Shown here: piece after piece, positions 1 to 64,000 of the stretch
Position numbering within the stretch: position 1 is the stretch's first letter
Layout of the letters: each line of letters starts with the position of its first letter
From: an uncultured Eubacteriales bacterium
GTDB taxonomy: Bacteria > Bacillota > Clostridia > Lachnospirales > Lachnospiraceae
DNA: 64,000 nt
Assembly (NCBI GenBank): GCA_949294665.1
Contig: CASFID010000048.1
Location: 62,001-126,000, forward strand
Direction: 5' to 3'
The notes under the pieces: model-generated
What the model saw: only the letters and a program-made list of their open reading frames with translations
What the model was told of the DNA's origin: nothing
The model's database searches: none
Made by a program: the position numbers and the translations under genes

Positions 1-467
1 TCTTTCAGCGCGCTGTAAACTTTGCGGACCGTATATTCCAGAGTTTCCATATTTCGTTCTTCTTTTGAGATGATCTTCTCCCAGTCCCACTGATCGACAT
101 AGAGAGAATGGATATTGTCCGTATCCTCATCACGGCGTATGGCGCTCATATCCGTATAGAGTCCCTCACCTGAGTGAAAACCGTAATTTTTCAGGGCATA
201 ACGTTTCCACTTCGCAAGAGAGTGCACGATCTCAGCGGTAGCCTCGTCCTGTTCTCTGATCCCGAATGAAACAGGACGCTCAACGCCGTTCAGATTATCG
301 TTCATACCTGTTTCGGGGCGTACGAACAGCGGAGCGGAAACGCGTGTTAAATGGAGAGATTTGGCGAGAGCACGCTCGAAATGATCCTTTACTTCCTTAA
401 TGGCAACTTCTGTCTCGCGGATCGTGAGCGGAGAGGAGTAGCCTTCAGGTATCTTTAACTTTTCCAT
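1..467 (-). CDS. asnA: Aspartate-ammonia ligase (asparagine synthetase A), partial
   Basis: Cytosolic enzyme making asparagine from aspartate, ammonia and ATP; its fold resembles class II aminoacyl-tRNA synthetases. The first 155 residues are visible and the window edge cuts off the C-terminal half (the family is about 330-340 residues). I recognised it from the start [10 protein letters not shown], the stretch SFGIREQDE (67-75) and the family motif YVDQWDWEK (123-131). The ATG at 465-467 has a good AAAGGAG site 8 bases upstream. A plausible promoter lies at 511-539. No T-box motif is visible upstream. Identification is firm; nothing can be said of the C-terminal half. Confidence 0.95.
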
Positions 468-510
468 TGTCAAAACTCCTTTATATCCTTTGATCTTGAT
501 ATTCCATTCT

Positions 511-539
511 ATTTTAATTGCAGCAGGTAGAGAAGTCAA
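511..539 (-). promoter_or_regulatory. Promoter for asnA
   Basis: On the minus strand, TTGACT (534-539) and TAAAAT (511-516) are separated by exactly 17 bases. This places the start of transcription about 35-40 bases before the asnA start codon. Confidence 0.7.
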
Positions 540-632
540 CTGCAAAGGGGGAGGGCGGAACATGTGATGAACGTCCGAAATACATAATTAACAGAAAATT
601 ATATATAAATAAAAATAAAATCTAAAAATTAG

Positions 633-661
633 TTGACAAAATACGAATAAAGAGTTATTAT
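633..661 (+). promoter_or_regulatory. Strong sigma-A type promoter for a long leader
   Basis: TTGACA (633-638) and TATTAT (656-661) are spaced by 17 bases. Transcription would start near 668, about 400 bases before the first downstream coding sequence at 1070, so a long non-coding leader is made. Confidence 0.75.
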
Positions 662-663
662 AA

Positions 664-1009
664 TGTCAACAAATAAAACTGAAAGAAAGTTTTATCGAAC
701 CGGTTGAATATCATGACCGGGAGAGATGATCAGATATAGAGAAAGATCATAATGACGAGAAAGTTATGAGAGAAGCAAAATCTATATCAAAAGAAAGGTC
801 GTCAGGGAACCCGGATTCAACAGGAATCTAAGTAAAGGAGGTACGGACCACCGGGAACATAAGTTAAGCTATCGATCAAAAAGAAAGATAGAAAAAGAAA
901 GAGGTAAAAAAGAATGATAGAAATATCAGTATGAAAGTGGATGTTGATCAAAACAGATTGGTTGGCATCCACTTTCGCTGTGTAAACAGCAGGTCTGCAT
1001 CTTGTCAAC
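664..1009 (+). ncRNA. Candidate structured RNA or long leader upstream of a WYL regulator
   Basis: No convincing gene lies here. Several complementary segments can form one compact fold: 700-709 with 815-824 (9 of 10 pairs); 717-721 with 810-814; 733-740 with 781-788 (8 perfect pairs); hairpin 747-752/764-769; and its loop 753-758 with 799-804, a 6-pair pseudoknot. Further on are an 11-pair stem 933-943/966-976 and a GCTGT/ACAGC hairpin at 977-990 closed by a GTAA loop. There is no T-run after these stems, so an intrinsic terminator is not evident. A second CCGGG at 851-855 could compete for 810-814. I could not assign it to a known class; large Firmicutes RNAs such as the raiA motif are candidates to test. 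Confidence 0.55.
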
Positions 1010-1069
1010 ATGAGAGAAGATTGATAGAATAAACGGGAGAATATATCAGATGCGGAGACAGAAAGACAG

Positions 1070-2065
1070 ATGGCAAAAAGCAGAAACCAGAAAGCAAAAA
1101 TACTATATCTGATGGAATTACTGCAGGAGCAGACAGATGAAGAGCATCCTCTCCCGCGCAGGAGTCTGGAGGAGAAGCTGTCCGATATAGGTATACATAC
1201 AGAGCGGAAGAGTCTGTATAATGATATAGAGACTCTTAAGAATTTCGGCTTTGATATTGCCTACCGGAAGGAACAGCCGGAGGGCTATTATCTTGCAGAG
1301 AGAGACTTTGAACTTCCGGAACTGAAGCTTCTTGTAGACGCGGTACAGTCCTCGCGGTTTATCACTCAGAAAAAGTCCGACAGCCTGATCCGCAAGATTG
1401 AGAAGCTTACAAGCAGATACGAGGCGCGCCAGCTCCAGCGCCAGGTGGTAGTAGCAGACCGCATTAAGGCGATGAATGAGAGTATTTATTATAATGTGGA
1501 CAAGCTGCATTCAGCCATCGGCTTGGATGAGCAGATCACATTTCAATATTTTGAGTGGACAGTCTCAAAAGAACTTAGACTGAAAAAGGGAGGGGAAATT
1601 TATCAGGTAAGTCCGTGGGCGCTGACCTGGGATAACGAGAACTATTATCTGATCGGATATGATATGAACGCGCAGTGTATCAAACATTTTAGAGTGGATA
1701 AGATGCTGCGCATTGAGCTTTCAGGGAGAAAAAGGGCCGGCCGGGAGGCATTTGCCAGGTTTGATCTGGCACAGTATACGAAAAGGACCTTCGGGATGTT
1801 CGGCGGAGATGAGGAGACGGTCCGCATCCGTTTCCACAATAAGTTTGTCGGTGTAGTGATCGACCGGTTTGGGAAAGATGTTCCTCTCAGACCGGATGGG
1901 GAGACACACTTCATAGCTCGCGTCCAGGTGGCGGTCAGCGAACAGTTCTTCGGCTGGATGACCGGACTGGGGAGAGACGCACAGATCCTGTCGCCTTCAG
2001 CTGTTGTCGAAGCGTACAGGAGACTGCTCGAAGATCTGGGGAATATATACAAAGAAAATGAATAA
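1070..2065 (+). CDS. HTH and WYL domain transcriptional regulator
   Basis: 331 residues. The N-terminus (about 1-75) is a winged-helix DNA-binding domain with the pattern ERKSLYNDIETLKNFGFDI typical of WYL regulators. A WYL domain follows at about 140-215 (NYYLIGYD, then HFRVDKM), then a C-terminal WCX-like region. WYL domains are thought to sense small ligands or nucleic-acid ends. The ATG at 1070 follows a modest GGAGA site. It lies downstream of the long structured leader, which may control it. The target genes are unknown; the adjacent membrane gene at 2084 is probably cotranscribed (18-base gap). Confidence 0.85.
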   Translation: MAKSRNQKAKILYLMELLQEQTDEEHPLPRRSLEEKLSDIGIHTERKSLYNDIETLKNFGFDIAYRKEQPEGYYLAERDFELPELKLLVDAVQSSRFITQKKSDSLIRKIEKLTSRYEARQLQRQVVVADRIKAMNESIYYNVDKLHSAIGLDEQITFQYFEWTVSKELRLKKGGEIYQVSPWALTWDNENYYLIGYDMNAQCIKHFRVDKMLRIELSGRKRAGREAFARFDLAQYTKRTFGMFGGDEETVRIRFHNKFVGVVIDRFGKDVPLRPDGETHFIARVQVAVSEQFFGWMTGLGRDAQILSPSAVVEAYRRLLEDLGNIYKENE

Positions 2066-2083
2066 GGGGACAGGTGCAGAAAA

Positions 2084-2872
2084 ATGAATTTAAACGAGAT
2101 TTATAGCGAAATAAGTAGTTTTAACCTTGGAGAGGCGATCCGGGAGATCGGCCGGGACAGTCATGTGCTGACGCAGACAGAGATCATTACGTTGTCGGTT
2201 ACTGCAGCAGTGGGACTCTTGCTGTGTCTCTTCGGATGGAAGATCATACGTCTGTGGGCGGCGCTTGCGGGGTTTGCTCTGGGGGCCGCAGTGGGGGCTG
2301 CGGTTGCCGCAGCGGCAGGATCAGGCGGAAGTACGGTGCTGATCGCAGGACTTATCTCAGGCCTGATACTTGCGGTCCTGGGAGCCGTGCTCTATCGGGC
2401 CGGCATTTTTCTGACAGTATTTACTGCGGTGAGCAGCTTCTGTGTTGGCGTGATAAATCCCGGAGACTGGATATCTGTGGGGATCTGTCTGGCTGTCGGC
2501 CTCGTGGCGGCCATCCTGGCCGTCCGTTTTGCCTCGGTGCTTACAATATTTGTTACTACGGTGTACGGGGCGTCTGTTGCGGGGACTGCGGTATATCATC
2601 TGCTTCCGGTGACGGGCGGGATCATTCATATCGGCCTGTGCGCTGTTATCGGAATCATCGGGCTGCTCGTTCAGCTTCTTCTGGAATCAAGAAGGCAGAA
2701 AAAGAAGAGCCTTGAGAAAGCGGCCGAGATCCGCGAAGAGAGTTCGACAGCATACGAGGTGGAGCGCGCCCGCGCCGTGATGGAAGATCTGGACAGGATC
2801 CCACAGGAAGACGCGGAGAATGGCGCACGGAGTGAGGCCGACGGAGAATCGGAGGACAGCGTACAGAAATAA
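2084..2872 (+). CDS. Polytopic membrane protein, DUF4203/TM7S3-TM198-like
   Basis: 262 residues with about seven hydrophobic segments (roughly 33-51, 54-78, 84-104, 106-125, 128-147, 150-172, 178-200). The middle helices are rich in Gly and Ala. A charged tail (201-262, many Glu, Arg and Lys) is probably cytosolic. Composition and layout resemble the DUF4203 (TM7S3/TM198-like) family, whose function is unknown. It begins 18 bases after the WYL regulator and is probably in its transcript. Membrane assignment is firm; the family call is tentative. Confidence 0.65.
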   Translation: MNLNEIYSEISSFNLGEAIREIGRDSHVLTQTEIITLSVTAAVGLLLCLFGWKIIRLWAALAGFALGAAVGAAVAAAAGSGGSTVLIAGLISGLILAVLGAVLYRAGIFLTVFTAVSSFCVGVINPGDWISVGICLAVGLVAAILAVRFASVLTIFVTTVYGASVAGTAVYHLLPVTGGIIHIGLCAVIGIIGLLVQLLLESRRQKKKSLEKAAEIREESSTAYEVERARAVMEDLDRIPQEDAENGARSEADGESEDSVQK

Positions 2873-2974
2873 AAGAAAATCAAGAGAAGAGTCCGTTTTA
2901 TGGCACACCTGATCTGATAAGATATGTCCATGAGAAAAATATAGGATAATCTTTAAAAGAAAGGTGTGTTTTCC

Positions 2975-3154
2975 ATGTATATTAAAAGATCTGTACTGGC
3001 TATGCTCACAGCGTTCACGGGAGTAGTCGTCCTGTTGGTGCTGACCGTTTTATTCTGCTTTACGCAGACACAGATCCCGACAGCCGTATATGCGGCGGGA
3101 TGGTTCGGATGTCTTGGAGCGATGCTGGCTGTCGTCACCAAAATCTACCGCTAA
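2975..3154 (+). CDS. Small two-helix membrane protein
   Basis: 59 residues, unrecognised. Two hydrophobic segments (about 7-29 and 37-53) are separated by a short polar turn (TQTQIP), and the protein ends in a basic KIYR. I place the start at ATG 2975, preceded by GAAAGG about 10 bases upstream; a GTG at 2966 lies too close to that site. The good ribosome site and the clean two-helix pattern support a real gene. No function can be given. Confidence 0.5.
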   Translation: MYIKRSVLAMLTAFTGVVVLLVLTVLFCFTQTQIPTAVYAAGWFGCLGAMLAVVTKIYR

Positions 3155-3177
3155 AGTGAAAAGTACGTGTCCATATG

Positions 3178-3207
3178 TTGTCATTATGTGACTGAATGAT
3201 GTATAAT
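3178..3207 (+). promoter_or_regulatory. Promoter for the PHP-domain gene
   Basis: TTGTCA (3178-3183) and a perfect TATAAT (3202-3207) with an 18-base spacer lie about 65 bases upstream of the ATG at 3274. Confidence 0.65.
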
Positions 3208-3273
3208 TAATTCAGAAATAAGAAACATTATCAGGTAGCATAGCTAAAACAACAGGAAAAAGGGGGCTTTTGC

Positions 3274-4089
3274 ATGAAGATCGATATGCACTGCCACGTA
3301 AAAGAAGGTTCGATCGACAGCAAGGTCGGGCTGGACGAATATATAACGACACTTAAGAAACACGGATTTCAGGGAATGGTCATCACAGACCATGATACGT
3401 ATAACGGATACCGATATTGGAAAGAGCATATAAAAGGGAAAAAGCATACGGATTTTGTCGTTCTCAAGGGGATAGAGTATGATACGCGCGACGCGGGCCA
3501 TATTCTCGTCATTATGCCGGAAGGAGTAAAGATGAGACTGCTCGAGATGCGGGGAATGCCGCTGGCACTCCTTATCGACCTTGTACACAGGAACGGCGGT
3601 GTGTTAGGGCCGGCTCACCCGTGCGGGGAGAAGTATATGAGCTTTACCAATGCGAGACGCTATTATCTGTCCCCGGAGATCATAAAGCGATTTGATTTTA
3701 TAGAGACATTCAACAGCTGTGAATCCGCTGAGTCCAATGCCGGTGCGGAAAAACTTGCGAAAAAGTACGGAAAGGTCACGACAGGGGGAAGTGATTCCCA
3801 CAAGCCGGACTGTGTGGGGAGGGGATATACAATATTGCCGGAACCGGTGACATGCGAGACAGAGCTCATCTCCCTGATCCACAAGAAGACCGTGCTGAAA
3901 GCCGGCGGCACTTTCTATGAGAAGACGACGAAAGAAAAGATCGGAAAGATCAACAAACTGCTTGTATATTCGTTCTGGATATATAACAAGAGCGGAGAGC
4001 TGATAAAACGCCGCGGACGGAATAAGAAAATGGAAGAAGAGAATCCTTTTGATCCGATCGATCCGATCGAACTGTATTATCATTCGTAA
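3274..4089 (+). CDS. PHP-domain metal-dependent phosphoesterase
   Basis: 271 residues. PHP metal ligands are visible: the H-x-H pair in MHCH (His6, His8), Asp39-His40 in TDHD, Glu68 in GIEYD, His115 in AHP, and DSH near residue 174. Stand-alone PHP proteins of this kind hydrolyse phosphate esters such as nucleoside or oligonucleotide phosphates; the substrate here is unknown. It has its own promoter and is followed by a bidirectional hairpin terminator, so it is probably monocistronic. The C-terminal 60 residues are basic, then acidic, and match no motif I know. Confidence 0.85.
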   Translation: MKIDMHCHVKEGSIDSKVGLDEYITTLKKHGFQGMVITDHDTYNGYRYWKEHIKGKKHTDFVVLKGIEYDTRDAGHILVIMPEGVKMRLLEMRGMPLALLIDLVHRNGGVLGPAHPCGEKYMSFTNARRYYLSPEIIKRFDFIETFNSCESAESNAGAEKLAKKYGKVTTGGSDSHKPDCVGRGYTILPEPVTCETELISLIHKKTVLKAGGTFYEKTTKEKIGKINKLLVYSFWIYNKSGELIKRRGRNKKMEEENPFDPIDPIELYYHS

Positions 4090-4094
4090 TGACA

Positions 4095-4136
4095 AAGCTG
4101 CCTGTCAGTTATCTGAGTAACTGATAGACAGCTTTT
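4095..4136. terminator. Bidirectional terminator between convergent genes
   Basis: A long inverted repeat, AAAGCTGCCTGTCAGTTA (4094-4111) with its near-complement at 4118-4135, ends in TTTT on the plus strand. The stop codon of the minus-strand gene (4109-4111) lies inside the stem. Confidence 0.8.
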
Positions 4137-4456
4137 CCATTTTCTCTTATCTCGGTTATCATTTTCTGTCTGACCATGTATGGAAGGATCGACTCGAGGA
4201 ACTTCCCGGCGTCGGTCACTCCTATCTGTTCCTTGCTGAAAGGCTGCCTGGCAGTCAGGTTTTCTACGAAAGGCTCCAGATCTTTGGCGCTTAAAGGTCC
4301 CTTTTTCTTCAGAGCTTTTTTCACTGCGGACACGCCTTTGGCGCTCAGCATATTGGCAAGATCTCTCTGCTGGCGCATGGAACGCCATAGCCCCCAGCCG
4401 TAGATAATCATGGTGGCAAGTGCGAAAAGGAGGACATAAGGGATGTATCTGAGCAT
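4109..4456 (-). CDS. Membrane-anchored small protein, possible winged-helix fold
   Basis: 115 residues, unrecognised. There is one N-terminal membrane helix (about 5-24), a short basic linker, then a soluble region with a helix-rich pattern ending in a beta-hairpin-like stretch (MITEIRENGKAVYQLL), which resembles a winged-helix wing. The start codon overlaps the stop of the upstream PqqD-like gene (TAATG), so the two are translationally coupled and probably act together. The stop lies inside the shared terminator hairpin. Function unknown. Confidence 0.6.
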   Translation of the reverse strand: MLRYIPYVLLFALATMIIYGWGLWRSMRQQRDLANMLSAKGVSAVKKALKKKGPLSAKDLEPFVENLTARQPFSKEQIGVTDAGKFLESILPYMVRQKMITEIRENGKAVYQLLR

Positions 4457-4809
4457 TATTTTATTTTCTCTCCTTTCCAGTGGATCAGACGGTTGTCGTG
4501 AAGGATTTCAAGGAACTTGATCAGCCTTGAAAGGGATTTCTCCATCTTTGGGAATTCTGCGTCCAGTTCTTTGGAGAGCTGGTGTACGTCTTTGGCGTTA
4601 TCGATGGCAAGCCATACGAAACTGCCGTAATTATCCAGCTTCACGTCGCTGACACGCGGGCGGTGGAAAAATTTCTGCGCGATCCTGTGGTAGAATCCCT
4701 TCCACTCAATAAATACTGTCACCTTCCCGTTTTCGTCGGATTCGTATTCGATATCCGGATTCTTTACCGGAATATAATCAAGATAGTTGTCTGCATTCTT
4801 TTTCATCAT
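4456..4809 (-). CDS. PqqD-like protein
   Basis: 117 residues. The central part (about 55-110) has the PqqD pattern: KLDNYGSFVWLAIDN, then HQLSKEL, then RLIKFLEILHDNRLIHW. PqqD domains bind precursor peptides and hand them to radical SAM enzymes. No precursor peptide or radical SAM gene is nearby, so this is an orphan, and many Firmicutes carry such orphans. The N-terminal 45 residues are less familiar. An AGGAGG site lies about 15 bases before the first ATG; the second ATG, one codon later, is equally possible. It is coupled to the membrane protein gene downstream. Confidence 0.7.
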   Translation of the reverse strand: MMKKNADNYLDYIPVKNPDIEYESDENGKVTVFIEWKGFYHRIAQKFFHRPRVSDVKLDNYGSFVWLAIDNAKDVHQLSKELDAEFPKMEKSLSRLIKFLEILHDNRLIHWKGEKIK

Positions 4810-4840
4810 AATTTAAAGAGATCTCCTCCTGGTAGATCAT

Positions 4841-4869
4841 AACATAACACAGAAAGAAACAGCCTGCAA
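4841..4869 (-). promoter_or_regulatory. Possible promoter for the PqqD-like operon
   Basis: On the minus strand TTGCAG (4864-4869) and TATGTT (4841-4846) are 17 bases apart. The -35 element overlaps the terminator hairpin of the upstream transporter gene. Confidence 0.45.
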
Positions 4870-4880
4870 GAGGCAGGCTG
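4852..4880 (-). terminator. Intrinsic terminator of the OPT transporter
   Basis: An 8-base stem (4860-4867 with 4873-4880) has a 5-base loop. On the minus strand it is followed by TTTCTTTC. Confidence 0.8.
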
Positions 4881-4899
4881 CATCTTCTGTCATTATAGC

Positions 4900-6798
4900 T
4901 TATTTTTTATCCTTCTTCATGCATCTTGTATAGAGGAAAGCAAGGAGTGCGACGAAGATGATAAGGCTGCACCACTGCGGCAGACCGGATTTAAGCTGAA
5001 TTACTTTATCCGCCTCTACGACTGCAAGGACTGCAAGCACAATACCGATGATACCCTCGCCGGCGATAAGACCGGATGTAAAGAGGATTCCTCTGTCCAC
5101 ACGTTCTTTTTTCTCCTCGTCTGTGCCTTTGATCTTCTCAACAATGAAACGCATAATACCGCCGGCCATAATACCTGCGCTTAAGCTGAACGGCAGATAC
5201 ATACCGACTGCGAACGGCATAACCGGAATCTGGAGGATTTCGATAACGATTGCGATGAATACCCCGATGAAAATAAGCGCCCACGGAAGCTCTGCGTTCA
5301 TAATACCTTCGACAAGCATCTTCATCATGGTAGCCTGTGCCGCCGGAAGCTCCTCGGAGCCGTACTGCCATGCGGCATTCAGCAGATAGAGCACGCCGCC
5401 GATTGCCGCTGCGGATACAACGACACCGATCATCTCACCAAGCTGCTGTTTCTTCGGCGTAGCGCCTACGATGAAACCTGTCTTCAGGTCCTGGGATGTA
5501 TCGCCTGCAATTGCAGCGATGATACAGATTACGCCGCCGATCGCGATGGCGCCTACCATGCCGGTCGTACCCGTTGTTCCCGTTACTTTCAGAAGAAGCG
5601 TAGCGATCAGCAGGGTGGCGATGGCCATACCGGATACCGGGTTGTTGGATGAGCCGATGAGACCGACCATACGTGAGGACACGGATGCAAAGAAGAATCC
5701 GAAGATCACGATGATCAGTGAGCCGATCGGACTTACCGGGAATGTCGGGATAATCCAGATCAGGATGACGATCGCAACGATAACGACAAGGAGCGCCGGC
5801 ATCGGGAGATCCTGCTGTGTGCGGAGCGTATTGCTCTGTACATGTTTCCGGCTCATGCTGGACATTGCCTGTCTGAATGTGCGGACGATCAGCGGGAACG
5901 TCTTGATCAGGCTGATGATACCGCCGGCCGCTACAGCTCCGGCTCCGATGTATTTGATATAGTTACTCCACAGAAGGGACGGTCCTCCGCCCTCCATTGT
6001 CAGCATTCGGGTGATGCTTACCTCGCCCGGAAAGATTGTCGCATCCCCGCCGAACAGTGCGATTGCCGGCATAAGCACGAACCAGCTCAGGGTGCCGCCG
6101 GCCAGCATATAGCTGGAAATCTTCGGTCCGCAGATGAAGCCCACTCCTGCAAGGGACGGGAGCACCTGGATTCCGATCTGGGATCCTGCATAGCTCTTGA
6201 AAGCATATCCGATCTCACTGGGGAACACCTTAAATCCATCTGCGACAAATTTGTAAACAGCAGCGATACCGAGTCCTGCAAACACAGTGCCGGCTTTCGA
6301 GCCGCCTTCTTCTCCTGCGAGAAGGACTTCAGCGCATGCGGTTCCTTCCGGGAACGGCAGTGTTCCATGCTCCTCTACGATCAGAGCCTGACGCAGTGGC
6401 ACCATGAAGCAGACGCCGAGGATACCGCCGAATAATGCGATGAAGAAGATTGTCACGATGCTCGGAAATTCAATCTTCCCCTCCTCTGCCCAGAGGAAAA
6501 GCGCAGGAAGCGTGAAAATTGCTCCTGCCGCCAGAGACTCACCGGCAGAGCCGATTGTCTGTACGAGGTTATTCTCAAGGATAGAATCCCTGCGCATGAT
6601 TACGCGGATGATGCCCATAGAAATAACTGCCGCCGGGATAGACGCGGATACGGTCATACCGACAATCAGTCCGATGTATGCATTGGCAGCGCCAAACACA
6701 ACCGCAAGGATGATACCGATGAGAACAGAAGTTACCGTAAACTCCGGAACGACCCTGTCCGCGGGAATATACGGTTTGAACTCATTTTTGTTTTCCAT
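4900..6798 (-). CDS. OPT family oligopeptide transporter
   Basis: 632 residues with about 14-16 membrane helices. The N-terminal region (PEFTVTSVLIGIILAVVFG, then NAYIGLIVGMTVSASIPAAV) and the later NPVSGMAIATL and GDTSQDLKTGFIVGATPKKQQ motifs are typical of bacterial OPT proteins. These import peptides or peptide-like metal chelates, driven by the proton gradient. The start ATG (6796-6798) has a good AAAGGAA-type site. It appears monocistronic, with its own terminator. The natural substrate cannot be told from sequence. Confidence 0.92.
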   Translation of the reverse strand: MENKNEFKPYIPADRVVPEFTVTSVLIGIILAVVFGAANAYIGLIVGMTVSASIPAAVISMGIIRVIMRRDSILENNLVQTIGSAGESLAAGAIFTLPALFLWAEEGKIEFPSIVTIFFIALFGGILGVCFMVPLRQALIVEEHGTLPFPEGTACAEVLLAGEEGGSKAGTVFAGLGIAAVYKFVADGFKVFPSEIGYAFKSYAGSQIGIQVLPSLAGVGFICGPKISSYMLAGGTLSWFVLMPAIALFGGDATIFPGEVSITRMLTMEGGGPSLLWSNYIKYIGAGAVAAGGIISLIKTFPLIVRTFRQAMSSMSRKHVQSNTLRTQQDLPMPALLVVIVAIVILIWIIPTFPVSPIGSLIIVIFGFFFASVSSRMVGLIGSSNNPVSGMAIATLLIATLLLKVTGTTGTTGMVGAIAIGGVICIIAAIAGDTSQDLKTGFIVGATPKKQQLGEMIGVVVSAAAIGGVLYLLNAAWQYGSEELPAAQATMMKMLVEGIMNAELPWALIFIGVFIAIVIEILQIPVMPFAVGMYLPFSLSAGIMAGGIMRFIVEKIKGTDEEKKERVDRGILFTSGLIAGEGIIGIVLAVLAVVEADKVIQLKSGLPQWCSLIIFVALLAFLYTRCMKKDKK

Positions 6799-6852
6799 GT
6801 TACTTACATTCCTTTCTAGATTTTAACGACTTCTTAACGCAGAGTCCAGAAT

Positions 6853-6861
6853 ATTATAGCA
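6853..6861 (-). promoter_or_regulatory. Extended -10 promoter for the OPT gene
   Basis: The minus strand reads TGCTATAAT, an extended -10 element, about 55 bases upstream of the start codon. No good -35 is seen, as is usual for this class. Confidence 0.5.
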
Positions 6862-7025
6862 CTTGACCATGGTAAAGGAAAGAACTATTTTTTTATTTTT
6901 GGACATAAAATACATTTTGTGACACTATTTATCATGACAAATCGACAACTTTCTGATATTCTAGATTTGAATTTGGAAAGAGCAGTTTTTTTAAGTGCAA
7001 AAGAAAGAAATGGAGGGGATGTCTA

Positions 7026-8363
7026 TTGATCGACCAAATGAAAGTCCTGAAAAATTGTTCTATTATTGTCAGTGCCGCTATGGTACTTTACGCGTTGTGC
7101 TATTTACTTTCCGGCAACTGGCCACTGGTGGTTGCGCTTATACTAATGGGCGCTGTGCTGTTGATTCCGTGCCGCTTTATGGCGCGTCCCGACACTATCA
7201 AAGGACTGAGTATATTTATGATAGTGTGGATCGATGTTATTATTTTTGTAGCGCAGATATTTTCCGGAGAACTGGCCCCGGGTGCGGCGTTGTACGCCTG
7301 TTCTATCGCCATGTCGGCCCTGTTTCTGTCTCGTCCTCTGGTGAGACTTTGCTGTATATGCAGTGTAATTCTGTTCATTGCTGAGTGTGCGGTCCTCAGT
7401 ATCATGAATAACCGGTTGATAGAGGAGCCTATGGTTTTGGGCGAGTGCCTGCTGGCAATCCTTGTGGCATATATTTTACTGGACCAGGCTGTGAAGAACA
7501 GCATATTCTATATTACTGAGGCAAATGATCAGGAAAAGACATCGTCTCGTCTTCTGGGCGAGTTGGATAAAAAGCAGAAGCAAAATGAGCAGGTACTTGG
7601 CGATCAGCAGCAACTGTTAAAGCAGATCGCTCAGATAGCGACTCATATTTCCGGAGAGGCAAGAAGTCTTGCCGACCAGTCTGACAGTCTGGCCAGCGGT
7701 TCTACCAGTCAGGCGGCTTCTCTTACTAATGTATCGAATGCTGTCGAAGAGATATACCGTCAGATTTCAGATACAGCCGATCAGGCAGCTGAAGTCCGGA
7801 ATGCGTCGGAAACTATGCGACGCCATGCCGGCGACGGCGATGCTCAGATGCAGGAACTGTTAAGTTCCATTGCCGATATCGAGTCCAGTGTGCAGTCTAT
7901 TGAATCTACGATCAATTCCATCCAGTCACTGGCATTCCAGACTAATATCCTGGCACTCAACGCCTCCGTAGAGGCTGCCCGTGCCGGAGTGAGCGGAAAA
8001 GGATTTGCGGTGGTGGCAGAGGAAGTCCGGACTCTGGCCGGACACAGCAGTGAAGCAGCCCAGAATATTATGCAGGTGCTGAATCGCTGTCGCGAGGCCG
8101 TGAACCAGGGCAGCAGTGTGGCTACAAAAACTTCCGCAGCTATGGAACGGATCAAAGAGAGTGTGGAGGAAGTGGCTTCCCAGTCCATCCGTATCTCTGA
8201 GCGGACAGAATCCCAGATGAACTCGGTGAACAGTATCAAAGACGATCTGGGAGTGGTTTCGGGGATTGTCCAGTCCAATGCTGCAGCGTCGCAGGAGTGT
8301 TCGGCGATGGTCCGTGAACTTTCCGAACAGGCTCACAAACTGGATGATTTGAGCAAGGTGTAA
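7026..8363 (+). CDS. Methyl-accepting chemotaxis-like membrane receptor
   Basis: 445 residues. The N-terminal third has five or six hydrophobic segments (about 12-160) rather than the usual two helices with an external sensor. The cytoplasmic part is a chemoreceptor signalling domain with coiled coils and the conserved hairpin tip LAFQTNILALNASVEAARAG followed by GKGFAVVAEEVRTLA. I chose the TTG at 7026 because GGAGGGG ends 7 bases before it; ATG 7038 is an alternative. Such multi-helix receptors may sense signals in the membrane. No flagellar or che genes are in the window, so the output partner is unknown. Confidence 0.88.
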   Translation: MIDQMKVLKNCSIIVSAAMVLYALCYLLSGNWPLVVALILMGAVLLIPCRFMARPDTIKGLSIFMIVWIDVIIFVAQIFSGELAPGAALYACSIAMSALFLSRPLVRLCCICSVILFIAECAVLSIMNNRLIEEPMVLGECLLAILVAYILLDQAVKNSIFYITEANDQEKTSSRLLGELDKKQKQNEQVLGDQQQLLKQIAQIATHISGEARSLADQSDSLASGSTSQAASLTNVSNAVEEIYRQISDTADQAAEVRNASETMRRHAGDGDAQMQELLSSIADIESSVQSIESTINSIQSLAFQTNILALNASVEAARAGVSGKGFAVVAEEVRTLAGHSSEAAQNIMQVLNRCREAVNQGSSVATKTSAAMERIKESVEEVASQSIRISERTESQMNSVNSIKDDLGVVSGIVQSNAAASQECSAMVRELSEQAHKLDDLSKV

Positions 8364-8419
8364 TGTATGACCGCCATATTTGTTATGTGGTACGGAAAAC
8401 ACAATATGACATTTGCTTT

Positions 8420-8455
8420 AAAAAGGGGAACGGTTGCCGCACCATTCTCCTTTTT
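8420..8455 (+). terminator. Terminator after the receptor gene
   Basis: AAAAAGGGGAA (8420-8430) pairs with TTCTCCTTTTT (8445-8455), with one G-T pair, and ends in a T-run. Confidence 0.75.
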
Positions 8456-8585
8456 CCCTTTTACACGCACTGCATCTGCTGTGGATAACAAGGAGAGCTG
8501 TTACCGTGACAGCAATCCTTTCCGAATTCCCGGTGCCATTTTTTCTGAAAATATGTTACACTTTTAGTTGCAGGAGGGATTTGTT

Positions 8586-9392
8586 TTGGAAGCATATACA
8601 GGTTTTGCAGCAGTGTATGATATATTTATGGATAATGTTCCTTATGAGGAATGGGGAGTATATATACACGATATGCTATGTAAATATGGCGTGAAAGACG
8701 GGCTTGTCCTGGATCTTGGATGCGGCACCGGGACAATGACGGAAATACTGGCCGGATACGGATATGATATGATAGGAGCAGACAATTCCGAGGCCATGCT
8801 CGAGATCGCTGTGGAAAAACGTATTGAATCCGGGCATGATATCCTGTATCTGCTACAGGATATGCGGGAATTCGAGTTGTATGGTACCGTGCGTGCGGTG
8901 GTGAGCGTATGCGATTCTGTTAATTACGTAACGGAACCGAAAGAACTGGAAGAAGTGTTCCGGCTTGTGAATAATTACCTTGATCCGGGCGGTATTTTTC
9001 TGTTTGATTTCAACACAGACTATAAATACCGGGAGACCATTGGGAACTGTACTATAGCCGAGGACAGAGGAGAGTGCAGTTTTATCTGGGATAATTATTA
9101 TTATGAAAAAGAGCGGCTCAATGAATACAGTCTGACGCTCTTTATCCAGGAGAAAAACCCTGATGAAACGCATCCAGATCATATGACGCAGCTTTATCGG
9201 AAATACAAAGAAATTCATTATCAGAGAGGATATACTCTGAAAGAAATCCGGGGACTTCTCGAGAATGCAGGTCTTGTATTTGAGGCTGCTTATGATATGG
9301 ATACAAAAGAGAAACCGTCGGACATGGCCGGGCGGATCTGCGTGATCGCCCGGGAATCGGGGAAACAGCCGGCAAAATTTGCCAGAGGATAA
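8586..9392 (+). CDS. Class I SAM-dependent methyltransferase
   Basis: 268 residues. The SAM-binding motif I is VLDLGCGTGTMTEIL (about residues 42-56), followed by the acidic strand end IGADNSEAML and CDSVNYVTEP. The N-terminus (YTGFAAVYDIFMDNVPYEEW) is characteristic of a Firmicutes methyltransferase family of unknown substrate. I start at TTG 8586, 7 bases after AGGAGGG; the upstream TTG at 8568 would place the ribosome site inside the gene. It precedes hslO by 16 bases and is probably cotranscribed with it. Confidence 0.88.
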   Translation: MEAYTGFAAVYDIFMDNVPYEEWGVYIHDMLCKYGVKDGLVLDLGCGTGTMTEILAGYGYDMIGADNSEAMLEIAVEKRIESGHDILYLLQDMREFELYGTVRAVVSVCDSVNYVTEPKELEEVFRLVNNYLDPGGIFLFDFNTDYKYRETIGNCTIAEDRGECSFIWDNYYYEKERLNEYSLTLFIQEKNPDETHPDHMTQLYRKYKEIHYQRGYTLKEIRGLLENAGLVFEAAYDMDTKEKPSDMAGRICVIARESGKQPAKFARG

Positions 9393-9408
9393 TAAGGAGA
9401 TAACGAAA

Positions 9409-10290
9409 ATGAAAGACTATATTATTAGAGCTTCCGCGGCGCATACACAGATACGCGCATTCGCTGCGGTGACAACAGAACTGGTGGAGGAAGCAAGGGA
9501 GCGTCACGGGACAAGCCCGGTGGCGACTGCGGCTCTGGGGAGACTGCTGACCGGCGGAGTTCTTATGGGAAGCATGATGAAGAATCCGACGGATATACTG
9601 ACGATCCAGATCAAATGTTCCGGGCCGATCCAGGGCCTGACTGTGACAGCGGACAGTCAGGGACATGTAAAAGGATATGTATTTGATCCCGGCGTGATGC
9701 TTCCGCCCAAAAACGGGAAGCTGGATGTGGGAGGAGCGCTCGGACAGGGCGTCATGACTGTGATCAAGGATATGGGGCTGAAGGAACCGTATTCCGGCCA
9801 GACGATTCTGCAGACAGGAGAGATCGCAGAAGATCTGACCTATTATTTTGCTACATCGGAGCAGGTTCCGTCCTCTGTAGGTCTGGGCGTACTTATGGAA
9901 GGAGATAACACGGTGCGGTGCGCAGGAGGATTTATCGTGCAGGTGATGCCGTTTGTGGAGGACGAGGTCCTGAACAGGCTGGAGGACAATATCCGGAATA
10001 TCCAGCCAGTGACGTCCATGCTTGATAACGGCCACACGCCTGAAGATATGCTCTCCCAGGTGTTGGACGGGCTGGATCTCGAGATCACGGATAAGATGCC
10101 TGCCTCGTTTTCGTGCAACTGCTCTAAAGAGCGGATAGAGAAAGCAATCATCAGTATCGGAAAGAAAGAAATACAGTCGATGATCGACGACGGTAAGGAT
10201 ATCGAAGTGAAGTGCCACTTCTGTAATACAGCATACAGTTATACGGTAGATGAGCTGAAAGAGCTGCTGAAAAAGGCAAAGGCCAGATAA
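9409..10290 (+). CDS. hslO: Hsp33 redox-regulated chaperonin
   Basis: 293 residues. Cytosolic holdase chaperone activated by oxidation. The N-terminus (YIIRASAAHTQIRAFAAVTTE) is typical. The four zinc-binding cysteines of the redox switch are present near the C-terminus as C-N-C (about 236-238) and C-H-F-C (about 268-271). The start is ATG 9409 after AAGGAG. It lies between a methyltransferase and nadE, separated from nadE by a 57-base palindromic repeat element. Confidence 0.97.
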   Translation: MKDYIIRASAAHTQIRAFAAVTTELVEEARERHGTSPVATAALGRLLTGGVLMGSMMKNPTDILTIQIKCSGPIQGLTVTADSQGHVKGYVFDPGVMLPPKNGKLDVGGALGQGVMTVIKDMGLKEPYSGQTILQTGEIAEDLTYYFATSEQVPSSVGLGVLMEGDNTVRCAGGFIVQVMPFVEDEVLNRLEDNIRNIQPVTSMLDNGHTPEDMLSQVLDGLDLEITDKMPASFSCNCSKERIEKAIISIGKKEIQSMIDDGKDIEVKCHFCNTAYSYTVDELKELLKKAKAR

Positions 10291-10292
10291 GA

Positions 10293-10349
10293 AAATGTGA
10301 AGAAAGTGTGAACGGGGACGTAGTAAAAGTCGATTTCACTACGTCCCCG
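10293..10349 (+). repeat. 57-base dispersed palindromic element, copy 1
   Basis: It contains two TGTGAA-like boxes, then a 12-base perfect stem (10313-10324 with 10338-10349, CGGGGACGTAGT). It aligns without gaps to 31618-31674, with 50 of 57 identical bases. It sits in the gap between hslO and nadE. Confidence 0.8.
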
Positions 10350-10370
10350 ATGAGAAAGGCGGATGAAGAC

Positions 10371-12284
10371 ATGAGACATGGATTTGTAAAAGTTGCCGCT
10401 GCTACGCCGGATATCCGGGTGGCGGATGTAGCGTTCAACACGGAGAAGATATGTGAGGCGATCAGCGAAGCAGGCGGACAGAAAGCAAAGATCATCGTAT
10501 TTCCGGAACTGTGTATAACCGGTTACACATGCGGGGATCTGTTTACCCAGGACGTGCTTTTAAAGGCGGCCAAAGACGCGCTTGTCAAGATCGCAGAATA
10601 CACAAAAGACAAGGATATCCTCGCCTTTGTGGGCGCGCCGCTGTCAGTCGGGGGGAAGTTGTACAATGTGGCTGCGGCCTTGAACCAGGGAAAGGTGATC
10701 GGGCTTACGACAAAGACATTTCTTCCGAATTATGCGGAGTTTTACGAGATGCGGCAGTTCACGCCCGGACCGGACACGGCGGGATATATTTATTTCAACG
10801 GCCAGAGAGTGCCTTTCGGACCGCAGCTTCTGTTTAAGGAGGCTCAGATGGAAGACCTGGTCGTGTCCGCAGAAATCTGCGAGGATGTATGGTCTCCTGT
10901 TCCGCCGAGTATCGGGGCAGCTTTAGAGGGAGCGACAGTGATCGTAAACTGTTCCGCCAGCGACGAGACGATCGGTAAAGACCGGTACCGGAGAGAGTTG
11001 ATCGCCGGACAGTCTGCACGTCTGATCGCCGGATATATATATGCAAATGCCGGAGAGGGTGAATCAACCACGGATGTGGTGTTCGGAGGACACAATATCA
11101 TTGCGGAGAACGGAGCGATCTTAAAGCAGGCGGACCGGTATCACAATGAGATCATCTACTCGGAACTGGATATCCAGAGGATCATCAGTGAGAGGCGGAA
11201 AAACACGACATTTAAAGCTGTGACCGGACAAATGCTCATCCAGATCCCGTTTTATATTAATAAGGAAGAGGAGACGGAGCTTACCAGGGTATTCCCGAAA
11301 AAGCCGTTTGTACCTGCGGATGAGAAGGCCAGGGCAGAAAGGTGCGAAGAGATACTGACGATCCAGGCAATGGGACTTAAGAAGCGGCTGGCGCACACCT
11401 GCTCCAAGACAGCCGTTGTCGGTATCTCGGGCGGGCTGGATTCTACGCTTGCGCTTCTTGTGACAGCGAGAGCTTTTGATATGCTCGGGCGCGATAAGAA
11501 AGAGATTCTTGCGGTGACGATGCCATGCTTTGGAACAACGGACCGGACATACAGCAATGCTTGCGAGATGGCGGAAAAGACGGGTGCGACGCTGAAAGAA
11601 GTTCCGATTGCAGAAGCAGTGAGTATTCATTTCCGCGATATCGGTCAGAACCCGGAGGACCATGACGTGACTTATGAGAATTCACAGGCAAGGGAGCGCA
11701 CTCAGGTGCTTATGGATATCGCCAACCGGACGGGAGGCATGGTCATCGGCACCGGGGATATGTCGGAGCTGGCGCTCGGCTGGGCAACGTACAATGGCGA
11801 TCATATGTCCATGTACGGCGTCAATGCATCCGTGCCGAAAACGCTTGTCCGTCATCTTGTCAAATATGTGGCGGATGATACATCTGACATGGAGCTGCGG
11901 CGAGTTCTTTACGATGTTCTTGATACTCCTGTGAGTCCGGAACTTCTTCCGCCAAAAGACGGAGACATCGCGCAGAAGACGGAGGATCTTGTAGGGCCGT
12001 ACGAGCTTCATGATTTCTTCCTTTACTATATGCTGCGTTTCGGATACGAACCGGCGAAGATCTTCCGGCTGGCAGAGCTTACGTTTGATGGTGATTATGA
12101 CAGGGAGACGATCCTGAAGTGGCTAAGGACGTTCTGCCGGAGGTTCTTCTCTCAGCAGTTTAAACGTTCCTGCCTGCCGGACGGGCCGAAGATCGGTACG
12201 GTAGCGCTCTCCCCCAGAGGCGACTGGAGAATGCCAAGCGATGCGTGTGCGGCAGTGTGGATGAAGGAACTCGATGAGTTATAA
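10371..12284 (+). CDS. nadE: Glutamine-dependent NAD+ synthetase
   Basis: 637 residues. Converts nicotinate adenine dinucleotide to NAD+ with glutamine as the nitrogen source. The N-terminal nitrilase-type glutaminase domain (about 1-290) carries the catalytic triad: Glu in FPELCITGY, Lys in KTFLPNYAEFYE and Cys in AEICEDVW. The C-terminal synthetase domain begins around residue 330 and has the ATP-binding loop GISGGLDST. Length and domain order fit the family. The start ATG 10371 (MRHGFVKVAAATPD) follows the palindromic repeat element and a weak AAAGGCGGATG ribosome site. Confidence 0.97.
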   Translation: MRHGFVKVAAATPDIRVADVAFNTEKICEAISEAGGQKAKIIVFPELCITGYTCGDLFTQDVLLKAAKDALVKIAEYTKDKDILAFVGAPLSVGGKLYNVAAALNQGKVIGLTTKTFLPNYAEFYEMRQFTPGPDTAGYIYFNGQRVPFGPQLLFKEAQMEDLVVSAEICEDVWSPVPPSIGAALEGATVIVNCSASDETIGKDRYRRELIAGQSARLIAGYIYANAGEGESTTDVVFGGHNIIAENGAILKQADRYHNEIIYSELDIQRIISERRKNTTFKAVTGQMLIQIPFYINKEEETELTRVFPKKPFVPADEKARAERCEEILTIQAMGLKKRLAHTCSKTAVVGISGGLDSTLALLVTARAFDMLGRDKKEILAVTMPCFGTTDRTYSNACEMAEKTGATLKEVPIAEAVSIHFRDIGQNPEDHDVTYENSQARERTQVLMDIANRTGGMVIGTGDMSELALGWATYNGDHMSMYGVNASVPKTLVRHLVKYVADDTSDMELRRVLYDVLDTPVSPELLPPKDGDIAQKTEDLVGPYELHDFFLYYMLRFGYEPAKIFRLAELTFDGDYDRETILKWLRTFCRRFFSQQFKRSCLPDGPKIGTVALSPRGDWRMPSDACAAVWMKELDEL

Positions 12285-12319
12285 ATTGTACTGTAAGTAA
12301 AACCAGGAGGCACCAGACT

Positions 12320-13423
12320 ATGAAATTGATCAGGACAGAAGATGCAGTCGGCAGTGTGCTCTGCCACGACATTACACAGATCATTCCGGGTGTGGTGAAA
12401 GATGCTGTGTTCCGGAAAGGCCATGTAGTTACAGAAGAAGATATTCCGGTTCTGCTCTCCGTCGGAAAGGAGCACCTGTACGTGTGGGAGCAGCAGGAAG
12501 GGATGCTTCACGAAAATGATGCGGCGGAAATACTGCGTCAGGTATGCCAGGGCGTATATATGAAAGCATCCGAGGCAAAGGAAGGCAAGATTGAGCTGAC
12601 TGCAGAGGAGAACGGTCTCTTAAAGATTGACAGAGAAAAATTAAATGCGGTAAACGCCATGGGACAGATAGTTCTGGCTTCCAGGCACGGGGATTTCCCG
12701 GTAAAAAAAGGCGATAAGATCGTGGGAATGCGTGTGATTCCTCTTGTGATCGAAGAGGAGAAGATGAACCGGGTGAAAGAAATCTGCGGAGATGAACCTG
12801 TTTTTCGGATCCTTCCGTTCCGTAAGATGAAAGCAGGGATCATCGCCACGGGAAGCGAGGTATACCGGGGACGGATTGAGGACAAGTTTACCCCAGTAGT
12901 AAAAGAGAAACTGGAAGAGTGCGGTGTGGAAGTCATAGGGCATGTGCTGTGCGATGATAATGCAGATATGACGACAGGAGCGATCAATGACTGGATCGAC
13001 AAAGGTGCGGATATGGTCGTCTGTACCGGCGGCATGAGCGTGGATCCCGATGACAGGACGCCTCTTGCCATCCGGAATGCATCGGATGAAGTCGTTACCT
13101 ATGGAGCCCCTGTCCTGCCCGGCGCTATGTTTATGCTGGCTTATAAAAAGCAGGCGAATAATGGAACAGATGCACGGAATACAGGAGCACAGGAACCAGG
13201 AGCGCAGAGTCCGGATGAGGTATGCGGATGCAGAGGGGATATCCCGGTCATGGGACTGCCCGGCTGCGTCATGTATTCAAAGCGCACGATCTTTGATCTT
13301 GTGCTGCCGCGTATCGTTGCAGGAGAGCATCTAAGCGCGGAAGATTTCAGCGTGCTGGGCGAGGGAGGAATGTGTCTGAACTGTGAGGTGTGCACATATC
13401 CAAACTGCGGATTCGGGAAGTAA
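12320..13423 (+). CDS. Molybdopterin-binding protein (MoeA/MogA-like domain)
   Basis: 367 residues. The central part has the molybdopterin-binding fold: KAGIIATGSEVYRGRI, VCTGGMSVDPDD and PVMGLPGCVMY. This fits a role in molybdenum cofactor insertion or sensing. Two oddities stand out. A hydrophilic stretch between MLAYKKQ and GDIPVMGLPG (about residues 275-305, rich in Asn, Gly, Gln and Glu) looks like an insertion. The C-terminus ends in a cysteine cluster (CLNCEVCTYPNCGFGK), which may bind metal. It follows nadE by 35 bases with a good AGGAGG site. Confidence 0.87.
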   Translation: MKLIRTEDAVGSVLCHDITQIIPGVVKDAVFRKGHVVTEEDIPVLLSVGKEHLYVWEQQEGMLHENDAAEILRQVCQGVYMKASEAKEGKIELTAEENGLLKIDREKLNAVNAMGQIVLASRHGDFPVKKGDKIVGMRVIPLVIEEEKMNRVKEICGDEPVFRILPFRKMKAGIIATGSEVYRGRIEDKFTPVVKEKLEECGVEVIGHVLCDDNADMTTGAINDWIDKGADMVVCTGGMSVDPDDRTPLAIRNASDEVVTYGAPVLPGAMFMLAYKKQANNGTDARNTGAQEPGAQSPDEVCGCRGDIPVMGLPGCVMYSKRTIFDLVLPRIVAGEHLSAEDFSVLGEGGMCLNCEVCTYPNCGFGK

Positions 13424-13522
13424 ATCAGATCTGTGTGACCAGATTTTCAGGCAAAATAAGGAATAGAGGAGTGAACATGCCCCTGCTGTCGATGTATTGT
13501 ACTATATCCGATATATTGCATA

Positions 13523-13551
13523 TTGAATTTAATATATCATTATGTTATACT
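13523..13551 (+). promoter_or_regulatory. Promoter of the ridA-dpaL operon
   Basis: TTGAAT (13523-13528) and TATACT (13546-13551) with a 17-base spacer lie in an AT-rich gap about 90 bases before ridA. Confidence 0.7.
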
Positions 13552-13641
13552 GTAAAAAATAAATAAAAAATGCTTTATTTAATGTGCATAGAATGCAAAC
13601 TGTATATGCGATTAAATATAGCGGGAAGGAAGGTGTGCAAC

Positions 13642-14013
13642 ATGAAAAAAATCGAAACGTCAAACGCGCCGGCGGCGATTGGCCCGTATTCTCAGGGGAT
13701 ACGGTCTGGGAATCTGGTATTTACTTCTGGTCAACTGCCGGTTGATCCTGAATCCGGGATGACTGCGGAGGGAATCGAGGCACAGGCTGAGCAGAGCTGC
13801 AAGAATGTCAGAGCTGTTCTGGAAAGGGAAGGCTTATCATTGGATAAAGTTGTGAAAACAACATGTTATCTTGCAGACATGAATGATTTCGCACTGTTTA
13901 ATCAGGTATATTCCAGATATTTCACTTCATATCCGGCCAGAAGCTGTATAGCGGTAAAAGAACTGCCTATGAAAGCACTGTGTGAGATTGAAGCGATTGC
14001 AGAGGGCGAATGA
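13642..14013 (+). CDS. ridA: RidA family reactive intermediate deaminase
   Basis: 123 residues. Hydrolyses enamine and imine intermediates such as 2-aminoacrylate. Family motifs seen: IGPYSQGI near residue 14, FTSGQLPVDP, and the C-terminal ARSCIAVKELPMKALCEIEAIA with the substrate-binding Arg. Start ATG 13642 with GGAAGG upstream. It is the first gene of the operon, and its stop is 1 base before the start of diaminopropionate ammonia-lyase. That pairing makes chemical sense because the lyase produces 2-aminoacrylate-type intermediates. Confidence 0.95.
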   Translation: MKKIETSNAPAAIGPYSQGIRSGNLVFTSGQLPVDPESGMTAEGIEAQAEQSCKNVRAVLEREGLSLDKVVKTTCYLADMNDFALFNQVYSRYFTSYPARSCIAVKELPMKALCEIEAIAEGE

Positions 14014-14014
14014 T

Positions 14015-15232
14015 ATGAAAGAATATCAGGCGAGTTATATCAGAGCAGTAAAAAATGAGTCCGTATCTCATAAAAAGGGCCCCGATTTTCTTAATCCGGA
14101 AGCGGTTGCTCCCGCATATCATCTGCATCAGAGCTTTGAAGAATACAGTCCGACTCCTCTTGTGTGTCTGAAAGGGCTGACACAAAAACTCGGCGTGAAG
14201 GCGGTTTTTGTGAAAGATGAGTCGAAACGATTTGGATTAAATGCTTTTAAGGGACTGGGAGGATTATATGCTCTGACACGGATTATATGCCGTGAACTGG
14301 GGCTTGATGAAACGCAGGTCACTTTCCGGGAACTGAAAGATCCAAGATGGAAAGAAAGAATTGAAAGCATGGAATTTGTAACAGCCACAGACGGAAATCA
14401 TGGTAAAGGAGTGGCATGGACAGCCTCTATGCTCGGATGCAGAGCACATGTATACATGCCGGCCGGCTCTTCGGAGATCCGGGCTGAAGCGATACGCGGG
14501 ATTGGAAATACCGAAGTAAAGATTATGGAAACGGGATATGACGATACGGTCCGCTACGCTGCAGAAATGGCAGACAAAAACGGATGGCATCTGGTACAGG
14601 ATACGAGCTGGAAGGGATACGAGGAGATCCCGTCATGGATCATACAGGGATATACAACAATGGGAGAGGAGGCTGTGCAGCAGCTGGAAGAAGCCGGATA
14701 CAAACGGCCGACACATGTTTTTTTGCAGGCCGGAGTCGGAGCAATGGCGGGAAGTATCGTAGGATATCTGGCAAACCGGTATGAGGAGAACAGACCGGTA
14801 TTTGCTGTTGTAGAACCGGAGAATATGGCATGTATTTATCAGTCAGCCAGAATGAATGATGGAAAACCACACCCGGCTGTCGATACAGGGCCGACAATGA
14901 TGGCCGGCCTGAACTGTGGCGAGCCATGTACCGTCACATGGCCTGTCCTCCGCGATTATGTAGAGTGGTACTATACCTGTCCTGATTATATTTCGGCTTA
15001 TGGAATGAGAATACTGCGTGTTCCGGAGAAAGGTGACAACACTGTAATATCCGGGGAGAGCGGTGCAGTTACTACAGGTCTCCTCTGTGCCCTGTGCGGG
15101 GATAAGGAGCTTGGCTTGTTAAAGGAGATGGCAGGGGTGGACAAAGATGCGGTCATTCTGCTGTTTAGTACGGAAGGAGATACAGATCCTGATAATTACA
15201 GGAGGATTATATATGAGGGAAAAAATTCATAA
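14015..15232 (+). CDS. dpaL: Diaminopropionate ammonia-lyase
   Basis: 405 residues. A PLP enzyme of fold type II that converts 2,3-diaminopropionate to pyruvate and two ammonia. The PLP lysine is Lys79 in AFKGLGG; TDGNHGKGVAW and QAGVGAMAGSIVGY (phosphate binding) are also present. Length and motifs match YgeX/DpaL. The start is 1 base after the ridA stop. The gene end overlaps the next one by 20 bases. Confidence 0.94.
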   Translation: MKEYQASYIRAVKNESVSHKKGPDFLNPEAVAPAYHLHQSFEEYSPTPLVCLKGLTQKLGVKAVFVKDESKRFGLNAFKGLGGLYALTRIICRELGLDETQVTFRELKDPRWKERIESMEFVTATDGNHGKGVAWTASMLGCRAHVYMPAGSSEIRAEAIRGIGNTEVKIMETGYDDTVRYAAEMADKNGWHLVQDTSWKGYEEIPSWIIQGYTTMGEEAVQQLEEAGYKRPTHVFLQAGVGAMAGSIVGYLANRYEENRPVFAVVEPENMACIYQSARMNDGKPHPAVDTGPTMMAGLNCGEPCTVTWPVLRDYVEWYYTCPDYISAYGMRILRVPEKGDNTVISGESGAVTTGLLCALCGDKELGLLKEMAGVDKDAVILLFSTEGDTDPDNYRRIIYEGKNS

Positions 15233-16403
15233 AGCTGTTATGGAACGGCAGGCAGAAATTCTTGAATTTGCTGCCGACATGGTGCGCTGTCCGAGTATGA
15301 CCGGAGAGGAGGGAGAAATGGCAAAATTGGTCGCCGGAAAAATGAAGCAGCTCGGTTACGATGAGGTAAAAACGGACCGGATGGGAAATGTGATAGGTAG
15401 AGCAGGAAACGGTCCCGACAGAATCATGTTTGATTCCCATATGGATACGGTCGGAGTCATCGATGAAGAGGACTGGTCCGTAGATCCGTTTGGAGGAGAA
15501 ATGAGAGAGGGACGACTGTTTGGACGTGGTTCTGTGGACATGAAGGGAGCGCTTGCCGCATCTATATATGCTGCAGCGATCGCCAGAGAGCTTGGTCTGT
15601 TGTCGGAGAAAAGTATTTTTATAACAGCGTCAGTAATGGAGGAGGACTATGACGGTCAGGCAGTCCGATATCTTTTGGAAGAGGAGCATCTGAATCCGGA
15701 GGCAGTGGTTATCTGCGAGGCTACAGAACTGTCAATCGGATATGGTCACAGAGGACGTGCACTTCTTCAGATTACCGCCCGCGGGCAATCCGTTCACGGA
15801 AGCTGTCCGGAACTAGGCGTGAATCCTGTATACAGCCTGTCGCGTATTATCGACCGGGTAGAACAACTGGCTGAAAAATTGCCGGGAGGTCCGGAAGGCG
15901 GTTCTGTGGCTGTTACAGGTTTAAGCTGTGTGACGGCATCTGCCAATTCAGTTCCGGAATCAGCAACGATTACACTTGACCGGCGGCTGAGCCTGGAAGA
16001 GGATGAATCCTATATCAGCAGAGAGATGGAGGAACTGATCAGAGAGGAAGACGCGTTCTGGGAGATCACAGACATCCCGGGAACAAGCTGGCGTGGGGAA
16101 CCGATACTGCTGCATTCGTTTCTTCCGGCATGGGAAATAGCGGCTGACAGTGTACTGGTGCAGTGTGCGAAAACTGCCTGTGAAGCGGTGACGGGGAAAA
16201 GAGCTTCGCTGGAGAAAATGGGATTCTCTACCAATGCGGTTACCACCGCAGGAATCTATAAAATACCGACGGTTGTAATTGGGCCGGGAAGCTCGAAAAC
16301 AGCTCATATGCGAGATGAATTCTGCCCGCTGGACGAGATTTTGCAGGCGTGCGAGATTTATGCAAATCTCTGCGCCTTATATAAGGAAAAGAAACGCGGT
16401 TAA
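15213..16403 (+). CDS. YgeY-type M20 family metallohydrolase
   Basis: 396 residues. M20 zinc-ligand motifs are visible: DSHMDTVG, GRGSVDMKG, a Glu pair in VMEED, CEATE, and a C-terminal His in KTAHMRDEF. It matches YgeY, usually found beside the ygeX/dpaL lyase and often annotated as a selenium-metabolism-linked hydrolase. It probably releases an amino acid from an N-substituted or carbamoyl precursor. The start ATG 15213 lies inside the end of dpaL, with AGGAGG 7 bases upstream, so translation is coupled. Confidence 0.88.
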   Translation: MREKIHKAVMERQAEILEFAADMVRCPSMTGEEGEMAKLVAGKMKQLGYDEVKTDRMGNVIGRAGNGPDRIMFDSHMDTVGVIDEEDWSVDPFGGEMREGRLFGRGSVDMKGALAASIYAAAIARELGLLSEKSIFITASVMEEDYDGQAVRYLLEEEHLNPEAVVICEATELSIGYGHRGRALLQITARGQSVHGSCPELGVNPVYSLSRIIDRVEQLAEKLPGGPEGGSVAVTGLSCVTASANSVPESATITLDRRLSLEEDESYISREMEELIREEDAFWEITDIPGTSWRGEPILLHSFLPAWEIAADSVLVQCAKTACEAVTGKRASLEKMGFSTNAVTTAGIYKIPTVVIGPGSSKTAHMRDEFCPLDEILQACEIYANLCALYKEKKRG

Positions 16404-16427
16404 TGAAATTATTTAGGAGGAATTACA

Positions 16428-17591
16428 ATGAGAGAAATAATTAAGTTCACGAAAGAAGAATTTGCATCACGTATTGAAAATTGCCGCGCTAACATGGAAG
16501 AAGCGGGAATGTCTGGTATGATGGTATCGGCGGAAGCGAATATCAATTACTATTCGGGGTATCGTACTCATGCTCCGTGGACGACATTTACCCGTCCCAT
16601 GTTCCTGTTCATTCCAATGACAGGAAAGCCTGTTCTGTATACACAGACCTTTGTAACGCCGGAGGCGGCGATTAAATCTTTCGGATGTGACAGCCGCAAT
16701 TTCGACAGTCTGCTGGGACCTACAGCACAGGAACTTTACCAGATCATGGAGGAACTCCATATGGCTCCGGGTAAAATAGGACTGGAACTGGGACATGAAC
16801 AGAGAATCAATTATCAGCCGGATACATTCCTGAAACTACGGGAGCTGATCGGACCTGAAAATTTGGCGGATGCTTCTCCTCTGATCTGGAAACAGCGGAT
16901 CATTAAGTCACCTGCTGAAGTTGCATGCCACAGGATTGCATGTGAAGCTACCGGATATGCGCATGATAAGACATTTGAAGCAATAGAGGCAGGGATGACG
17001 GAACGCGAGATTTCTATGCTGGCACAGCAGTTTATGCTCGAAGGAGGGGCGGAGTATCCCGGTTTTGTAATTATCACAAGCGGTCCGGGAAATTACGAGC
17101 GCATCAGCGCGATCAGCTCGGAGCGCAGAATTGAAAAAGGCGATATGCTCTGGCTTGATCTGGGTGCGGTATACAACGGCTACTGGTCTGATTTCTGCCG
17201 GGCAGGTATCGTGGGACCGATCAGCGATGAAAGAAACCGTATGCAGGACGAGATTTATGATGTGACGGACGAAGCAGCGTCCATTATGGCACCGGGAGTA
17301 CCGATTGCCGACGTGGCGCGCGCCTGCGGCAAGGCTTTGGAGAAACGCGGATACGAGGCAACTTATGACTGCGGACGTATGGGACATGGAATGGGGCTTA
17401 TGAGCACAGAGCCTGTATCTGTTACGATTCACGAAGAGGGCGTGCTGAAAGAGGGGATGATCATCAATCTTGAGCCGGGAATCATTGTTGAAAGCGGAGT
17501 GTTCTGTATAGAAGAAAACTATGTGATTACGGCGGACGGATATGAGAGACTGTCCACAGGAAGCAGAAAACTGCATCAGATCAGAGAATGA
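16428..17591 (+). CDS. M24 family metallopeptidase (Xaa-Pro peptidase or creatinase-like)
   Basis: 387 residues. A creatinase-type N-terminal domain (about 1-150) precedes a pita-bread catalytic domain. Metal ligands can be read in LDLGAVYNGYWSDF (two Asp), GHGMGL (His), NLEPGI (Glu) and IEENYVI (Glu). Such enzymes cleave dipeptides with proline or related C-N bonds. It sits in the dpaL operon after YgeY, 24 bases downstream with an AGGAGG site, so a peptide or amidine-like precursor is a likely substrate. Confidence 0.9.
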   Translation: MREIIKFTKEEFASRIENCRANMEEAGMSGMMVSAEANINYYSGYRTHAPWTTFTRPMFLFIPMTGKPVLYTQTFVTPEAAIKSFGCDSRNFDSLLGPTAQELYQIMEELHMAPGKIGLELGHEQRINYQPDTFLKLRELIGPENLADASPLIWKQRIIKSPAEVACHRIACEATGYAHDKTFEAIEAGMTEREISMLAQQFMLEGGAEYPGFVIITSGPGNYERISAISSERRIEKGDMLWLDLGAVYNGYWSDFCRAGIVGPISDERNRMQDEIYDVTDEAASIMAPGVPIADVARACGKALEKRGYEATYDCGRMGHGMGLMSTEPVSVTIHEEGVLKEGMIINLEPGIIVESGVFCIEENYVITADGYERLSTGSRKLHQIRE

Positions 17592-17608
17592 TCCCGGAGG
17601 TAGGGTTT

Positions 17609-18730
17609 ATGAAAGATGAAAATAAAAAAATAAGATTACGATTTGTTATCAGTATGACCGGCGCCATGATCGCATACTATATCGGTGCTTCTACAGGATC
17701 AGGCCAGGAATTTTTCCAGGCATACGCCACACAGGGAGCAATGGGAATGGTCGGCGTAATCATTGTGCAGGTGTTGCTTGCTGCGCTGGCGCTTGTCATT
17801 ATCCTGACATGTCAGAAACACCAGTTGGACTCGCCAAAGGACTGCTTTATCTTTTTTCTAGGAAAATATGTGGGAACCGTTATCTACTATTATACGGTAG
17901 CCTTTGTCTTTTGTTCGCTTGTCCAGCTGATTTCCGGGACAGGTTATATTGTAAGTCAGTATTATGGAATATCGCACTACATTGGTTCGGTCGTCCTGAC
18001 ACTGCTTCTGATCGCGTCTGTTTGCTTTGGATTTAAGCGTCTGCTGGAGATCATAAGCGCGATTGCACCATTTATCGTGGTCGTTATGTTTATTGTTCTT
18101 TTAATCGGCCTTATAAATGGAACGGACGGGATCGCAAAGGGTTCGGAAATGCTTCTTGCTGCGGATAATGTAAGCCGAATCGGATCCACCTGGTGGGGTT
18201 CTACGATTCTGCACTTCACTTATCTGATCCTGTTCTTCGCATCCTATTATGTCAGCTGCTATACCGTAGACCGAGGTGCGACGAAAAAGGAAACAGTGCT
18301 GTGGGTAGCCGCTGCATTTACAATCCTTGGGATTGTCTGCTTTATGATGATCGCGTCACAGATTGCAAATGCGAGTCTGACCATTGGATCTCAGGCGCCG
18401 AACGTCAGTATCGCGGCGGCGCACGCGCCGAAACTTGGAATAGCCCTGGTAGTTATTATCGTTCTTGCATCTTATACAACGACGGCTCCGATCGCTCTCA
18501 TTTGTGCAGAGTATTTTGCAAAACCGGAGACAAAACGGTATCGGATTATGGGCATTATTATCGTAATTCTCGGATTTGGAGTAAGCTGTCTCGGATCGTA
18601 TGCACAGATCATTAACGTTCTTGTATCGGTATCGGGGTGGATTGGAGTAGGAATCTGTATATTTGCAGCGATTTACAGGATATACAGAAAAGTGACAGAT
18701 AAGGAAACTGCAAAGCCCGCGGCAGAATAA
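17609..18730 (+). CDS. YkvI-like membrane transporter
   Basis: 373 residues, 10-11 membrane helices. The first helix region contains GASTGSGQEFFQAYATQG, the glycine-rich unwound helix seen in the LeuT-fold YkvI family (APC superfamily). Probably the uptake route for the amino acid or peptide degraded by this operon. I chose ATG 17609, 8 bases after GGAGG; the ATG at 17588 overlaps the previous stop but has no ribosome site. It is the last gene before a strong terminator. Confidence 0.82.
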   Translation: MKDENKKIRLRFVISMTGAMIAYYIGASTGSGQEFFQAYATQGAMGMVGVIIVQVLLAALALVIILTCQKHQLDSPKDCFIFFLGKYVGTVIYYYTVAFVFCSLVQLISGTGYIVSQYYGISHYIGSVVLTLLLIASVCFGFKRLLEIISAIAPFIVVVMFIVLLIGLINGTDGIAKGSEMLLAADNVSRIGSTWWGSTILHFTYLILFFASYYVSCYTVDRGATKKETVLWVAAAFTILGIVCFMMIASQIANASLTIGSQAPNVSIAAAHAPKLGIALVVIIVLASYTTTAPIALICAEYFAKPETKRYRIMGIIIVILGFGVSCLGSYAQIINVLVSVSGWIGVGICIFAAIYRIYRKVTDKETAKPAAE

Positions 18731-18734
18731 ATAC

Positions 18735-18769
18735 AAAAAGGACTGTTGGAAATCCCAGCAGTCCTTTTT
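18735..18769. terminator. Bidirectional terminator between the dpaL operon and its convergent regulator
   Basis: AAAAAGGACTG (18735-18745) pairs with CAGTCCTTTTT (18759-18769). It has T-runs on both strands and an inner TGG/CCA extension. Confidence 0.92.
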
Positions 18770-18778
18770 ATGTAAGAT

Positions 18779-19432
18779 TCACGATTCATAATCTATGGAA
18801 ATGAGCCAGTTGTCTTCTGCTTCTTTCTGAGCAGTTTTCAGATCCCTCTTTATAAGCGCATCTATAATACGCCGATGATTTTCATAACTGGTGCGCTGGC
18901 GTGAATAATTTTTAAAAAACTGATTTTCATTACGGCATGCCTGCAGTGTAAGCTGGTCTGTAAATGAGATCAGATACGGGTTTTCACTCAGCTGTGCCAG
19001 ATAGTTGTGAAACTTGCGGTCTGCTGCGTGAATATCTGCGGAACTGCCGGTACCGGCAAGTTCAAGGAATTTTTCGTTTAACCGGGTTAAATGATCCAGT
19101 TTTTGCTCATCGAGAGTGCTGATGCAGAAGTCTATTGCGACTGCCTGCAGTTTCCCCAGAAGCTGGTATACATATGCCATGTCCTGCGGATCAATCGGAG
19201 ATACGAATGTGCCGCTGGAGGGAATAATATGGACTAATTTCTGTTCGCTCAGCATCTGGATCGCTTCCCGCACAGGAGTACGGGAGACAGAAAAATATTC
19301 TGCAAGTTCTGTATCATTCAGTCTCTCTTCCGGTTGAAGCGTGCCGTCAATGATCCACTGACGAAGGGTAAGATAAACACGTTCTTTCGCTGTTGAACGT
19401 TTGTAGACTTCTCTTTCCTTTGGAACTGGCAT
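18779..19432 (-). CDS. GntR family regulator, FCD subfamily
   Basis: 217 residues. Winged-helix DNA-binding domain at about 15-75 (LNDTELAEYFSVSRTPVREA), then an all-helical FCD ligand-binding domain (about 85-210) with metal-type residues such as HAADRKFH. It is convergent with the diaminopropionate operon and shares its terminator, so it is the obvious candidate regulator of that operon. FCD regulators usually respond to organic acids or amino acids. A TATAAT hexamer lies on the minus strand at 19456-19461. Confidence 0.9.
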   Translation of the reverse strand: MPVPKEREVYKRSTAKERVYLTLRQWIIDGTLQPEERLNDTELAEYFSVSRTPVREAIQMLSEQKLVHIIPSSGTFVSPIDPQDMAYVYQLLGKLQAVAIDFCISTLDEQKLDHLTRLNEKFLELAGTGSSADIHAADRKFHNYLAQLSENPYLISFTDQLTLQACRNENQFFKNYSRQRTSYENHRRIIDALIKRDLKTAQKEAEDNWLISIDYES

Positions 19433-19569
19433 GTTCTTAGGCTCCTTTTTGATGTATTATATAGGTTGACTCACGTAATAACTATTCTACTATTATACGT
19501 CGGAAAATGCAATAATTACTCAAACTTTTCCACAAGATTCAGCGCTGTAAGCCATTTCCCACTATGCCC

Positions 19570-20457
19570 TCAAACATTATAAACCTGCCTCCGCCACTTT
19601 CCGGGAGCCATCCCGTACTTTCGCTTAAAGATTCGGTTAAAATATGACAGGTTGTCAAATCCGCTCTGCTCCGCGATCTCAAGTACAGAGGAGTCTGAAG
19701 ACTTCAGCATCCGTTCGGCCATAGTCAGGCGGTAATCATTGAGGTACTCAATAAATCCCGTCCCCATATGCCTCTTGAAGAATTTCATGAAGTGGGATTT
19801 GCTGTAGTAGGTGAGAGCCGCCATATCATCGACCGTGATGTGCTCTGTATAGTGTTCCTCCACATATTTTAATATGGTTTTCATTTTTTCGAGAGACTTC
19901 GTCTGAGATATCGACGTAGTCTCTTTTTTCTGCCGGTTGGAGATGAGCAGATAGAAAAACTGAAACAGAAGACCTTTTACTGCGAGCTGGTATCCTTCCG
20001 TTCTGGTGCCGCACAACAGATCGATCTGTCGGATGCATTCGGAGGCATCATTATAATAGGAAACGGCAGGAGTCAGGTATGCGTCCGACGAGATTTCACC
20101 GTTGAGAAAGGGGAAAATAAAGCGGACTGCGCACAGGTCGTTCTCACCGGATATGAGCAGCTCCGGTTTCATTATAATATTTTCGTACTCCATAGAATAC
20201 CCCTGCTCCTGTTCGATGGAATGGAGCTGTCCGGGGCGAATGAGAATAATATCCCCGGAGGTGACAGAACGCTTCTCCAGATCAGCGGAGACAATCCCCC
20301 GGCCTTTCTTGATCACGATCAGCTCAAGCTCTTCATGCCAGTGCAGAGGCACGGACGGAAAGTCATCCGGGATAGAACAAAGATATGTATTGTATGGAAA
20401 TTCTGCTGTCGTGTGAGATTTCGTTTCACGATAATTCTGATATTCGTTCAGGTTCAT
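19570..20457 (-). CDS. AraC family transcriptional regulator
   Basis: 295 residues. An N-terminal cupin sensor (about 30-110; HWHEELELIVIKKGRG, then GDIILIRPGQLHS) is followed by a C-terminal double helix-turn-helix (about 195-292; YYSKSHFMKFFKRHMG and NLSYFNRIFKRKYGMAPGKWRR). It is a sugar- or metabolite-sensing activator type. It is divergent from glgP across a 241-base gap containing inverted repeats, so it may control the glucan genes, but this is not proven. Confidence 0.9.
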   Translation of the reverse strand: MNLNEYQNYRETKSHTTAEFPYNTYLCSIPDDFPSVPLHWHEELELIVIKKGRGIVSADLEKRSVTSGDIILIRPGQLHSIEQEQGYSMEYENIIMKPELLISGENDLCAVRFIFPFLNGEISSDAYLTPAVSYYNDASECIRQIDLLCGTRTEGYQLAVKGLLFQFFYLLISNRQKKETTSISQTKSLEKMKTILKYVEEHYTEHITVDDMAALTYYSKSHFMKFFKRHMGTGFIEYLNDYRLTMAERMLKSSDSSVLEIAEQSGFDNLSYFNRIFKRKYGMAPGKWRRQVYNV

Positions 20458-20478
20458 GTTATGCCTCTTTCGTGACAG

Positions 20479-20597
20479 TGTACAATGGTTCAGCCCGCGC
20501 TCAGCTCATCTGATCGTCAGTCGCCGGATCCTCATGCGAGCATAAATCCGTTTCCTGACATCGGATGGCTGAACTGTAATGATAGTATTGTACAATA
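20479..20597. repeat. Spaced inverted repeats between araC-type gene and glgP
   Basis: TGTACAAT (20479-20486) and GGTTCAGCC (20487-20495) are mirrored by GGCTGAAC (20567-20574) and ATTGTACA (20587-20594). The second copy lies in a perfect 12-base palindrome, TATTGTACAATA (20586-20597). They may be paired operator sites. A TATAAT-like -10 for glgP lies near 20637. Confidence 0.5.
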
Positions 20598-20698
20598 AAA
20601 GGGAAGTATATTGCAAGAAATCCCATGGAATTGGTACTATAATGCGAATCATAGAGATAAGACATATGGATTCTTTTTTTGAAAGGAGAACTACTATC

Positions 20699-22954
20699 AT
20701 GAATATTCAGGAAAAGGTAGAAGCGTACCTTGGAAAGCCGGTCGCACAGGCTTCCAACAAAGAAATCTACGACGGACTGCTTGCTGTTGTACAGGAGATG
20801 GCGGCCGGGAAAGAGCGCACAGACAGCAAGAAGAAACTTTATTATATTTCAGCGGAGTTCCTGATCGGAAAGCTGCTCTCCAACAATATGATAAATTTAG
20901 GCATCTATCAGGAAGTAAAAGAGATGCTGGAGAAGAACGGGAAAGATATCTGTGAGATTGAAGAGGCTGAGCCGGAGCCGTCGCTTGGAAACGGCGGTCT
21001 GGGACGTCTGGCGGCATGTTTCCTTGACTCCATCGCAACACTCGGGCTTGCAGGAGACGGGATCGGCCTGAACTATCATCTCGGTCTGTTCAAGCAGGAA
21101 TTCGAGAATCATCTGCAGAAGGAGACTCCGAATCCGTGGATCGAGGAGAAATCATGGCTTAAGAAGACTGACACGGTATATCCGGTGCAGTTTAAAGGGC
21201 TCAATGTCAATGCGAGAATGTATGACATCGAAGTGACAGGCTACAATAACAAGACAAATAAACTTCATCTCTTCGATATTGACTCTGTTGACGAGTCTAT
21301 CGTGGAAGAAGGGATTGATTTCAATAAAGAAGACATCCAGAAGAATCTGACGCTGTTCCTCTATCCGGACGACAGCGACGAGCAGGGAAGACTGCTCCGT
21401 ATCTACCAGCAGTACTTCATGGTAAGCAGCGGCGCACAGCTCATTCTCGACGAGTGCACGGCAAAGGGAAGCAACCTGTATGACCTGCCGGATTACGCGG
21501 TGATCCAGATCAACGATACACATCCGACTATGGTGATCCCGGAACTGATCCGTCTGCTCATGGAGAGAGGCATGGATATGGACTACGCTATCGACGTAGT
21601 ATCCAGAACATGCGCATATACAAACCATACTATCCTTGCCGAGGCGCTTGAAAAATGGCCGGTAGACTACCTGAAGAAAGTAGTTCCCCAGCTTATGCCG
21701 ATCATCGAGGTGCTGGACGACAAAGTAAGAAGAAAATACGAGGATGAGAGCGTTGCCATCATCGACCGCAGTGACACAGTGCATATGGCACATATCGATA
21801 TCCACTACGGATTCAGCGTAAACGGTGTTGCCGCGTTGCACACAGAGATCCTCAAGAACTCTGAGCTGAACAACTTCTACAAGATTTATCAGGAGAAGTT
21901 CAACAACAAGACAAACGGAATCACATTCCGCCGCTGGCTCATCCACTGCAATCCGCGTCTGACCGCCCTGCTGGACGAGACGATCGGAACGGGATACAGG
22001 ACGGATGCCGCGGAACTTGAGAAACTTCTGTCGTACAAAGATGATGACAAAATTCTTGATAAGCTGCTTGAGATCAAGCACAAGAACAAAGAAGACCTGT
22101 GCGCTTACCTGCGTGAGACTCAGGGGTTGGAGGTAAGCCCGGATACGATCTTCGATATTCAGGCAAAACGTCTCCACGAGTATAAACGGCAGCAGCTGAA
22201 CGCATTGTATATCATTGACAAATATCTGGAGATCAAGGCAGGAAAGATCCCGGCAGCTCCGGTGACAGCGATCTTTGGCGCGAAAGCAGCTCCGGCTTAC
22301 GTGATCGCGAAAGATATCATCCATCTGATCCTCTGCCTGCAGGAGATTATCAACAATGATCCTGAGGTAAACAGATACCTGAGAGTTGTCATGGTAGAGA
22401 ACTACAATGTGACAAAGGCCGGCAAGCTGATCCCGGCATGCGATATTTCCGAGCAGATCTCCCTTGCTTCCAAAGAGGCCAGCGGAACAGGAAATATGAA
22501 GTTCATGCTCAACGGCGCCGTGACTCTGGGAACAGAGGACGGAGCGAATGTAGAGATCCACGAGGCTGTAGGCGACGACAACATCTTTGTAATCGGCGCG
22601 TCCAGCGATGAAGTGATCGAGCATTACGCAAAGGCTGATTATGTTGCGAAAGATTACTATGAGAACAATGAGGCGATCAAAGCGGCCGTTGACTTCATCA
22701 CAAGTGATGAGATGCTGAAAGTCGGCTGTGAGGAGAACCTGACACGCCTGAAAAATGAGCTGATCAACAAAGACTGGTTCATGACATTCTTAGACTTTGA
22801 TTCTTACAAAGAGACAAAAGAAAAAGCTCTTGCAGCATATGCTGACAGAAAAGCATGGGCGAAGATGGCGCTGGTCAATATAGCGAAAGCAGGATTCTTC
22901 TCATCCGACCGTACCATCGAAGAGTACAACAGAGACATCTGGCGTCTGCAGTAG
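20699..22954 (+). CDS. glgP: Glycogen/alpha-glucan phosphorylase
   Basis: 751 residues. Releases glucose-1-phosphate from alpha-1,4-glucans. The PLP-site motif [20 protein letters not shown] is present near the C-terminus, and the N-terminal [18 protein letters not shown] and [16 protein letters not shown] are typical. It is slightly shorter than animal and E. coli enzymes (about 800-840), as is common in clostridia. Start ATG 20699 after GAAAGGAG. It is followed 20 bases later by malQ, so the pair forms a small glucan-utilisation operon. Confidence 0.97.
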
Positions 22955-22974
22955 TAGAAGAAAGGAAAAAAGAA

Positions 22975-24465
22975 ATGAAAAGAGCAAGCGGAATCTTATT
23001 ACCGATATTTTCCCTTCCGTCAAAGTACGGGATCGGATGTTTCTCAAAGGATGCGTATAAATTCGTGGATATGTTAAAAGAGGCGGGACAGAGTTACTGG
23101 CAGATACTTCCGCTTGGACCGACTGGTTACGGGGATTCCCCGTACCAGTCTTTCTCCACGTTCGCCGGCAATCCGTATTTTATCGACCTGAAGACGCTCA
23201 TCAAAGAAGGACTTCTGACGAAGAAAGAGTGCAAGGCATATGATTTCGGTGATCAGGCAGACTGCATCGATTATGAGAAAATCTATAATTCCAGATTTAA
23301 AGCACTGAAAAAAGCATATGACCGTTTCTGTGAGAAGGGTGGCGAGGATGACGAAGACTATGTGAAGTTTGTCACGGATCAGGCGTTCTGGCTGGATGAC
23401 TACAGCCTGTATATGGCTGTAAAAGACAGTAAAGGCGGAGTGAGCTGGAATGAATGGGACGCGCCTTTGAAGAACCGCGAGGCAGACGCACTGGCAGAAG
23501 CGAGAGAGGAACTCGCGGAGGAGATCGGATTCTACAAATTCCAGCAGTATGAATTTGATAAGCAGTGGAAAAAGCTTCACGCATATGCAAATGAGAAAGG
23601 CATTCAGATCATCGGTGATATCCCGATCTATGTGGCATTTGACAGCGCGGATACATGGGCAGTGCCCGAGATGTTCCAGTTTGACGAGAACAATGAGCCG
23701 ACCGGAGTGGCAGGATGTCCGCCGGACGCATTTTCCGCAACGGGACAGCTCTGGGGAAATCCTCTCTATGACTGGGATTATCACAAAAAGACGGGATATG
23801 AGTGGTGGATCAAAAGGATCGAGTACTGTTTCAAACTTTATGATGTGGTGCGTATCGATCATTTCCGCGGCTTCGACGAGTATTACGCAATTCCGTACGG
23901 TGAAGATACAGCCGTAAACGGCAAATGGATGCCGGGTCCGGGAATGGATCTGTTCCGCGCCATTGAAGCGAAGCTTGGCAGACCGGCGATCATCGCCGAA
24001 GATCTCGGTTTCCTTACGCCGAGCGTGCTCCGGCTTTTAAAAGACAGTGGATTCCCGGGCATGAAGGTGCTCCAGTTCGCATTTGACGCGCGCGAGTCCT
24101 CCAATTATCTGCCCCATACTTATCCGACTAACTGTGTAGTCTACACTGGTACTCACGATAATGATACGACAAGAGGCTGGTACCATGAAGTCGGAAAAGA
24201 TGCCAGAGATTTTGCAAAAGAATATATGTGCAAGCCAAGGCTCGATGAAGACTCTCTGTCGAAAGACTTCATCGCCATGGCTATGAGCAGCGTCGCAGAT
24301 CTCTGCGTGATCCCGATGCAGGATTACCTGAATCTGGGAGGAGAAGCCCGCATCAACACTCCGTCCACACTTGGCGGTAACTGGGTGTGGAGAATGAAGA
24401 AAGGCCAGCCTGCGAAAGAAACCGTAAAAGAGATAAAAAGAGTGACGGCTTTGTATGGAAGATAA
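22975..24465 (+). CDS. malQ: 4-alpha-glucanotransferase (amylomaltase)
   Basis: 496 residues, GH77. Transfers glucan segments between short maltodextrins, feeding glycogen phosphorylase. The start is KRASGILLPIFSLPSKYGIG. Catalytic regions are VRIDHFRGFDEYY (nucleophile Asp), IIAEDLGFLTP (acid Glu) and TGTHDNDTTRGW (third Asp). Start ATG 22975 after AAAGGAAA. It is 20 bases downstream of glgP. Confidence 0.97.
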   Translation: MKRASGILLPIFSLPSKYGIGCFSKDAYKFVDMLKEAGQSYWQILPLGPTGYGDSPYQSFSTFAGNPYFIDLKTLIKEGLLTKKECKAYDFGDQADCIDYEKIYNSRFKALKKAYDRFCEKGGEDDEDYVKFVTDQAFWLDDYSLYMAVKDSKGGVSWNEWDAPLKNREADALAEAREELAEEIGFYKFQQYEFDKQWKKLHAYANEKGIQIIGDIPIYVAFDSADTWAVPEMFQFDENNEPTGVAGCPPDAFSATGQLWGNPLYDWDYHKKTGYEWWIKRIEYCFKLYDVVRIDHFRGFDEYYAIPYGEDTAVNGKWMPGPGMDLFRAIEAKLGRPAIIAEDLGFLTPSVLRLLKDSGFPGMKVLQFAFDARESSNYLPHTYPTNCVVYTGTHDNDTTRGWYHEVGKDARDFAKEYMCKPRLDEDSLSKDFIAMAMSSVADLCVIPMQDYLNLGGEARINTPSTLGGNWVWRMKKGQPAKETVKEIKRVTALYGR

Positions 24466-24477
24466 GAGCAGCCGCCC

Positions 24478-24939
24478 CTATCTTACCAGAGTCCATATCC
24501 AGTATATGAGCCCCAGAATCCAGCTCGTAAAAATGCCGTAGAGGATCACCGGACCGGCGATGGTGAAGATCTTGCAGCCGATCCCGAAGACTTGTCCTTC
24601 TTTCTTGTATTCTATAGACGGCGCGGCAACCGAGTTGGCAAAGCCGGTGATGGGGACGAGCGCGCCCGCGCCGCCCCATTTTGCCAGGCGGGGATAGACT
24701 CCGGCGCCAGTCAGGAGAATGCTGAGCAGGACAAGTATCATAGAAGTCCAGTTTCCGCATTCATCTTTGGGAAGAGCCTGAAATTCACAGTAGTGGAAGA
24801 TAATCTGTCCAAGACAGCATATCGCGCCTCCTGTGAGAAAGGCTTTGATCATATTTACCCAGACGTTGTGTCTGGGCGTTTTTTGTTTTACATACTGTTC
24901 ATATTGTTTTTCGTGTTTCAAGCGCTGTATTTTATCCAT
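24478..24939 (-). CDS. spoVAC: Stage V sporulation protein AC
   Basis: 153 residues. Membrane protein of the SpoVA channel that moves dipicolinic acid into the developing spore. It has a basic N-terminus, then KAFLTGGAICCLGQ, LTGAGVYPRLAKWGGAGALVP and ITGFANSVAAPSIEYKKEG, matching SpoVAC. Start ATG 24937-24939 with AAGGAG. Unusually it faces away from spoVAD and spoVAE rather than leading them in one operon. A sigma-G-like promoter lies just upstream. Confidence 0.95.
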   Translation of the reverse strand: MDKIQRLKHEKQYEQYVKQKTPRHNVWVNMIKAFLTGGAICCLGQIIFHYCEFQALPKDECGNWTSMILVLLSILLTGAGVYPRLAKWGGAGALVPITGFANSVAAPSIEYKKEGQVFGIGCKIFTIAGPVILYGIFTSWILGLIYWIWTLVR

Positions 24940-24969
24940 AATGAGCGTCTCCTTTTTGACAGTTTCTGT

Positions 24970-24998
24970 TAGTATCTTTCCTTTTTCTGCAAATATAC
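24970..24998 (-). promoter_or_regulatory. Sigma-G-like promoter for spoVAC
   Basis: On the minus strand GTATA (24994-24998) and GATACTA (24970-24976) are 17 bases apart. This is close to the forespore consensus (GNATA and CATACTA). Confidence 0.65.
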
Positions 24999-25011
24999 CC
25001 GGCGAACAGAT

Positions 25012-25040
25012 GCATATTTCTGGAAGAACTACAGATAATA
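25012..25040 (+). promoter_or_regulatory. Sigma-G-like promoter for spoVAD-spoVAE
   Basis: GCATA (25012-25016) and GATAATA (25034-25040) with a 17-base spacer lie back to back with the spoVAC promoter. Confidence 0.65.
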
Positions 25041-25144
25041 GTCTCAATCCGCCGGTTATCATCCGATCAGAGGAGGCGATCCCGACACCATGCAGAGAAC
25101 GCCGTCCGCACCGGCGGTATACAGGGAGAAATGAGGATATTGCT

Positions 25145-26242
25145 ATGAAGGATTTCACAGAAGGACAGATCATAAGAGGAAAGCAGAGCCTGCTGTTTGA
25201 AAATGCGCCCTACATTGTGAGCGCCGCCTCTGTTGTCGGGAGCAAAGAGGCAGAAGGTCCTCTCGGAAAATATTTTGATATGACAAATGAAGACGATCTT
25301 TTCGGAGCGCAGACATGGGAGGAGGCTGAGAGTACCATGCAGAAAGAAGCATGTGTGCTCACATTAGGGAAAGCGCACGTAAAAGCCGAGGAAATCCGTT
25401 ATCTGTTCGGGGGCGATCTTCTGAGGCAGGGAATTGCCACATCGATGGGAGTGGAAGCTCTCCAGATTCCGATGTTCGGACTGTACGGGGCGTGCTCTAC
25501 TTCCGGAGAGGCTCTGGCGCTTGCCGGCATGAGCGCTGCGGCGGGATACGGAAGATACATGCTGGCGGTGACGTCGAGTCATTTCGGAAGTGCGGAGAAA
25601 GAGTTCAGGTTTCCTCTCGGTTATGCGAACCAGAGACCTCTGTCCGCACACTGGACAGTGACCGGAAGCGGTGCGTTTCTCGTGCGCTCTGCGGAAAACG
25701 AAAGTGACGGGGATTCCTCGTCCGGTGCAGAGGAGCAGGATGTGGATACGTCGCATATCTCCCATGTGAGGATCGCAGGAGTGACGGTTGGAAAGATCGT
25801 AGATTACGGACTCAAGGACTCTCAGAATATGGGCGCCTGCATGGCTCCGGCAGCGATGGACACGATCGTGCAGAATTTTGAAGACACAGGACGCAGCGAA
25901 GAGGATTATGACCATATTATCACCGGAGATCTGGGATGTGTGGGACAGTCGATCCTGTTCGACCTTGTCCGGGGAAAAGGCTATGACATCAGAAAGAAGC
26001 ATCTGGACTGCGGTATGCTCATATATGACAGGGAGAGACAGGATACCCATGCGGGCGGGAGCGGATGTGGATGCGCGGCGGTCACTCTGGCTTCTTTTAT
26101 CCTGCCGAGACTGGAAAAAGGGGAGTGGAAGAGGATCCTCTTTGTGCCCACAGGCGCGCTCCTTTCTACGGTCAGTTTTAATGAGGGCGCGAGCGTCCCG
26201 GGGATCGCGCACGGGATCATCCTGGAGCATGTTCCGGAATAA
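25145..26242 (+). CDS. spoVAD: Stage V sporulation protein AD
   Basis: 365 residues. Thiolase-like soluble protein that binds dipicolinic acid for the SpoVA channel. Typical stretches are YGACSTSGEALALAGMSAAAGYGRYMLAVTSSHF (written here only as a family signature around 120-150), GDLGCVGQSI and GGSGCGCAAVTLASFILP. It is longer than the usual 338 residues because of an acidic Ser/Glu/Asp-rich insertion near 183-205. Start ATG 25145, after a weak GAGGAT site. Confidence 0.95.
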   Translation: MKDFTEGQIIRGKQSLLFENAPYIVSAASVVGSKEAEGPLGKYFDMTNEDDLFGAQTWEEAESTMQKEACVLTLGKAHVKAEEIRYLFGGDLLRQGIATSMGVEALQIPMFGLYGACSTSGEALALAGMSAAAGYGRYMLAVTSSHFGSAEKEFRFPLGYANQRPLSAHWTVTGSGAFLVRSAENESDGDSSSGAEEQDVDTSHISHVRIAGVTVGKIVDYGLKDSQNMGACMAPAAMDTIVQNFEDTGRSEEDYDHIITGDLGCVGQSILFDLVRGKGYDIRKKHLDCGMLIYDRERQDTHAGGSGCGCAAVTLASFILPRLEKGEWKRILFVPTGALLSTVSFNEGASVPGIAHGIILEHVPE

Positions 26243-26264
26243 CAGTGATGAAGGAGGAGAGAAA

Positions 26265-26621
26265 ATGGAATATATTACAGCATTTACAGTAGGCGGACTT
26301 ATCTGCGCTCTGGTGCAGATCCTGCTCGACAGAACGAAATTGATGCCGGGACGGATAATGGTGCTCCTTGTCTGTTCAGGAGCGGTACTCGGGTTCTGCG
26401 GTATCTATGAGCCTTTTCAGGAGTTTGCGGGCTCAGGTGCCAGCGTACCTCTTCTGGGATTCGGCAATCTGCTCTGGCAGGGCGTGAAAGAAGCGGTCGA
26501 AGAAAACGGATTTATCGGGATCTTCATGGGCGGTTTCAAGGCGAGCGCGGTAGGCATATCGGCGGCGCTTGTTTTTGGATATATTGCGTCGCTTGTCTTT
26601 GAGCCGAAAATGAAAAAGTGA
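26265..26621 (+). CDS. spoVAE: Stage V sporulation protein AE (AEB type)
   Basis: 118 residues, three to four membrane helices. Motifs TVGGLICALVQILLDRTKL and GFCGIYEPFQEFAGSGASVP match the SpoVAEB component of the dipicolinate channel. Start ATG 26265 after GAAGGAGGAG, 22 bases after spoVAD. It is followed by a terminator whose 3' arm overlaps the glmS promoter. Confidence 0.94.
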   Translation: MEYITAFTVGGLICALVQILLDRTKLMPGRIMVLLVCSGAVLGFCGIYEPFQEFAGSGASVPLLGFGNLLWQGVKEAVEENGFIGIFMGGFKASAVGISAALVFGYIASLVFEPKMKK

Positions 26622-26625
26622 GAGG

Positions 26626-26692
26626 AAAGCCTGTCAGCCCGGACAAAACAGCGGCGCCTGCCGGAGGGGACCGCAGGTTGACAGGCTTTATA
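26626..26692 (+). terminator. Terminator of spoVAD-spoVAE
   Basis: AAAGCCTGTCA (26626-26636) pairs with TGACAGGCTTT (26679-26689), with inner GC-rich pairing. The T-run is short. Confidence 0.7.
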
Positions 26693-26707
26693 TGTAAATG
26701 GTATGAT
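26678..26707 (+). promoter_or_regulatory. glmS promoter
   Basis: TTGACA (26678-26683) and TATGAT (26702-26707) have an 18-base spacer. The -35 lies inside the 3' arm of the preceding terminator. The remaining leader, about 35 bases, is too short for a glmS ribozyme. Confidence 0.75.
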
Positions 26708-26747
26708 GTCCACAAATCAGTAAGTCAGCTAAGGAGGATTACATAGC

Positions 26748-28586
26748 ATGTGTGGGATTGTAGGATATGTGGGAGAGGAGCAGGCGGCTCCGATCCTTCT
26801 AAAGGGCCTGTCGAAACTTGAGTACAGAGGTTATGACTCAGCAGGCATTGCAGTGCGCAATGACGAGTCGGGCGATATCTCTGTCATCAAGGCGAAGGGA
26901 CGCCTCAAGATACTTGCAGAGAAGACGGATAACGGAAGAAGCGTACATGGAACGTGCGGGATCGGCCATACACGCTGGGCAACTCACGGGGAGCCGTCTG
27001 AGAACAACGCGCATCCGCATTGTACAGACGATCGTTCGGTAGTGTTGGTACATAACGGTATCATAGAGAATTATCAGGAGATCAAGGATAAACTGTTAAG
27101 GTCAGGCTATACGTTCTATTCACAGACGGATACAGAGATCGCGGTAAAACTTGTAGACTATTATTACAAAAAGACAGGGACTCCGCTCGAGGCGCTGACA
27201 CGGGCCATGCTGCGCATCAGAGGCTCATATGCTTTCGGAGTGATGTTCCATGATCACCCGGGGAAATTATATGCGGCACGCAAGGACAGCCCGCTTATTA
27301 TAGGAAAGTGCAGTTCCGGCTGTATGATCGCATCTGATGTTCCTGCCATCCTCGATATGTCGAGAAATGTATATTATATTGACAATCTTGAGGTCGCAGA
27401 GCTCTCCGGTCAGGAGATCCATTTCTATAATATCGACCGCGAGGAAATCGAAAAAGATATGGTCGAGATCAAGTGGGACGCCGAATCGGCAGAGAAAGGC
27501 GGGTATGAGCATTTTATGCTCAAAGAGATCCACGAACAGCCAAAGGCTGTGCAGGATATGATCGGCGCGTATGTAAAAGGCAATGCAATCGACTTTTCAG
27601 AAGTGGGGCTTACAGATGACACTCTTGCCAATCTGGAGCGGATATACGTCATTGCCTGCGGTTCTGCGTATCATGTAGGAATGGCCGGGAAATATGTGCT
27701 TGAAGATCTTGCGGGGATCCCGGTGGAAGTGGATCTGGCATCGGAGTTCCGTTACCGCAATCCGATCATTATACCGAACTCTCTTATTGTGATCGTGTCA
27801 CAGTCCGGCGAGACTGCAGACAGTCTTGCGGCCCTGCGGCTGGCGAAAGAAAGGGAGGTGCCGGTGCTCGGCATCGTGAACGTGGTAGGTTCCAGCATTG
27901 CGAGAGAAAGCGATTATATCCTGTATACTTACGCCGGACCGGAGATATCGGTGGCAACGACAAAAGCGTACAGTACACAGCTTATCGCCATGTATCTGAT
28001 GGCTATCCAGGCGGCAAAGGTGAGGGGGAAGATCGATGAAGCGCGTTATGAGGGGCTTCTCACAGAGCTCAAGACACTGCCGGACAAGATCCAGAAGACA
28101 CTTGACGATAAAGAGAGACTACAGTGGTTTGCAAGCAAATATGCAAATGCAAAAGACGTGTTCTTCCTGGGGAGAGGACTGGATTATGCTATCAGCCTCG
28201 AGGGCAGTCTCAAAATGAAAGAGATCAGCTATATTCACTCTGAGGCGTATGCGGCCGGAGAATTGAAGCATGGACCGATCAGTCTTGTAGAGGATGGGAT
28301 CCTTGTGATCGGCGTGCTGACGCAGAGCGCGCTCTTTGAGAAGACGCTGAGCAATATGGTAGAGGTCAAGAGCCGCGGCGCTTATCTTATGGGACTGACA
28401 ACATATGGAAATTACAGTATAGAAGATACGGCGGATTTCTCCGTCTATGTTCCGAATACCGAGTCCTACTTCATGACGAGTCTTGCGATCGTGCCGCTCC
28501 AGCTCATGGGATATTATGTGAGCGTGGCGAAAGGACTTGACGTAGACAAGCCGAGGAACCTTGCAAAATCCGTGACAGTAGAGTAA
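26748..28586 (+). CDS. glmS: Glutamine-fructose-6-phosphate aminotransferase
   Basis: 612 residues. Makes glucosamine-6-phosphate for cell-wall synthesis. The N-terminal Ntn glutaminase begins with the catalytic Cys2 (MCGIVGYVG) and shows YRGYDSAGIAV and HTRWATHG. Two SIS sugar-isomerase domains follow (CGSAYHVGMAGKY; SQSGETADSLAAL; KTYST-like TTKAYSTQ), and the protein ends in AKSVTVE. Start ATG 26748 after AGGAGG. No glmS ribozyme can be fitted upstream, so the usual Firmicutes control seems absent here. Confidence 0.98.
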   Translation: MCGIVGYVGEEQAAPILLKGLSKLEYRGYDSAGIAVRNDESGDISVIKAKGRLKILAEKTDNGRSVHGTCGIGHTRWATHGEPSENNAHPHCTDDRSVVLVHNGIIENYQEIKDKLLRSGYTFYSQTDTEIAVKLVDYYYKKTGTPLEALTRAMLRIRGSYAFGVMFHDHPGKLYAARKDSPLIIGKCSSGCMIASDVPAILDMSRNVYYIDNLEVAELSGQEIHFYNIDREEIEKDMVEIKWDAESAEKGGYEHFMLKEIHEQPKAVQDMIGAYVKGNAIDFSEVGLTDDTLANLERIYVIACGSAYHVGMAGKYVLEDLAGIPVEVDLASEFRYRNPIIIPNSLIVIVSQSGETADSLAALRLAKEREVPVLGIVNVVGSSIARESDYILYTYAGPEISVATTKAYSTQLIAMYLMAIQAAKVRGKIDEARYEGLLTELKTLPDKIQKTLDDKERLQWFASKYANAKDVFFLGRGLDYAISLEGSLKMKEISYIHSEAYAAGELKHGPISLVEDGILVIGVLTQSALFEKTLSNMVEVKSRGAYLMGLTTYGNYSIEDTADFSVYVPNTESYFMTSLAIVPLQLMGYYVSVAKGLDVDKPRNLAKSVTVE

Positions 28587-28616
28587 GCTGTCCGGGTGGA
28601 TTTCCTGATGATAAAT

Positions 28617-28661
28617 GGCGGGTGTGCTCCCGAAACGGGAGGCATACCCGCCTGTTTTTTT
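28617..28661 (+). terminator. glmS terminator
   Basis: A GGCGGGT/ACCCGCC stem (28617-28623 with 28646-28652) has an inner CCG/CGG pairing. TGTTTTTTT follows. Confidence 0.93.
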
Positions 28662-28663
28662 AC

Positions 28664-28718
28664 TTTACATAGATTTAACATAGACCTGATTTTACATTTT
28701 ACATTCCTCTTTTATGAT
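28664..28718 (+). promoter_or_regulatory. PHO-box promoter of the pst operon
   Basis: Direct repeats TTTACA (28664), TTAACA (28675) and TTTTACA (28697) follow an 11-base period with one degenerate position, as in Firmicutes PhoP boxes. A promoter TTTACA (28691-28696) and TATGAT (28713-28718) with a 16-base spacer overlaps them. This fits activation by the PhoB-like regulator at 33160. Confidence 0.7.
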
Positions 28719-28820
28719 GAATACCGTTGGCGGACGACGAAAATACCCGCCGGCGGCGCGGGGAGCGCCATACATACAATAATCGAAATTCCAAAAAGTT
28801 GAAAAAGGAGACTATGGACA

Positions 28821-29732
28821 ATGAAAATGAAAAAGTTTATCGCAGTATTAGCAACAGTAAGTATGGTAGCAGCTATGGCAGCGGGATGCGGAAGCAACTC
28901 GGACGGCGCTTCATCAGGAGATGCTGCGGCAGATAAGAGCGGAGACGCTTCCGGCTGGGATGCAGCCAATACGATCACAGTTGTTTCCCGTGAGGAAGGA
29001 TCCGGTACAAGAGGAGCTTTCACGGAACTGTTCGGTGTTGTAGATGACGACGACAACGATATGACAACACTTGACGCCCAGGTTACAAATAATACCTCCG
29101 TTATGATGACAACAGTATCTGAGAATGAGTACGCGATCGGATACATCTCGCTCGGATCACTTGATGAATCTCTTGTAAAAGCAGTAAAGATCGACGGAGC
29201 TGAGGCTACTGCAGAGAATATCGAGAACGGATCTTACAAAGTATCCAGACCGTTCAATGTAGCGATGAAAAAAGGCGCTGACAATGCAGTTGCAACAGAT
29301 TTCATGAGCTTTATTATGAGCACAGAGGGACAGAAGGTTGTATCTGACGAGGGCTACATTCCGGTATCCGACGTGCAGGATTATTCAGGAAGCGCTCCGG
29401 AAGGGAACTGTGTAGTAGGCGGTTCTTCCTCTGTATCCCCGCTGATGGAAAAACTGGTCGAGGCTTATGCGGCGGTGAATCCGAACGCATCGATCGAGCT
29501 GCAGACATCCGATTCCACAACAGGTATGACATCCGCCATCGAGGGAAGCTATGACATCGGCATGGCATCCAGAGAACTGAAGGATGAAGAGACCGCCGAG
29601 CTTGACGGAACAGTGATCGCTACAGATGGTATCGCAGTCATCGTAAACCAGGCAAACCCGACAGAGGATCTGTCAGCAGATCAGGTAAAATCCATTTACC
29701 TCGGCGATGTGACAACCTGGGATGCGATCTAA
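28821..29732 (+). CDS. pstS: Phosphate ABC transporter substrate-binding lipoprotein, permuted order
   Basis: 303 residues. Lipoprotein signal with lipobox AAGC (Cys23), then an acidic Ser/Asp-rich linker. The parts of PstS appear in swapped order. The block normally in the second half (VVSREEGSGTRGAF, IGYISLGSLD, SRPFNVAMKKG) comes first at about 50-190. The block normally at the N-terminus (GGSSSVSPLMEKLVEAY, DSTTGMTSAI, DIGMASRELKDEE, VIATDGIAVIVN) comes last at 198-303 and ends right after TTWDAI. All phosphate-binding loops are present, so it is probably a functional circular permutation rather than a truncated gene. Confidence 0.9.
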   Translation: MKMKKFIAVLATVSMVAAMAAGCGSNSDGASSGDAAADKSGDASGWDAANTITVVSREEGSGTRGAFTELFGVVDDDDNDMTTLDAQVTNNTSVMMTTVSENEYAIGYISLGSLDESLVKAVKIDGAEATAENIENGSYKVSRPFNVAMKKGADNAVATDFMSFIMSTEGQKVVSDEGYIPVSDVQDYSGSAPEGNCVVGGSSSVSPLMEKLVEAYAAVNPNASIELQTSDSTTGMTSAIEGSYDIGMASRELKDEETAELDGTVIATDGIAVIVNQANPTEDLSADQVKSIYLGDVTTWDAI

Positions 29733-29815
29733 AGCACCGGTTAAGTTCTATGGCTGAACTGGAATAAACAACACGCAGAGAAATTCTTGAAGTAAAAGAC
29801 TTCCACTATGAATAT

Positions 29816-29854
29816 ATGAGCCGGGCAGATATGAGGCATGTCTTCCCGGCTCAT
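29816..29854 (+). other. Hairpin between pstS and pstC
   Basis: A perfect 10-base stem, ATGAGCCGGG (29816-29825) with CCCGGCTCAT (29845-29854), lies directly before the pstC ribosome site and has no T-run. It probably stabilises or limits the mRNA end so that PstS is made in excess over the membrane subunits. Confidence 0.6.
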
Positions 29855-29866
29855 TAGGAGGAAAAA

Positions 29867-30760
29867 ATGAAATCAAAAGCATGGACTGAAAAATTCATGC
29901 AGGGAGTATTTTTCGTTGCCGCATGCGCATCCGTGCTGGCGGTGGCGCTCATTTGCATCTTCCTGTTCGCAAATGGCATCCCTGCAATGAGAGAAATCGG
30001 ATTTATCAAATTTATCACAGGAGAAATCTGGCGTCCGAACAGTGAGCAGTTCGGAATACTGCCGATGATCGTAGGAAGCCTCTATGTGACTGCGGGAGCG
30101 ATCATCTTCGGAGTCCCGATCGGGATTCTGACTTCTGTCTTTATGGCGATGTACTGCCCGAAACAGATTTATAAACCGCTGAAAGCAGCGACAGAGCTCC
30201 TTGCCGGTATTCCATCTGTTATCTACGGCTTTTTCGGTCTGGTTGTTGTTGTACCACTTATCCGGAGCTTTGGAGAGACACTGCGCAATGCGGGGATCGT
30301 GCAGAATGCCGGAAACGGCAACAGCATACTGACTGCATCCTTGATCCTTGGAATGATGATCCTGCCGACTATCATAGGAACGACGGAGAGCGCGATGCGC
30401 GCAGTTCCGGCCCACTATTACGAGGGCTCTCTTGCTCTCGGGGCGACGAAGGAGAGAAGTATCTTCCGCGTGATCATTCCGGCTGCGAAGTCAGGCGTGA
30501 TCGCAGGGATCGTACTGGGGATCGGCCGTGCGATCGGCGAGACCATGGCGGTGATCATGATCGTCGGTAATCAGGCACGCCTTACATCCAGCATTCTGGA
30601 CGGTATCCGAACTCTGACCGGCAACATCGTAATAGAAATGGGATACGCGACAGGGCTTCACAGAGAAGCTCTGATCGCTACGGGAGTAGTGCTCTTCGTG
30701 TTCATCCTCATTATAAATTTCAGTGTAGCATTATTAAAGAGGGGGACAGATCATGAGTAA
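29867..30760 (+). CDS. pstC: Phosphate ABC transporter permease PstC
   Basis: 297 residues with six membrane helices. Typical PstC features: GSLYVTAGAIIFGVPIGILT, LLAGIPSVIYGFFGL, and the ATPase-contact loop in ALGATKERSIFRVIIPAAKSG. Forms the membrane channel with PstA. Start ATG 29867 with AGGAGG. The end overlaps pstA by 8 bases. Confidence 0.97.
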   Translation: MKSKAWTEKFMQGVFFVAACASVLAVALICIFLFANGIPAMREIGFIKFITGEIWRPNSEQFGILPMIVGSLYVTAGAIIFGVPIGILTSVFMAMYCPKQIYKPLKAATELLAGIPSVIYGFFGLVVVVPLIRSFGETLRNAGIVQNAGNGNSILTASLILGMMILPTIIGTTESAMRAVPAHYYEGSLALGATKERSIFRVIIPAAKSGVIAGIVLGIGRAIGETMAVIMIVGNQARLTSSILDGIRTLTGNIVIEMGYATGLHREALIATGVVLFVFILIINFSVALLKRGTDHE

Positions 30761-31613
30761 TAAGACAACAATCGGTGATAAATTCAGGACTTATCTGAAA
30801 CATCCGGGTTCATTTATCGTGATGCTGCTCGTGATGCTGGCTGCGATCGTCACTTTCGCTGTGCTGATCTTCCTGATCGCTTATATTTTGATAAACGGAG
30901 TGCCGCACATAACGCCATCGCTTTTCTCCCTTGAATATACTTCGGAGAACGCATCAGTCGTGCCGGCTCTTGTCAACACGATCATTATGACATTATTATC
31001 CCTGCTGATCGCGGTTCCTTTCGGAATCTTCTCCGCTATCTTCCTTGTGGAGTATGCCGCGAGAGGCAATAAATTCATAGAAGTCATACGACTTACGACG
31101 GAGACGCTTTCCGGCATTCCCTCTATTGTATATGGACTGTTCGGTATGCTCTTCTTTGTAAACGCTCTGGACTGGGGATTCTCTCTTCTGGCAGGTGCGT
31201 TTACCATGGCGATCATGATCCTTCCGCTGATCATGAGAACTACAGAAGAGGCACTGAAGGCTGTTCCTGATTCTTACCGGGAGGGAAGCTTCGGCCTGGG
31301 AGCGGGCAAACTGCGTACCGTGTTCCGCATCGTTCTTCCGTCGGCTATCCCGGGAGTGCTTGCCGGTGTCATCCTGGCAATCGGACGTATCGTAGGAGAG
31401 ACGGCTGCGCTGATGTACACATCGGGAACTGTGGCACAGATCCCTGACAGTATCATGGGATCAGGCCGTACTCTGGCGCTTCACATGTATAATCTGTCCA
31501 GTGAAGGACTTTATATGGATCAGGCGTATGCGACGGCAGTCATCCTGCTCGTACTTGTGGTAGGTATCAATACGTTGTCGAGCGTGATTGCCAGAAAACT
31601 TACAAAAGCATAG
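30753..31613 (+). CDS. pstA: Phosphate ABC transporter permease PstA
   Basis: 286 residues, six membrane helices. Contains TETLSGIPSIVYGLFGML and the loop EGSFGLGAGKLRTVFRIVLP that meets PstB. It overlaps pstC by 8 bases, so translation is coupled. It is separated from pstB by the second copy of the 57-base palindromic element. Confidence 0.97.
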   Translation: MSNKTTIGDKFRTYLKHPGSFIVMLLVMLAAIVTFAVLIFLIAYILINGVPHITPSLFSLEYTSENASVVPALVNTIIMTLLSLLIAVPFGIFSAIFLVEYAARGNKFIEVIRLTTETLSGIPSIVYGLFGMLFFVNALDWGFSLLAGAFTMAIMILPLIMRTTEEALKAVPDSYREGSFGLGAGKLRTVFRIVLPSAIPGVLAGVILAIGRIVGETAALMYTSGTVAQIPDSIMGSGRTLALHMYNLSSEGLYMDQAYATAVILLVLVVGINTLSSVIARKLTKA

Positions 31614-31617
31614 GCGT

Positions 31618-31674
31618 AAATGTGAAAAAAATGTGAACGGGGACGTAGTAAAATCCGGTTTTACTACGTCCCGG
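31618..31674 (+). repeat. 57-base dispersed palindromic element, copy 2
   Basis: It has two TGTGAA boxes followed by a 14-base perfect stem (31640-31653 with 31659-31672) and a 5-base loop. It is identical to copy 1 (10293-10349) at 50 of 57 positions without gaps. It lies between pstA and pstB and there is no T-run after it. Confidence 0.8.
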
Positions 31675-31693
31675 ATGAAGAAAGGGAAAGGAA

Positions 31694-32443
31694 ATGTCAA
31701 AGATAAGTATCAAGAATCTTGATTTATATTATGGAGATTTCAAAGCTCTCAAAGATGTAAATCTTGAAATCGAAGCAAATAAGATCACCGCTTTTATCGG
31801 GCCTTCCGGGTGTGGTAAATCTACTCTCCTGAAATCTATCAACCGTATGAACGACCTTGTTGAGGGATGCCGCATTGAGGGTGAGATCCTTCTGGACGGA
31901 GAGAATATTTTCAAGGGAATGGATGTTAATATGTTAAGAAAACGTGTCGGAATGGTATTCCAGAAACCAAATCCGTTTCCGATGAGCATCTATGACAACA
32001 TTGCATTCGGGCCCAGGACACACGGTATCCGCTCCAAGGCAAAGCTGGACGATATTGTGGAACGGTCTCTGCGAAACGCCGCGATCTGGGATGAGTGTAA
32101 AGACCGCCTGAAGACGAGCGCACTGGGAATGTCCGGCGGACAGCAGCAGAGACTCTGCATCGCCAGAGCGCTTGCCGTGGAGCCGGAAGTACTTCTTATG
32201 GACGAGCCGACATCTGCACTGGATCCGATCTCTACATCTAAGATCGAAGACCTTGCGATGGAACTCAAAAAAGATTATACTATAGTCATGGTTACACATA
32301 ATATGCAGCAGGCCGTCCGTGTGTCTGACAACACGGCTTTCTTCCTTCTCGGGGAAGTTGTGGAGTACAACGATACGGAGAAATTATTCTCCATACCGGC
32401 AGATAAGAGAACAGAAGATTATATCACAGGGAGGTTTGGTTAA
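31694..32443 (+). CDS. pstB: Phosphate ABC transporter ATP-binding protein PstB
   Basis: 249 residues. Walker [10 protein letters not shown] (about 36-44), signature [15 protein letters not shown], Walker [13 protein letters not shown] and the switch His in TH. Powers phosphate import through PstCA. Start ATG 31694 after AAAGGAAAGG. The 57-base hairpin element directly precedes its ribosome site. Confidence 0.98.
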
Positions 32444-32446
32444 ATT

Positions 32447-33115
32447 ATGCGTAATAGATTCGATGAACAGCTTCATTCACTTGACGAGCAGCTTACACAT
32501 ATGGGAGAACTCTGCGAGACAGCGATCGCAAAAGTGACACAGGCGCTTAAAGACGGCAGCATTGAGCAGGCCAGGATCATCATCAAAGAAGATGAGGAGA
32601 TCGATCAGATTGAAAAAGATATCGAGAGACTGTGCCTGAAACTCCTTTTGCAGCAGCAGCCGGTTGCCAAGGATCTTAGAAGGATCTCTGCCGCGCTTAA
32701 GATGATCACGGATATGGAGCGTATCGGAGATCAGACGTCCGATATCGCAGAGATTATCATTTCCTCGAAAGGCGTGGCGGCCACGGATGAGATCCATGTG
32801 ATCGGGACGATGGCGTCAGAGGTCAGCAAGATGGTGCGCGACAGCGTGACGGCTTATGTGAACAGAGATCTTGAGCTTGCGCAGAGCGTAATGAATGCAG
32901 ACGATGAGATCGATCAGTATTTTGAGGAAGTCCGCGATGAGATGATCGACTTTATCAAAGAAGAAAAAGGCGAGAACGGTACGAGGATCTTTGATCTTAT
33001 CATGGTGACGAAATATCTTGAACGTATCGGAGATCACGCCACCAACATCGCCGAGTGGGTGGAATTCTCCATTACCGGCGTGCACAAAGACAGCGCGGTT
33101 ATCCACGAGAACTGA
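32447..33115 (+). CDS. phoU: Phosphate signalling regulator PhoU
   Basis: 222 residues, all helical with two PhoU repeats. Signature lines DMERIGDQTSDIAE (about 90-103) and its second-repeat copy YLERIGDHATNIAEW (about 189-203) contain the metal-binding acidic residues. Links the Pst transporter to the PhoR kinase to keep the regulon off when phosphate is plentiful. It starts 3 bases after the pstB stop. Confidence 0.97.
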   Translation: MRNRFDEQLHSLDEQLTHMGELCETAIAKVTQALKDGSIEQARIIIKEDEEIDQIEKDIERLCLKLLLQQQPVAKDLRRISAALKMITDMERIGDQTSDIAEIIISSKGVAATDEIHVIGTMASEVSKMVRDSVTAYVNRDLELAQSVMNADDEIDQYFEEVRDEMIDFIKEEKGENGTRIFDLIMVTKYLERIGDHATNIAEWVEFSITGVHKDSAVIHEN

Positions 33116-33159
33116 CAGATTGTACTGATGGTAAATAATAAAGAAGGAGAACTGAAAAG

Positions 33160-33834
33160 ATGATATATTGCGTGGAAGACGACGACAACATTCGCGAACT
33201 TGTAATATATACACTGGAGACGACCGGGCTTAAGGCCAGAGGGTTTGCAGACGGTTCTGCTTTTATGGAGGCTCTGGCGTTCGACACGCCGGAGCTCATT
33301 TTGCTTGATATCATGCTCCCCGGCGACGACGGACTGGAACTGTTGAAGAAATTGAAATCCTCATCAAAGACAAAAGGAATTCCGGTGATCATGGTGACTG
33401 CAAAAGGTTCGGAGTATGACAAAGTAGTCGGTTTGGACTCCGGAGCAGACGATTATGTGACAAAACCTTTCGGTATGATGGAGCTTGTCTCCCGCATCAA
33501 AGCCGTGCTCAGACGAAGCGGCAAGGTAGAGGACCGGACGGATATGGAGACGGCCGGCGTCCATGTAGATGTTAAGAAACATGAAGTTACGGTAGACGGC
33601 AGGGAGATATCGCTTACCCTCAAAGAGTTTGAACTTCTGGAGAAACTGATGCGAAACCAGGGGATCGTACTGACAAGAGATCAGCTCCTGACGGAAATAT
33701 GGGGATATGACTTCGATGGAGAGACAAGGACTGTCGACGTGCATATCCGAACGCTGAGACAGAAGCTGGGAGAAAAAGGCGAGATCATTCAGACAGTACG
33801 CGGCGTCGGATATCGTGTTGGAGGGGCTGCATGA
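33160..33834 (+). CDS. phoB: PhoB/OmpR family response regulator
   Basis: 224 residues. The receiver domain (1-118) has the acidic pair EDDD (5-8), phospho-acceptor Asp in LLDIMLPG (about 50), Thr in MVTAKG and Lys in VTKPF. The C-terminal winged helix (about 130-222) ends in RTVDVHIRTLRQKLG and VRGVGYR. Placed right after phoU and before a kinase, it is the PhoB/PhoP-type phosphate regulator, likely acting on the PHO box at 28664. Overlaps the kinase gene by 4 bases. Confidence 0.92.
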   Translation: MIYCVEDDDNIRELVIYTLETTGLKARGFADGSAFMEALAFDTPELILLDIMLPGDDGLELLKKLKSSSKTKGIPVIMVTAKGSEYDKVVGLDSGADDYVTKPFGMMELVSRIKAVLRRSGKVEDRTDMETAGVHVDVKKHEVTVDGREISLTLKEFELLEKLMRNQGIVLTRDQLLTEIWGYDFDGETRTVDVHIRTLRQKLGEKGEIIQTVRGVGYRVGGAA

Positions 33835-35156
33835 GAAAAAGGATACAGAGAAGTATGGTGATGGTGCTCTCCGTCACCCTGCTTCTTTCTTATATTATAT
33901 TAACCTTGATCATATACAGCAGAAATATGTCCATGCTTGAGTCCGAAGTGAAACAGGAAGCGAGATATATCCAGGCGGCGATCAATATTTCCGGTCCGGA
34001 ATATCTTGAGGAGATGGACGGAGTAGACTGGACGACGCGCGTCACCCAGATCGATCCGAACGGAGAGGTTCTCTACGATACGCGCAGGGACAACAGTACG
34101 CTTGAGAATCACAGCGGCAGGAAAGAAGTCATGGAAGCTCTCTCAAAAGGGGAGGGAGAAGACGTGAGAATGTCGGATACTGTAGGGCAGGAGATGTATT
34201 ACTATGCCATACTGCTCAATGACGGAACCGTGCTCCGCGCATCGAAATCAATGGACGGACTCGTAAGGACTGCGGTCAGCACTCTGCCGGTCATGGCGGG
34301 AGTTGCCGCCGTTATGCTCGTTCTGGCATATTTTCTGGCAAAATGGCAGACAAGACGGCTGGTCAGGCCGATTTATGAACTGAATCTCGAGCACCCGCTG
34401 GATAATGACACTTACGAAGAACTCCGTCCTTTTCTTGAAGCGATGGACAGACAGAACAAAGAGAAAGAGGCAGTGTCAAATATGCGCAAGGAATTCTCCG
34501 CGAACGTGTCCCATGAACTGAAAACGCCTCTTACATCAATATCCGGTTATGCGGAGATTATGAAAAACGGCATGGTGCGTCCCCAGGATATCCCCGTCTT
34601 CTCGGAACGCATATATAAAGAAGCGCGCCGCCTTATCACGCTTGTAGAGGATATTATCAAGCTGTCGAAGCTGGATGAGGAATCTGTGGAGCTGGAGAAA
34701 CAGGACGTGGATCTCTATGAACTGACAAGGGAGATCATCAGTCGTCTCTCCCCGCAGGCATCACAGAAAAATATCCACATGGAAGTATCGGGAGAACCGG
34801 TGACCTATTTCGGGATCCGTCAGATCCTGGATGAGATGATATATAACGTGTGCGAAAACGCCGTGAAATATAATAATGAGAACGGACGGGTAACCGTGTG
34901 GGTGGGAAATACGCTGGAAGGCCCCAAAGTGACAGTGACCGACACTGGTATCGGAATACCGCAGGAGCATCAGGAAAGAATTTTTGAACGCTTCTACAGG
35001 GTTGATAAGAGCCACTCCAAAGAACGCGGCGGTACCGGACTCGGGCTGTCGATTGTAAAACATGGCGCTCTGCTTCACGGAGCGAAAGTCAGCGTGGACA
35101 GTTCGCCGGGAAGAGGAACAAGGATTGAGATGCGGTTCCCGCAGGAAAGGGAATAG
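33831..35156 (+). CDS. phoR: PhoR-like sensor histidine kinase
   Basis: 441 residues. Two membrane helices (about 8-28 and 145-167) flank an extracytoplasmic region of about 115 residues. Then come HisKA with the phosphorylated His in FSANVSHELKTPL, and HATPase_c with NAVKYN, DTGIGIPQEH and GGTGLGLSIV. No PAS domain is evident between helix 2 and HisKA, unlike many PhoR proteins. Its ATG overlaps the regulator stop (ATGA). Acts with PhoU and PstSCAB in phosphate sensing. Confidence 0.92.
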   Translation: MRKRIQRSMVMVLSVTLLLSYIILTLIIYSRNMSMLESEVKQEARYIQAAINISGPEYLEEMDGVDWTTRVTQIDPNGEVLYDTRRDNSTLENHSGRKEVMEALSKGEGEDVRMSDTVGQEMYYYAILLNDGTVLRASKSMDGLVRTAVSTLPVMAGVAAVMLVLAYFLAKWQTRRLVRPIYELNLEHPLDNDTYEELRPFLEAMDRQNKEKEAVSNMRKEFSANVSHELKTPLTSISGYAEIMKNGMVRPQDIPVFSERIYKEARRLITLVEDIIKLSKLDEESVELEKQDVDLYELTREIISRLSPQASQKNIHMEVSGEPVTYFGIRQILDEMIYNVCENAVKYNNENGRVTVWVGNTLEGPKVTVTDTGIGIPQEHQERIFERFYRVDKSHSKERGGTGLGLSIVKHGALLHGAKVSVDSSPGRGTRIEMRFPQERE

Positions 35157-35210
35157 TCTCTTATGCCGGTGGAAAAGATAACAGCATGACATGGTATGTG
35201 AGGTGAGAAG

Positions 35211-36194
35211 ATGTGTACCTGTATCACTTATGAAAACGGAGGCTTTTATTTCGGCCGTAATCTTGATCTGGACTGTTCTTTTGGCGAAGCGGTAACGATT
35301 ACCCCGCGGAACTTTCCGCTGACTTTCCGAAAGGCAGGGCAGGAGGCGCGCCACTATGCGATGATCGGTATGGCGTCAGAGAATGAGAGCTTTCCGCTGT
35401 ATGCCGAGGCGGTAAATGAAAAAGGTCTTGCAATGGCAGGACTCAACTTTCCCGGAAACGCGTTTTATCAGAAATCCGACGGCCGGGGGCTGGAACTGGC
35501 CTCTTTTGAAGTGATCCCATGGCTCCTTGGGAGATGTGCTTCCGTAAAAGAAGCGGAGGAATATCTGGGGAATATGAAGATTGTTGACACAGCGTTTTCC
35601 GAGAAGATGCCGCCGGCTCCACTCCACTGGATGATTGCCGACCACGAAAAATGTCTTGTTCTGGAAGCGGTTGGCGAAGGCCTGAAAGTCTTTGAAAACC
35701 CCTTCGGCGTGCTGACAAATAATCCTCCTTTTGACTATCACAGGATAAACATGAATAACTATATGAATCTGACTGCGCATAGTCCCCGGAATCAATTTTC
35801 TTCTGAACTGGGGCTTCGCCCTTACGCACAGGGAATGGGCGCGATCGGCCTGCCGGGAGATGCGTCGTCTGCGTCCCGGTTTGTACGGGCGGCTTTTATG
35901 AAATGGAATTCCGTGGCTCCACAGGAAGAGACGGCGAACGTTTCGCAGTTCTTCCACATACTTGACAGCGTGGCGATGGTCCGGGGAACCGTTGTGACAG
36001 AACAGGGAACTTACGATATCACGACATATTCCTGTTGTGTGAACATAGATACAGGGGTATATTACTACAAGACTTACGACTGCAGTGGGATACGTTCCGT
36101 CAATATGTACGAAACAGAACTGGACGGGGACCGGTTGTATATTCCGAAATCTTTAGAAAAAAATCATATCTCTCCAACTCTCCGCGTGGTATAA
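35211..36194 (+). CDS. bsh: Bile salt hydrolase (choloylglycine hydrolase family)
   Basis: 327 residues. An Ntn hydrolase that removes glycine or taurine from conjugated bile acids, or side chains of related amides. Catalytic and binding residues are readable: nucleophile Cys2 (MCTCITY), Arg and Asp in FGRNLDLD, Asn in NEKGLAMAGLNFP, Asn in VLTNNPPFDYH, and Arg in SSASRFVRAAF. The match to clostridial enzymes (LHWMI, QGTG-like QGMGAIGLPGD, FFHILDSVAMVRG) is close. There is no signal peptide, so it is cytosolic. It lies 54 bases after phoR. Penicillin V acylase activity is a family alternative. Confidence 0.93.
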   Translation: MCTCITYENGGFYFGRNLDLDCSFGEAVTITPRNFPLTFRKAGQEARHYAMIGMASENESFPLYAEAVNEKGLAMAGLNFPGNAFYQKSDGRGLELASFEVIPWLLGRCASVKEAEEYLGNMKIVDTAFSEKMPPAPLHWMIADHEKCLVLEAVGEGLKVFENPFGVLTNNPPFDYHRINMNNYMNLTAHSPRNQFSSELGLRPYAQGMGAIGLPGDASSASRFVRAAFMKWNSVAPQEETANVSQFFHILDSVAMVRGTVVTEQGTYDITTYSCCVNIDTGVYYYKTYDCSGIRSVNMYETELDGDRLYIPKSLEKNHISPTLRVV

Positions 36195-36195
36195 T
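36187..36195 (+). promoter_or_regulatory. Extended -10 element for the DUF5685/J-domain operon
   Basis: TGGTATAAT overlaps the last codons and stop of the bile salt hydrolase gene, about 97 bases before the next start. No clear -35 is seen. Confidence 0.45.
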
Positions 36196-36291
36196 ATCTG
36201 CACGGCGTAAAATGCTGAGGTACTTTCCGGGGAACAGAAAGAAGCTCACGGAACAAAAGCCTGCCGGCAGGATATATGACGGGAGAATGGT

Positions 36292-37128
36292 ATGTTTGGA
36301 TATGTGACGATATGTGAACCTGAGTTAAAGGTAAAGGACTTAAAGAAATATAAGGCGTATTACTGTGGACTGTGCAGAGCGCTGAAAGAAGAATACGGGT
36401 TTGTGGGACAGATGACGCTCACTTACGATATGACATTTGCCATCATCCTTTTATCATCGCTTTATGAAAATGTGGCAGACATGGAGATGCACAGGTGCAA
36501 GGTCCACCCCGTCAGGAAACAGATGATGCTCAGAAATGAGATCACTTCGTATGCGGCGGCTATGAATGTGCTGCTGGCTTACTATCATATGGACGACGAC
36601 TGGCACGACGACAGGAAAGTGACCAGTCTCATGACGAAGAGCATGCTGCAGGGAAAAGCCGGGAAGATCATTGAGAAGTATCCAAGACAGAGCAGGGCGA
36701 TACGGGAGGCGCTCCTGGAGCTTGCCGCCTGCGAAGAGGCCGGAAGTACAGATATTGACCGCACGGCAGGGTGTTTCGGAAAATTGATGGAGGAACTCTT
36801 CCTGTACAGGGAGGACGTCTGGGAGAAAGAACTGCGAAGGATGGGATTTTTCCTCGGGAAATTCATCTATCTTATGGACGCGTATGAGGACCTGCCGGAG
36901 GATCTCAGGAAAGACAGTTATAATCCTCTCAAGAAGATCTACGGAGAGCCGGAATATGAGGAGCGGATCAGGCAGATCCTGTGTATGATGATAGCGGAGA
37001 GTACGGCAGAATTTGAGAGGCTTCCGTGCCTTGCAGATGTGGACATTTTGCGTAATATATTGTATGATGGAGTCTGGAATCGTTATAATAAGATACAGAT
37101 GAAGAAAAGTGAGGAACAGAAACAATGA
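36292..37128 (+). CDS. DUF5685 family protein
   Basis: 278 residues, of unknown function. The N-terminus [20 protein letters not shown], then [14 protein letters not shown], is characteristic of DUF5685. It is helix-rich with scattered Cys (CGLC near 26-29) and His, possibly metal-binding ([13 protein letters not shown]). The last 4 bases overlap the following J-domain gene, so the two are coupled and probably work together. Confidence 0.75.
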
Positions 37129-37799
37129 ATAAAAACCCGTATGATGTGCTGGGAGTTTCGCCGAGTGCGTCAGATGATGAGATAAAAAAGGCATACCGTG
37201 ATCTCACGCGAAAATATCATCCGGATGCGAACGTAGATAATCCCCTGGCTGATCTGGCAGAGGAAAAATTTAAAGAAGTGCAGGAAGCATATGATACGAT
37301 CATGCATGAGCGTTCCACGGGGAGTTCCGGGGGGTATTCCTATGGGAACAGTTCGTCTTCCGGCAGTTCCGGAGGGTATTCTTACGGCAACCCGGGGTAT
37401 GACGGTTATCAGAGCGCACAGCAGGATCCGAGACTGCAGGCGGCCGTCAACTACATCAACAGCAGACGTTTCCGGGAAGCTCTCAATACGCTGGATCAGA
37501 TACCGGAACGCTCGGCGCTCTGGTATTACTTAAGCGGCTGCGCGAACGCGGGACTTGGCAATAATGTTCTGGCCAGAGACCACGCGGCGCAGGCGGTCAA
37601 TATGGAGCCGAACAATCTGCAGTACAGGCAGCTTTTAAACCAGCTTGATTTCAGCAGCAGAAGATATCAGAACAGCCCGTATGGCAATGGATATGGCGGA
37701 GGATATTCATCCTGCGGAACCGGAAATATGTGCTGTGATCTGTGTATCGCGGACCAGCTCTGTGAATGTATGGGAGGAGATCTTTGCACATGCATATAA
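37125..37799 (+). CDS. J-domain co-chaperone with TPR-like region and Cys-rich tail
   Basis: 224 residues. The N-terminal J domain (about 4-63) has the HPD motif in KYHPDAN. A Gly/Ser/Tyr-rich linker follows (about 66-100), then a TPR-like helical region ([24 protein letters not shown]), and a tail with eight cysteines in the last 30 residues. This is not classical DnaJ (no central zinc fingers). It would recruit Hsp70 (DnaK) to some client, perhaps linked to the coupled DUF5685 protein or the downstream membrane protein. Confidence 0.85.
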
Positions 37800-38320
37800 A
37801 GGCGAAGACGGTGGCGCTTGGCGGCCTGCTTCTTGCGCTCACTGTGGTATTTATGGCTCTTGGAAGCATTATTGAGACCAGTACATTGTTTTTGCTGGCG
37901 GCGGCTTCTTTCTTTGTGGGGATCGTTGTCCGCGAGTTTGGGCTTAAGGCCGGCGGCGCGTTCTATCTGGCGGCGGTGCTTCTCGGATTCATCACAGCGC
38001 CTAACAAGTTTTATGTGCTTACATTTGCAGCAATGGGGCTCTATATCTGGGGTATAGAGGCTGTCTGGAGATGGCTTGAAAAGCAGTCCGGGATGAGCCG
38101 GCGCTATAAAGTTTTCTGGATTTCCAAATACGTGATCTTTAATATCGTATACCTTCCCCTTGTCTTCCTCTTCAGAGATATGCTTTTCGCGCAGGCGGCA
38201 TCGGATACGATCATGATCGCCGTGATCGTGGGAGGACAGATCGGACTGTTCGTCTATGACAGGGCTTATGATTATGTGCAGACACATATATGGGGAAAGA
38301 TAAGAGGCAGGGTGCTGTGA
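37790..38320 (+). CDS. Membrane protein, unknown function
   Basis: 176 residues, about five hydrophobic segments. I start at ATG 37790, which overlaps the J-domain stop and follows GGGAGGAG by about 11 bases; ATG 37766 is upstream of that site. The pattern [38 protein letters not shown] resembles the first helices of ECF-type substrate-binding or DUF-type membrane proteins common in Lachnospiraceae, but I cannot assign a substrate. Third gene of the operon. Confidence 0.65.
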
Positions 38321-38552
38321 GAGCGGCGGCGATTTAATATTTGCCGGCGTATCATCATCATAAAAAATGACAAAAAGGAAGAGCCACATTTCTGCGGCTC
38401 AAAGGGGGAAAAAGTTTATGAAAAAGTGTTCTTTTTAAGAACAATTATAGTATATGTGAAAGTTGTGTAAAAAGTGTGTTCAACTTTTGAATGGATTATG
38501 AACAAATATATAAATAAATGTGAAAGTGGAGGATGGATTTTACTTAAAACTC
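38321..38552. other. Intergenic region without a recognised gene
   Basis: AT-rich gap before the ribU promoter. A GAGCC/GGCTC hairpin (38381-38385 with 38396-38400) is followed on the minus strand by TTCCTTTTT, which would terminate minus-strand transcripts, although no minus-strand gene is present. No open frame here has a convincing ribosome site. Confidence 0.5.
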
Positions 38553-38581
38553 TTGCAATTCTTTATGGAAAGAGTTATATT
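38553..38581 (+). promoter_or_regulatory. Promoter upstream of the FMN riboswitch
   Basis: TTGCAA (38553-38558) and TATATT (38576-38581) with a 17-base spacer. Confidence 0.7.
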
Positions 38582-38599
38582 AGTACACGTAAAAGGAAT

Positions 38600-38730
38600 A
38601 AGATCTTCGGGGTAGGGTGCAAGTCCCAACCGGCGGTACAGTCCGCGAACTGCTTTACAGCAGCCGAACCGGTGACTTTCGTTGCAGGGAGAATTCCGGT
38701 ACCGACAGTATAGTCTGGATGAGAGAAGAG
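38600..38730 (+). ncRNA. FMN riboswitch (RFN element)
   Basis: The conserved start ATCTTCGGGGTAGGGTG, the internal CAACCGGCGGT, AGCCGAACCGGTGA and TTGCAGGGAGAATTCCGGT segments, and the end GGATGAGAGAAGA are all present in order. It senses FMN and controls ribU downstream. Confidence 0.97.
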
Positions 38731-38786
38731 AATTATAGCCGTCCGTACGCGTGCGACAGGACGGCGGTCCATCGATTGAGAATCGG

Positions 38787-38819
38787 CTCCGGAAAGATGA
38801 TTTCCGGGGTTTTCTTTTT
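38787..38819 (+). terminator. Riboswitch terminator (expression platform)
   Basis: A 9-base stem, CTCCGGAAA (38787-38795) with TTTCCGGGG (38801-38809), is followed by a T-rich tract. It lies between the aptamer and ribU, so control is by transcription attenuation. Confidence 0.88.
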
Positions 38820-38933
38820 GCCGTAGTTTATTTTATACTGCAGGCAGAAACGACTGATGGATGTTTCCGTGAAGATTGCCTTTTTCAAAATAACATGCCG
38901 CATTATAGCGCGGCAGAAAAAGGAGAGAAGAAA

Positions 38934-39578
38934 ATGAGTACAGAAACAAAAACAACAGTTCAGTCACAAGGACAGATGAAAGAAAGATTTGGCGTAAGAG
39001 CGCTTGTGAACATCGGCATGCTCGCGGCGATCTCAGTGATCCTGATGCTTTTTGAGATCCCTCTGCCGTTCGCGCCGTCTTTCTATGAGATCGACTTCAG
39101 CGAGGTTCCTGTCATGGTGGGATGCTTTGCCATGGGCCCGTTCGCGGGAGCGCTCATAGAGTTTGTAAAGATCCTGCTTAACTTTGTCTTTACCGGGACG
39201 GACACCGCAGGCGTGGGTGAGCTTGCGAACTTTATCATAGGCTGTTCCCTCTGTGTGCCGGCAGGGCTGATCTACAGGAGGAAACGCACAAGAACGACGG
39301 CGCTGATCGGAATGGCGGTCGGAACGGTTGCCATGACCGTGATCGGGTGCGCAGTAAACGCTTACGTCCTTCTTCCGACTTATGCCACAGCGTTCGGAAT
39401 GCCGCTCGATGCTCTTGTGGAGATGGGAACAGCGGTGAATCCGGCCATCAACAGTCTGACTACATTCGTGTTCTTTGCGGTTGCGCCGTTTAACCTTCTG
39501 AAAGGCGTGCTTGTATCGGTCATTGTACTTCTCATTTACAAGAAGATCAGTCCTGTTTTCAGGATGCGTCTGTCATAA
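38934..39578 (+). CDS. ribU: Riboflavin ECF transporter S component RibU
   Basis: 214 residues, six membrane helices. Binds riboflavin and docks on the shared ECF energy module (not in this window). Typical sequences are FYEIDFSEVPVMVGCFAMGP and VEFVK-like IEFVKILLNF. The FMN riboswitch upstream confirms the riboflavin role. A polar N-terminus of about 20 residues precedes the first helix. Start ATG 38934 with AGGAGAG. Confidence 0.95.
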   Translation: MSTETKTTVQSQGQMKERFGVRALVNIGMLAAISVILMLFEIPLPFAPSFYEIDFSEVPVMVGCFAMGPFAGALIEFVKILLNFVFTGTDTAGVGELANFIIGCSLCVPAGLIYRRKRTRTTALIGMAVGTVAMTVIGCAVNAYVLLPTYATAFGMPLDALVEMGTAVNPAINSLTTFVFFAVAPFNLLKGVLVSVIVLLIYKKISPVFRMRLS

Positions 39579-39593
39579 AGCAGCATTATATTT

Positions 39594-39624
39594 CAGCGCC
39601 GGAGCATTTGTCGCACCGGCGCTG
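39594..39624 (+). other. Hairpin between ribU and the second S component
   Basis: A perfect 9-base GC-rich stem (CAGCGCCGG, 39594-39602, with 39616-39624) has no T-run. It may be a partial terminator or mRNA-stabilising element that separates the two genes. Confidence 0.5.
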
Positions 39625-39667
39625 TGTAATATGGATATTCTTTAGAAAAAGAAAGGATGTATACATA

Positions 39668-40234
39668 ATGCAAAAAGAAACGGAACAGAAAAATATATCA
39701 GAGGAGAGGAGAACTGCAAAACTGGTGAAAATGGGAGCGATGGTTGCACTCTCAGTCGCACTTGTCTATCTGATCCATTTTCCTATTTTCCCCGCTGTAG
39801 CCTTTCTGGAGTATGATCCTGCAGATATTCCGATACTGGTGGGGACATTTGCGTTTGGCCCCCTTGTCGGAATTGTTCTGACTGTAGTGACCTCGGTGAT
39901 ACAGGGATTGACTGTCAGCGCGTCAAGCGGCCTTTACGGTATACTGATGCATGTGATAGCGACCGGCGTGCTCGTCACAGTATCCGGTATAATTTATCGG
40001 CACAGGAAGACGAGAATGATGGCGGTTGTGTCTCTCCTCTGCGGAATGGCGGCAATGGCTGTATTTATGATGGGGGCAAATATGCTCATCACTCCGGTCT
40101 TCATGGGAGTTCCGGCAGAAACGGTATGGTCGCTGATGCCGTTTATCGTTGGTTTTAATGTGATCAAAGCAGGGATCAACGGAGGAGTCACATTCATTAT
40201 TTATAAAAGGATTGCCAATTTTTTGAGAAAATAG
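39668..40234 (+). CDS. ECF transporter S component, RibU-like paralogue
   Basis: 188 residues, five or six helices. It contains LEYDPADIPILVGTFAFGPLVG, the same region as in RibU (DFSEVPVMVG), so the two are related. The vitamin bound is not certain; riboflavin or a related flavin is likely from its position behind the FMN-controlled ribU. Start ATG 39668 with AAAGGATG. It uses an external ECF module like RibU. Confidence 0.85.
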   Translation: MQKETEQKNISEERRTAKLVKMGAMVALSVALVYLIHFPIFPAVAFLEYDPADIPILVGTFAFGPLVGIVLTVVTSVIQGLTVSASSGLYGILMHVIATGVLVTVSGIIYRHRKTRMMAVVSLLCGMAAMAVFMMGANMLITPVFMGVPAETVWSLMPFIVGFNVIKAGINGGVTFIIYKRIANFLRK

Positions 40235-40299
40235 GAATAGCCAGACTGGTATTCTGAAGCTGCTCAATTGCTGTAAAAAAAGGATCAGAAACAAAAAAA

Positions 40300-40328
40300 T
40301 TGACAAATTGAAAAGTTTATATTAGAAT
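40300..40328 (+). promoter_or_regulatory. Promoter of the SleB-like hydrolase gene
   Basis: TTGACA (40300-40305) and TAGAAT (40323-40328) with a 17-base spacer. It leaves a leader of about 100 bases. Confidence 0.7.
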
Positions 40329-40334
40329 ACCGCC

Positions 40335-40360
40335 TGTAACAAAATTGTAATATCTGTAAT
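40335..40360 (+). promoter_or_regulatory. WalR-type box
   Basis: TGTAAC-N5-TGTAAT (40335-40351) matches the WalR (YycF) direct-repeat consensus TGTWAH-N5-TGTWAH. A third TGTAAT follows at 40355-40360. The gene downstream is a cell-wall hydrolase, the classical WalR target. Confidence 0.6.
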
Positions 40361-40433
40361 AAAACTGAAAATAATAACATATATATTTAAAAGAAGTTTG
40401 TAAAGATATTGCAATAAGTTAGAGGAGGAGTAT

Positions 40434-41201
40434 ATGAAATATAATCAGAACAGGCGTATATTTCGTACATTTTACGCCGCTACAGCAAGTATGACTTTAT
40501 TAACAGGATTTACGAGCCTGGCAGCAGAACAGGATGCGTCTGACGCGATGACGCCTGCCCAGGTGCAGAACGAGGTCTCGATCGGGCAGGAAGAAATGCG
40601 GGAAGAGACAGGGCTACAGGATGACAGCGGATCGGAGGAAACCACATGGGAGCCTGTCTGGGGATTTACCGATATGGTGGAGGAAGTACAGGCTGACGCC
40701 GTGGATGACACTAAGACGGCGGCTGTCGATGCTCGGAAAGCATATCTGAAGAAAGTAGAAGAAGAGAAGAAAGCGGCGCAGGAAGCAGCGCGGCTGGCAG
40801 CGCAAAAGGCTGCGGAGAAAGCTGCGAAAGAGGCGGAGGAAGCAAAGCAGGCGGCAGCCGTCAGCGCATCTGCCTCAGAACAGGAACTTCTTGCCGCGCT
40901 GATCTTCTGCGAAGCAGGCAATCAGCCTTACGAGGGACAGGTCGCAGTCGGGGCGGTTGTGATGAATCGTGTGCGGAGCGGTTCTTTTCCGGACACGATC
41001 ACAGATGTGATCTATCAATCGGGACAGTTCACACCGGCAATGACGGGATGGCTTGATTCCGTTCTGGCCAGCGACGGGTATACGGATTCGGCAGTGCAGG
41101 CTGCGGCCGATGCGCTGGCAGGGAGCAATCCGGTGGGTGACTGTCTGTATTTCAGCACAGGCGGGGGCGGTTATCAGCTTGGCGATCATTTCTTCCGATA
41201 G
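40434..41201 (+). CDS. Secreted cell-wall hydrolase, SleB family
   Basis: 255 residues. Signal peptide (about 1-31, cut near SLAA), a polar region, then an Ala/Lys/Glu-rich coiled coil (about 98-142). The C-terminal hydrolase_2 (SleB) domain at about 145-255 has the catalytic Glu in LIFCEAGNQPYEGQ and the conserved AVGAVVMNRV, YQSGQF and YFSTGGGG. Such enzymes cut peptidoglycan glycan strands as lytic transglycosylases or cortex enzymes. The WalR-type box upstream points to vegetative wall turnover rather than germination. Confidence 0.93.
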   Translation: MKYNQNRRIFRTFYAATASMTLLTGFTSLAAEQDASDAMTPAQVQNEVSIGQEEMREETGLQDDSGSEETTWEPVWGFTDMVEEVQADAVDDTKTAAVDARKAYLKKVEEEKKAAQEAARLAAQKAAEKAAKEAEEAKQAAAVSASASEQELLAALIFCEAGNQPYEGQVAVGAVVMNRVRSGSFPDTITDVIYQSGQFTPAMTGWLDSVLASDGYTDSAVQAAADALAGSNPVGDCLYFSTGGGGYQLGDHFFR

Positions 41202-41265
41202 GAGACATGCAGGCTGCGCCCGGCGTACGGATATCAAAAGAAAATGTTATCAAAGGAGATAAGAG

Positions 41266-41757
41266 ATGGGGATAGAGGTAAGAGAATATGAAAAAAGGGA
41301 TATAAAAGAAGCTGTCGCCATATGGAATCAGGTCGTGGAAGACGGCGAAGCATTTCCCCAGACAGAACTGCTGACAGAAGAAAGCGGTGATGAATTCTTC
41401 CGTCAGCAGTCGTTTACCGGGATCGCATATGATACAGACCGGGGAGGAGTGACCGGCCTGTATATCCTGCACCCGAATAATATTGGGCGCTGCGGTCATA
41501 TCTGTAATGCCAGTTATGCGGTCAGAAAAGATATAAGAGGACGGCATATCGGCGAGAAGCTGGTGCTGCACTGTATGCAGAAAGGAAAAGAACTTGGGTT
41601 TGGCATTCTGCAGTTCAATGCGGTCGTCGCCAGCAATAAATATGCGCTGCAGCTTTACAGGAAGCTGGGCTTTGTCCGGCTCGGAACGATCCCGGGTGGT
41701 TTTCTGATGAAAGACGGCCATTATGAAGATATTATACCGCATTATCATCTCCTGTAG
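41266..41757 (+). CDS. GNAT family N-acetyltransferase
   Basis: 163 residues. Acetyl-CoA binding motif in the VRKDIRGRHIGEKLVLHCMQ region (R-x-x-G-x-G/A-like), then the C-terminal YRKLGF motif (about 138-143) and a beta strand ending GFLMKDG. The acceptor substrate is unknown; the N-terminal pattern IREYEKRDIKEAVAIWN is that of small-molecule acetyltransferases. Start ATG 41266 with AAAGGAGA. Confidence 0.88.
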   Translation: MGIEVREYEKRDIKEAVAIWNQVVEDGEAFPQTELLTEESGDEFFRQQSFTGIAYDTDRGGVTGLYILHPNNIGRCGHICNASYAVRKDIRGRHIGEKLVLHCMQKGKELGFGILQFNAVVASNKYALQLYRKLGFVRLGTIPGGFLMKDGHYEDIIPHYHLL

Positions 41758-41764
41758 GAAAGGC

Positions 41765-42457
41765 CTATTTCAGACTCAATGATCTCTCAGAATTTCGGAA
41801 GAATTTTTTTAATGCGTCTTTCAGTTTCTTTTTGTCATCCTGGAGCATTGCGGTCAGTACTTTGCTTCTGTAATATACGGAGTTTTCCCTGGAAGAAATC
41901 AGAGAAAGAATAGTTATAGAATCATCTTTCCTGATAGCCAGTATGGTCAGTAAAAGCTTGTACATCACGCTGTTGCCGCAGTATTTCCCGATTGTTGAAT
42001 CAATACCGCTTAAGATTCTTTCCATTTCTTCTCCGCTGGTGTTATCAGTGTCGATATTCAGCAGAGTTTCACGCGCTTCCCGTATATAGTTTCGTATCTC
42101 ATCGTTCATCTGATCGTAACATTCAAGATATACCTCGGTTTCGATCAGAGTCCGCGCGGTATATATTTCGTCATACTTATGTATATTCTGATGATACATC
42201 CATAAAACTGTTTCTTCCGGAATATTGCTGTTGTCGGTTACGTAAGTGCCGCCGCCGGGATGGATAGAGACAAGGCCGATCAAAGCCAATGCGCGTATTG
42301 CTTCCCGTACGCAGCTGCGGGTGACCTTGAACTTTTCGGAGAATGCACGCTCTGTAAGAAGCTTTTCTCCGGGCTTTACCTGACCGGATACGATCATTTG
42401 AGCGATGCTTTCGATCACTTTCTCGGATGCTGTTTTATTGTTCGTATTATCTTTCAT
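41765..42457 (-). CDS. GntR family regulator, FCD subfamily, of the CoA operon
   Basis: 230 residues from ATG 42457. A GTG at 42595 would add 46 N-terminal residues and overlap the upstream gene, but it has no ribosome site and the extra residues look unstructured. DNA-binding wing-helix at about 15-70 (LTERAFSEKFKVTRSCVREAIRAL), then an FCD domain. It lies directly downstream of the aldolase gene and near two identical operators (43498 and 43642), so it is very likely the repressor of the divergent catabolic genes. Its inducer is unknown. Confidence 0.85.
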   Translation of the reverse strand: MKDNTNNKTASEKVIESIAQMIVSGQVKPGEKLLTERAFSEKFKVTRSCVREAIRALALIGLVSIHPGGGTYVTDNSNIPEETVLWMYHQNIHKYDEIYTARTLIETEVYLECYDQMNDEIRNYIREARETLLNIDTDNTSGEEMERILSGIDSTIGKYCGNSVMYKLLLTILAIRKDDSITILSLISSRENSVYYRSKVLTAMLQDDKKKLKDALKKFFRNSERSLSLK

Positions 42458-42591
42458 GGTTATTGACGCTGCCCCCTGATTTATATGCCTTTGATTGATA
42501 CAAAGTGCATACTGATTTTCAGCATCCCTATTATAACTTAAAAGCGCCATTTCTTCCAGTTGTTTTATTCTCCTATTTTCAGTTTTTTCCT

Positions 42592-43476
42592 TCACTCATA
42601 TATCAGTTTCTGCTTTAAAATATTGTCGATCTTATTCTTGGCCGCATTGTCCAGAGGAAGGAGCGGACGCCTGACAGTACCGGCATCGATTCCCTGTCTG
42701 GTAAGAATATATTTTACAGAAGCGGGAAGTCCGAATTTCAGCAAAGTCTGAAGGATTTCCGTGGAATCGGTGATCGTCTTGTACAGATTAGGTCTTACGC
42801 GGGAATTGTACATCTTTATGACATTCTGGTACTGCGGCAGCATGAAATTAAACGTGCTTCCTATAAAACCATCGCAATTGTAATTCAGCATAGGTATCAT
42901 ACGGCTCTCAAACCCGCCCATGATCTTGATATTCGGATTAATAGCTTTGATACATTTTATCCGGTAAGACTGAAGATTTGTATGCTTTACGGCGCTGATA
43001 ACGCCGGATTTGAGGAGCTCCCTGATCTCCGGATCAAGAGTGTTGAGATCTTCATGGGTGCTTGAGGGTATGTCGTAATATAAAACAGGTGAATTTATGG
43101 CGACGGCGAGATCATAATAATAGTTTGCAATCTCTTTCGTAGAAAAAGAAAAATAAAATGGAGGAGTTGAGGCAATATTGGTAATACCACATGAGCGTGC
43201 CGCGCGTGCCATTTCAATCGCTGTATCTGTGCTGATGGCCCCTACATGTGCGTAGATCTTCGTTCTGTCGACGTAGCGCGAAGCCAGTTCAAACAAATGG
43301 ATACGTTCTTCCACAGTGAGAAGGAAACATTCACCTACACTTCCGGCTATGAAAAAACCGTCCACTCCTTCTTTTAAGTTTTTTTCCCATAATTTAGTCA
43401 TGGCAGAGTCACAGATACGATTGTTTTCGTCGTAAATGCTGACTGATGCAGAGATCATTTCTTTTTTAGCTATCAT
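42592..43476 (-). CDS. Dihydrodipicolinate synthase family aldolase
   Basis: 294 residues, class I aldolase barrel. The Schiff-base Lys is in SAVKHTNLQ (about 162); the carboxylate loop is GSVGECFLL and the catalytic Tyr is in YYDIPSSTHE. Members of this family split or make 2-oxo acids (N-acetylneuraminate lyase, 2-keto-3-deoxy-sugar acid aldolase, 4-hydroxy-2-oxoglutarate aldolase). True DapA is unlikely given the operon context. Start ATG 43474-43476. The promoter (43524-43552) is next to an operator at 43498. Confidence 0.88.
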   Translation of the reverse strand: MIAKKEMISASVSIYDENNRICDSAMTKLWEKNLKEGVDGFFIAGSVGECFLLTVEERIHLFELASRYVDRTKIYAHVGAISTDTAIEMARAARSCGITNIASTPPFYFSFSTKEIANYYYDLAVAINSPVLYYDIPSSTHEDLNTLDPEIRELLKSGVISAVKHTNLQSYRIKCIKAINPNIKIMGGFESRMIPMLNYNCDGFIGSTFNFMLPQYQNVIKMYNSRVRPNLYKTITDSTEILQTLLKFGLPASVKYILTRQGIDAGTVRRPLLPLDNAAKNKIDNILKQKLIYE

Positions 43477-43497
43477 GAGTCATTTCCCCTTTTGAGT

Positions 43498-43510
43498 TTG
43501 GTGGTACCAA
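43498..43510. promoter_or_regulatory. GntR-type operator, copy 1
   Basis: TTGGT-GGT-ACCAA, a 5+3+5 dyad between the aldolase promoter and its start codon. It has the same half-sites as copy 2 at 43642. Confidence 0.75.
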
Positions 43511-43523
43511 TAAGTTATAAACC

Positions 43524-43552
43524 AGTATAATACATACTGTAGACAAAAACAA
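43524..43552 (-). promoter_or_regulatory. Promoter of the aldolase-gntR pair
   Basis: On the minus strand TTGTTT (43547-43552) and TATACT (43524-43529) with a 17-base spacer. The operator lies just downstream. Confidence 0.6.
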
Positions 43553-43601
43553 TAGGACAAAATACACATAATTTAAAAGCCGTATTTGTAAGAAATATGC
43601 A

Positions 43602-43631
43602 TTGACAGTCAAGCGAAGTGCGGAATATGAT
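43602..43631 (+). promoter_or_regulatory. Promoter of the CoA-transferase/ABC operon
   Basis: TTGACA (43602-43607) and TATGAT (43626-43631) with an 18-base spacer. The operator at 43642 covers the expected start site. Confidence 0.7.
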
Positions 43632-43641
43632 AAAAAGGAAA

Positions 43642-43654
43642 TTGGTACCACCAA
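43642..43654. promoter_or_regulatory. GntR-type operator, copy 2
   Basis: TTGGT-ACC-ACCAA, the reverse complement of copy 1. It is placed at about +1 to +15 of the operon promoter, which suits a repressor. Confidence 0.75.
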
Positions 43655-43676
43655 AATAATAATTGTGAGGTGAAAC

Positions 43677-44822
43677 ATGAAAATGAAGACTTTAAGAGGG
43701 ATTACCTGGGACCACAGCAGAGGATATACTTCGATCGTCGCAGTGTCCCAGAGATTCGAGGAACTTCACAGAGACGTCAATATTAGCTGGGAAAAAAGAT
43801 CTCTTCAGGAATTTGCGGATGCCCCTTTGGAAAAACTGGCCAAAGCGTATGATCTGCTCGTGATCGATCACCCATGGGCCGGGTTTGCGGCAGATCAGGG
43901 GATCCTGCTTCCTTTGCAGGAGTATATCGATGCCGGATACCTTGAGGATCAAAAATGCAATTCAGTGGGAGCGTCTTACGAAAGCTATATTTTTAACGGA
44001 TTTCTCAGCGCGCTGCCCCTGGACGCCGCTACACCGGTCGCTGTATACAGACCGGACTGCTTTGATAAACAGGAAAGCCTGCCGGGAACTTTTGAGGAAG
44101 TTCTGGAGATTGCAAAAAGCGGAAAAGTAATCTATGCGGGAATACCGATCAATCTTCTGATGGATTTCTATATGTTTGGGGCTACATTGGGGGAACCAAT
44201 GTTTACGGAAGAAGAAATAATAGACAGACATGCGGGAGAAAAGATCCTGGAAGATATGAGGAATCTTGCTTCCATGTGTACCCCGGAGATTTTTTCATGG
44301 GATCCGGTTGACGTTCATGAAGCTCTGGCGGCTGAAAATGAATACTGCTACTGTCCGTTCGCATATGGTTATACCAATTATTCGAGAGATGGATACGCAG
44401 CTCATTTGTTAAAAGCAGGGAACGTGGTTTCGTATCACGGAAAAAATCTCAGGACAGTGCTTGGAGGAACAGGACTCTCCATTTCAAGTGCGTGCGAAGA
44501 AAAGGAGACGGCGGTCGAATTTTTGAAGTATGCGGTATCACCAAAAATACAGAGAACGCTGTATTTTGAAGGGGGAGGTCAGCCGGGACACAGATCGGCG
44601 TGGACTGACGACGAGTGTAACAGAAGGAGCGAGAATTTCTTCCGGGATACATTGAGAACACTGGATGAATCCTATCTTCGTCCACGTTACAGCGGATATC
44701 TGTATTTTCAGGACAGGGCGGGAGATCTCGTAAGAGAATACGTGAAAAACGGAGGGAAAGCCTCCGATACAATAGCAGGACTCAATCAATTGTACAGGAA
44801 GTCAAAGGAGGGAACAATATGA
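43677..44822 (+). CDS. Solute-binding-protein-like protein without signal peptide
   Basis: 381 residues. The overall pattern is that of a family 1 extracellular solute-binding protein (LLVIDHPWAGFAADQGILLPL, GTGLSISSACEEKETAVEFLKYAVS, GQPGHRSAW). However, the N-terminus (KMKTLRGITWDHSRGY) is polar with no signal peptide or lipobox, so it should stay in the cytosol. The start is set by GAGGTG 6 bases upstream, and no earlier in-frame start would add a signal. First gene of the operon; its end overlaps the CoA-transferase by 4 bases. It might bind the pathway substrate or regulate; the role is unknown. Confidence 0.75.
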   Translation: MKMKTLRGITWDHSRGYTSIVAVSQRFEELHRDVNISWEKRSLQEFADAPLEKLAKAYDLLVIDHPWAGFAADQGILLPLQEYIDAGYLEDQKCNSVGASYESYIFNGFLSALPLDAATPVAVYRPDCFDKQESLPGTFEEVLEIAKSGKVIYAGIPINLLMDFYMFGATLGEPMFTEEEIIDRHAGEKILEDMRNLASMCTPEIFSWDPVDVHEALAAENEYCYCPFAYGYTNYSRDGYAAHLLKAGNVVSYHGKNLRTVLGGTGLSISSACEEKETAVEFLKYAVSPKIQRTLYFEGGGQPGHRSAWTDDECNRRSENFFRDTLRTLDESYLRPRYSGYLYFQDRAGDLVREYVKNGGKASDTIAGLNQLYRKSKEGTI

Positions 44823-45967
44823 AACCTTTGAACGGAATCGTCGTGCTTGATTTCAGCCAGTATCTTGCAGGCCCATCCTGCTCCCTGCGTCTGGCCGATC
44901 TCGGAGCCAGAGTGATCAAGATCGAACGTCCGGGCAGCGGTGATAACTGCCGGCGGACAATTCTGAAAAATATGATGGTCGGCGACGACAGCCTTCTGTT
45001 CCATACGATCAACCGGAACAAAGAAAGTTTCTGTGCGAATATGAAAGATCCGGAGGACCTGGCCTTTCTGAAGAAACTGATCAAAAAAGCAGATGTGATG
45101 ATCGAGAATTTCAGACCGGGAGTGATGAAGAGAAACGGCCTTGATTATGAGAGTGTAAAAGAGATCAATCCCGGCATAGTATACGGAACGATCACAGGAT
45201 ACGGTACAGAAGGACCATGGGCCAAAAAACCGGGGCAGGATCTTCTGGTTCAGTCTATGTCAGGACTTACATGGCTGAACGGAAACGCGGGAAATCCGCC
45301 GATGCCGTTTGCGCTGTCTGTTGTGGATTCTTATACCGGGGTACATCTCGCGGAAGGAATCCTGGCCGCTCTGTTCCGCAGAAACCGGACGGGACAGGGG
45401 GGACGGATCGAAGTAAGCCTGATGGAATCCGCTCTGGATATGCAGTTTGAGGTGATTACGTCATACCTCAATGACGGAGGCCGACTGCCGGTCCGCGCGT
45501 CATATAATAACGCGCATGCTTATCTGGCCGCTCCGTATGGGATTTATCAGACGAAGGACGGATACATAGCGCTGTCTCAGGGGAGCCTGAAAGATCTGGC
45601 GTCGTATCTGGAAATCCCTGAATTGGCCGGCTACAAAGAGGAAGAAGCTTTCAGCAGACGGGACGAGATCAAGGAACTGATCGGAAACAGGCTGGTCCAG
45701 GAGACGACACAGCATTGGCTCAGCGTGCTTGAAAAAGAAGACTACTGGTGTTCAGACGTATATACATGGGAGAAGATGCTGGATTCCGGGGGATTTCAGG
45801 CGTTGAATTTCCTTCAGACGCTGAAAGCCGGCGACGGGAGAGAAATTGTTACATCAAGATGTCCGATCCGGATAGACGGGGAAGCTTACTATTCAGATCG
45901 GCCGGGGCCCGGGCTTGGAGCCGATACAGAGAAGATCACTCAGGAGATAGAGGAGGTGGTGAAATGA
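44819..45967 (+). CDS. CaiB/BaiF family CoA-transferase, first copy
   Basis: 382 residues, class III CoA-transferase. N-terminal [47 protein letters not shown] and the catalytic Asp in SVVDSYTGVHLAEG are typical. Transfers CoA between an acyl-CoA and a free acid. A closely related second copy follows with a 4-base overlap, suggesting two subunits or two steps, as in SmtAB-type succinyl-CoA:malate or citramalate transferases. The substrate is unknown. Confidence 0.92.
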   Translation: MKPLNGIVVLDFSQYLAGPSCSLRLADLGARVIKIERPGSGDNCRRTILKNMMVGDDSLLFHTINRNKESFCANMKDPEDLAFLKKLIKKADVMIENFRPGVMKRNGLDYESVKEINPGIVYGTITGYGTEGPWAKKPGQDLLVQSMSGLTWLNGNAGNPPMPFALSVVDSYTGVHLAEGILAALFRRNRTGQGGRIEVSLMESALDMQFEVITSYLNDGGRLPVRASYNNAHAYLAAPYGIYQTKDGYIALSQGSLKDLASYLEIPELAGYKEEEAFSRRDEIKELIGNRLVQETTQHWLSVLEKEDYWCSDVYTWEKMLDSGGFQALNFLQTLKAGDGREIVTSRCPIRIDGEAYYSDRPGPGLGADTEKITQEIEEVVK

Positions 45968-47091
45968 AGCCGCTGGAAGGAATCAAAGTGCTGGACTTCA
46001 GTCAGTATCTGGCAGGACCAAGCGCGACTCTGCGCCTGGCGGATCTGGGCGCGGAAGTGGTAAAAGTAGAAAAAGAGAACACAGGAGACGGATGCAGGAA
46101 ACTGAAAGTGCCGGGCTGTGAGATTGAAGGAGAGAGCCCTCTCTTTTGCGCAGTGAACCGCAACAAGGACAGCATCAGCGTAAACCTTAAAGAGGAGGAA
46201 ACGAGAGAAAAGATCAGGGAACTGATCCGTCAGTCCGATGTAGGGGTATTTAGTTTTCGTCCGGGAGTTGCAGAGAAACTGGGACTTTCCTATGAGAAAG
46301 TCAGAGAGTGGAATCCCAGATTGATATATGCGGAGGTAAGCGGATATGGCTCCGACGGTCCCTGGGCGGGAAAACCGGGGCAGGATCTTCTGGCGCAGAG
46401 CCTTTCGGGACTTCCATGGCTGAATGGAAACGCATCGGATGCGCCTACGCCTATGGGACTGTCGATTGCCGATATGTTTGCAGGCCAGTATCTTGTCCAG
46501 GGCGTCCTTTCAGCGCTGATCCGAAGGGATCAGACTGGGGAAGGCGGACTGGTTCAGGTAAATCTTCTGGAGTCTGTTCTGGATATCCAGTTCGAGGTGT
46601 TTACCACCTATCTGAACGACGGGCACCGGCTTCCGGTGCGGTCCGAAGTGAATAACGCCAATGCATACATTTCTGCCCCGTATGGAATCTATGAGACGCA
46701 AGAGGGCTATCTGGCGCTTGCGATGAATTCGATCATAGTGCTGGGCGAGCTGCTGGGGTGTGAAGAACTGCTCCGGTATACAGACGAGCGGGAATGGGCG
46801 ACAAAACGCGACGAGATCAAAGGAATCCTGAAAGAACATCTTATGAAAGACACCGCGGAGCACTGGCTGGAGAAACTGGAAGCCGCCGATATCTGGTGTG
46901 CAAAAGTGCTGAACTGGAAAGAACTGTTTGAAAATGAGGGATTCAAAGTGCTGGGAATGCTGCAGGACGTCAGGCGGAACGGGGAGACTGTTTTCCGGAC
47001 AACGAGATGTCCTATTACGATAGACGGCGAACGGTATTACTGTGACAAACCGGTGCCGGTCCTGGGGCAGGATAATAAAAAATATTTATAG
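45964..47091 (+). CDS. CaiB/BaiF family CoA-transferase, second copy
   Basis: 375 residues, related to the preceding protein along its whole length (same start [19 protein letters not shown], same [14 protein letters not shown]). The catalytic Asp is kept in [14 protein letters not shown], so both copies may be active. Start ATG 45964 overlaps the previous stop (ATGA). The two genes look like a tandem duplication that diverged; a hetero-oligomer is plausible. Confidence 0.92.
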
Positions 47092-47101
47092 GAGGGAAGA
47101 A

Positions 47102-47548
47102 ATGGAACAGGTAATTTATTATGAGGATTATGAGATTGGATCGGTAAGAGAATCGATCGGACGGACGATCACGGAGACGGACGTCGTGCTGCATGCAGGA
47201 CAGACGGGGGACTTTTTCCCGCATCACATGGACGCGGAATTCGCGAAAGGAACAGAGTTCGGACAACGGATCGCGCACGGTACTCTGACTTTCTGCGTGG
47301 CGGTAGGAATGACGGCAAATGTGATCAATCCGGTGGCGTTCTCATATGGATATGACCATCTGCGCTTTATCAATCCCGTATTCATAGGAGATACGATCCA
47401 CGTAAAAGTAACGATCAAGGAAAAAAGAGACCATAAGAAACGGGAAGATATGGGATTCGTAGTAGAGGCGCTGGAAGTATATAACCAGAGAAGCGAGCTT
47501 GTACTCGTGGCAGAACACCTTCTTCTCTGTGAGAAACGCGGAAAATAA
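47102..47548 (+). CDS. MaoC-like hydratase
   Basis: 148 residues, hot-dog fold. The hydratase motif with catalytic Asp and His lies at [19 protein letters not shown] (about 37-55), followed by IAHGTLTFC. Adds water to an enoyl-CoA (R-specific) or acts on mesaconyl-type CoA esters. Directly after two CoA-transferases, it would process the CoA ester formed there. Start ATG 47102 with GGAGGG. Confidence 0.9.
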
Positions 47549-47594
47549 AAAGTAAAGAAAGGGATATGATGTCCGACATCATTAGAAAAAAGAT

Positions 47595-48620
47595 ATGAAA
47601 AAAATAATCAGTATATTTTTGTGTGTAATGTTAACAGCGGCAATGATCAGCGGGTGTTCTTACGGCGACAGCGCGGACTCATCTGATCAGCAGGAAAAAA
47701 AGACAGTGGACGAGGATACTACGCTGAACATCACTCTGATCAATCAGGGATCCGGTCAGCCTTATATCGCGGCATATAAGGACTGTTTCGATCAGGCGGA
47801 GAAAGATCTGAATGTAAAAATCACACTGGTAGACGGTGGATGGGACGCCAACCAGCAGGCAAATGCAATCCAGAACGCGATCTCTTCCGGTGCGGACGGC
47901 ATCGTGCTCAGCCCGGTGGATCCCAGCGCAGTATGCACATATGTCGATGAAGCGCTGGATGCGGGCGTTGAAGTATGCGCTCTGACTACGCAGATCGGGA
48001 CAGGGCCGGCTGATGATCCGGTGTATCCGGGTACGGTAGGTTTTGTGGGACATGTTGAAACGCAAGTCGGAGAAACAGCTATGCAGATGGCTGCAGACGT
48101 ACTGGGAGGAAAAGGAAAGATAGCTCTGATCGAGGGAACTCCGGGAATGTCTGATACAGAGTACCGTAAAGGGGGCATCGACGCAAAAGCCGCGGAATAT
48201 CCGGATATTGAAATCGTGTCCAGAGTATGCGGGGAATTCGTGGTCGAAGAGGCATATACTGCAATGCAGAATATCATCCAGTCAAATCCTGACGTTCAGC
48301 TTGTAATCTGCCACTCAGACAATATGGCGGTAGGAGCGGCAAGAGCTCTGGACGACGCAGGCCTTACAGGACAGATCCAGATCGTAGGGATAGGCGGTTC
48401 CAAAGACGCGCTCGATATGATCAAAAACGGCGAGATTTACGGAACAGTCATGTATGTACCTGCAACAGAAGCCTACACGGCAATTGAGGCGACCGCCAAT
48501 GTGATCAGAGGAAAAGCCGAAAGAGAAGTGTTCTATAACGTACAAGATCTGGATATGTTCAAAGACACAGGAGATATCTGCACACAGGAGAATGTAGATG
48601 AATTTACACCGGAATGGTAA
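47595..48620 (+). CDS. Sugar-type ABC transporter substrate-binding lipoprotein
   Basis: 341 residues. Lipoprotein signal with lipobox ISGC (Cys21), an acidic linker, then a periplasmic-binding-protein type I (Peripla_BP_4, RbsB-like) fold: NAISSGADGIVLSPVDP, GKIALIEGTPGMSD and ICHSDNMAVGAARAL. Delivers a polyol, sugar or similar small molecule to the RbsA/RbsC-like pair downstream. Start ATG 47595. Together with the catabolic genes it suggests the imported molecule is the pathway substrate. Confidence 0.92.
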   Translation: MKKIISIFLCVMLTAAMISGCSYGDSADSSDQQEKKTVDEDTTLNITLINQGSGQPYIAAYKDCFDQAEKDLNVKITLVDGGWDANQQANAIQNAISSGADGIVLSPVDPSAVCTYVDEALDAGVEVCALTTQIGTGPADDPVYPGTVGFVGHVETQVGETAMQMAADVLGGKGKIALIEGTPGMSDTEYRKGGIDAKAAEYPDIEIVSRVCGEFVVEEAYTAMQNIIQSNPDVQLVICHSDNMAVGAARALDDAGLTGQIQIVGIGGSKDALDMIKNGEIYGTVMYVPATEAYTAIEATANVIRGKAEREVFYNVQDLDMFKDTGDICTQENVDEFTPEW

Positions 48621-48641
48621 GAAGAATAAGGAGAGATGACC

Positions 48642-50123
48642 GTGTCGTTATTGAGAATGGAGCAGGTGAGTAAGATATATCCGGGTACGATTGCTCTGGA
48701 CAAGGCGTCGATCAAACTGGAGAGAGGACAGGTCCTGGGAATGCTGGGGCTTAATGGGGCGGGGAAATCCACCCTGATCAAGATCCTGTCCGGGGATATC
48801 ACGGCTAATGAAGGAACAATATATCTTGACGATAAACCAATTGCGATCCGAAATCCGAAAGACGCGATTGAACAGGGGATCGCAACGGTTTATCAGGAAA
48901 GTCAGCTCGTTGAGCAGATGACAGTATATGAAAATATCCTGCTTGGAAAAGAAGAGATCCGATGTGGAATGGTAAATTTCGCATCGATGAAAAAGAAAGT
49001 AGAGGAAAAGATCAACGAATTCGGATTCCAGATCCCAGTAGATGTGAAGGTCTTTGAACTGAGCACAGCTCAGAAAAGACTGGCTGAAATCGTAAAAGCT
49101 CTGTCTACGAACGCAAAAGTGCTGATCCTGGATGAACCTACTGCTTCACTGACGAAAGAAGAAGCGTTCAGCCTGATGGAGGATATCAGGAAAATAAAGG
49201 AAAAAGGAGTAGGCATTATTTTCGTGTCTCACAGGATGGACGAAGTGAAGTTCATCTGTGACAGCGCTACAGTGCTGAGAAACGGAAAAGTGGCGGCAAA
49301 TCTGGAGAAAGATGAATTTACACAGGAAAACATCATCATGCATCTCGTGGGTGAAAAGGAATACCGCGCAGAGAAAAAACAGGAAGAGGACGACAACACA
49401 GACCGCATTCACAGAGACAGAGTTGCCCTTCATTTTAAAGGAAGTCTGACAAACAAACTGACGGACATTGATTTTAAAGTATATGAGGGAGAAATCGTCG
49501 GGATCGCGGGGACGCTGGGGTCAGGACGTTCGTCCCTGCTGCGTGCGATCAGCGGAGCGCTGGGCCGGGCTTCATACGAAGTGTTTGGCCGGACAGTGTC
49601 GGTAAAATGTGTACGAGACGCTGTAAAAGAAAAAGTCGTGTACATTCCGGAGGACCGGAAAGCGGAAGGCCTTTTTTTGAAATGGTCGATCAAGGATAAC
49701 ATTTCTTTGCCGCATCTGTATGAGCGGTCAAAATGCTTCATCCCGTCAAAGTGGGAAACGGAAGAAGGAAATAAATACATCGATAAGTTCCTGATCAAAG
49801 CAAACAGCTGCACGCAGACCGGCAATGAACTTTCCGGCGGCAACCAGCAGAAAGTCCTTCTTGGGAAATGGGTGCGGGAGGACGCCAGGATACTGATGTT
49901 TGACGAACCAACCCACGGAGTGGATATCCACGCAAAACAGGAGATATACGGGATCATACGTAACGCCGCCAGAAATGGGGCCGGAGTGATCGTGGTTTCT
50001 TCGGAGATGGACGAGCTGATTGAATTATCGGACAGAATAATCATGATTAATAATGGAACGATTGTCGGTGAGGCGGACAAAAAGCCATTTGACGATCAGA
50101 AGATTTTAGCTGCCATTTCCTGA
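48642..50123 (+). CDS. Sugar ABC transporter ATP-binding protein (RbsA-like, two ATPase domains)
   Basis: About 493 residues. The first ATPase half has Walker A GLNGAGKST and Walker B LILDEPTASLT. The second half has a degenerate Walker A GTLGSGRSS, signature LSGGNQQKVLLGKW and LMFDEPTHGVD. This asymmetry is normal for RbsA/MglA proteins. I prefer GTG 48642, 8 bases after AGGAG, because the ATG at 48636 is only 2 bases from that site. Energises import with the permease at 50156. Confidence 0.93.
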   Translation: MSLLRMEQVSKIYPGTIALDKASIKLERGQVLGMLGLNGAGKSTLIKILSGDITANEGTIYLDDKPIAIRNPKDAIEQGIATVYQESQLVEQMTVYENILLGKEEIRCGMVNFASMKKKVEEKINEFGFQIPVDVKVFELSTAQKRLAEIVKALSTNAKVLILDEPTASLTKEEAFSLMEDIRKIKEKGVGIIFVSHRMDEVKFICDSATVLRNGKVAANLEKDEFTQENIIMHLVGEKEYRAEKKQEEDDNTDRIHRDRVALHFKGSLTNKLTDIDFKVYEGEIVGIAGTLGSGRSSLLRAISGALGRASYEVFGRTVSVKCVRDAVKEKVVYIPEDRKAEGLFLKWSIKDNISLPHLYERSKCFIPSKWETEEGNKYIDKFLIKANSCTQTGNELSGGNQQKVLLGKWVREDARILMFDEPTHGVDIHAKQEIYGIIRNAARNGAGVIVVSSEMDELIELSDRIIMINNGTIVGEADKKPFDDQKILAAIS

Positions 50124-50155
50124 TTTATGTGAATTGTAGTAGGAGGTTTGTAAAA

Positions 50156-51121
50156 TTGAGGAAATTTTTAAATGCAGAAAAACTAAGAAGCTTCGGCATC
50201 TATATTATTCTGGTCATCATAGTCATAGTGGTAAGTTCTTTGAATTCAGCCTTTTTGACAAAGAATAATATACTGAATCTGGGAAGCCAGATATCCATGA
50301 ATGGAGTTCTTGCCGTTGGCATGACAATCGTGATCATAGCGGGAGGGTTCGACTTGTCCGTCGGCTCGAACGTAGCGATGTGTGGAGCCGTGGCATTGAT
50401 CGTGTCAAACAGCACGGGATCTCTGCTCCTCGGTATGACGGGAGCAGTGGTCGTAGGACTTGTATTCGGTATGATCAACGGTCTGATCGTGAAAAAGATA
50501 GGGATCAACGCTCTGATCACGACGCTTGCCACGAATATCGCACTGAATGGAATCGCTCTGATCTATACGCACTCAGATTCCATTATGTCGACGAATGAGA
50601 GCTTTAAACTGCTTGGAAAATTAAAAATACTGGGAATCCCATTTAATCTGATCGTTTTTGTTGTAGTTGTGATCGCAGGACATATATTTATGAGCAGAAC
50701 GAAACCGGGACGTTATGTGTATGCAGTAGGCGGCAATACAAGAGCTGCTCGTCTGTCAGGCGTGAACACGGATCTGTACGGTATCCTTTCCTTTGTGATC
50801 TCCGGATTCTGCTGCAGCCTGGTCGGGATCATGCTTACTACAAAGCTTGGCTCTGTGTCGGCGACATACGGTTCGGGCTATGAGATGGATGCGATCGCGG
50901 CTACGGTAATAGGCGGAACGAGTATTAATGGCGGAGAGGGAAGTGTGGCGCGCACGGTAGCGGGTATACTGCTTCTTGGTGTTCTGGCCAATGCATTTGA
51001 CCTGATGGGAATAGGGATCGAGTATCAGTATGTATTCAAAGGTCTTGTGATCCTGGTCGCAGTTTCGGCAGACAAGCTCTCGGAAAAAGCGAAAAGCAAA
51101 AAGGTATCATTCCAAAAGTAG
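50156..51121 (+). CDS. Sugar ABC transporter permease (RbsC-like)
   Basis: 321 residues, about 8-10 helices. It contains IAGGFDLSVGSNVAMCGAVA (BPD_transp_2 signature) and the loop GGNTRAARLSGVNTDLYG that contacts the ATPase. The start is TTG 50156, preceded by AGGAGG about 9 bases upstream; a GTG at 50129 would put that site inside the gene. It completes a ribose-type importer with the two genes before it. Confidence 0.93.
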   Translation: MRKFLNAEKLRSFGIYIILVIIVIVVSSLNSAFLTKNNILNLGSQISMNGVLAVGMTIVIIAGGFDLSVGSNVAMCGAVALIVSNSTGSLLLGMTGAVVVGLVFGMINGLIVKKIGINALITTLATNIALNGIALIYTHSDSIMSTNESFKLLGKLKILGIPFNLIVFVVVVIAGHIFMSRTKPGRYVYAVGGNTRAARLSGVNTDLYGILSFVISGFCCSLVGIMLTTKLGSVSATYGSGYEMDAIAATVIGGTSINGGEGSVARTVAGILLLGVLANAFDLMGIGIEYQYVFKGLVILVAVSADKLSEKAKSKKVSFQK

Positions 51122-51133
51122 GAGGAAACGATA

Positions 51134-52102
51134 ATGGGCAAGGAAAAATCAATGAAAGAGTTACCCCAGGGTATAGCCGCAATAGATGCTCCATTCGGAG
51201 GCTTTCCGCTTCTGCTCTATCTGATCAAGGGCAGGGAAACTGTCCTGGTCGATACGGGAATTGCGGAAACCCCCAGAGAGAAAATATTTCCATATCTGGA
51301 AAAACATAATATGACGCCAGAAGATATAGATAAGATAGTGATCACTCATGCGCATCACGACCATTTCGGCGGGAATTACGACATGTATGCAGCGAATCCG
51401 AATATCGAGTTTATAGCGCATGAGATGGACTATGAATGGATGGAGGATCATCAGAGACATTTTAATGAAATGTATCTCTCCTATACGGATCAGTGGACGC
51501 CGGATGCGGCATACGAAAAAGGCGTACTTGACGCTGCAGGCAAGGATGCCCCGATCGTAACAGTGATAAAAGGCCCTCATGAAGCGATCGATCTCGGGGA
51601 CGGTCTCGTGCTTGATATCTATCACACGGGGGCACATTCTCCGGGAGAGGTCATCATACACATTGAAAAACTGAATTGTGTGATCACCGGAGACTGTATC
51701 CAGCTCAGGGGGACTATGAACGAAAACGGAGTGGGGACATTCCCTCTGTTTAACAATGTTGAACGTTATATTATGGCGCTGGAGAAAATCAGGTTCCTGG
51801 AATGCGAATATGTATGTACGTCGCATACGGGAATTCTGGACAAAGCAGAGGCAGAGGATATGATCAAAGAATCCATGGAGTTTGTGGCGGCGCATCAGGA
51901 GAATATTCTGGAAACTCTCCGGAGCCATCCGGACGGACTGTCGCTCCACGATCTGGCGGATATTCTGCATGATAAATATTATAGTGTATATGAAAATGCA
52001 TACCAGCTTCATGCGACGACGCATGCGCAGTGCCAGTTCCTGAAAGATCAGAAAAAGATCAGGCGCGTGCCAAGAGGAGGTAAACTGATCTGGAAATTGT
52101 AA
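51134..52102 (+). CDS. Metallo-beta-lactamase fold hydrolase
   Basis: 322 residues. The zinc motif HxHxDH is visible as THAHHDHFGG (about 73-82), with further ligands in YHTGAHSPGE, ITGDCI and CTSHTG. The C-terminal region (about 240-322) has a winged-helix-like end (LHATTHAQCQFLKDQKKIRRV), as in LACTB2 or some thioesterase-like members. In this operon it could act as an acyl-CoA thioesterase or lactonase. Start ATG 51134 with AGGAGG. Confidence 0.9.
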   Translation: MGKEKSMKELPQGIAAIDAPFGGFPLLLYLIKGRETVLVDTGIAETPREKIFPYLEKHNMTPEDIDKIVITHAHHDHFGGNYDMYAANPNIEFIAHEMDYEWMEDHQRHFNEMYLSYTDQWTPDAAYEKGVLDAAGKDAPIVTVIKGPHEAIDLGDGLVLDIYHTGAHSPGEVIIHIEKLNCVITGDCIQLRGTMNENGVGTFPLFNNVERYIMALEKIRFLECEYVCTSHTGILDKAEAEDMIKESMEFVAAHQENILETLRSHPDGLSLHDLADILHDKYYSVYENAYQLHATTHAQCQFLKDQKKIRRVPRGGKLIWKL

Positions 52103-52151
52103 ACAAATATTTCGTCTGAAATTCTCTGTGAGAAAAAGGAGGAAAAAGCTG

Positions 52152-53474
52152 ATGGTTAATGTTAATACTATTTTGCTGGTGCTTTTTTTGATCTCATATG
52201 TGTTTATGATCGTGGTTCTGGTAAAGGGGTATAATCCTTCCATCGTGTTGCTGGGAACAGGAATACTCTGGGCGATACTTGGCGGCATGAATCTGATGGA
52301 GATCCTGAATGAATTGATTTCGGGACAGTTTGAAGCTCAGGCCGTTTCGTTTATGACAATTATATTCGGCGCATGGTTTGCGCAAGTCATGATAAAAACG
52401 GGAATTGTAAAAACGATTATAAGGACAGCAGTCGAACTTGGCGGCGATAATCCTAAAGTTCTTATTGCCATTATTATGGTTGTGGTAAGCGTCATGTTCA
52501 CATCACTTTATAGCATCGGCCCTGTAATTGCAGTTGGCGTTATTGTGCTTCCGGTTATGATTTCACTGGGGATTCCTTCCAGAATCTCCATTGTTGCCTA
52601 TGGGTTTTCGGTGGCGGTAGGACAGCTTATGAATGTATCGCAATATGTTGTAATGCGCGGTTTGCTGTCTTATATTGATGAAATTCCGGAGACGATAACA
52701 ACGCCGTGGACTCCATATGCGTTTATTGCTTTTGGGGTGGGCGTTATCGTAAGTATAGCGGGCGTGCTGTTTATGTACAGCATTGCCGTGAGAAATAAAA
52801 CCGGGAAAAAAGTAAGAAAAGTAAAGAGCTGGGCAGTAAAGAAAGTGGACAGTGAAGAGGTGACTTTCGTTCCGTGGTATGTGTGTATAGCTACGATAAT
52901 ACCTGTTATTCTTATGATGGCGTTTAAAGTGAATATTTTTGCATCGTTTATCATTGGAATCTTGTATGCGATCTGTACCGCTAAGATTACTTACAGAAAA
53001 ATAAGGATATTTCCTCTGATCAGCAAAACATTTAAAGCAGGTGCAGGAGAATCGGCCGGAATGATCATGTACATGGCATGCGCCTATACTGTGGCGACGG
53101 GAGCTTCGTCGATCCGACCGGTCCTGCAGGAAACTTTAGGAGGAATTCTGCCGGAAACGACACTTGGATTTACTATTTTTATGATTGCTCTTGTTCCTCT
53201 TTTTATGTACAGGGGCCCATTGGCGCTGGCAGGAGCCGGAGCGGCGATCTATGCGACCATTTTCGCTGTCGGCAGCGTCCCTGTTACATATCTGTGGATG
53301 CTCTGCTTCGCAGGAAACTCTGTATACAGCGCAGTAGATCCTACAAATTCTACAAACGTATGGACATGTTCATATGCGAAAGTAAAACCATTTGAATTTA
53401 TAAAAACAGCATTGCCGATCGGATGGGTGTATGCTCTTTGTATACTCGGGGTGTTGTGGTATATGCACGGATGA
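52152..53474 (+). CDS. Anion-permease-like membrane transporter
   Basis: 440 residues, about 11-12 membrane helices. Two similar halves have re-entrant-type motifs: FTSLYSIGPVIAVGVIVLPVM in the first and MYRGPLALAGAGAAIYATIF in the second. The pattern resembles the ion-transporter superfamily that includes citrate and gluconate carriers, but I cannot name the family with certainty. It may import or export an organic acid of the pathway. Start ATG 52152 with AAAGGAGG. Confidence 0.7.
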   Translation: MVNVNTILLVLFLISYVFMIVVLVKGYNPSIVLLGTGILWAILGGMNLMEILNELISGQFEAQAVSFMTIIFGAWFAQVMIKTGIVKTIIRTAVELGGDNPKVLIAIIMVVVSVMFTSLYSIGPVIAVGVIVLPVMISLGIPSRISIVAYGFSVAVGQLMNVSQYVVMRGLLSYIDEIPETITTPWTPYAFIAFGVGVIVSIAGVLFMYSIAVRNKTGKKVRKVKSWAVKKVDSEEVTFVPWYVCIATIIPVILMMAFKVNIFASFIIGILYAICTAKITYRKIRIFPLISKTFKAGAGESAGMIMYMACAYTVATGASSIRPVLQETLGGILPETTLGFTIFMIALVPLFMYRGPLALAGAGAAIYATIFAVGSVPVTYLWMLCFAGNSVYSAVDPTNSTNVWTCSYAKVKPFEFIKTALPIGWVYALCILGVLWYMHG

Positions 53475-53521
53475 TTCTATATGAACTGAAACGGTAAACG
53501 ACGGAGAGATATGGAGGAAAT

Positions 53522-55675
53522 ATGAGTAAGAGAAAAGTTCGTATGGGTATTGATGTGGGTGGAACTCACACAAAGGCGGTTGCCATAGATAATGATACAT
53601 TTGAAATCATCGGAAAAGTTCAGGTTCTTACAACGCATGACTGTGAGCAGGGAGTTGCGGCAGGCGTAGTCGAATGTTTTAAAAAGTGTCTGGAAGAGAA
53701 TGGAATTGCGCCGGAAGATGTTATTTTTCTGGCTCACAGCACTACCCAGGCGACAAATGCCCTGCTTGAGGGAGATGTCGCCCGGGTGGGGATTCTGGTG
53801 ACAGGAGGCAGGGGGATTTCTGAATTGCTGGCAAAAAGCCAGACAAAACTGGGGAATCTTCCACTGGTAACAGGGAGATATATTGAAACGATTTCTGATT
53901 ACATTGAGCGGGAAAAACTGACGGAAGAAACAGCTCGTGAAGCCGTGCGGAAGATGAAAGACAAAGGGTCGGAGATCATCGTTGCATCCGAAACTTACGG
54001 TGTGGATGACGGCGGTGGCGAAGCAATCATAGCGGCTGCGGCAGAGAAAGAAGGAATGAAAGTTACAAAAGCGTCAGAAATCAGTAAACTATATGGACTT
54101 ACAACAAGAACCAGGACTGCCGCCGTGAATGCAAGTATATTGCCTAAAATGCTTGATACCGCCGATTCTACAGAAAGAAGCGTAAAAGAAGCCGGAATCA
54201 GTTCTCCACTTATGATCATGAGAGGGGACGGGGGCGTTATGAGCATTGAGGAAATGCGCAAAAGGCCTATCCTGTCGATGATGTCCGGACCTACGGCAAG
54301 TGTGGTAGGAGCCCTGATGTATCTGAGGGCTTCCGTGGGAATTTATTTTGAAGTAGGAGGAACGAGTACAAATATTGGCGTGATAAAAAACGGGCGTCCC
54401 ACAATCCGACACGCGGAACTTGCAGGGTATCGGACATATGTTAATTCCCTGGATGTACGTGTGCTGGGAGTGGCAGGCGGAAGCATGGTTCGGGCTGATC
54501 ATGGGCAAATCGTAGACGTGGGGCCCAGAAGCGCGCATATAGCAGGACTTCCATACAGTGCTTTTGCAGATGAAAACGACATAGTAGAGCCGGAACTGTA
54601 CTTTGTTGCTCCTAAAAAGGGGGATCCGGGAGATTATTGCGCTATCCGGTGTAAAAACGGGAAGAGTTATACGATCACGAATACATGTGCGGCAAACGTG
54701 CTGGGGCTTGTCTCACCTGAATTTTACGCTTACGGAAACCAGAAAGCGGCAAAGAAAGCGATGAAACCGCTGGCTGATTATCTGGGCGTCTCCGTAGAGG
54801 AAGCAGCCCGTCAGATCCTTGAAACAGCATGCGCAAAACTGATCCCGGTTGTTGAGGAACTGATCGCCGAATATAAACTGGACTCAGATCAGGCGGTGCT
54901 GGTAGGATGCGGAGGCGGAGCGGCTGCACTGATCCCGTTTATGGGAGAGAAAATGAAAATCAAATACAAAATTCCCGAAAACGCAGACGTGATATCTTCG
55001 ATCGGGGTTGCCCTTGCAATGGTAAGGGATACGGTGGAGCGCGTTATCCCGAATCCTACCGAGGCAGATATTGTCGCGATCAGACGTGAAGCGGTGGAAT
55101 CGGTGATAAAATTAGGGGCGGCGCCGGAAAGCATTGAGACAGTCGTGGAAATCGATAATCAAAAGCAAAGAGTGTCCGTATCAGCGATGGGTTCTACAGA
55201 AGTTAAGACAACGGATATGATGAAAGCCGTGGATGAAGCGGAAGCCCGTGAGATTGCGGAGGAATCTTTCGGTCATAAAGGCAGTAAGATAGAGCTTGCA
55301 GGAAAAACAGATTCGATGTATGTATTTACACAGGAGCGTCCCGAGAAGACGCTGTTTGGAAAGAAAAAGATAACTTCTGCCATCAGGGTGCTTGACCAGA
55401 AAGGATTTGTAAAACTCCAGACCGCGAAAGGAACGGCGATCAATTCCGTGATCGGTTCTCTGGACAGCGATTTTAAGAAATTATTTGACGAACTCAGCAC
55501 CTATAAAGGCGACGTTACGATTTGTCCGGATTTATTCATTGTTGTAGGCGGAAGAATCATTGAGGTGTCAGGCGTTTCCAGCATTGAACAGGGAATGGGA
55601 ATCATCAATGCGGAAATTAATGGTATGCCGGCGAATGAAAAAGCGGTAATGATAGGAATTCAGCAGGCGGTATAA
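53522..55675 (+). CDS. Hydantoinase/oxoprolinase-like ATPase
   Basis: 717 residues. N-terminal domain RMGIDVGGTHTKAVAID (phosphate loop of the ASKHA fold) and LAHSTTQATNALLEGDVARVG. The second, hydantoinase A-like domain has MIMRGDGGVMS, MSGPTASVVGALMYL and FEVGGTSTNIG. Family members use ATP to open 5-membered lactam rings or to carboxylate ketones. An extra C-terminal region (about 520-717) lacks a motif I can name. No HyuB-type partner gene is present, so the reaction is uncertain. Confidence 0.85.
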   Translation: MSKRKVRMGIDVGGTHTKAVAIDNDTFEIIGKVQVLTTHDCEQGVAAGVVECFKKCLEENGIAPEDVIFLAHSTTQATNALLEGDVARVGILVTGGRGISELLAKSQTKLGNLPLVTGRYIETISDYIEREKLTEETAREAVRKMKDKGSEIIVASETYGVDDGGGEAIIAAAAEKEGMKVTKASEISKLYGLTTRTRTAAVNASILPKMLDTADSTERSVKEAGISSPLMIMRGDGGVMSIEEMRKRPILSMMSGPTASVVGALMYLRASVGIYFEVGGTSTNIGVIKNGRPTIRHAELAGYRTYVNSLDVRVLGVAGGSMVRADHGQIVDVGPRSAHIAGLPYSAFADENDIVEPELYFVAPKKGDPGDYCAIRCKNGKSYTITNTCAANVLGLVSPEFYAYGNQKAAKKAMKPLADYLGVSVEEAARQILETACAKLIPVVEELIAEYKLDSDQAVLVGCGGGAAALIPFMGEKMKIKYKIPENADVISSIGVALAMVRDTVERVIPNPTEADIVAIRREAVESVIKLGAAPESIETVVEIDNQKQRVSVSAMGSTEVKTTDMMKAVDEAEAREIAEESFGHKGSKIELAGKTDSMYVFTQERPEKTLFGKKKITSAIRVLDQKGFVKLQTAKGTAINSVIGSLDSDFKKLFDELSTYKGDVTICPDLFIVVGGRIIEVSGVSSIEQGMGIINAEINGMPANEKAVMIGIQQAV

Positions 55676-55696
55676 CGGAGCGTATGAAAATTTGGC

Positions 55697-56347
55697 ATGA
55701 CGGAAAAAACAGCTGATATTTTAAGGGAAATCAAAAAGATCCCGTCAGAAAACTGGGATGCATATATTTTGATGCAGGATATATTTTACAGGCATTATAC
55801 AAACGCAATGAAAAAAGCAATCATAGACGAAGCGAAAAAAGCAGGGAAGAGGAAAGCGGACGAACTACAGGAGCGAAAATCTGTCTCGCCTCAGATGCTT
55901 ATAAAGGAGCTTGGACTGGAAGTCCGCATTGCGTCTGAGAAAGAATTTTATATGCCTGATTCGATAAATCTGGCAGAATATCATGACGGGAAAATTAAAA
56001 TATCCAAAAAGCTGCTCGTATCGCTGGAGCAAAATAAAACAGACGTTTGTGAAATACTGGGAATATCAGAACCGTATGAAGTATTGTTTTATCATGAACT
56101 TTACCATTTTTATGAGGAAATAGAAAGCGAGAATGCGGGACTTTCCTTTCAGGTCAGACTGTTTCCGTTTTTTTCCCGGACGATCTCGCCCGAAAGCGCG
56201 GGTGAGATCGCAGCGTATGAGTTTGCAAAATGTATGACAGGAATCAGGATACACCCTTACGGGATGGGACTGGCCGGGTTATATAAATATGAACCGGAAA
56301 CAGTAAAAAAGATTATCGGAGACGTTACCTGCTGTATAGCCTTTTAA
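55697..56347 (+). CDS. Unknown protein with HExxH-type motif
   Basis: 216 residues, no family recognised. An HELYH motif lies at about residue 132-136 in LFYHELYHFYEEIE, and a downstream Glu occurs in SAGEIAAYEFAKCM, as in zincin-type metalloproteases. The N-terminal 60 residues are helical and basic. There is no signal peptide or membrane helix. It follows the hydantoinase-like gene by 21 bases and ends the operon before a large hairpin. A cytosolic metalloprotease or metal-dependent hydrolase is possible, unproven. Confidence 0.65.
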   Translation: MTEKTADILREIKKIPSENWDAYILMQDIFYRHYTNAMKKAIIDEAKKAGKRKADELQERKSVSPQMLIKELGLEVRIASEKEFYMPDSINLAEYHDGKIKISKKLLVSLEQNKTDVCEILGISEPYEVLFYHELYHFYEEIESENAGLSFQVRLFPFFSRTISPESAGEIAAYEFAKCMTGIRIHPYGMGLAGLYKYEPETVKKIIGDVTCCIAF

Positions 56348-56352
56348 AGATG

Positions 56353-56390
56353 CTGCCGCATCGATGATCTGTCGATCATTGATGCGGCAG
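56353..56390. terminator. Large hairpin between convergent genes
   Basis: CTGCCGCATC (56353-56362) pairs with GATGCGGCAG (56381-56390), and inner ATGATC pairs with GATCAT. T-runs are short on both sides, but the stem is very stable and lies between convergent stops. Confidence 0.75.
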
Positions 56391-56410
56391 TATCCGTCTG
56401 TCGGATCATA

Positions 56411-58648
56411 TCACAGTTTCAGGTTCTTAAACGCTTCCGCGAACGCGTTGTTGATCGGTTCATTTGCTTCTTTTGACTGTTTCCTCATATAGGCCGCCAC
56501 ATCGCGCTTATTTGCGGAACTGCCCTGCTTTTTCCTGCGCTCCTGAAATGAGGAGAGCTTTTCCCTGTATCCGCAGCTGCAGACGAATTTCTGAGCGTCG
56601 CCCTTTCCGACGAGATCCATTTTCTTATGGCAGACAGGACACCGGGCGTTCGTGCGGCGCGATATCGTCTCGCGAAAGCCGCATTCACGATCCTGGCATA
56701 CAAGCATCTTCCCGTGTTTCCCGTTTACCTCAAGCATCAGTTTCCCGCACTCCGGGCACTTACGGCGCGTCAGATTGTCGTGGCGGAAAGTCCCGGAGGA
56801 TTCTCGGATCTCCCGGATGAGAGACTTTGTGTAGTCTTCGATCTCTGCAAGAAACTCTTTGTCGGATTCTTTCCCCTGCGCTATAGATTTCAGCCGCGTC
56901 TCCCATTGAGCCGTAAGTTCCGGACTTTTCAGGTCCGCAGGTACGAGGGAGAGGAGCTGTCTGCCCTTGGAAGTGATATGCAGCTCTTTACCTTTCTTTT
57001 CCATGAGAAAGCTCCCGAGCAGCTTCTCGATGATATCAGCCCGTGTCGCCACTGTGCCAAGTCCGCCGGTCTCGCCGAGAGTGCGGGCAAGAGTCCGGTC
57101 TTTCTGCGGCAGGTAGCGCGCCGGATCTTCCATGGCGGCGATCAGCGTTCCTTCTGTGAAACAGGCCGGCGGCTTCGTCTTTCCCTCTGTAATGGACATG
57201 GAAGAGACCGGGAGACGGTCTTCCGTTCTCAAGCCGGCGAGCATTTCAGCAGCGTGAGCATCTGCCCGCATCCCGGACATATGGGGAAGTTCCGCCTGAT
57301 CGTCCGGATCCGGCCCGAAGTCGTCTCCGATATTCTGCCATCCGGCGTCATAGACTTCCCGCCAGCCTTCTTTTCCGATGACGGAAGCTTTGGCCTGGAA
57401 CCGCTCGCCTCCAAACGTACCCGTGACGCTCAGATCCGTATATTCGCATGCCGGCGAGAGTACGGCAAGAAAGCGGCGTACGACCAGATCATAGATCTTT
57501 CGTTCATCGTTTGACATACGGTCGAGCTGGACAAACTGCTCTGTCGGGATGATAGCATGGTGATCGGATACCTTTGAGTCATCCACGAAAGATCTGTCTG
57601 GATGAATTTCTTTTCTCGCTATGGCCGCGGCTGCTTTCCGGTATGGTCCGACGGCGCATGCTTCGAGACGCTCTCGGAGAGTATCCGCCATATCGCCGGT
57701 GAGCCAGCGGGAATCTGTCCGGGGATAAGTAAGTACCTTATGTTCCTCGTACAGACGCTGGAGGATATTAAGCGTCATCCTGGCAGAGAAGCCGAAACGG
57801 TGATCGGCCTCTCTCTGCAGAGTAGTGAGATCGTACAGTGCAGGGGGATATTTCTTTTTGGACTTTCGTTTTACTTCTGTGATGAGCAGCTCGGTTTCAG
57901 GACTACGCCTGATCTTTTCAAGTCTGTCCCGGTCAAAGGTGCGCCCGGAGCCTGTCCCGGAGTCGATCCATGTAAATGTGGCGCCTCCGGAAGAGAGTTT
58001 CAGGCCATAGTAGATCCTGGGGACGAATTTCCTGATCTCTTCCTCGCGCGCGGCGATCATTGAAAGTGTGGGAGTCTGAACTCTTCCGCAGGAGAGCTGG
58101 GCGTTGTACCTGCATGTCATGGCGCGCGTCGCATTGATACCGACCACCCAGTCCGCTTTCGCACGGGCGACGGCGGCGCGGAAGAGCGGCTCATAATCCT
58201 TTCCCGGTCTTAGATGCTCAAAGCCCTCGCGGATCGCCTTGTCTGTCACAGAAGAAATCCACAGACGCCAAAGTGTCTTGCGGCAGCCGGCTTTCTCGAG
58301 GATCCACCGCGCAACGAGCTCGCCTTCTCTTCCGGCGTCAGTTGCGATGACGACATCAGATATGTCTTTGCGGAAGAGCAGATCCCTTACAGCATGATAC
58401 TGGCGGGCGGTCTGCTTTATGACGACAAGTTTCCAGTTTCCGGGAAGTATGGGCAGAGTGTCCATGCTCCAGGTCTTATACCGGTCCCCGTACTGTTCCG
58501 GATCTGCCAGTGTCACCAGATGTCCGAGCGCCCAGGTGACGACGTACTCTTTGCCTTCTATATAGGAATTCTGTTTCTGGCCGCATCCGAGCACGCGGGC
58601 GATGTCACGTGCGACAGATGGTTTTTCAGCGATGACAAGATGCTTCAT
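56411..58648 (-). CDS. topB: DNA topoisomerase III
   Basis: 745 residues. The Toprim domain (1-140) has IAEKPSVARDIARVL and the acidic TDAGREGELVARWIL. The catalytic Tyr is in LTYPRTDSRWL (about residue 313), and the DNA gate region is INATRAMTCRYNAQLSCGRVQTPT (given only as a landmark). The C-terminus has two cysteine clusters (CPECGK with CQDRECG, and CPVCHK with CSCG) that look like zinc ribbons. Such TopB genes occur on chromosomes and on conjugative elements; no mobile genes are seen here. Confidence 0.96.
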   Translation of the reverse strand: MKHLVIAEKPSVARDIARVLGCGQKQNSYIEGKEYVVTWALGHLVTLADPEQYGDRYKTWSMDTLPILPGNWKLVVIKQTARQYHAVRDLLFRKDISDVVIATDAGREGELVARWILEKAGCRKTLWRLWISSVTDKAIREGFEHLRPGKDYEPLFRAAVARAKADWVVGINATRAMTCRYNAQLSCGRVQTPTLSMIAAREEEIRKFVPRIYYGLKLSSGGATFTWIDSGTGSGRTFDRDRLEKIRRSPETELLITEVKRKSKKKYPPALYDLTTLQREADHRFGFSARMTLNILQRLYEEHKVLTYPRTDSRWLTGDMADTLRERLEACAVGPYRKAAAAIARKEIHPDRSFVDDSKVSDHHAIIPTEQFVQLDRMSNDERKIYDLVVRRFLAVLSPACEYTDLSVTGTFGGERFQAKASVIGKEGWREVYDAGWQNIGDDFGPDPDDQAELPHMSGMRADAHAAEMLAGLRTEDRLPVSSMSITEGKTKPPACFTEGTLIAAMEDPARYLPQKDRTLARTLGETGGLGTVATRADIIEKLLGSFLMEKKGKELHITSKGRQLLSLVPADLKSPELTAQWETRLKSIAQGKESDKEFLAEIEDYTKSLIREIRESSGTFRHDNLTRRKCPECGKLMLEVNGKHGKMLVCQDRECGFRETISRRTNARCPVCHKKMDLVGKGDAQKFVCSCGYREKLSSFQERRKKQGSSANKRDVAAYMRKQSKEANEPINNAFAEAFKNLKL

Positions 58649-58678
58649 TTATCAATTCTCCATTCGTTTGTATCGGTT

Positions 58679-59521
58679 TTATACACTGTGGAATCCCTTG
58701 CCGATGATCTCGCTCGTGTTGGAGATCAGGATGAACGCCTCGGGATCATGCTCGCGGATATAATTTCTCAGTCGGACTGCCTGCACACGGTTTAACGCCG
58801 TGAAGATGATGTATTTGTCTTTCCCTGAGTAAGCGCCTTTGGCGTGGCATACGCTGGCGCTCCTGCCCAGCGTATGTACAATAAAATCACAGATATTCTC
58901 AGGAGCATCACAGACTACATTGAAGTATTTCGACAGATTAAAACTCTCAATGAATGTGTCGATCATAAAGGAACGTATTGCGAGACCGAGCAGGGAGTAG
59001 AGTCCTGTCTCAACATCAAAGATGAAGAAACCCGCGCCGGTGATCAGGGCGTCGGATATCATAAGAGCGCGCCCGATGTCGAAGCTGGAATATTTCTTAA
59101 GTATCATGGCAATGATATCCGTACCGCCGCTGGATGCCCCGATATTAAACAGGATGGCTGAGCCGAGTGCAGGCAGAGCGATAGCAAAGCACAGCTCCAG
59201 CATCGGCTGATCGGTGAAGGGACCGTGCATGGGCCAGAGGCGTTCCATCGCAGAAAGCGCAACCGACAGGAGGATGCTGCAGTACGCGGTTTTCGCGGCA
59301 AATTTCTTCCCGAGGACGACAAGGCCGATAAGCAGGAGGATCATGCTCGTTATAAAGTTGAAATCTCCTGCGGAGATAACGCCGGTCCGGGCTATCAGCA
59401 CAGCAAGGCCGGTGATCCCTCCGAACGTAAAGTTATTTGTGAACTTGAAAAAGTAAGTGCCAAATGCAATCAGAAGCGTGCTGAAAGTCAGCATAAAAAA
59501 ATACTGAAATTTCTTCTTCAT
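58679..59521 (-). CDS. YitT family membrane protein
   Basis: 280 residues. Five membrane helices (about 7-190), including GGITGLAVLIARTG and FNIGASSGGTDIIAMILKKYS, which are the YitT (DUF161) signature. A C-terminal DUF2179 domain follows (about 215-280; GAYSGKDKYIIFTALNRVQ). Function unknown in the family. I start at ATG 59519-59521 after GAGGGGG; a longer version from 59629 would add 36 polar residues over the leader. The leader upstream has a small hairpin with a possible pseudoknot. Confidence 0.9.
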   Translation of the reverse strand: MKKKFQYFFMLTFSTLLIAFGTYFFKFTNNFTFGGITGLAVLIARTGVISAGDFNFITSMILLLIGLVVLGKKFAAKTAYCSILLSVALSAMERLWPMHGPFTDQPMLELCFAIALPALGSAILFNIGASSGGTDIIAMILKKYSSFDIGRALMISDALITGAGFFIFDVETGLYSLLGLAIRSFMIDTFIESFNLSKYFNVVCDAPENICDFIVHTLGRSASVCHAKGAYSGKDKYIIFTALNRVQAVRLRNYIREHDPEAFILISNTSEIIGKGFHSV

Positions 59522-59692
59522 ATTTCCCCCTCGATTCCTCAACTTTCGCAGGTGTCTGAGAGATTGCCTGCGGGAAAACCATTTTTCAGTCTCTAACCGA
59601 ATTGTAATCTCTGGAAGATAAAAAGTCAACGAATTAAGACATCGTCCAGAGGAGATAATAAGTCTCAGATGTGAAAAAGGAGGACGAAGGAA

Positions 59693-60997
59693 ATGGACAG
59701 ATATGTACCGATCCGGGATCTGTTCGCAAGAGAGATCCTTGATGCAGGCGGTCGTCCGGCAGTGGAAGTGGAAATGCTTGCAGACAAGGAAGTCACAGGA
59801 AAGGCATCCGTATCGCTGACAGATCCTCAGAGACGCCGGAGCAGAACAGGAGACGCCGCAGCCGGGCAGTCTGGGGCGAACAGGGAATCCGCCGTCGTTT
59901 CAAGCGTAGTTGAGAATATAAATTCCGATATTGCCCAGGAACTCATCGGCACAAATATCTTCGACCAGGCAGAGATTGACAGAACGCTGCGTCGGCTGGA
60001 CGGCGTGCCGGATAAGCATATCCTGAACCGTGCGGCGACGCTGGCCGTGTCAGCGGCCGCAGCCAGGACCGCTGCCGCTGCGCTCAATGTTCCTCTGTAT
60101 CGGTATCTGGGAGGAACCCAGGCGATCCGAATGCCCGTACCGGTGGTGGATGTTATAAACGGAGGCCGGAATGAGGAGGACATGCCGGATTTTCGAGGCT
60201 TTATGATCGTTCCCTCGATAGAAGGGACATTTCAGGAACAGTTGAATATATGTGTGGAGGTATGGCATGCGGTCGTGCAGGAGTTAAGACGCCGGGGAAT
60301 GGAACTGGGACCGGAGCAGAAGACCGGTCTCCGGGCAGGACTAAGAGATGCTGTGGAGGCGTTGTGTCTGATAAGGAGTGCGGCAGAGCGTGCAGGGCAC
60401 CATCCGGGTACAGATATCATGACTGCTCTGGACGCCGGCGCTTCGGAAATGTACGACGTCTCCGGCAAGGCTTATCTGTTTCGCGCAGAGGGGAAGAAAA
60501 GAGGAGGAGAGGTACTGCGCACGACAGAAGCGATGGCGGGCTGCTACAGGGAGCTGACATCAGGATTCGCGATCTGTGCTATAGAAGATCCGCTTGTCCC
60601 CGGAGACCGGGAGGGATGGCAGAAACTCTCACACAGCCTGCCCGGCGGAGTACGTCTTGTACGGAAGGCTGTACCTGAGACAGATACGCTACGGCCGGGA
60701 CAGGTGCAAAAGGATGAAAAAATGTGCGCCGGCGCAGTGCGGATCGATGTCAGCCTGGCGGGGACACTGACCGAGACATTTGAACTGATCAGGAAGGCCC
60801 GGGAAGCCGGGGAACTGATCGAGATCTCTGATACAGCCAACAGGACGGCCGATACTCTGGCGTCTGATGTTGCCGTGGCAGCGGGAGCGGGATACATCAG
60901 AGCGGGAGCGCTGCGCGGTATAGAGCATGTGGAAAGATACAACCGGCTTCTGAGGATAGAAGAACAGTTCCCGTTTTATCCGCGTCAGATCCGGTAA
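59693..60997 (+). CDS. Enolase-like protein lacking key catalytic residues
   Basis: 434 residues, the size and order of enolase (REILDAGGRPAVEVE, LNVPLYRYLGGTQA, VVDVINGG, RYNRLLRIEEQ). However, many active-site positions differ: the QEFM motif is RGFM (169), the GDEGG loop is absent, VGDD is VRKA (313-316), the catalytic Lys region IKVNQ is IDVSL (342), and the SHRSGET loop is SDTANRT (379-385). One metal pair, IED (287-289), and ALD (245-247) remain. It is therefore probably not a glycolytic enolase, but a paralogue with another or a structural role. Start ATG 59693 after AAGGAGGA. Confidence 0.85.
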   Translation: MDRYVPIRDLFAREILDAGGRPAVEVEMLADKEVTGKASVSLTDPQRRRSRTGDAAAGQSGANRESAVVSSVVENINSDIAQELIGTNIFDQAEIDRTLRRLDGVPDKHILNRAATLAVSAAAARTAAAALNVPLYRYLGGTQAIRMPVPVVDVINGGRNEEDMPDFRGFMIVPSIEGTFQEQLNICVEVWHAVVQELRRRGMELGPEQKTGLRAGLRDAVEALCLIRSAAERAGHHPGTDIMTALDAGASEMYDVSGKAYLFRAEGKKRGGEVLRTTEAMAGCYRELTSGFAICAIEDPLVPGDREGWQKLSHSLPGGVRLVRKAVPETDTLRPGQVQKDEKMCAGAVRIDVSLAGTLTETFELIRKAREAGELIEISDTANRTADTLASDVAVAAGAGYIRAGALRGIEHVERYNRLLRIEEQFPFYPRQIR

Positions 60998-61044
60998 TGC
61001 GGGATGAACTGTTACGATTTCAGGCGCTGAATTTTAACGGGGGA

Positions 61045-61073
61045 TTTACGTACTGTTCTTAAAGTGATAGAAT
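61045..61073 (+). promoter_or_regulatory. Promoter of the repeat-rich secreted protein
   Basis: TTTACG (61045-61050) and TAGAAT (61068-61073) with a 17-base spacer lie about 40 bases before the start codon. Confidence 0.5.
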
Positions 61074-61112
61074 AAGCCTGTAAACATGAACAAGTGATCA
61101 GGAGGTGCTCTG

Positions 61113-62438
61113 ATGCAAAAGAAATGGGGAACAAGTCTTACAGCAGCGGCCGCGGCACTCATATTGGGGATCTTTCTGATCCCCTTGTCTGTTTCTGCAG
61201 CAGGAACCGAAAGAGCTCAGGACGCTGCGCAAGAAACGGCAGACGTGACAGCAGGCTGGAACGGATTTCACAAAAAACCGGACAGCGGGGACTGGTATTA
61301 CTACAAAAACGGTGAGATACAGTCCGGCCTTAATGATGTGCTCAAAGGAACAGTAAACGGTACATATGCATGGTGGCATGTCGTAAAAGGAAAGGTAACT
61401 TTTGACGATACAATAGCCAAAAACTCTAAGGGCTGGTGGTACATTAAAAACGGTAAAGTGGATTTCACTTATAATGGGCTTGCTTCAAATGCAAATGGCA
61501 CTTACAAGCTCACCAAAGGAAAAGTTACGTTTAAAGATAACGGTGTGAGCAAGGTTGGACGTTCCTGGTACAATCTCTCGAAGAGCAGACTGGTCACCGG
61601 CCAAACAGTTGCGAAAAACAGCAAAGGCTGGTGGTATATTGACAAGACTGGAAAAGTCGATTTCGGATATAATGGATTTGCCAAAAATAAAAACGGCTGG
61701 TGGTACTGTAAAGGCGGTAAAGTCCAGTTCAAAACGAGTAGCGTCATCAAAGGGAAAGTTGACGGACAGAATGCATGGTGGCATGTCGTAAAAGGAAAAG
61801 TCACTTTCGACAATACAGTAGCCAAAAACTCCAAAGGCTGGTGGCATATCCAGAAAGGAAAAGTCAATTTTAATTCCAATACCGTAGCGAGAAACAGCCA
61901 GGGCTGGTGGTGCATAAGAAACGGCAAGGTGGATTTTTCCTATAACGGATTCGCGTCCAACCAGAATGGGGTATGGTACATAAGAAACGGGAAAGTAGAT
62001 TTTGCTGCTTCTGCAAGATTGAAGCATACCCATAAATGGAAAGCTCATAAAGCGACAAAGCAGGTGTGGGTACCGAAAGTAGTAACAGTGGTAGATCAGC
62101 CGGAACGCTATGAGAAATACACTTTATACCGCATGTACTGGTATAATACAGGTAAATGGGAAGAAACACGCGATCCTTCCCGGTTTAACGCCTGGAGCAA
62201 AGACAGAGTGGGAGGGCAGTTGTCGCCCAATTCCATATCCATGGTAACAAATCCGGAAGACTGCCCGCTCTTCACAGGATATAGCGAACCCGGGAAGCCA
62301 AGCTATACAAATGATCATGCCATTATATCAGGACTCTATGATACGATCCCGGCAGTCACCCACAAAGAGGATCAGGGATACTATAAAAAACAGTCCTACA
62401 CAGATTATTATTACTGTTCCTGCGGCGCCAGAAAGTAA
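61113..62438 (+). CDS. Secreted repeat protein with W-W cell-wall-binding-like repeats
   Basis: 441 residues. Signal peptide (about 1-30), then about ten repeats of 20-25 residues (about 49-305) with the pattern G-W-W-Y/H-I-x-N/K-GKVDF-x-YNG, related to choline-binding-type or other wall-binding repeats. A 72-base DNA segment (61368-61439) recurs almost unchanged at 61773-61844, 405 bases apart, which points to internal duplication. The C-terminal 130 residues are Tyr- and Lys-rich and end in CSCGARK. No enzyme domain is seen. It is probably attached to the cell surface. Confidence 0.8.
   Translation: MQKKWGTSLTAAAAALILGIFLIPLSVSAAGTERAQDAAQETADVTAGWNGFHKKPDSGDWYYYKNGEIQSGLNDVLKGTVNGTYAWWHVVKGKVTFDDTIAKNSKGWWYIKNGKVDFTYNGLASNANGTYKLTKGKVTFKDNGVSKVGRSWYNLSKSRLVTGQTVAKNSKGWWYIDKTGKVDFGYNGFAKNKNGWWYCKGGKVQFKTSSVIKGKVDGQNAWWHVVKGKVTFDNTVAKNSKGWWHIQKGKVNFNSNTVARNSQGWWCIRNGKVDFSYNGFASNQNGVWYIRNGKVDFAASARLKHTHKWKAHKATKQVWVPKVVTVVDQPERYEKYTLYRMYWYNTGKWEETRDPSRFNAWSKDRVGGQLSPNSISMVTNPEDCPLFTGYSEPGKPSYTNDHAIISGLYDTIPAVTHKEDQGYYKKQSYTDYYYCSCGARK
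61368..61844 (+). repeat. Internal direct repeat in the secreted protein gene
   Basis: Two 72-base copies (61368-61439 and 61773-61844) are nearly identical and in frame, 135 codons apart. They suggest a block duplication or recombination-driven repeat change. Confidence 0.75.
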
Positions 62439-62455
62439 AGACTTAGAAGAAACAG

Positions 62456-62484
62456 TTGACAAAAGTATCAGCCTCTCATATTAT
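62456..62484 (+). promoter_or_regulatory. Promoter of the PH-domain protein pair
   Basis: TTGACA (62456-62461) and TATTAT (62479-62484) with a 17-base spacer. The -10 lies inside the terminator hairpin of the preceding gene. Confidence 0.65.
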
Positions 62485-62524
62485 TGTACTAAACATATAA
62501 TACAATGATATGAGAGGTTTTGTT
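62470..62524 (+). terminator. Terminator overlapping the next gene's promoter and ribosome site
   Basis: CCTCTCATATTATTGTA (62472-62488) pairs with TACAATGATATGAGAGG (62501-62517), 16 of 17 pairs with a 12-base loop, and TTTTGTT follows. The 3' arm contains the GAGAGG ribosome site of the gene at 62525. Confidence 0.7.
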
Positions 62525-63088
62525 ATGGGACAAGAAGATGTGGTATATGAAAAACTGTCAAAACGGGCGCTTTACTGCATGTATGTGGCGGGACTTGTGG
62601 CAGGGGCAGTCGTCCTTGCGATCATTGCGGCGGCAGATATATTCTGGATATTTCCTCAAAATATCACGGCCGGGAAGTGGATCTCTCTGGCCCTGATCCT
62701 TCTGACACTGGCGGATGTGCTCATCAGTCCGTATTTCCGGTACAACCGCTATCGTTACAGCATCAACGAGGAATGTATCGACATTATCGAAGGGTATCTT
62801 TTTGTGAAGCGGAATATTGTCCCGATCGAACGGCTCCATAAGCTTCAGACGAAAAAAGGTCCTTTCGACCAGATCTTCGGCGTGGCAAAGGTTGTCGTGA
62901 CGACCGGGGGCGGAGATGTGACGCTGTCGTTTCTTGAAGAACAAAAGGCAGAGCAGATCGCAGAGATATTGAGAAAGCGGATCAATGAGATCGCGGCGGG
63001 ACAGAGAGAGAGCCGGGAGGACGTCCTCCGGCAGAGAGAGGGAGAAGAGCAGAGAACCGAAAGCAACCGTACAGGAGGGGGAGTCTGA
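62525..63088 (+). CDS. PH-domain membrane protein (YdbS-like)
   Basis: 187 residues. Two membrane helices (about 19-45 and 50-70), then a bacterial PH (bPH2) domain with YRYSINEECIDIIEGYLFVKRNIVPIERLHKLQT. A charged C-terminal tail follows. YdbS/YdbT pairs are widespread in Firmicutes; their role is unclear. I start at ATG 62525, 7 bases after GAGAGG; ATG 62510 lies within the hairpin arm and upstream of that site. It is followed directly by a second PH-domain gene. Confidence 0.85.
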   Translation: MGQEDVVYEKLSKRALYCMYVAGLVAGAVVLAIIAAADIFWIFPQNITAGKWISLALILLTLADVLISPYFRYNRYRYSINEECIDIIEGYLFVKRNIVPIERLHKLQTKKGPFDQIFGVAKVVVTTGGGDVTLSFLEEQKAEQIAEILRKRINEIAAGQRESREDVLRQREGEEQRTESNRTGGGV

Positions 63089-63089
63089 T

Positions 63090-64000
63090 ATGAAAAGCAC
63101 GGAAATCAGGGAGGGAGTCCGCTTCCGAAACCACATATCGATCATCCTGGAACAGACAGGCGCAGTGATCGCCGCGATCATTGTGATCGTCATCACTCAG
63201 CTTTTTCAGAGCGTGGATGAGATCATGGATATGGATTTCTCATTCATTACCGGAAAAGGATTTCTCATTGTGATCGCAGTCGCGGTGCTTTTGGCGATCA
63301 CACTGATCGTCCAGGTGCTTGTCTGGGCGCGGACATACATATCGATCGATGAAAATGCCATTGTGATAGAAAAGGGCAGGGTAAACAAAAAGAAAAATAC
63401 GATCGGTATCCGGAATATCTCCAATATTAATCTGGAACAGAATCTGATCGAGATGCTGTTCGGCACATGTAAGGTGAAATTGGATACAAACAGCCGGTCT
63501 ACGGCAGACAGTACGGATGTAAAGATCGTGCTGAAGAAATCCGACGCCCTCTGGTTCCAGCAGGAAGTCACAGGAAAGATGGAGGAGGCAGCCGGGAATG
63601 AAAGTGCGAGCAGGATCTCAGGATGTCCGTATGACAGTGCGGGCAGCTTATCTTTCGCCGGAGAGGAGGCGGAGGATTACGACGTGCGCGCCGGGATCGC
63701 AGATATCCTCCGGCACGGTTTCTTCTCCATCAGTATCCTGTCAGTGTCTGTTTTCCTGCTTGCTGTCGTCGGGACTGTCATAAGCGTGATCGAGGTGCTC
63801 GGGCGGGCGGACCTGATGGCGTCTCTGGCAGGCGCGGCAGCCGCCGTCCTTGTAGCGGCCTTTATTATACTGTCCACGCTCTGGGATACGGTGAAAGACT
63901 TTGTCAGATATTACGATTTCCGGGCAAAGCGTCTGGGAGATAAGATTTATATTAAATACGGATTTTTCAAGAAAGTCGAGTACACGATCCCTGTGGATAA
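63090..64000 (+). CDS. PH-domain membrane protein (YdbT-like), partial
   Basis: 303 residues visible, cut at the window edge. Two membrane helices near the N-terminus (about 23-37 and 57-79), then a bPH2 domain (TYISIDENAIVIEKGRVNKK, IGIRNISNINLEQNLIEMLFG), a second pair of helices (about 214-236 and 244-264), and the start of another PH domain (KIYIKYGFFKKVEYTIPV). This repeated layout is that of YdbT. Its start is 1 base after the YdbS-like stop, so the two are coupled and likely form a complex. Confidence 0.85.
   Translation, partial: MKSTEIREGVRFRNHISIILEQTGAVIAAIIVIVITQLFQSVDEIMDMDFSFITGKGFLIVIAVAVLLAITLIVQVLVWARTYISIDENAIVIEKGRVNKKKNTIGIRNISNINLEQNLIEMLFGTCKVKLDTNSRSTADSTDVKIVLKKSDALWFQQEVTGKMEEAAGNESASRISGCPYDSAGSLSFAGEEAEDYDVRAGIADILRHGFFSISILSVSVFLLAVVGTVISVIEVLGRADLMASLAGAAAAVLVAAFIILSTLWDTVKDFVRYYDFRAKRLGDKIYIKYGFFKKVEYTIPVD

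Follow-up and report, generated by a model that had tools for sequence, protein, structure and literature searches.

The interval 633 to ~985 of the window (the whole stretch of 64,000 nucleotides that was analysed) looks like a free-standing RNA gene, and the hallmark of its family is a Shine–Dalgarno module, AGGAGGUACGGACCACC, with CCG or CCA at the position expected for a start codon. For those sites of the family that do bear a start codon, comparison of relatives gives strong evidence of translation initiation. The RNA most likely engages ribosomes, and we give an even chance to the reading in which this free-standing RNA gene belongs to a Lachnospiraceae family whose RNAs work on the ribosome or by way of it. 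Putative ribosome-docking motifs combined, in one free RNA, with a minimal frame tied to a hairpin match none of the classes tested, and raise the question of whether bacterial RNAs regulate translation through decoy ribosome sites.

A candidate RNA gene with its own promoter

The interval sits between the divergent gene of AsnA (aspartate-ammonia ligase, start at 467, minus strand) and that of a WYL-domain regulator (1070–2065). A good promoter had been read at 633–661, and it is borne out: the plus-strand sigma-70 type site TTGACA-17-TATTAT has 11 of 12 matches to the consensus, and its 17-nt spacer was matched in 28 of the 30 genus loci taken for comparison. The two exceptions are a locus that begins within the RNA (L017) and one with the same promoter that the regular expression missed (L002). 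We place the RNA gene at 668–985 on the plus strand, its 5′ end predicted from the promoter and its 3′ end from a hairpin and the point at which most homology stops. Because homology ends at window positions 971–985, just past the hairpin, in 20 of the 29 genus matches (the window itself excluded), the RNA probably ends before 1069; six of the remaining matches extend to 989–1056 and three end earlier. Beyond the hairpin the downstream gene has a promoter-like site to itself, TTGTCA-17-TAGAAT (1002–1030, plus strand), with a similar site 3′ of the hairpin in 21 of 29 genus loci. The promoter spacer, the end of homology, the varying neighbours and the second promoter-like site together make the interval look like a separate transcription unit. 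The sequence-only reading had named a free RNA as one of two options, which agrees with the promoter, the homology end after the hairpin and the lack of a constant downstream gene. It had also described about 400 bases without a gene; no plus-strand gene of ordinary size is apparent, so this part stands, but the RNA probably stops short of 1069. A minus-strand frame of 64 codons is listed at 817–1011; its length in homologues varies (34–55 codons in the aligned part), and it is taken as a chance frame.

Fold and covariation of the 5′ domain

Folding of 660–1069 gave −104.9 kcal/mol, where shuffles averaged −67.2 (z −7.7), and folding of 668–986 gave a z of −5.5; none of 100 shuffles was as good in either case, in line with the structure beyond chance that had been claimed. 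The 5′ domain (700–824, plus strand) consists of a covarying outer stem, 700–707/817–824, a second stem, 726–731/797–802, and a third, 733–740/781–788, from pair counts in 28 homologues. Over five helices in these homologues 97% of cells were paired, compared with 29–43% in slid controls, and double changes occurred in 19 of 46 pairs, whereas shuffles gave 9.1 and reached this number in 0 of 500 cases; the related species that enter these counts are not independent, and one of the five helices is invariant within the genus. Covariation in homologues, whose absence had been named beforehand as a ground for giving up the proposal, is present. Three of the stems first read from the sequence are supported: 700–709/815–824 (double changes in 7 of 10 pairs, 92% of cells paired), 717–721/810–814 (5 of 5 pairs, though just 78% of cells paired) and 733–740/781–788 (2 of 8 pairs, 99.6% of cells paired), all in the same 28 homologues.

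Two further proposals did not hold. The pseudoknot 753–758/799–804 showed no double change, 79% of cells were paired and one pair formed in only 6 of the 28 homologues; its 3′ side covaries with 726–731 instead. It is left unsupported, though not strictly excluded, because its loop side is invariant. The switch in which a second CCGGG (851–855) would compete for 810–814 is rejected on pairing in 54% of cells and zero double changes, equal to shuffles. We also set aside a helix AUGAC/GUUAU of the genus alignment, which is invariant in the genus; stems of other genera fit another register.

An invariant loop on changing stems

The hairpin at 748–768 (plus strand), CAUAA/UUAUG, carries the invariant 11-nt loop UGACGAGAAAG at 753–763, as judged from the flanking pairs in distinct copies. 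At least six flanking pairs surround UGACGAGAAAG in all 20 distinct copies with a core module (the start-less module described below) no more than 400 nt away, and the stems occur in nine different 5-bp versions across genera while the loop stays constant. The hairpin had been read as GNRA-capped; across genera the stem instead encloses the entire 11-nt loop in these 20 copies. Five copies lacking a nearby core module had 0, 3, 6, 6 and 12 flanking pairs. In the genus the loop precedes the core module by ~80–85 nt, in seven other loci it comes 145–178 nt after the module, and this shift of place indicates that the parts are modular.

Start-less Shine–Dalgarno modules

The core module of the window (825–867, plus strand) scored 59.8 bits with R1, a 43-position model of the module. 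It comprises the Shine–Dalgarno sequence AAAGGAGGU (834–842), a GG/CC mini-hairpin, CCG (851–853) in the place of the start codon and an in-frame UAA (860–862); the feature that defines a STAB-SD, a Shine–Dalgarno sequence lacking a usable start codon, is found here at 834–853. The layout is a Shine–Dalgarno sequence, five bases, CC, one base and the codon position, and the GG/CC hairpin could hide the Shine–Dalgarno sequence. Many units lack a GGA loop of the kind repeated in CsrA-sponge RNAs. The window copy has a single start-less module. R1 scored 114 module hits across the 72 loci outside the genus type, 62 of them in 20 multi-hit loci, with neighbours spaced by 47–67 nt in 34 of 42 cases; the maximum among relatives was found in Anaerobutyricum hallii, with eight tandem modules 53–59 nt apart.

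The codon position was counted in 220 distinct units, with CCG in 86, CCA in 66, TTG in 28, ATG in 27, ACA in 5, GTG in 3, ATC in 2, GGC, GGG and CCT in one each, and CTG in none. Since 109 loci were fetched by an exact motif, the invariance of the motif and the CCG or CCA in 102 of the 220 units, which equal that motif, are built in, and the counts used as evidence are those of the other 118; loci beyond the 109 came from model or pattern searches that likewise favour CCR. These 118 units contained CCA (31), TTG (28), ATG (27), CCG (19), ACA (5), GTG (3), ATC (2) and GGC, GGG and CCT (one each), again with no CTG; CCG or CCA thus occupies the position in 50 of the 118. When loci picked by a pattern that fixes A or T at this position are included, ATG accounts for 42, TTG for 34 and GTG for 3 of 255 units. 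All 60 modules of alignment A2 carry GAGGTA, an invariance that is partly built in because the selecting pattern fixes most of these letters. Stop statistics in start-less units partly mirror sequence conservation and were not used as proof.

The element ACGGACCACC, beyond the Shine–Dalgarno sequence, brings a small gain in pairing with what we take to be the 16S tail (−14.8 vs −13.0 kcal/mol). We therefore reject extended 16S rRNA pairing as the reason for the whole module; as ACGGACCACC adds so little pairing, it must serve otherwise, for example in protein binding.

The terminal short frame and its hairpin

A second Shine–Dalgarno sequence, AGAAAGAGGU (896–905, plus strand), lies 8 nt ahead of a start codon and is kept in relatives. 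The frame that it precedes, ATG ATA GAA ATA TCA GTA TGA (914–934, plus strand), would encode MIEISV. Because the terminal site of the window lacks the CC of live units, this frame was judged by genus comparison: in 29 of 30 genus loci a frame of six codons closes with TGA at the hairpin, the remaining one (L028) being cut off before the frame. Its last codon is free to vary within the genus while its length remains constant at three. The base of a 19-pair terminator-type hairpin (933–951/958–976; 933–976, plus strand) overlaps the stop codon. The 11-pair stem proposed at 933–943/966–976 is real and was drawn too short: five of the 19 pairs show double changes in the 28 homologues and 99% of cells are paired. 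An intrinsic terminator has a stable GC-containing stem, which is found at 933–976; no clear U-run follows the stem in the window, where there were 0 terminator-like sites, and U-runs follow the hairpin in several relatives.

The relation of stop codon and stem was analysed in 58 units with NTG at the codon position, all of them from relatives and the window copy not among them, with no prior requirement that a stem be close to the stop; of the stems without interruption that start in the first 90 nt the longest was taken, and L031–L038 and L201–L222 were left out. An in-frame stop within 20 codons was found in 58 of 58 units (40 and 51 of 58 in the other frames), and in 34 the frame has exactly five codons. 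A downstream stem of at least nine pairs was present in 55 of the 58; in 46 of these 55 its start lies 0–4 nt past the first base of the in-frame stop, compared with 2 and 0 of 55 for the other frames. A scan that required a stem close to the stop and covered 420 nt detected a terminal frame in 75 of the 109 loci, with at least three weak cases; this reach accounts for some of the other 34. The predicted peptides are short and mostly acidic (MDEIV, LDSIV, VDSVH, MDSVR, LDNEN), and even shorter live units occur in relatives (MG, MA, MAR, MGK). Start, frame and stop, whose conservation marks a dual-function RNA, are conserved in the genus and in other genera. The live motif RGAGGTAYRGWCCAWTGG was found at 22 sites in 21 of 200 family genomes, and its reversed control gave 0 among the matches listed for the same genomes; all 22 sites open onto frames of 2–17 residues and none onto a longer gene.

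Distribution of the family

Blast in 61 genomes recovered the element at E ≤ 6.1e-8 in 32 of 37 genus genomes, its own included, and outside the genus gave short matches only (E ≥ 4.5e-5). No further copy was found in its own genome beyond the self-match, the other 28 hits being short (E ≥ 0.028). Across the order, GGAGGTACRGACCRCCGGSAAC was matched in 14 of 392 genomes when up to two mismatches were allowed, with 0 for the reversed control among the matches listed; three of the GGAGGTACRGACCRCCGGSAAC sites (L039, L040, L053) lack the RNA surroundings and look like chance, at least two of them lying in coding sequence as judged by eye. Scanning named genomes for exact copies of AGGAGGTACGGACCRCCRRRAAC returned 109 stretches, with carriers that include Blautia, Roseburia inulinivorans, Anaerobutyricum hallii, Eisenbergiella, Sporofaciens and Parablautia. 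A viral origin was rejected, as 0 viral contigs matched the exact motif one base shorter than AGGAGGTACGGACCRCCRRRAAC.

Lachnospiraceae are among the abundant human gut bacteria, and one short model, R1, finds the RNA at E ≤ 0.01 in 124 of 296 sampled genomes of this family, or 102 of 243 genera, where the E-value predicts ~3 chance matches. Among 195 genomes drawn from the whole class, R1 matched three: the genome of the window, the family member G077 and G709 of another family. The last of these (L224, E 7.3e-5) is a single module hit outside the Lachnospiraceae. Three genus genomes (G030, G019, G031) hold a second, different family member at another locus (L055, L056, L057), directly behind a promoter and with units that have short frames.

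Comparison with known RNA classes

Rfam 15 gave no match to the RNA of the window at gathering level or at E ≤ 5, in agreement with the initial view that it could not be assigned to a known class. On 19 relatives only tRNAs were found at gathering level; on two relatives at E ≤ 1, one had a sub-threshold sbrA hit on the other strand (18.6 of 45 bits) and the other none. CsrB/RsmZ-type sponge RNAs are free RNAs with several Shine–Dalgarno-like motifs, and lambda bar is a minigene. The Lachnospiraceae RNA resembles the sponges in having several such motifs in a free RNA, and differs in that its modules have a start-codon position and that it has a live terminal frame. The minigenes lambda bar and axe-txe mg2 (PMC8708949) share with relatives of the RNA a ribosome-binding site followed by a frame of 2–3 codons; as far as the accessible text describes it, mg2 lies within a gene leader, whereas the frames here are inside a stand-alone RNA. 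The raiA motif RNA, ModT, is a structured Bacillota RNA with its own transcript, as the Lachnospiraceae RNA would be, but the plan of P1–P8 and two pseudoknots given in the available portion of PMC11706538 was not seen in the Lachnospiraceae RNA, which has no Rfam match. The STAB-SD of cry3A mRNA, in the part of PMC4113751 consulted, is a Shine–Dalgarno-like site that gives no translation start and can interact with 16S rRNA; it is described there in a messenger leader, without tandem modules or a terminal frame. Candidate uORFs such as fthC combine a Shine–Dalgarno sequence, a short frame, an in-frame stop in a hairpin and a terminator-type hairpin after it, but in the accessible part of PMC11109978 they are defined by a consistent downstream gene, and the RNA studied here lacks one. 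Surveys of uORFs and ncRNAs (PMC8632094) and work on extended Shine–Dalgarno sequences (PMC13009471) have, in the text available, at most a feature or two in common with the RNA, and its plan is absent from them. No description was found among the open-literature entries listed; an unnamed entry may exist among the 3161 candidate structured RNAs from the microbiome that PMC8040213 reports in its accessible part. By these descriptions and the open literature the RNA is set apart from the named systems, and it looks like a member of a family new to Rfam.

A possible mechanism and alternative explanations

In the reading that we favour, 30S subunits would dock at the start-less modules, and a ribosome that starts at the terminal site (914) would meet the hairpin and be held or slowed there. 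The first paired base of the hairpin is 19 nt past the A of the start codon. The footprint of the ribosome places the mouth of the mRNA channel at about that distance, and this nearness is the reason to expect that the ribosome is held or slowed. The RNA would in this way load itself with ribosomal particles; a small pool might be taken out of use, the free number might be sensed, or the RNA might be protected from nucleases. The complete picture, a class of regulatory RNA aimed at the ribosome, with a promoter close to consensus, 30S docking on start-less sites and a ribosome trapped on a minimal frame against a hairpin, which sets or senses the free-ribosome pool in gut Lachnospiraceae, is offered tentatively and falls short of an even chance. 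Its start and stop codons offer natural controls at single sites.

The modules could instead be sites for an RNA-binding protein, the RNA being a protein sponge as CsrB is for CsrA and the likeness to a ribosome site being part of the recognition. Conservation of the module past the Shine–Dalgarno sequence (in part set by the search pattern), tandem modules spaced mostly 47–67 nt apart, an invariant loop on changing stems, which is typical of protein recognition, and one CsrA in the genome of the window are all in favour of a sponge. However, the choice of start codons and the frame-locked stops need translation, and a sponged motif should recur in target mRNAs, yet all 22 live-motif sites, by one strict pattern, are tiny frames; we have rejected a sponge for mRNAs that bear the same motif on this last ground. 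CsrA was found in 5 of the 25 genus genomes searched, that of the window included, and not in the other 20, among them the near-complete carriers G007, G010 and G020. A sponge for CsrA as the general role was discarded because CsrA was found in just these five genomes, even though the window's own is one of them, and a protein sponge of any kind appears somewhat unlikely. It is less probable still that the start-less sites merely stabilise the RNA, its real function residing in the 5′ domain. STAB-SD is described, in the accessible part of PMC4113751, as a 30S-binding stabiliser against RNase J1; an effect of this kind would leave the conserved ACGGACCACC, the repeats and the terminal frame unexplained, and inspection of other genera by sequence did not reveal the 5′ domain of the genus.

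Readings centred on the terminal frame are more doubtful. In a translated attenuator, the hairpin would be blocked by a ribosome that occupies the short frame, and transcription would continue into the next gene. The stop codon at the foot of the hairpin and the same-strand GH3 gene downstream in 18 of 109 loci, with differing upstream genes, are what such an attenuator would be expected to show. Its downstream genes vary, however, 23 of the 67 loci outside the genus type with a next open frame have it on the opposite strand, and 21 of 29 genus loci show a second promoter-like site past the hairpin, which makes an attenuator very improbable. We are equally sceptical of a dual-function small RNA or micropeptide messenger, whose product would be an acidic peptide of 5–6 residues (MIEISV, MDEIV, LDSIV). 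Start, frame and stop are conserved and similar acidic-hydrophobic peptides recur across genera, but the last codon is hypervariable within the genus, the peptides are very different between genera, and a long structured RNA would be needless for such a product.

Neighbouring genes

The RNA had been proposed as a leader before the WYL regulator. This assignment was abandoned: WYL adjoins the RNA in 14 of 30 genus loci and has its own promoter-like site at 1002–1030, and the opposite-strand frames in 23 of 67 other loci speak against it as well. A cis-regulatory leader or riboswitch of WYL was rejected for want of a constant same-strand downstream gene. A homologue of the next gene (2084–2872) is present without WYL in 12 of the 30 genus loci, and neither was found in four. 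By crude calls of at least 110 residues, the next open frame in the 72 loci outside the genus type is on the same strand in 44, on the opposite strand in 23 and missing in 5; at 90 residues the counts are 43, 25 and 4. In the window, where the neighbours were looked at for a type III toxin, they are AsnA, WYL and a protein without a Pfam match.

That protein (2084–2872), downstream of WYL, has hydrophobic stretches, and a homologue lies near the RNA in most genus loci. Downstream genes outside the genus type are often enzymes of a kind able to act on the cell wall: among the 109 loci the clusters comprised GH3 (18), polysaccharide deacetylase (7), M14 carboxypeptidase (3) and N-acetylmuramoyl-L-alanine amidase (3), as raw counts typed from one representative each (the loci include L071, L075, L082, L087, L089, L119, L128 and L139). 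A protein that we take to be aspartokinase-like adjoins the RNA in 10 loci, on either side or strand (L089, L098, L105, L116, L101 and L114 among them), as AsnA does in the genus of the window. Elsewhere in the window, an FMN riboswitch was detected at 38599–38734 (95.4 bits).
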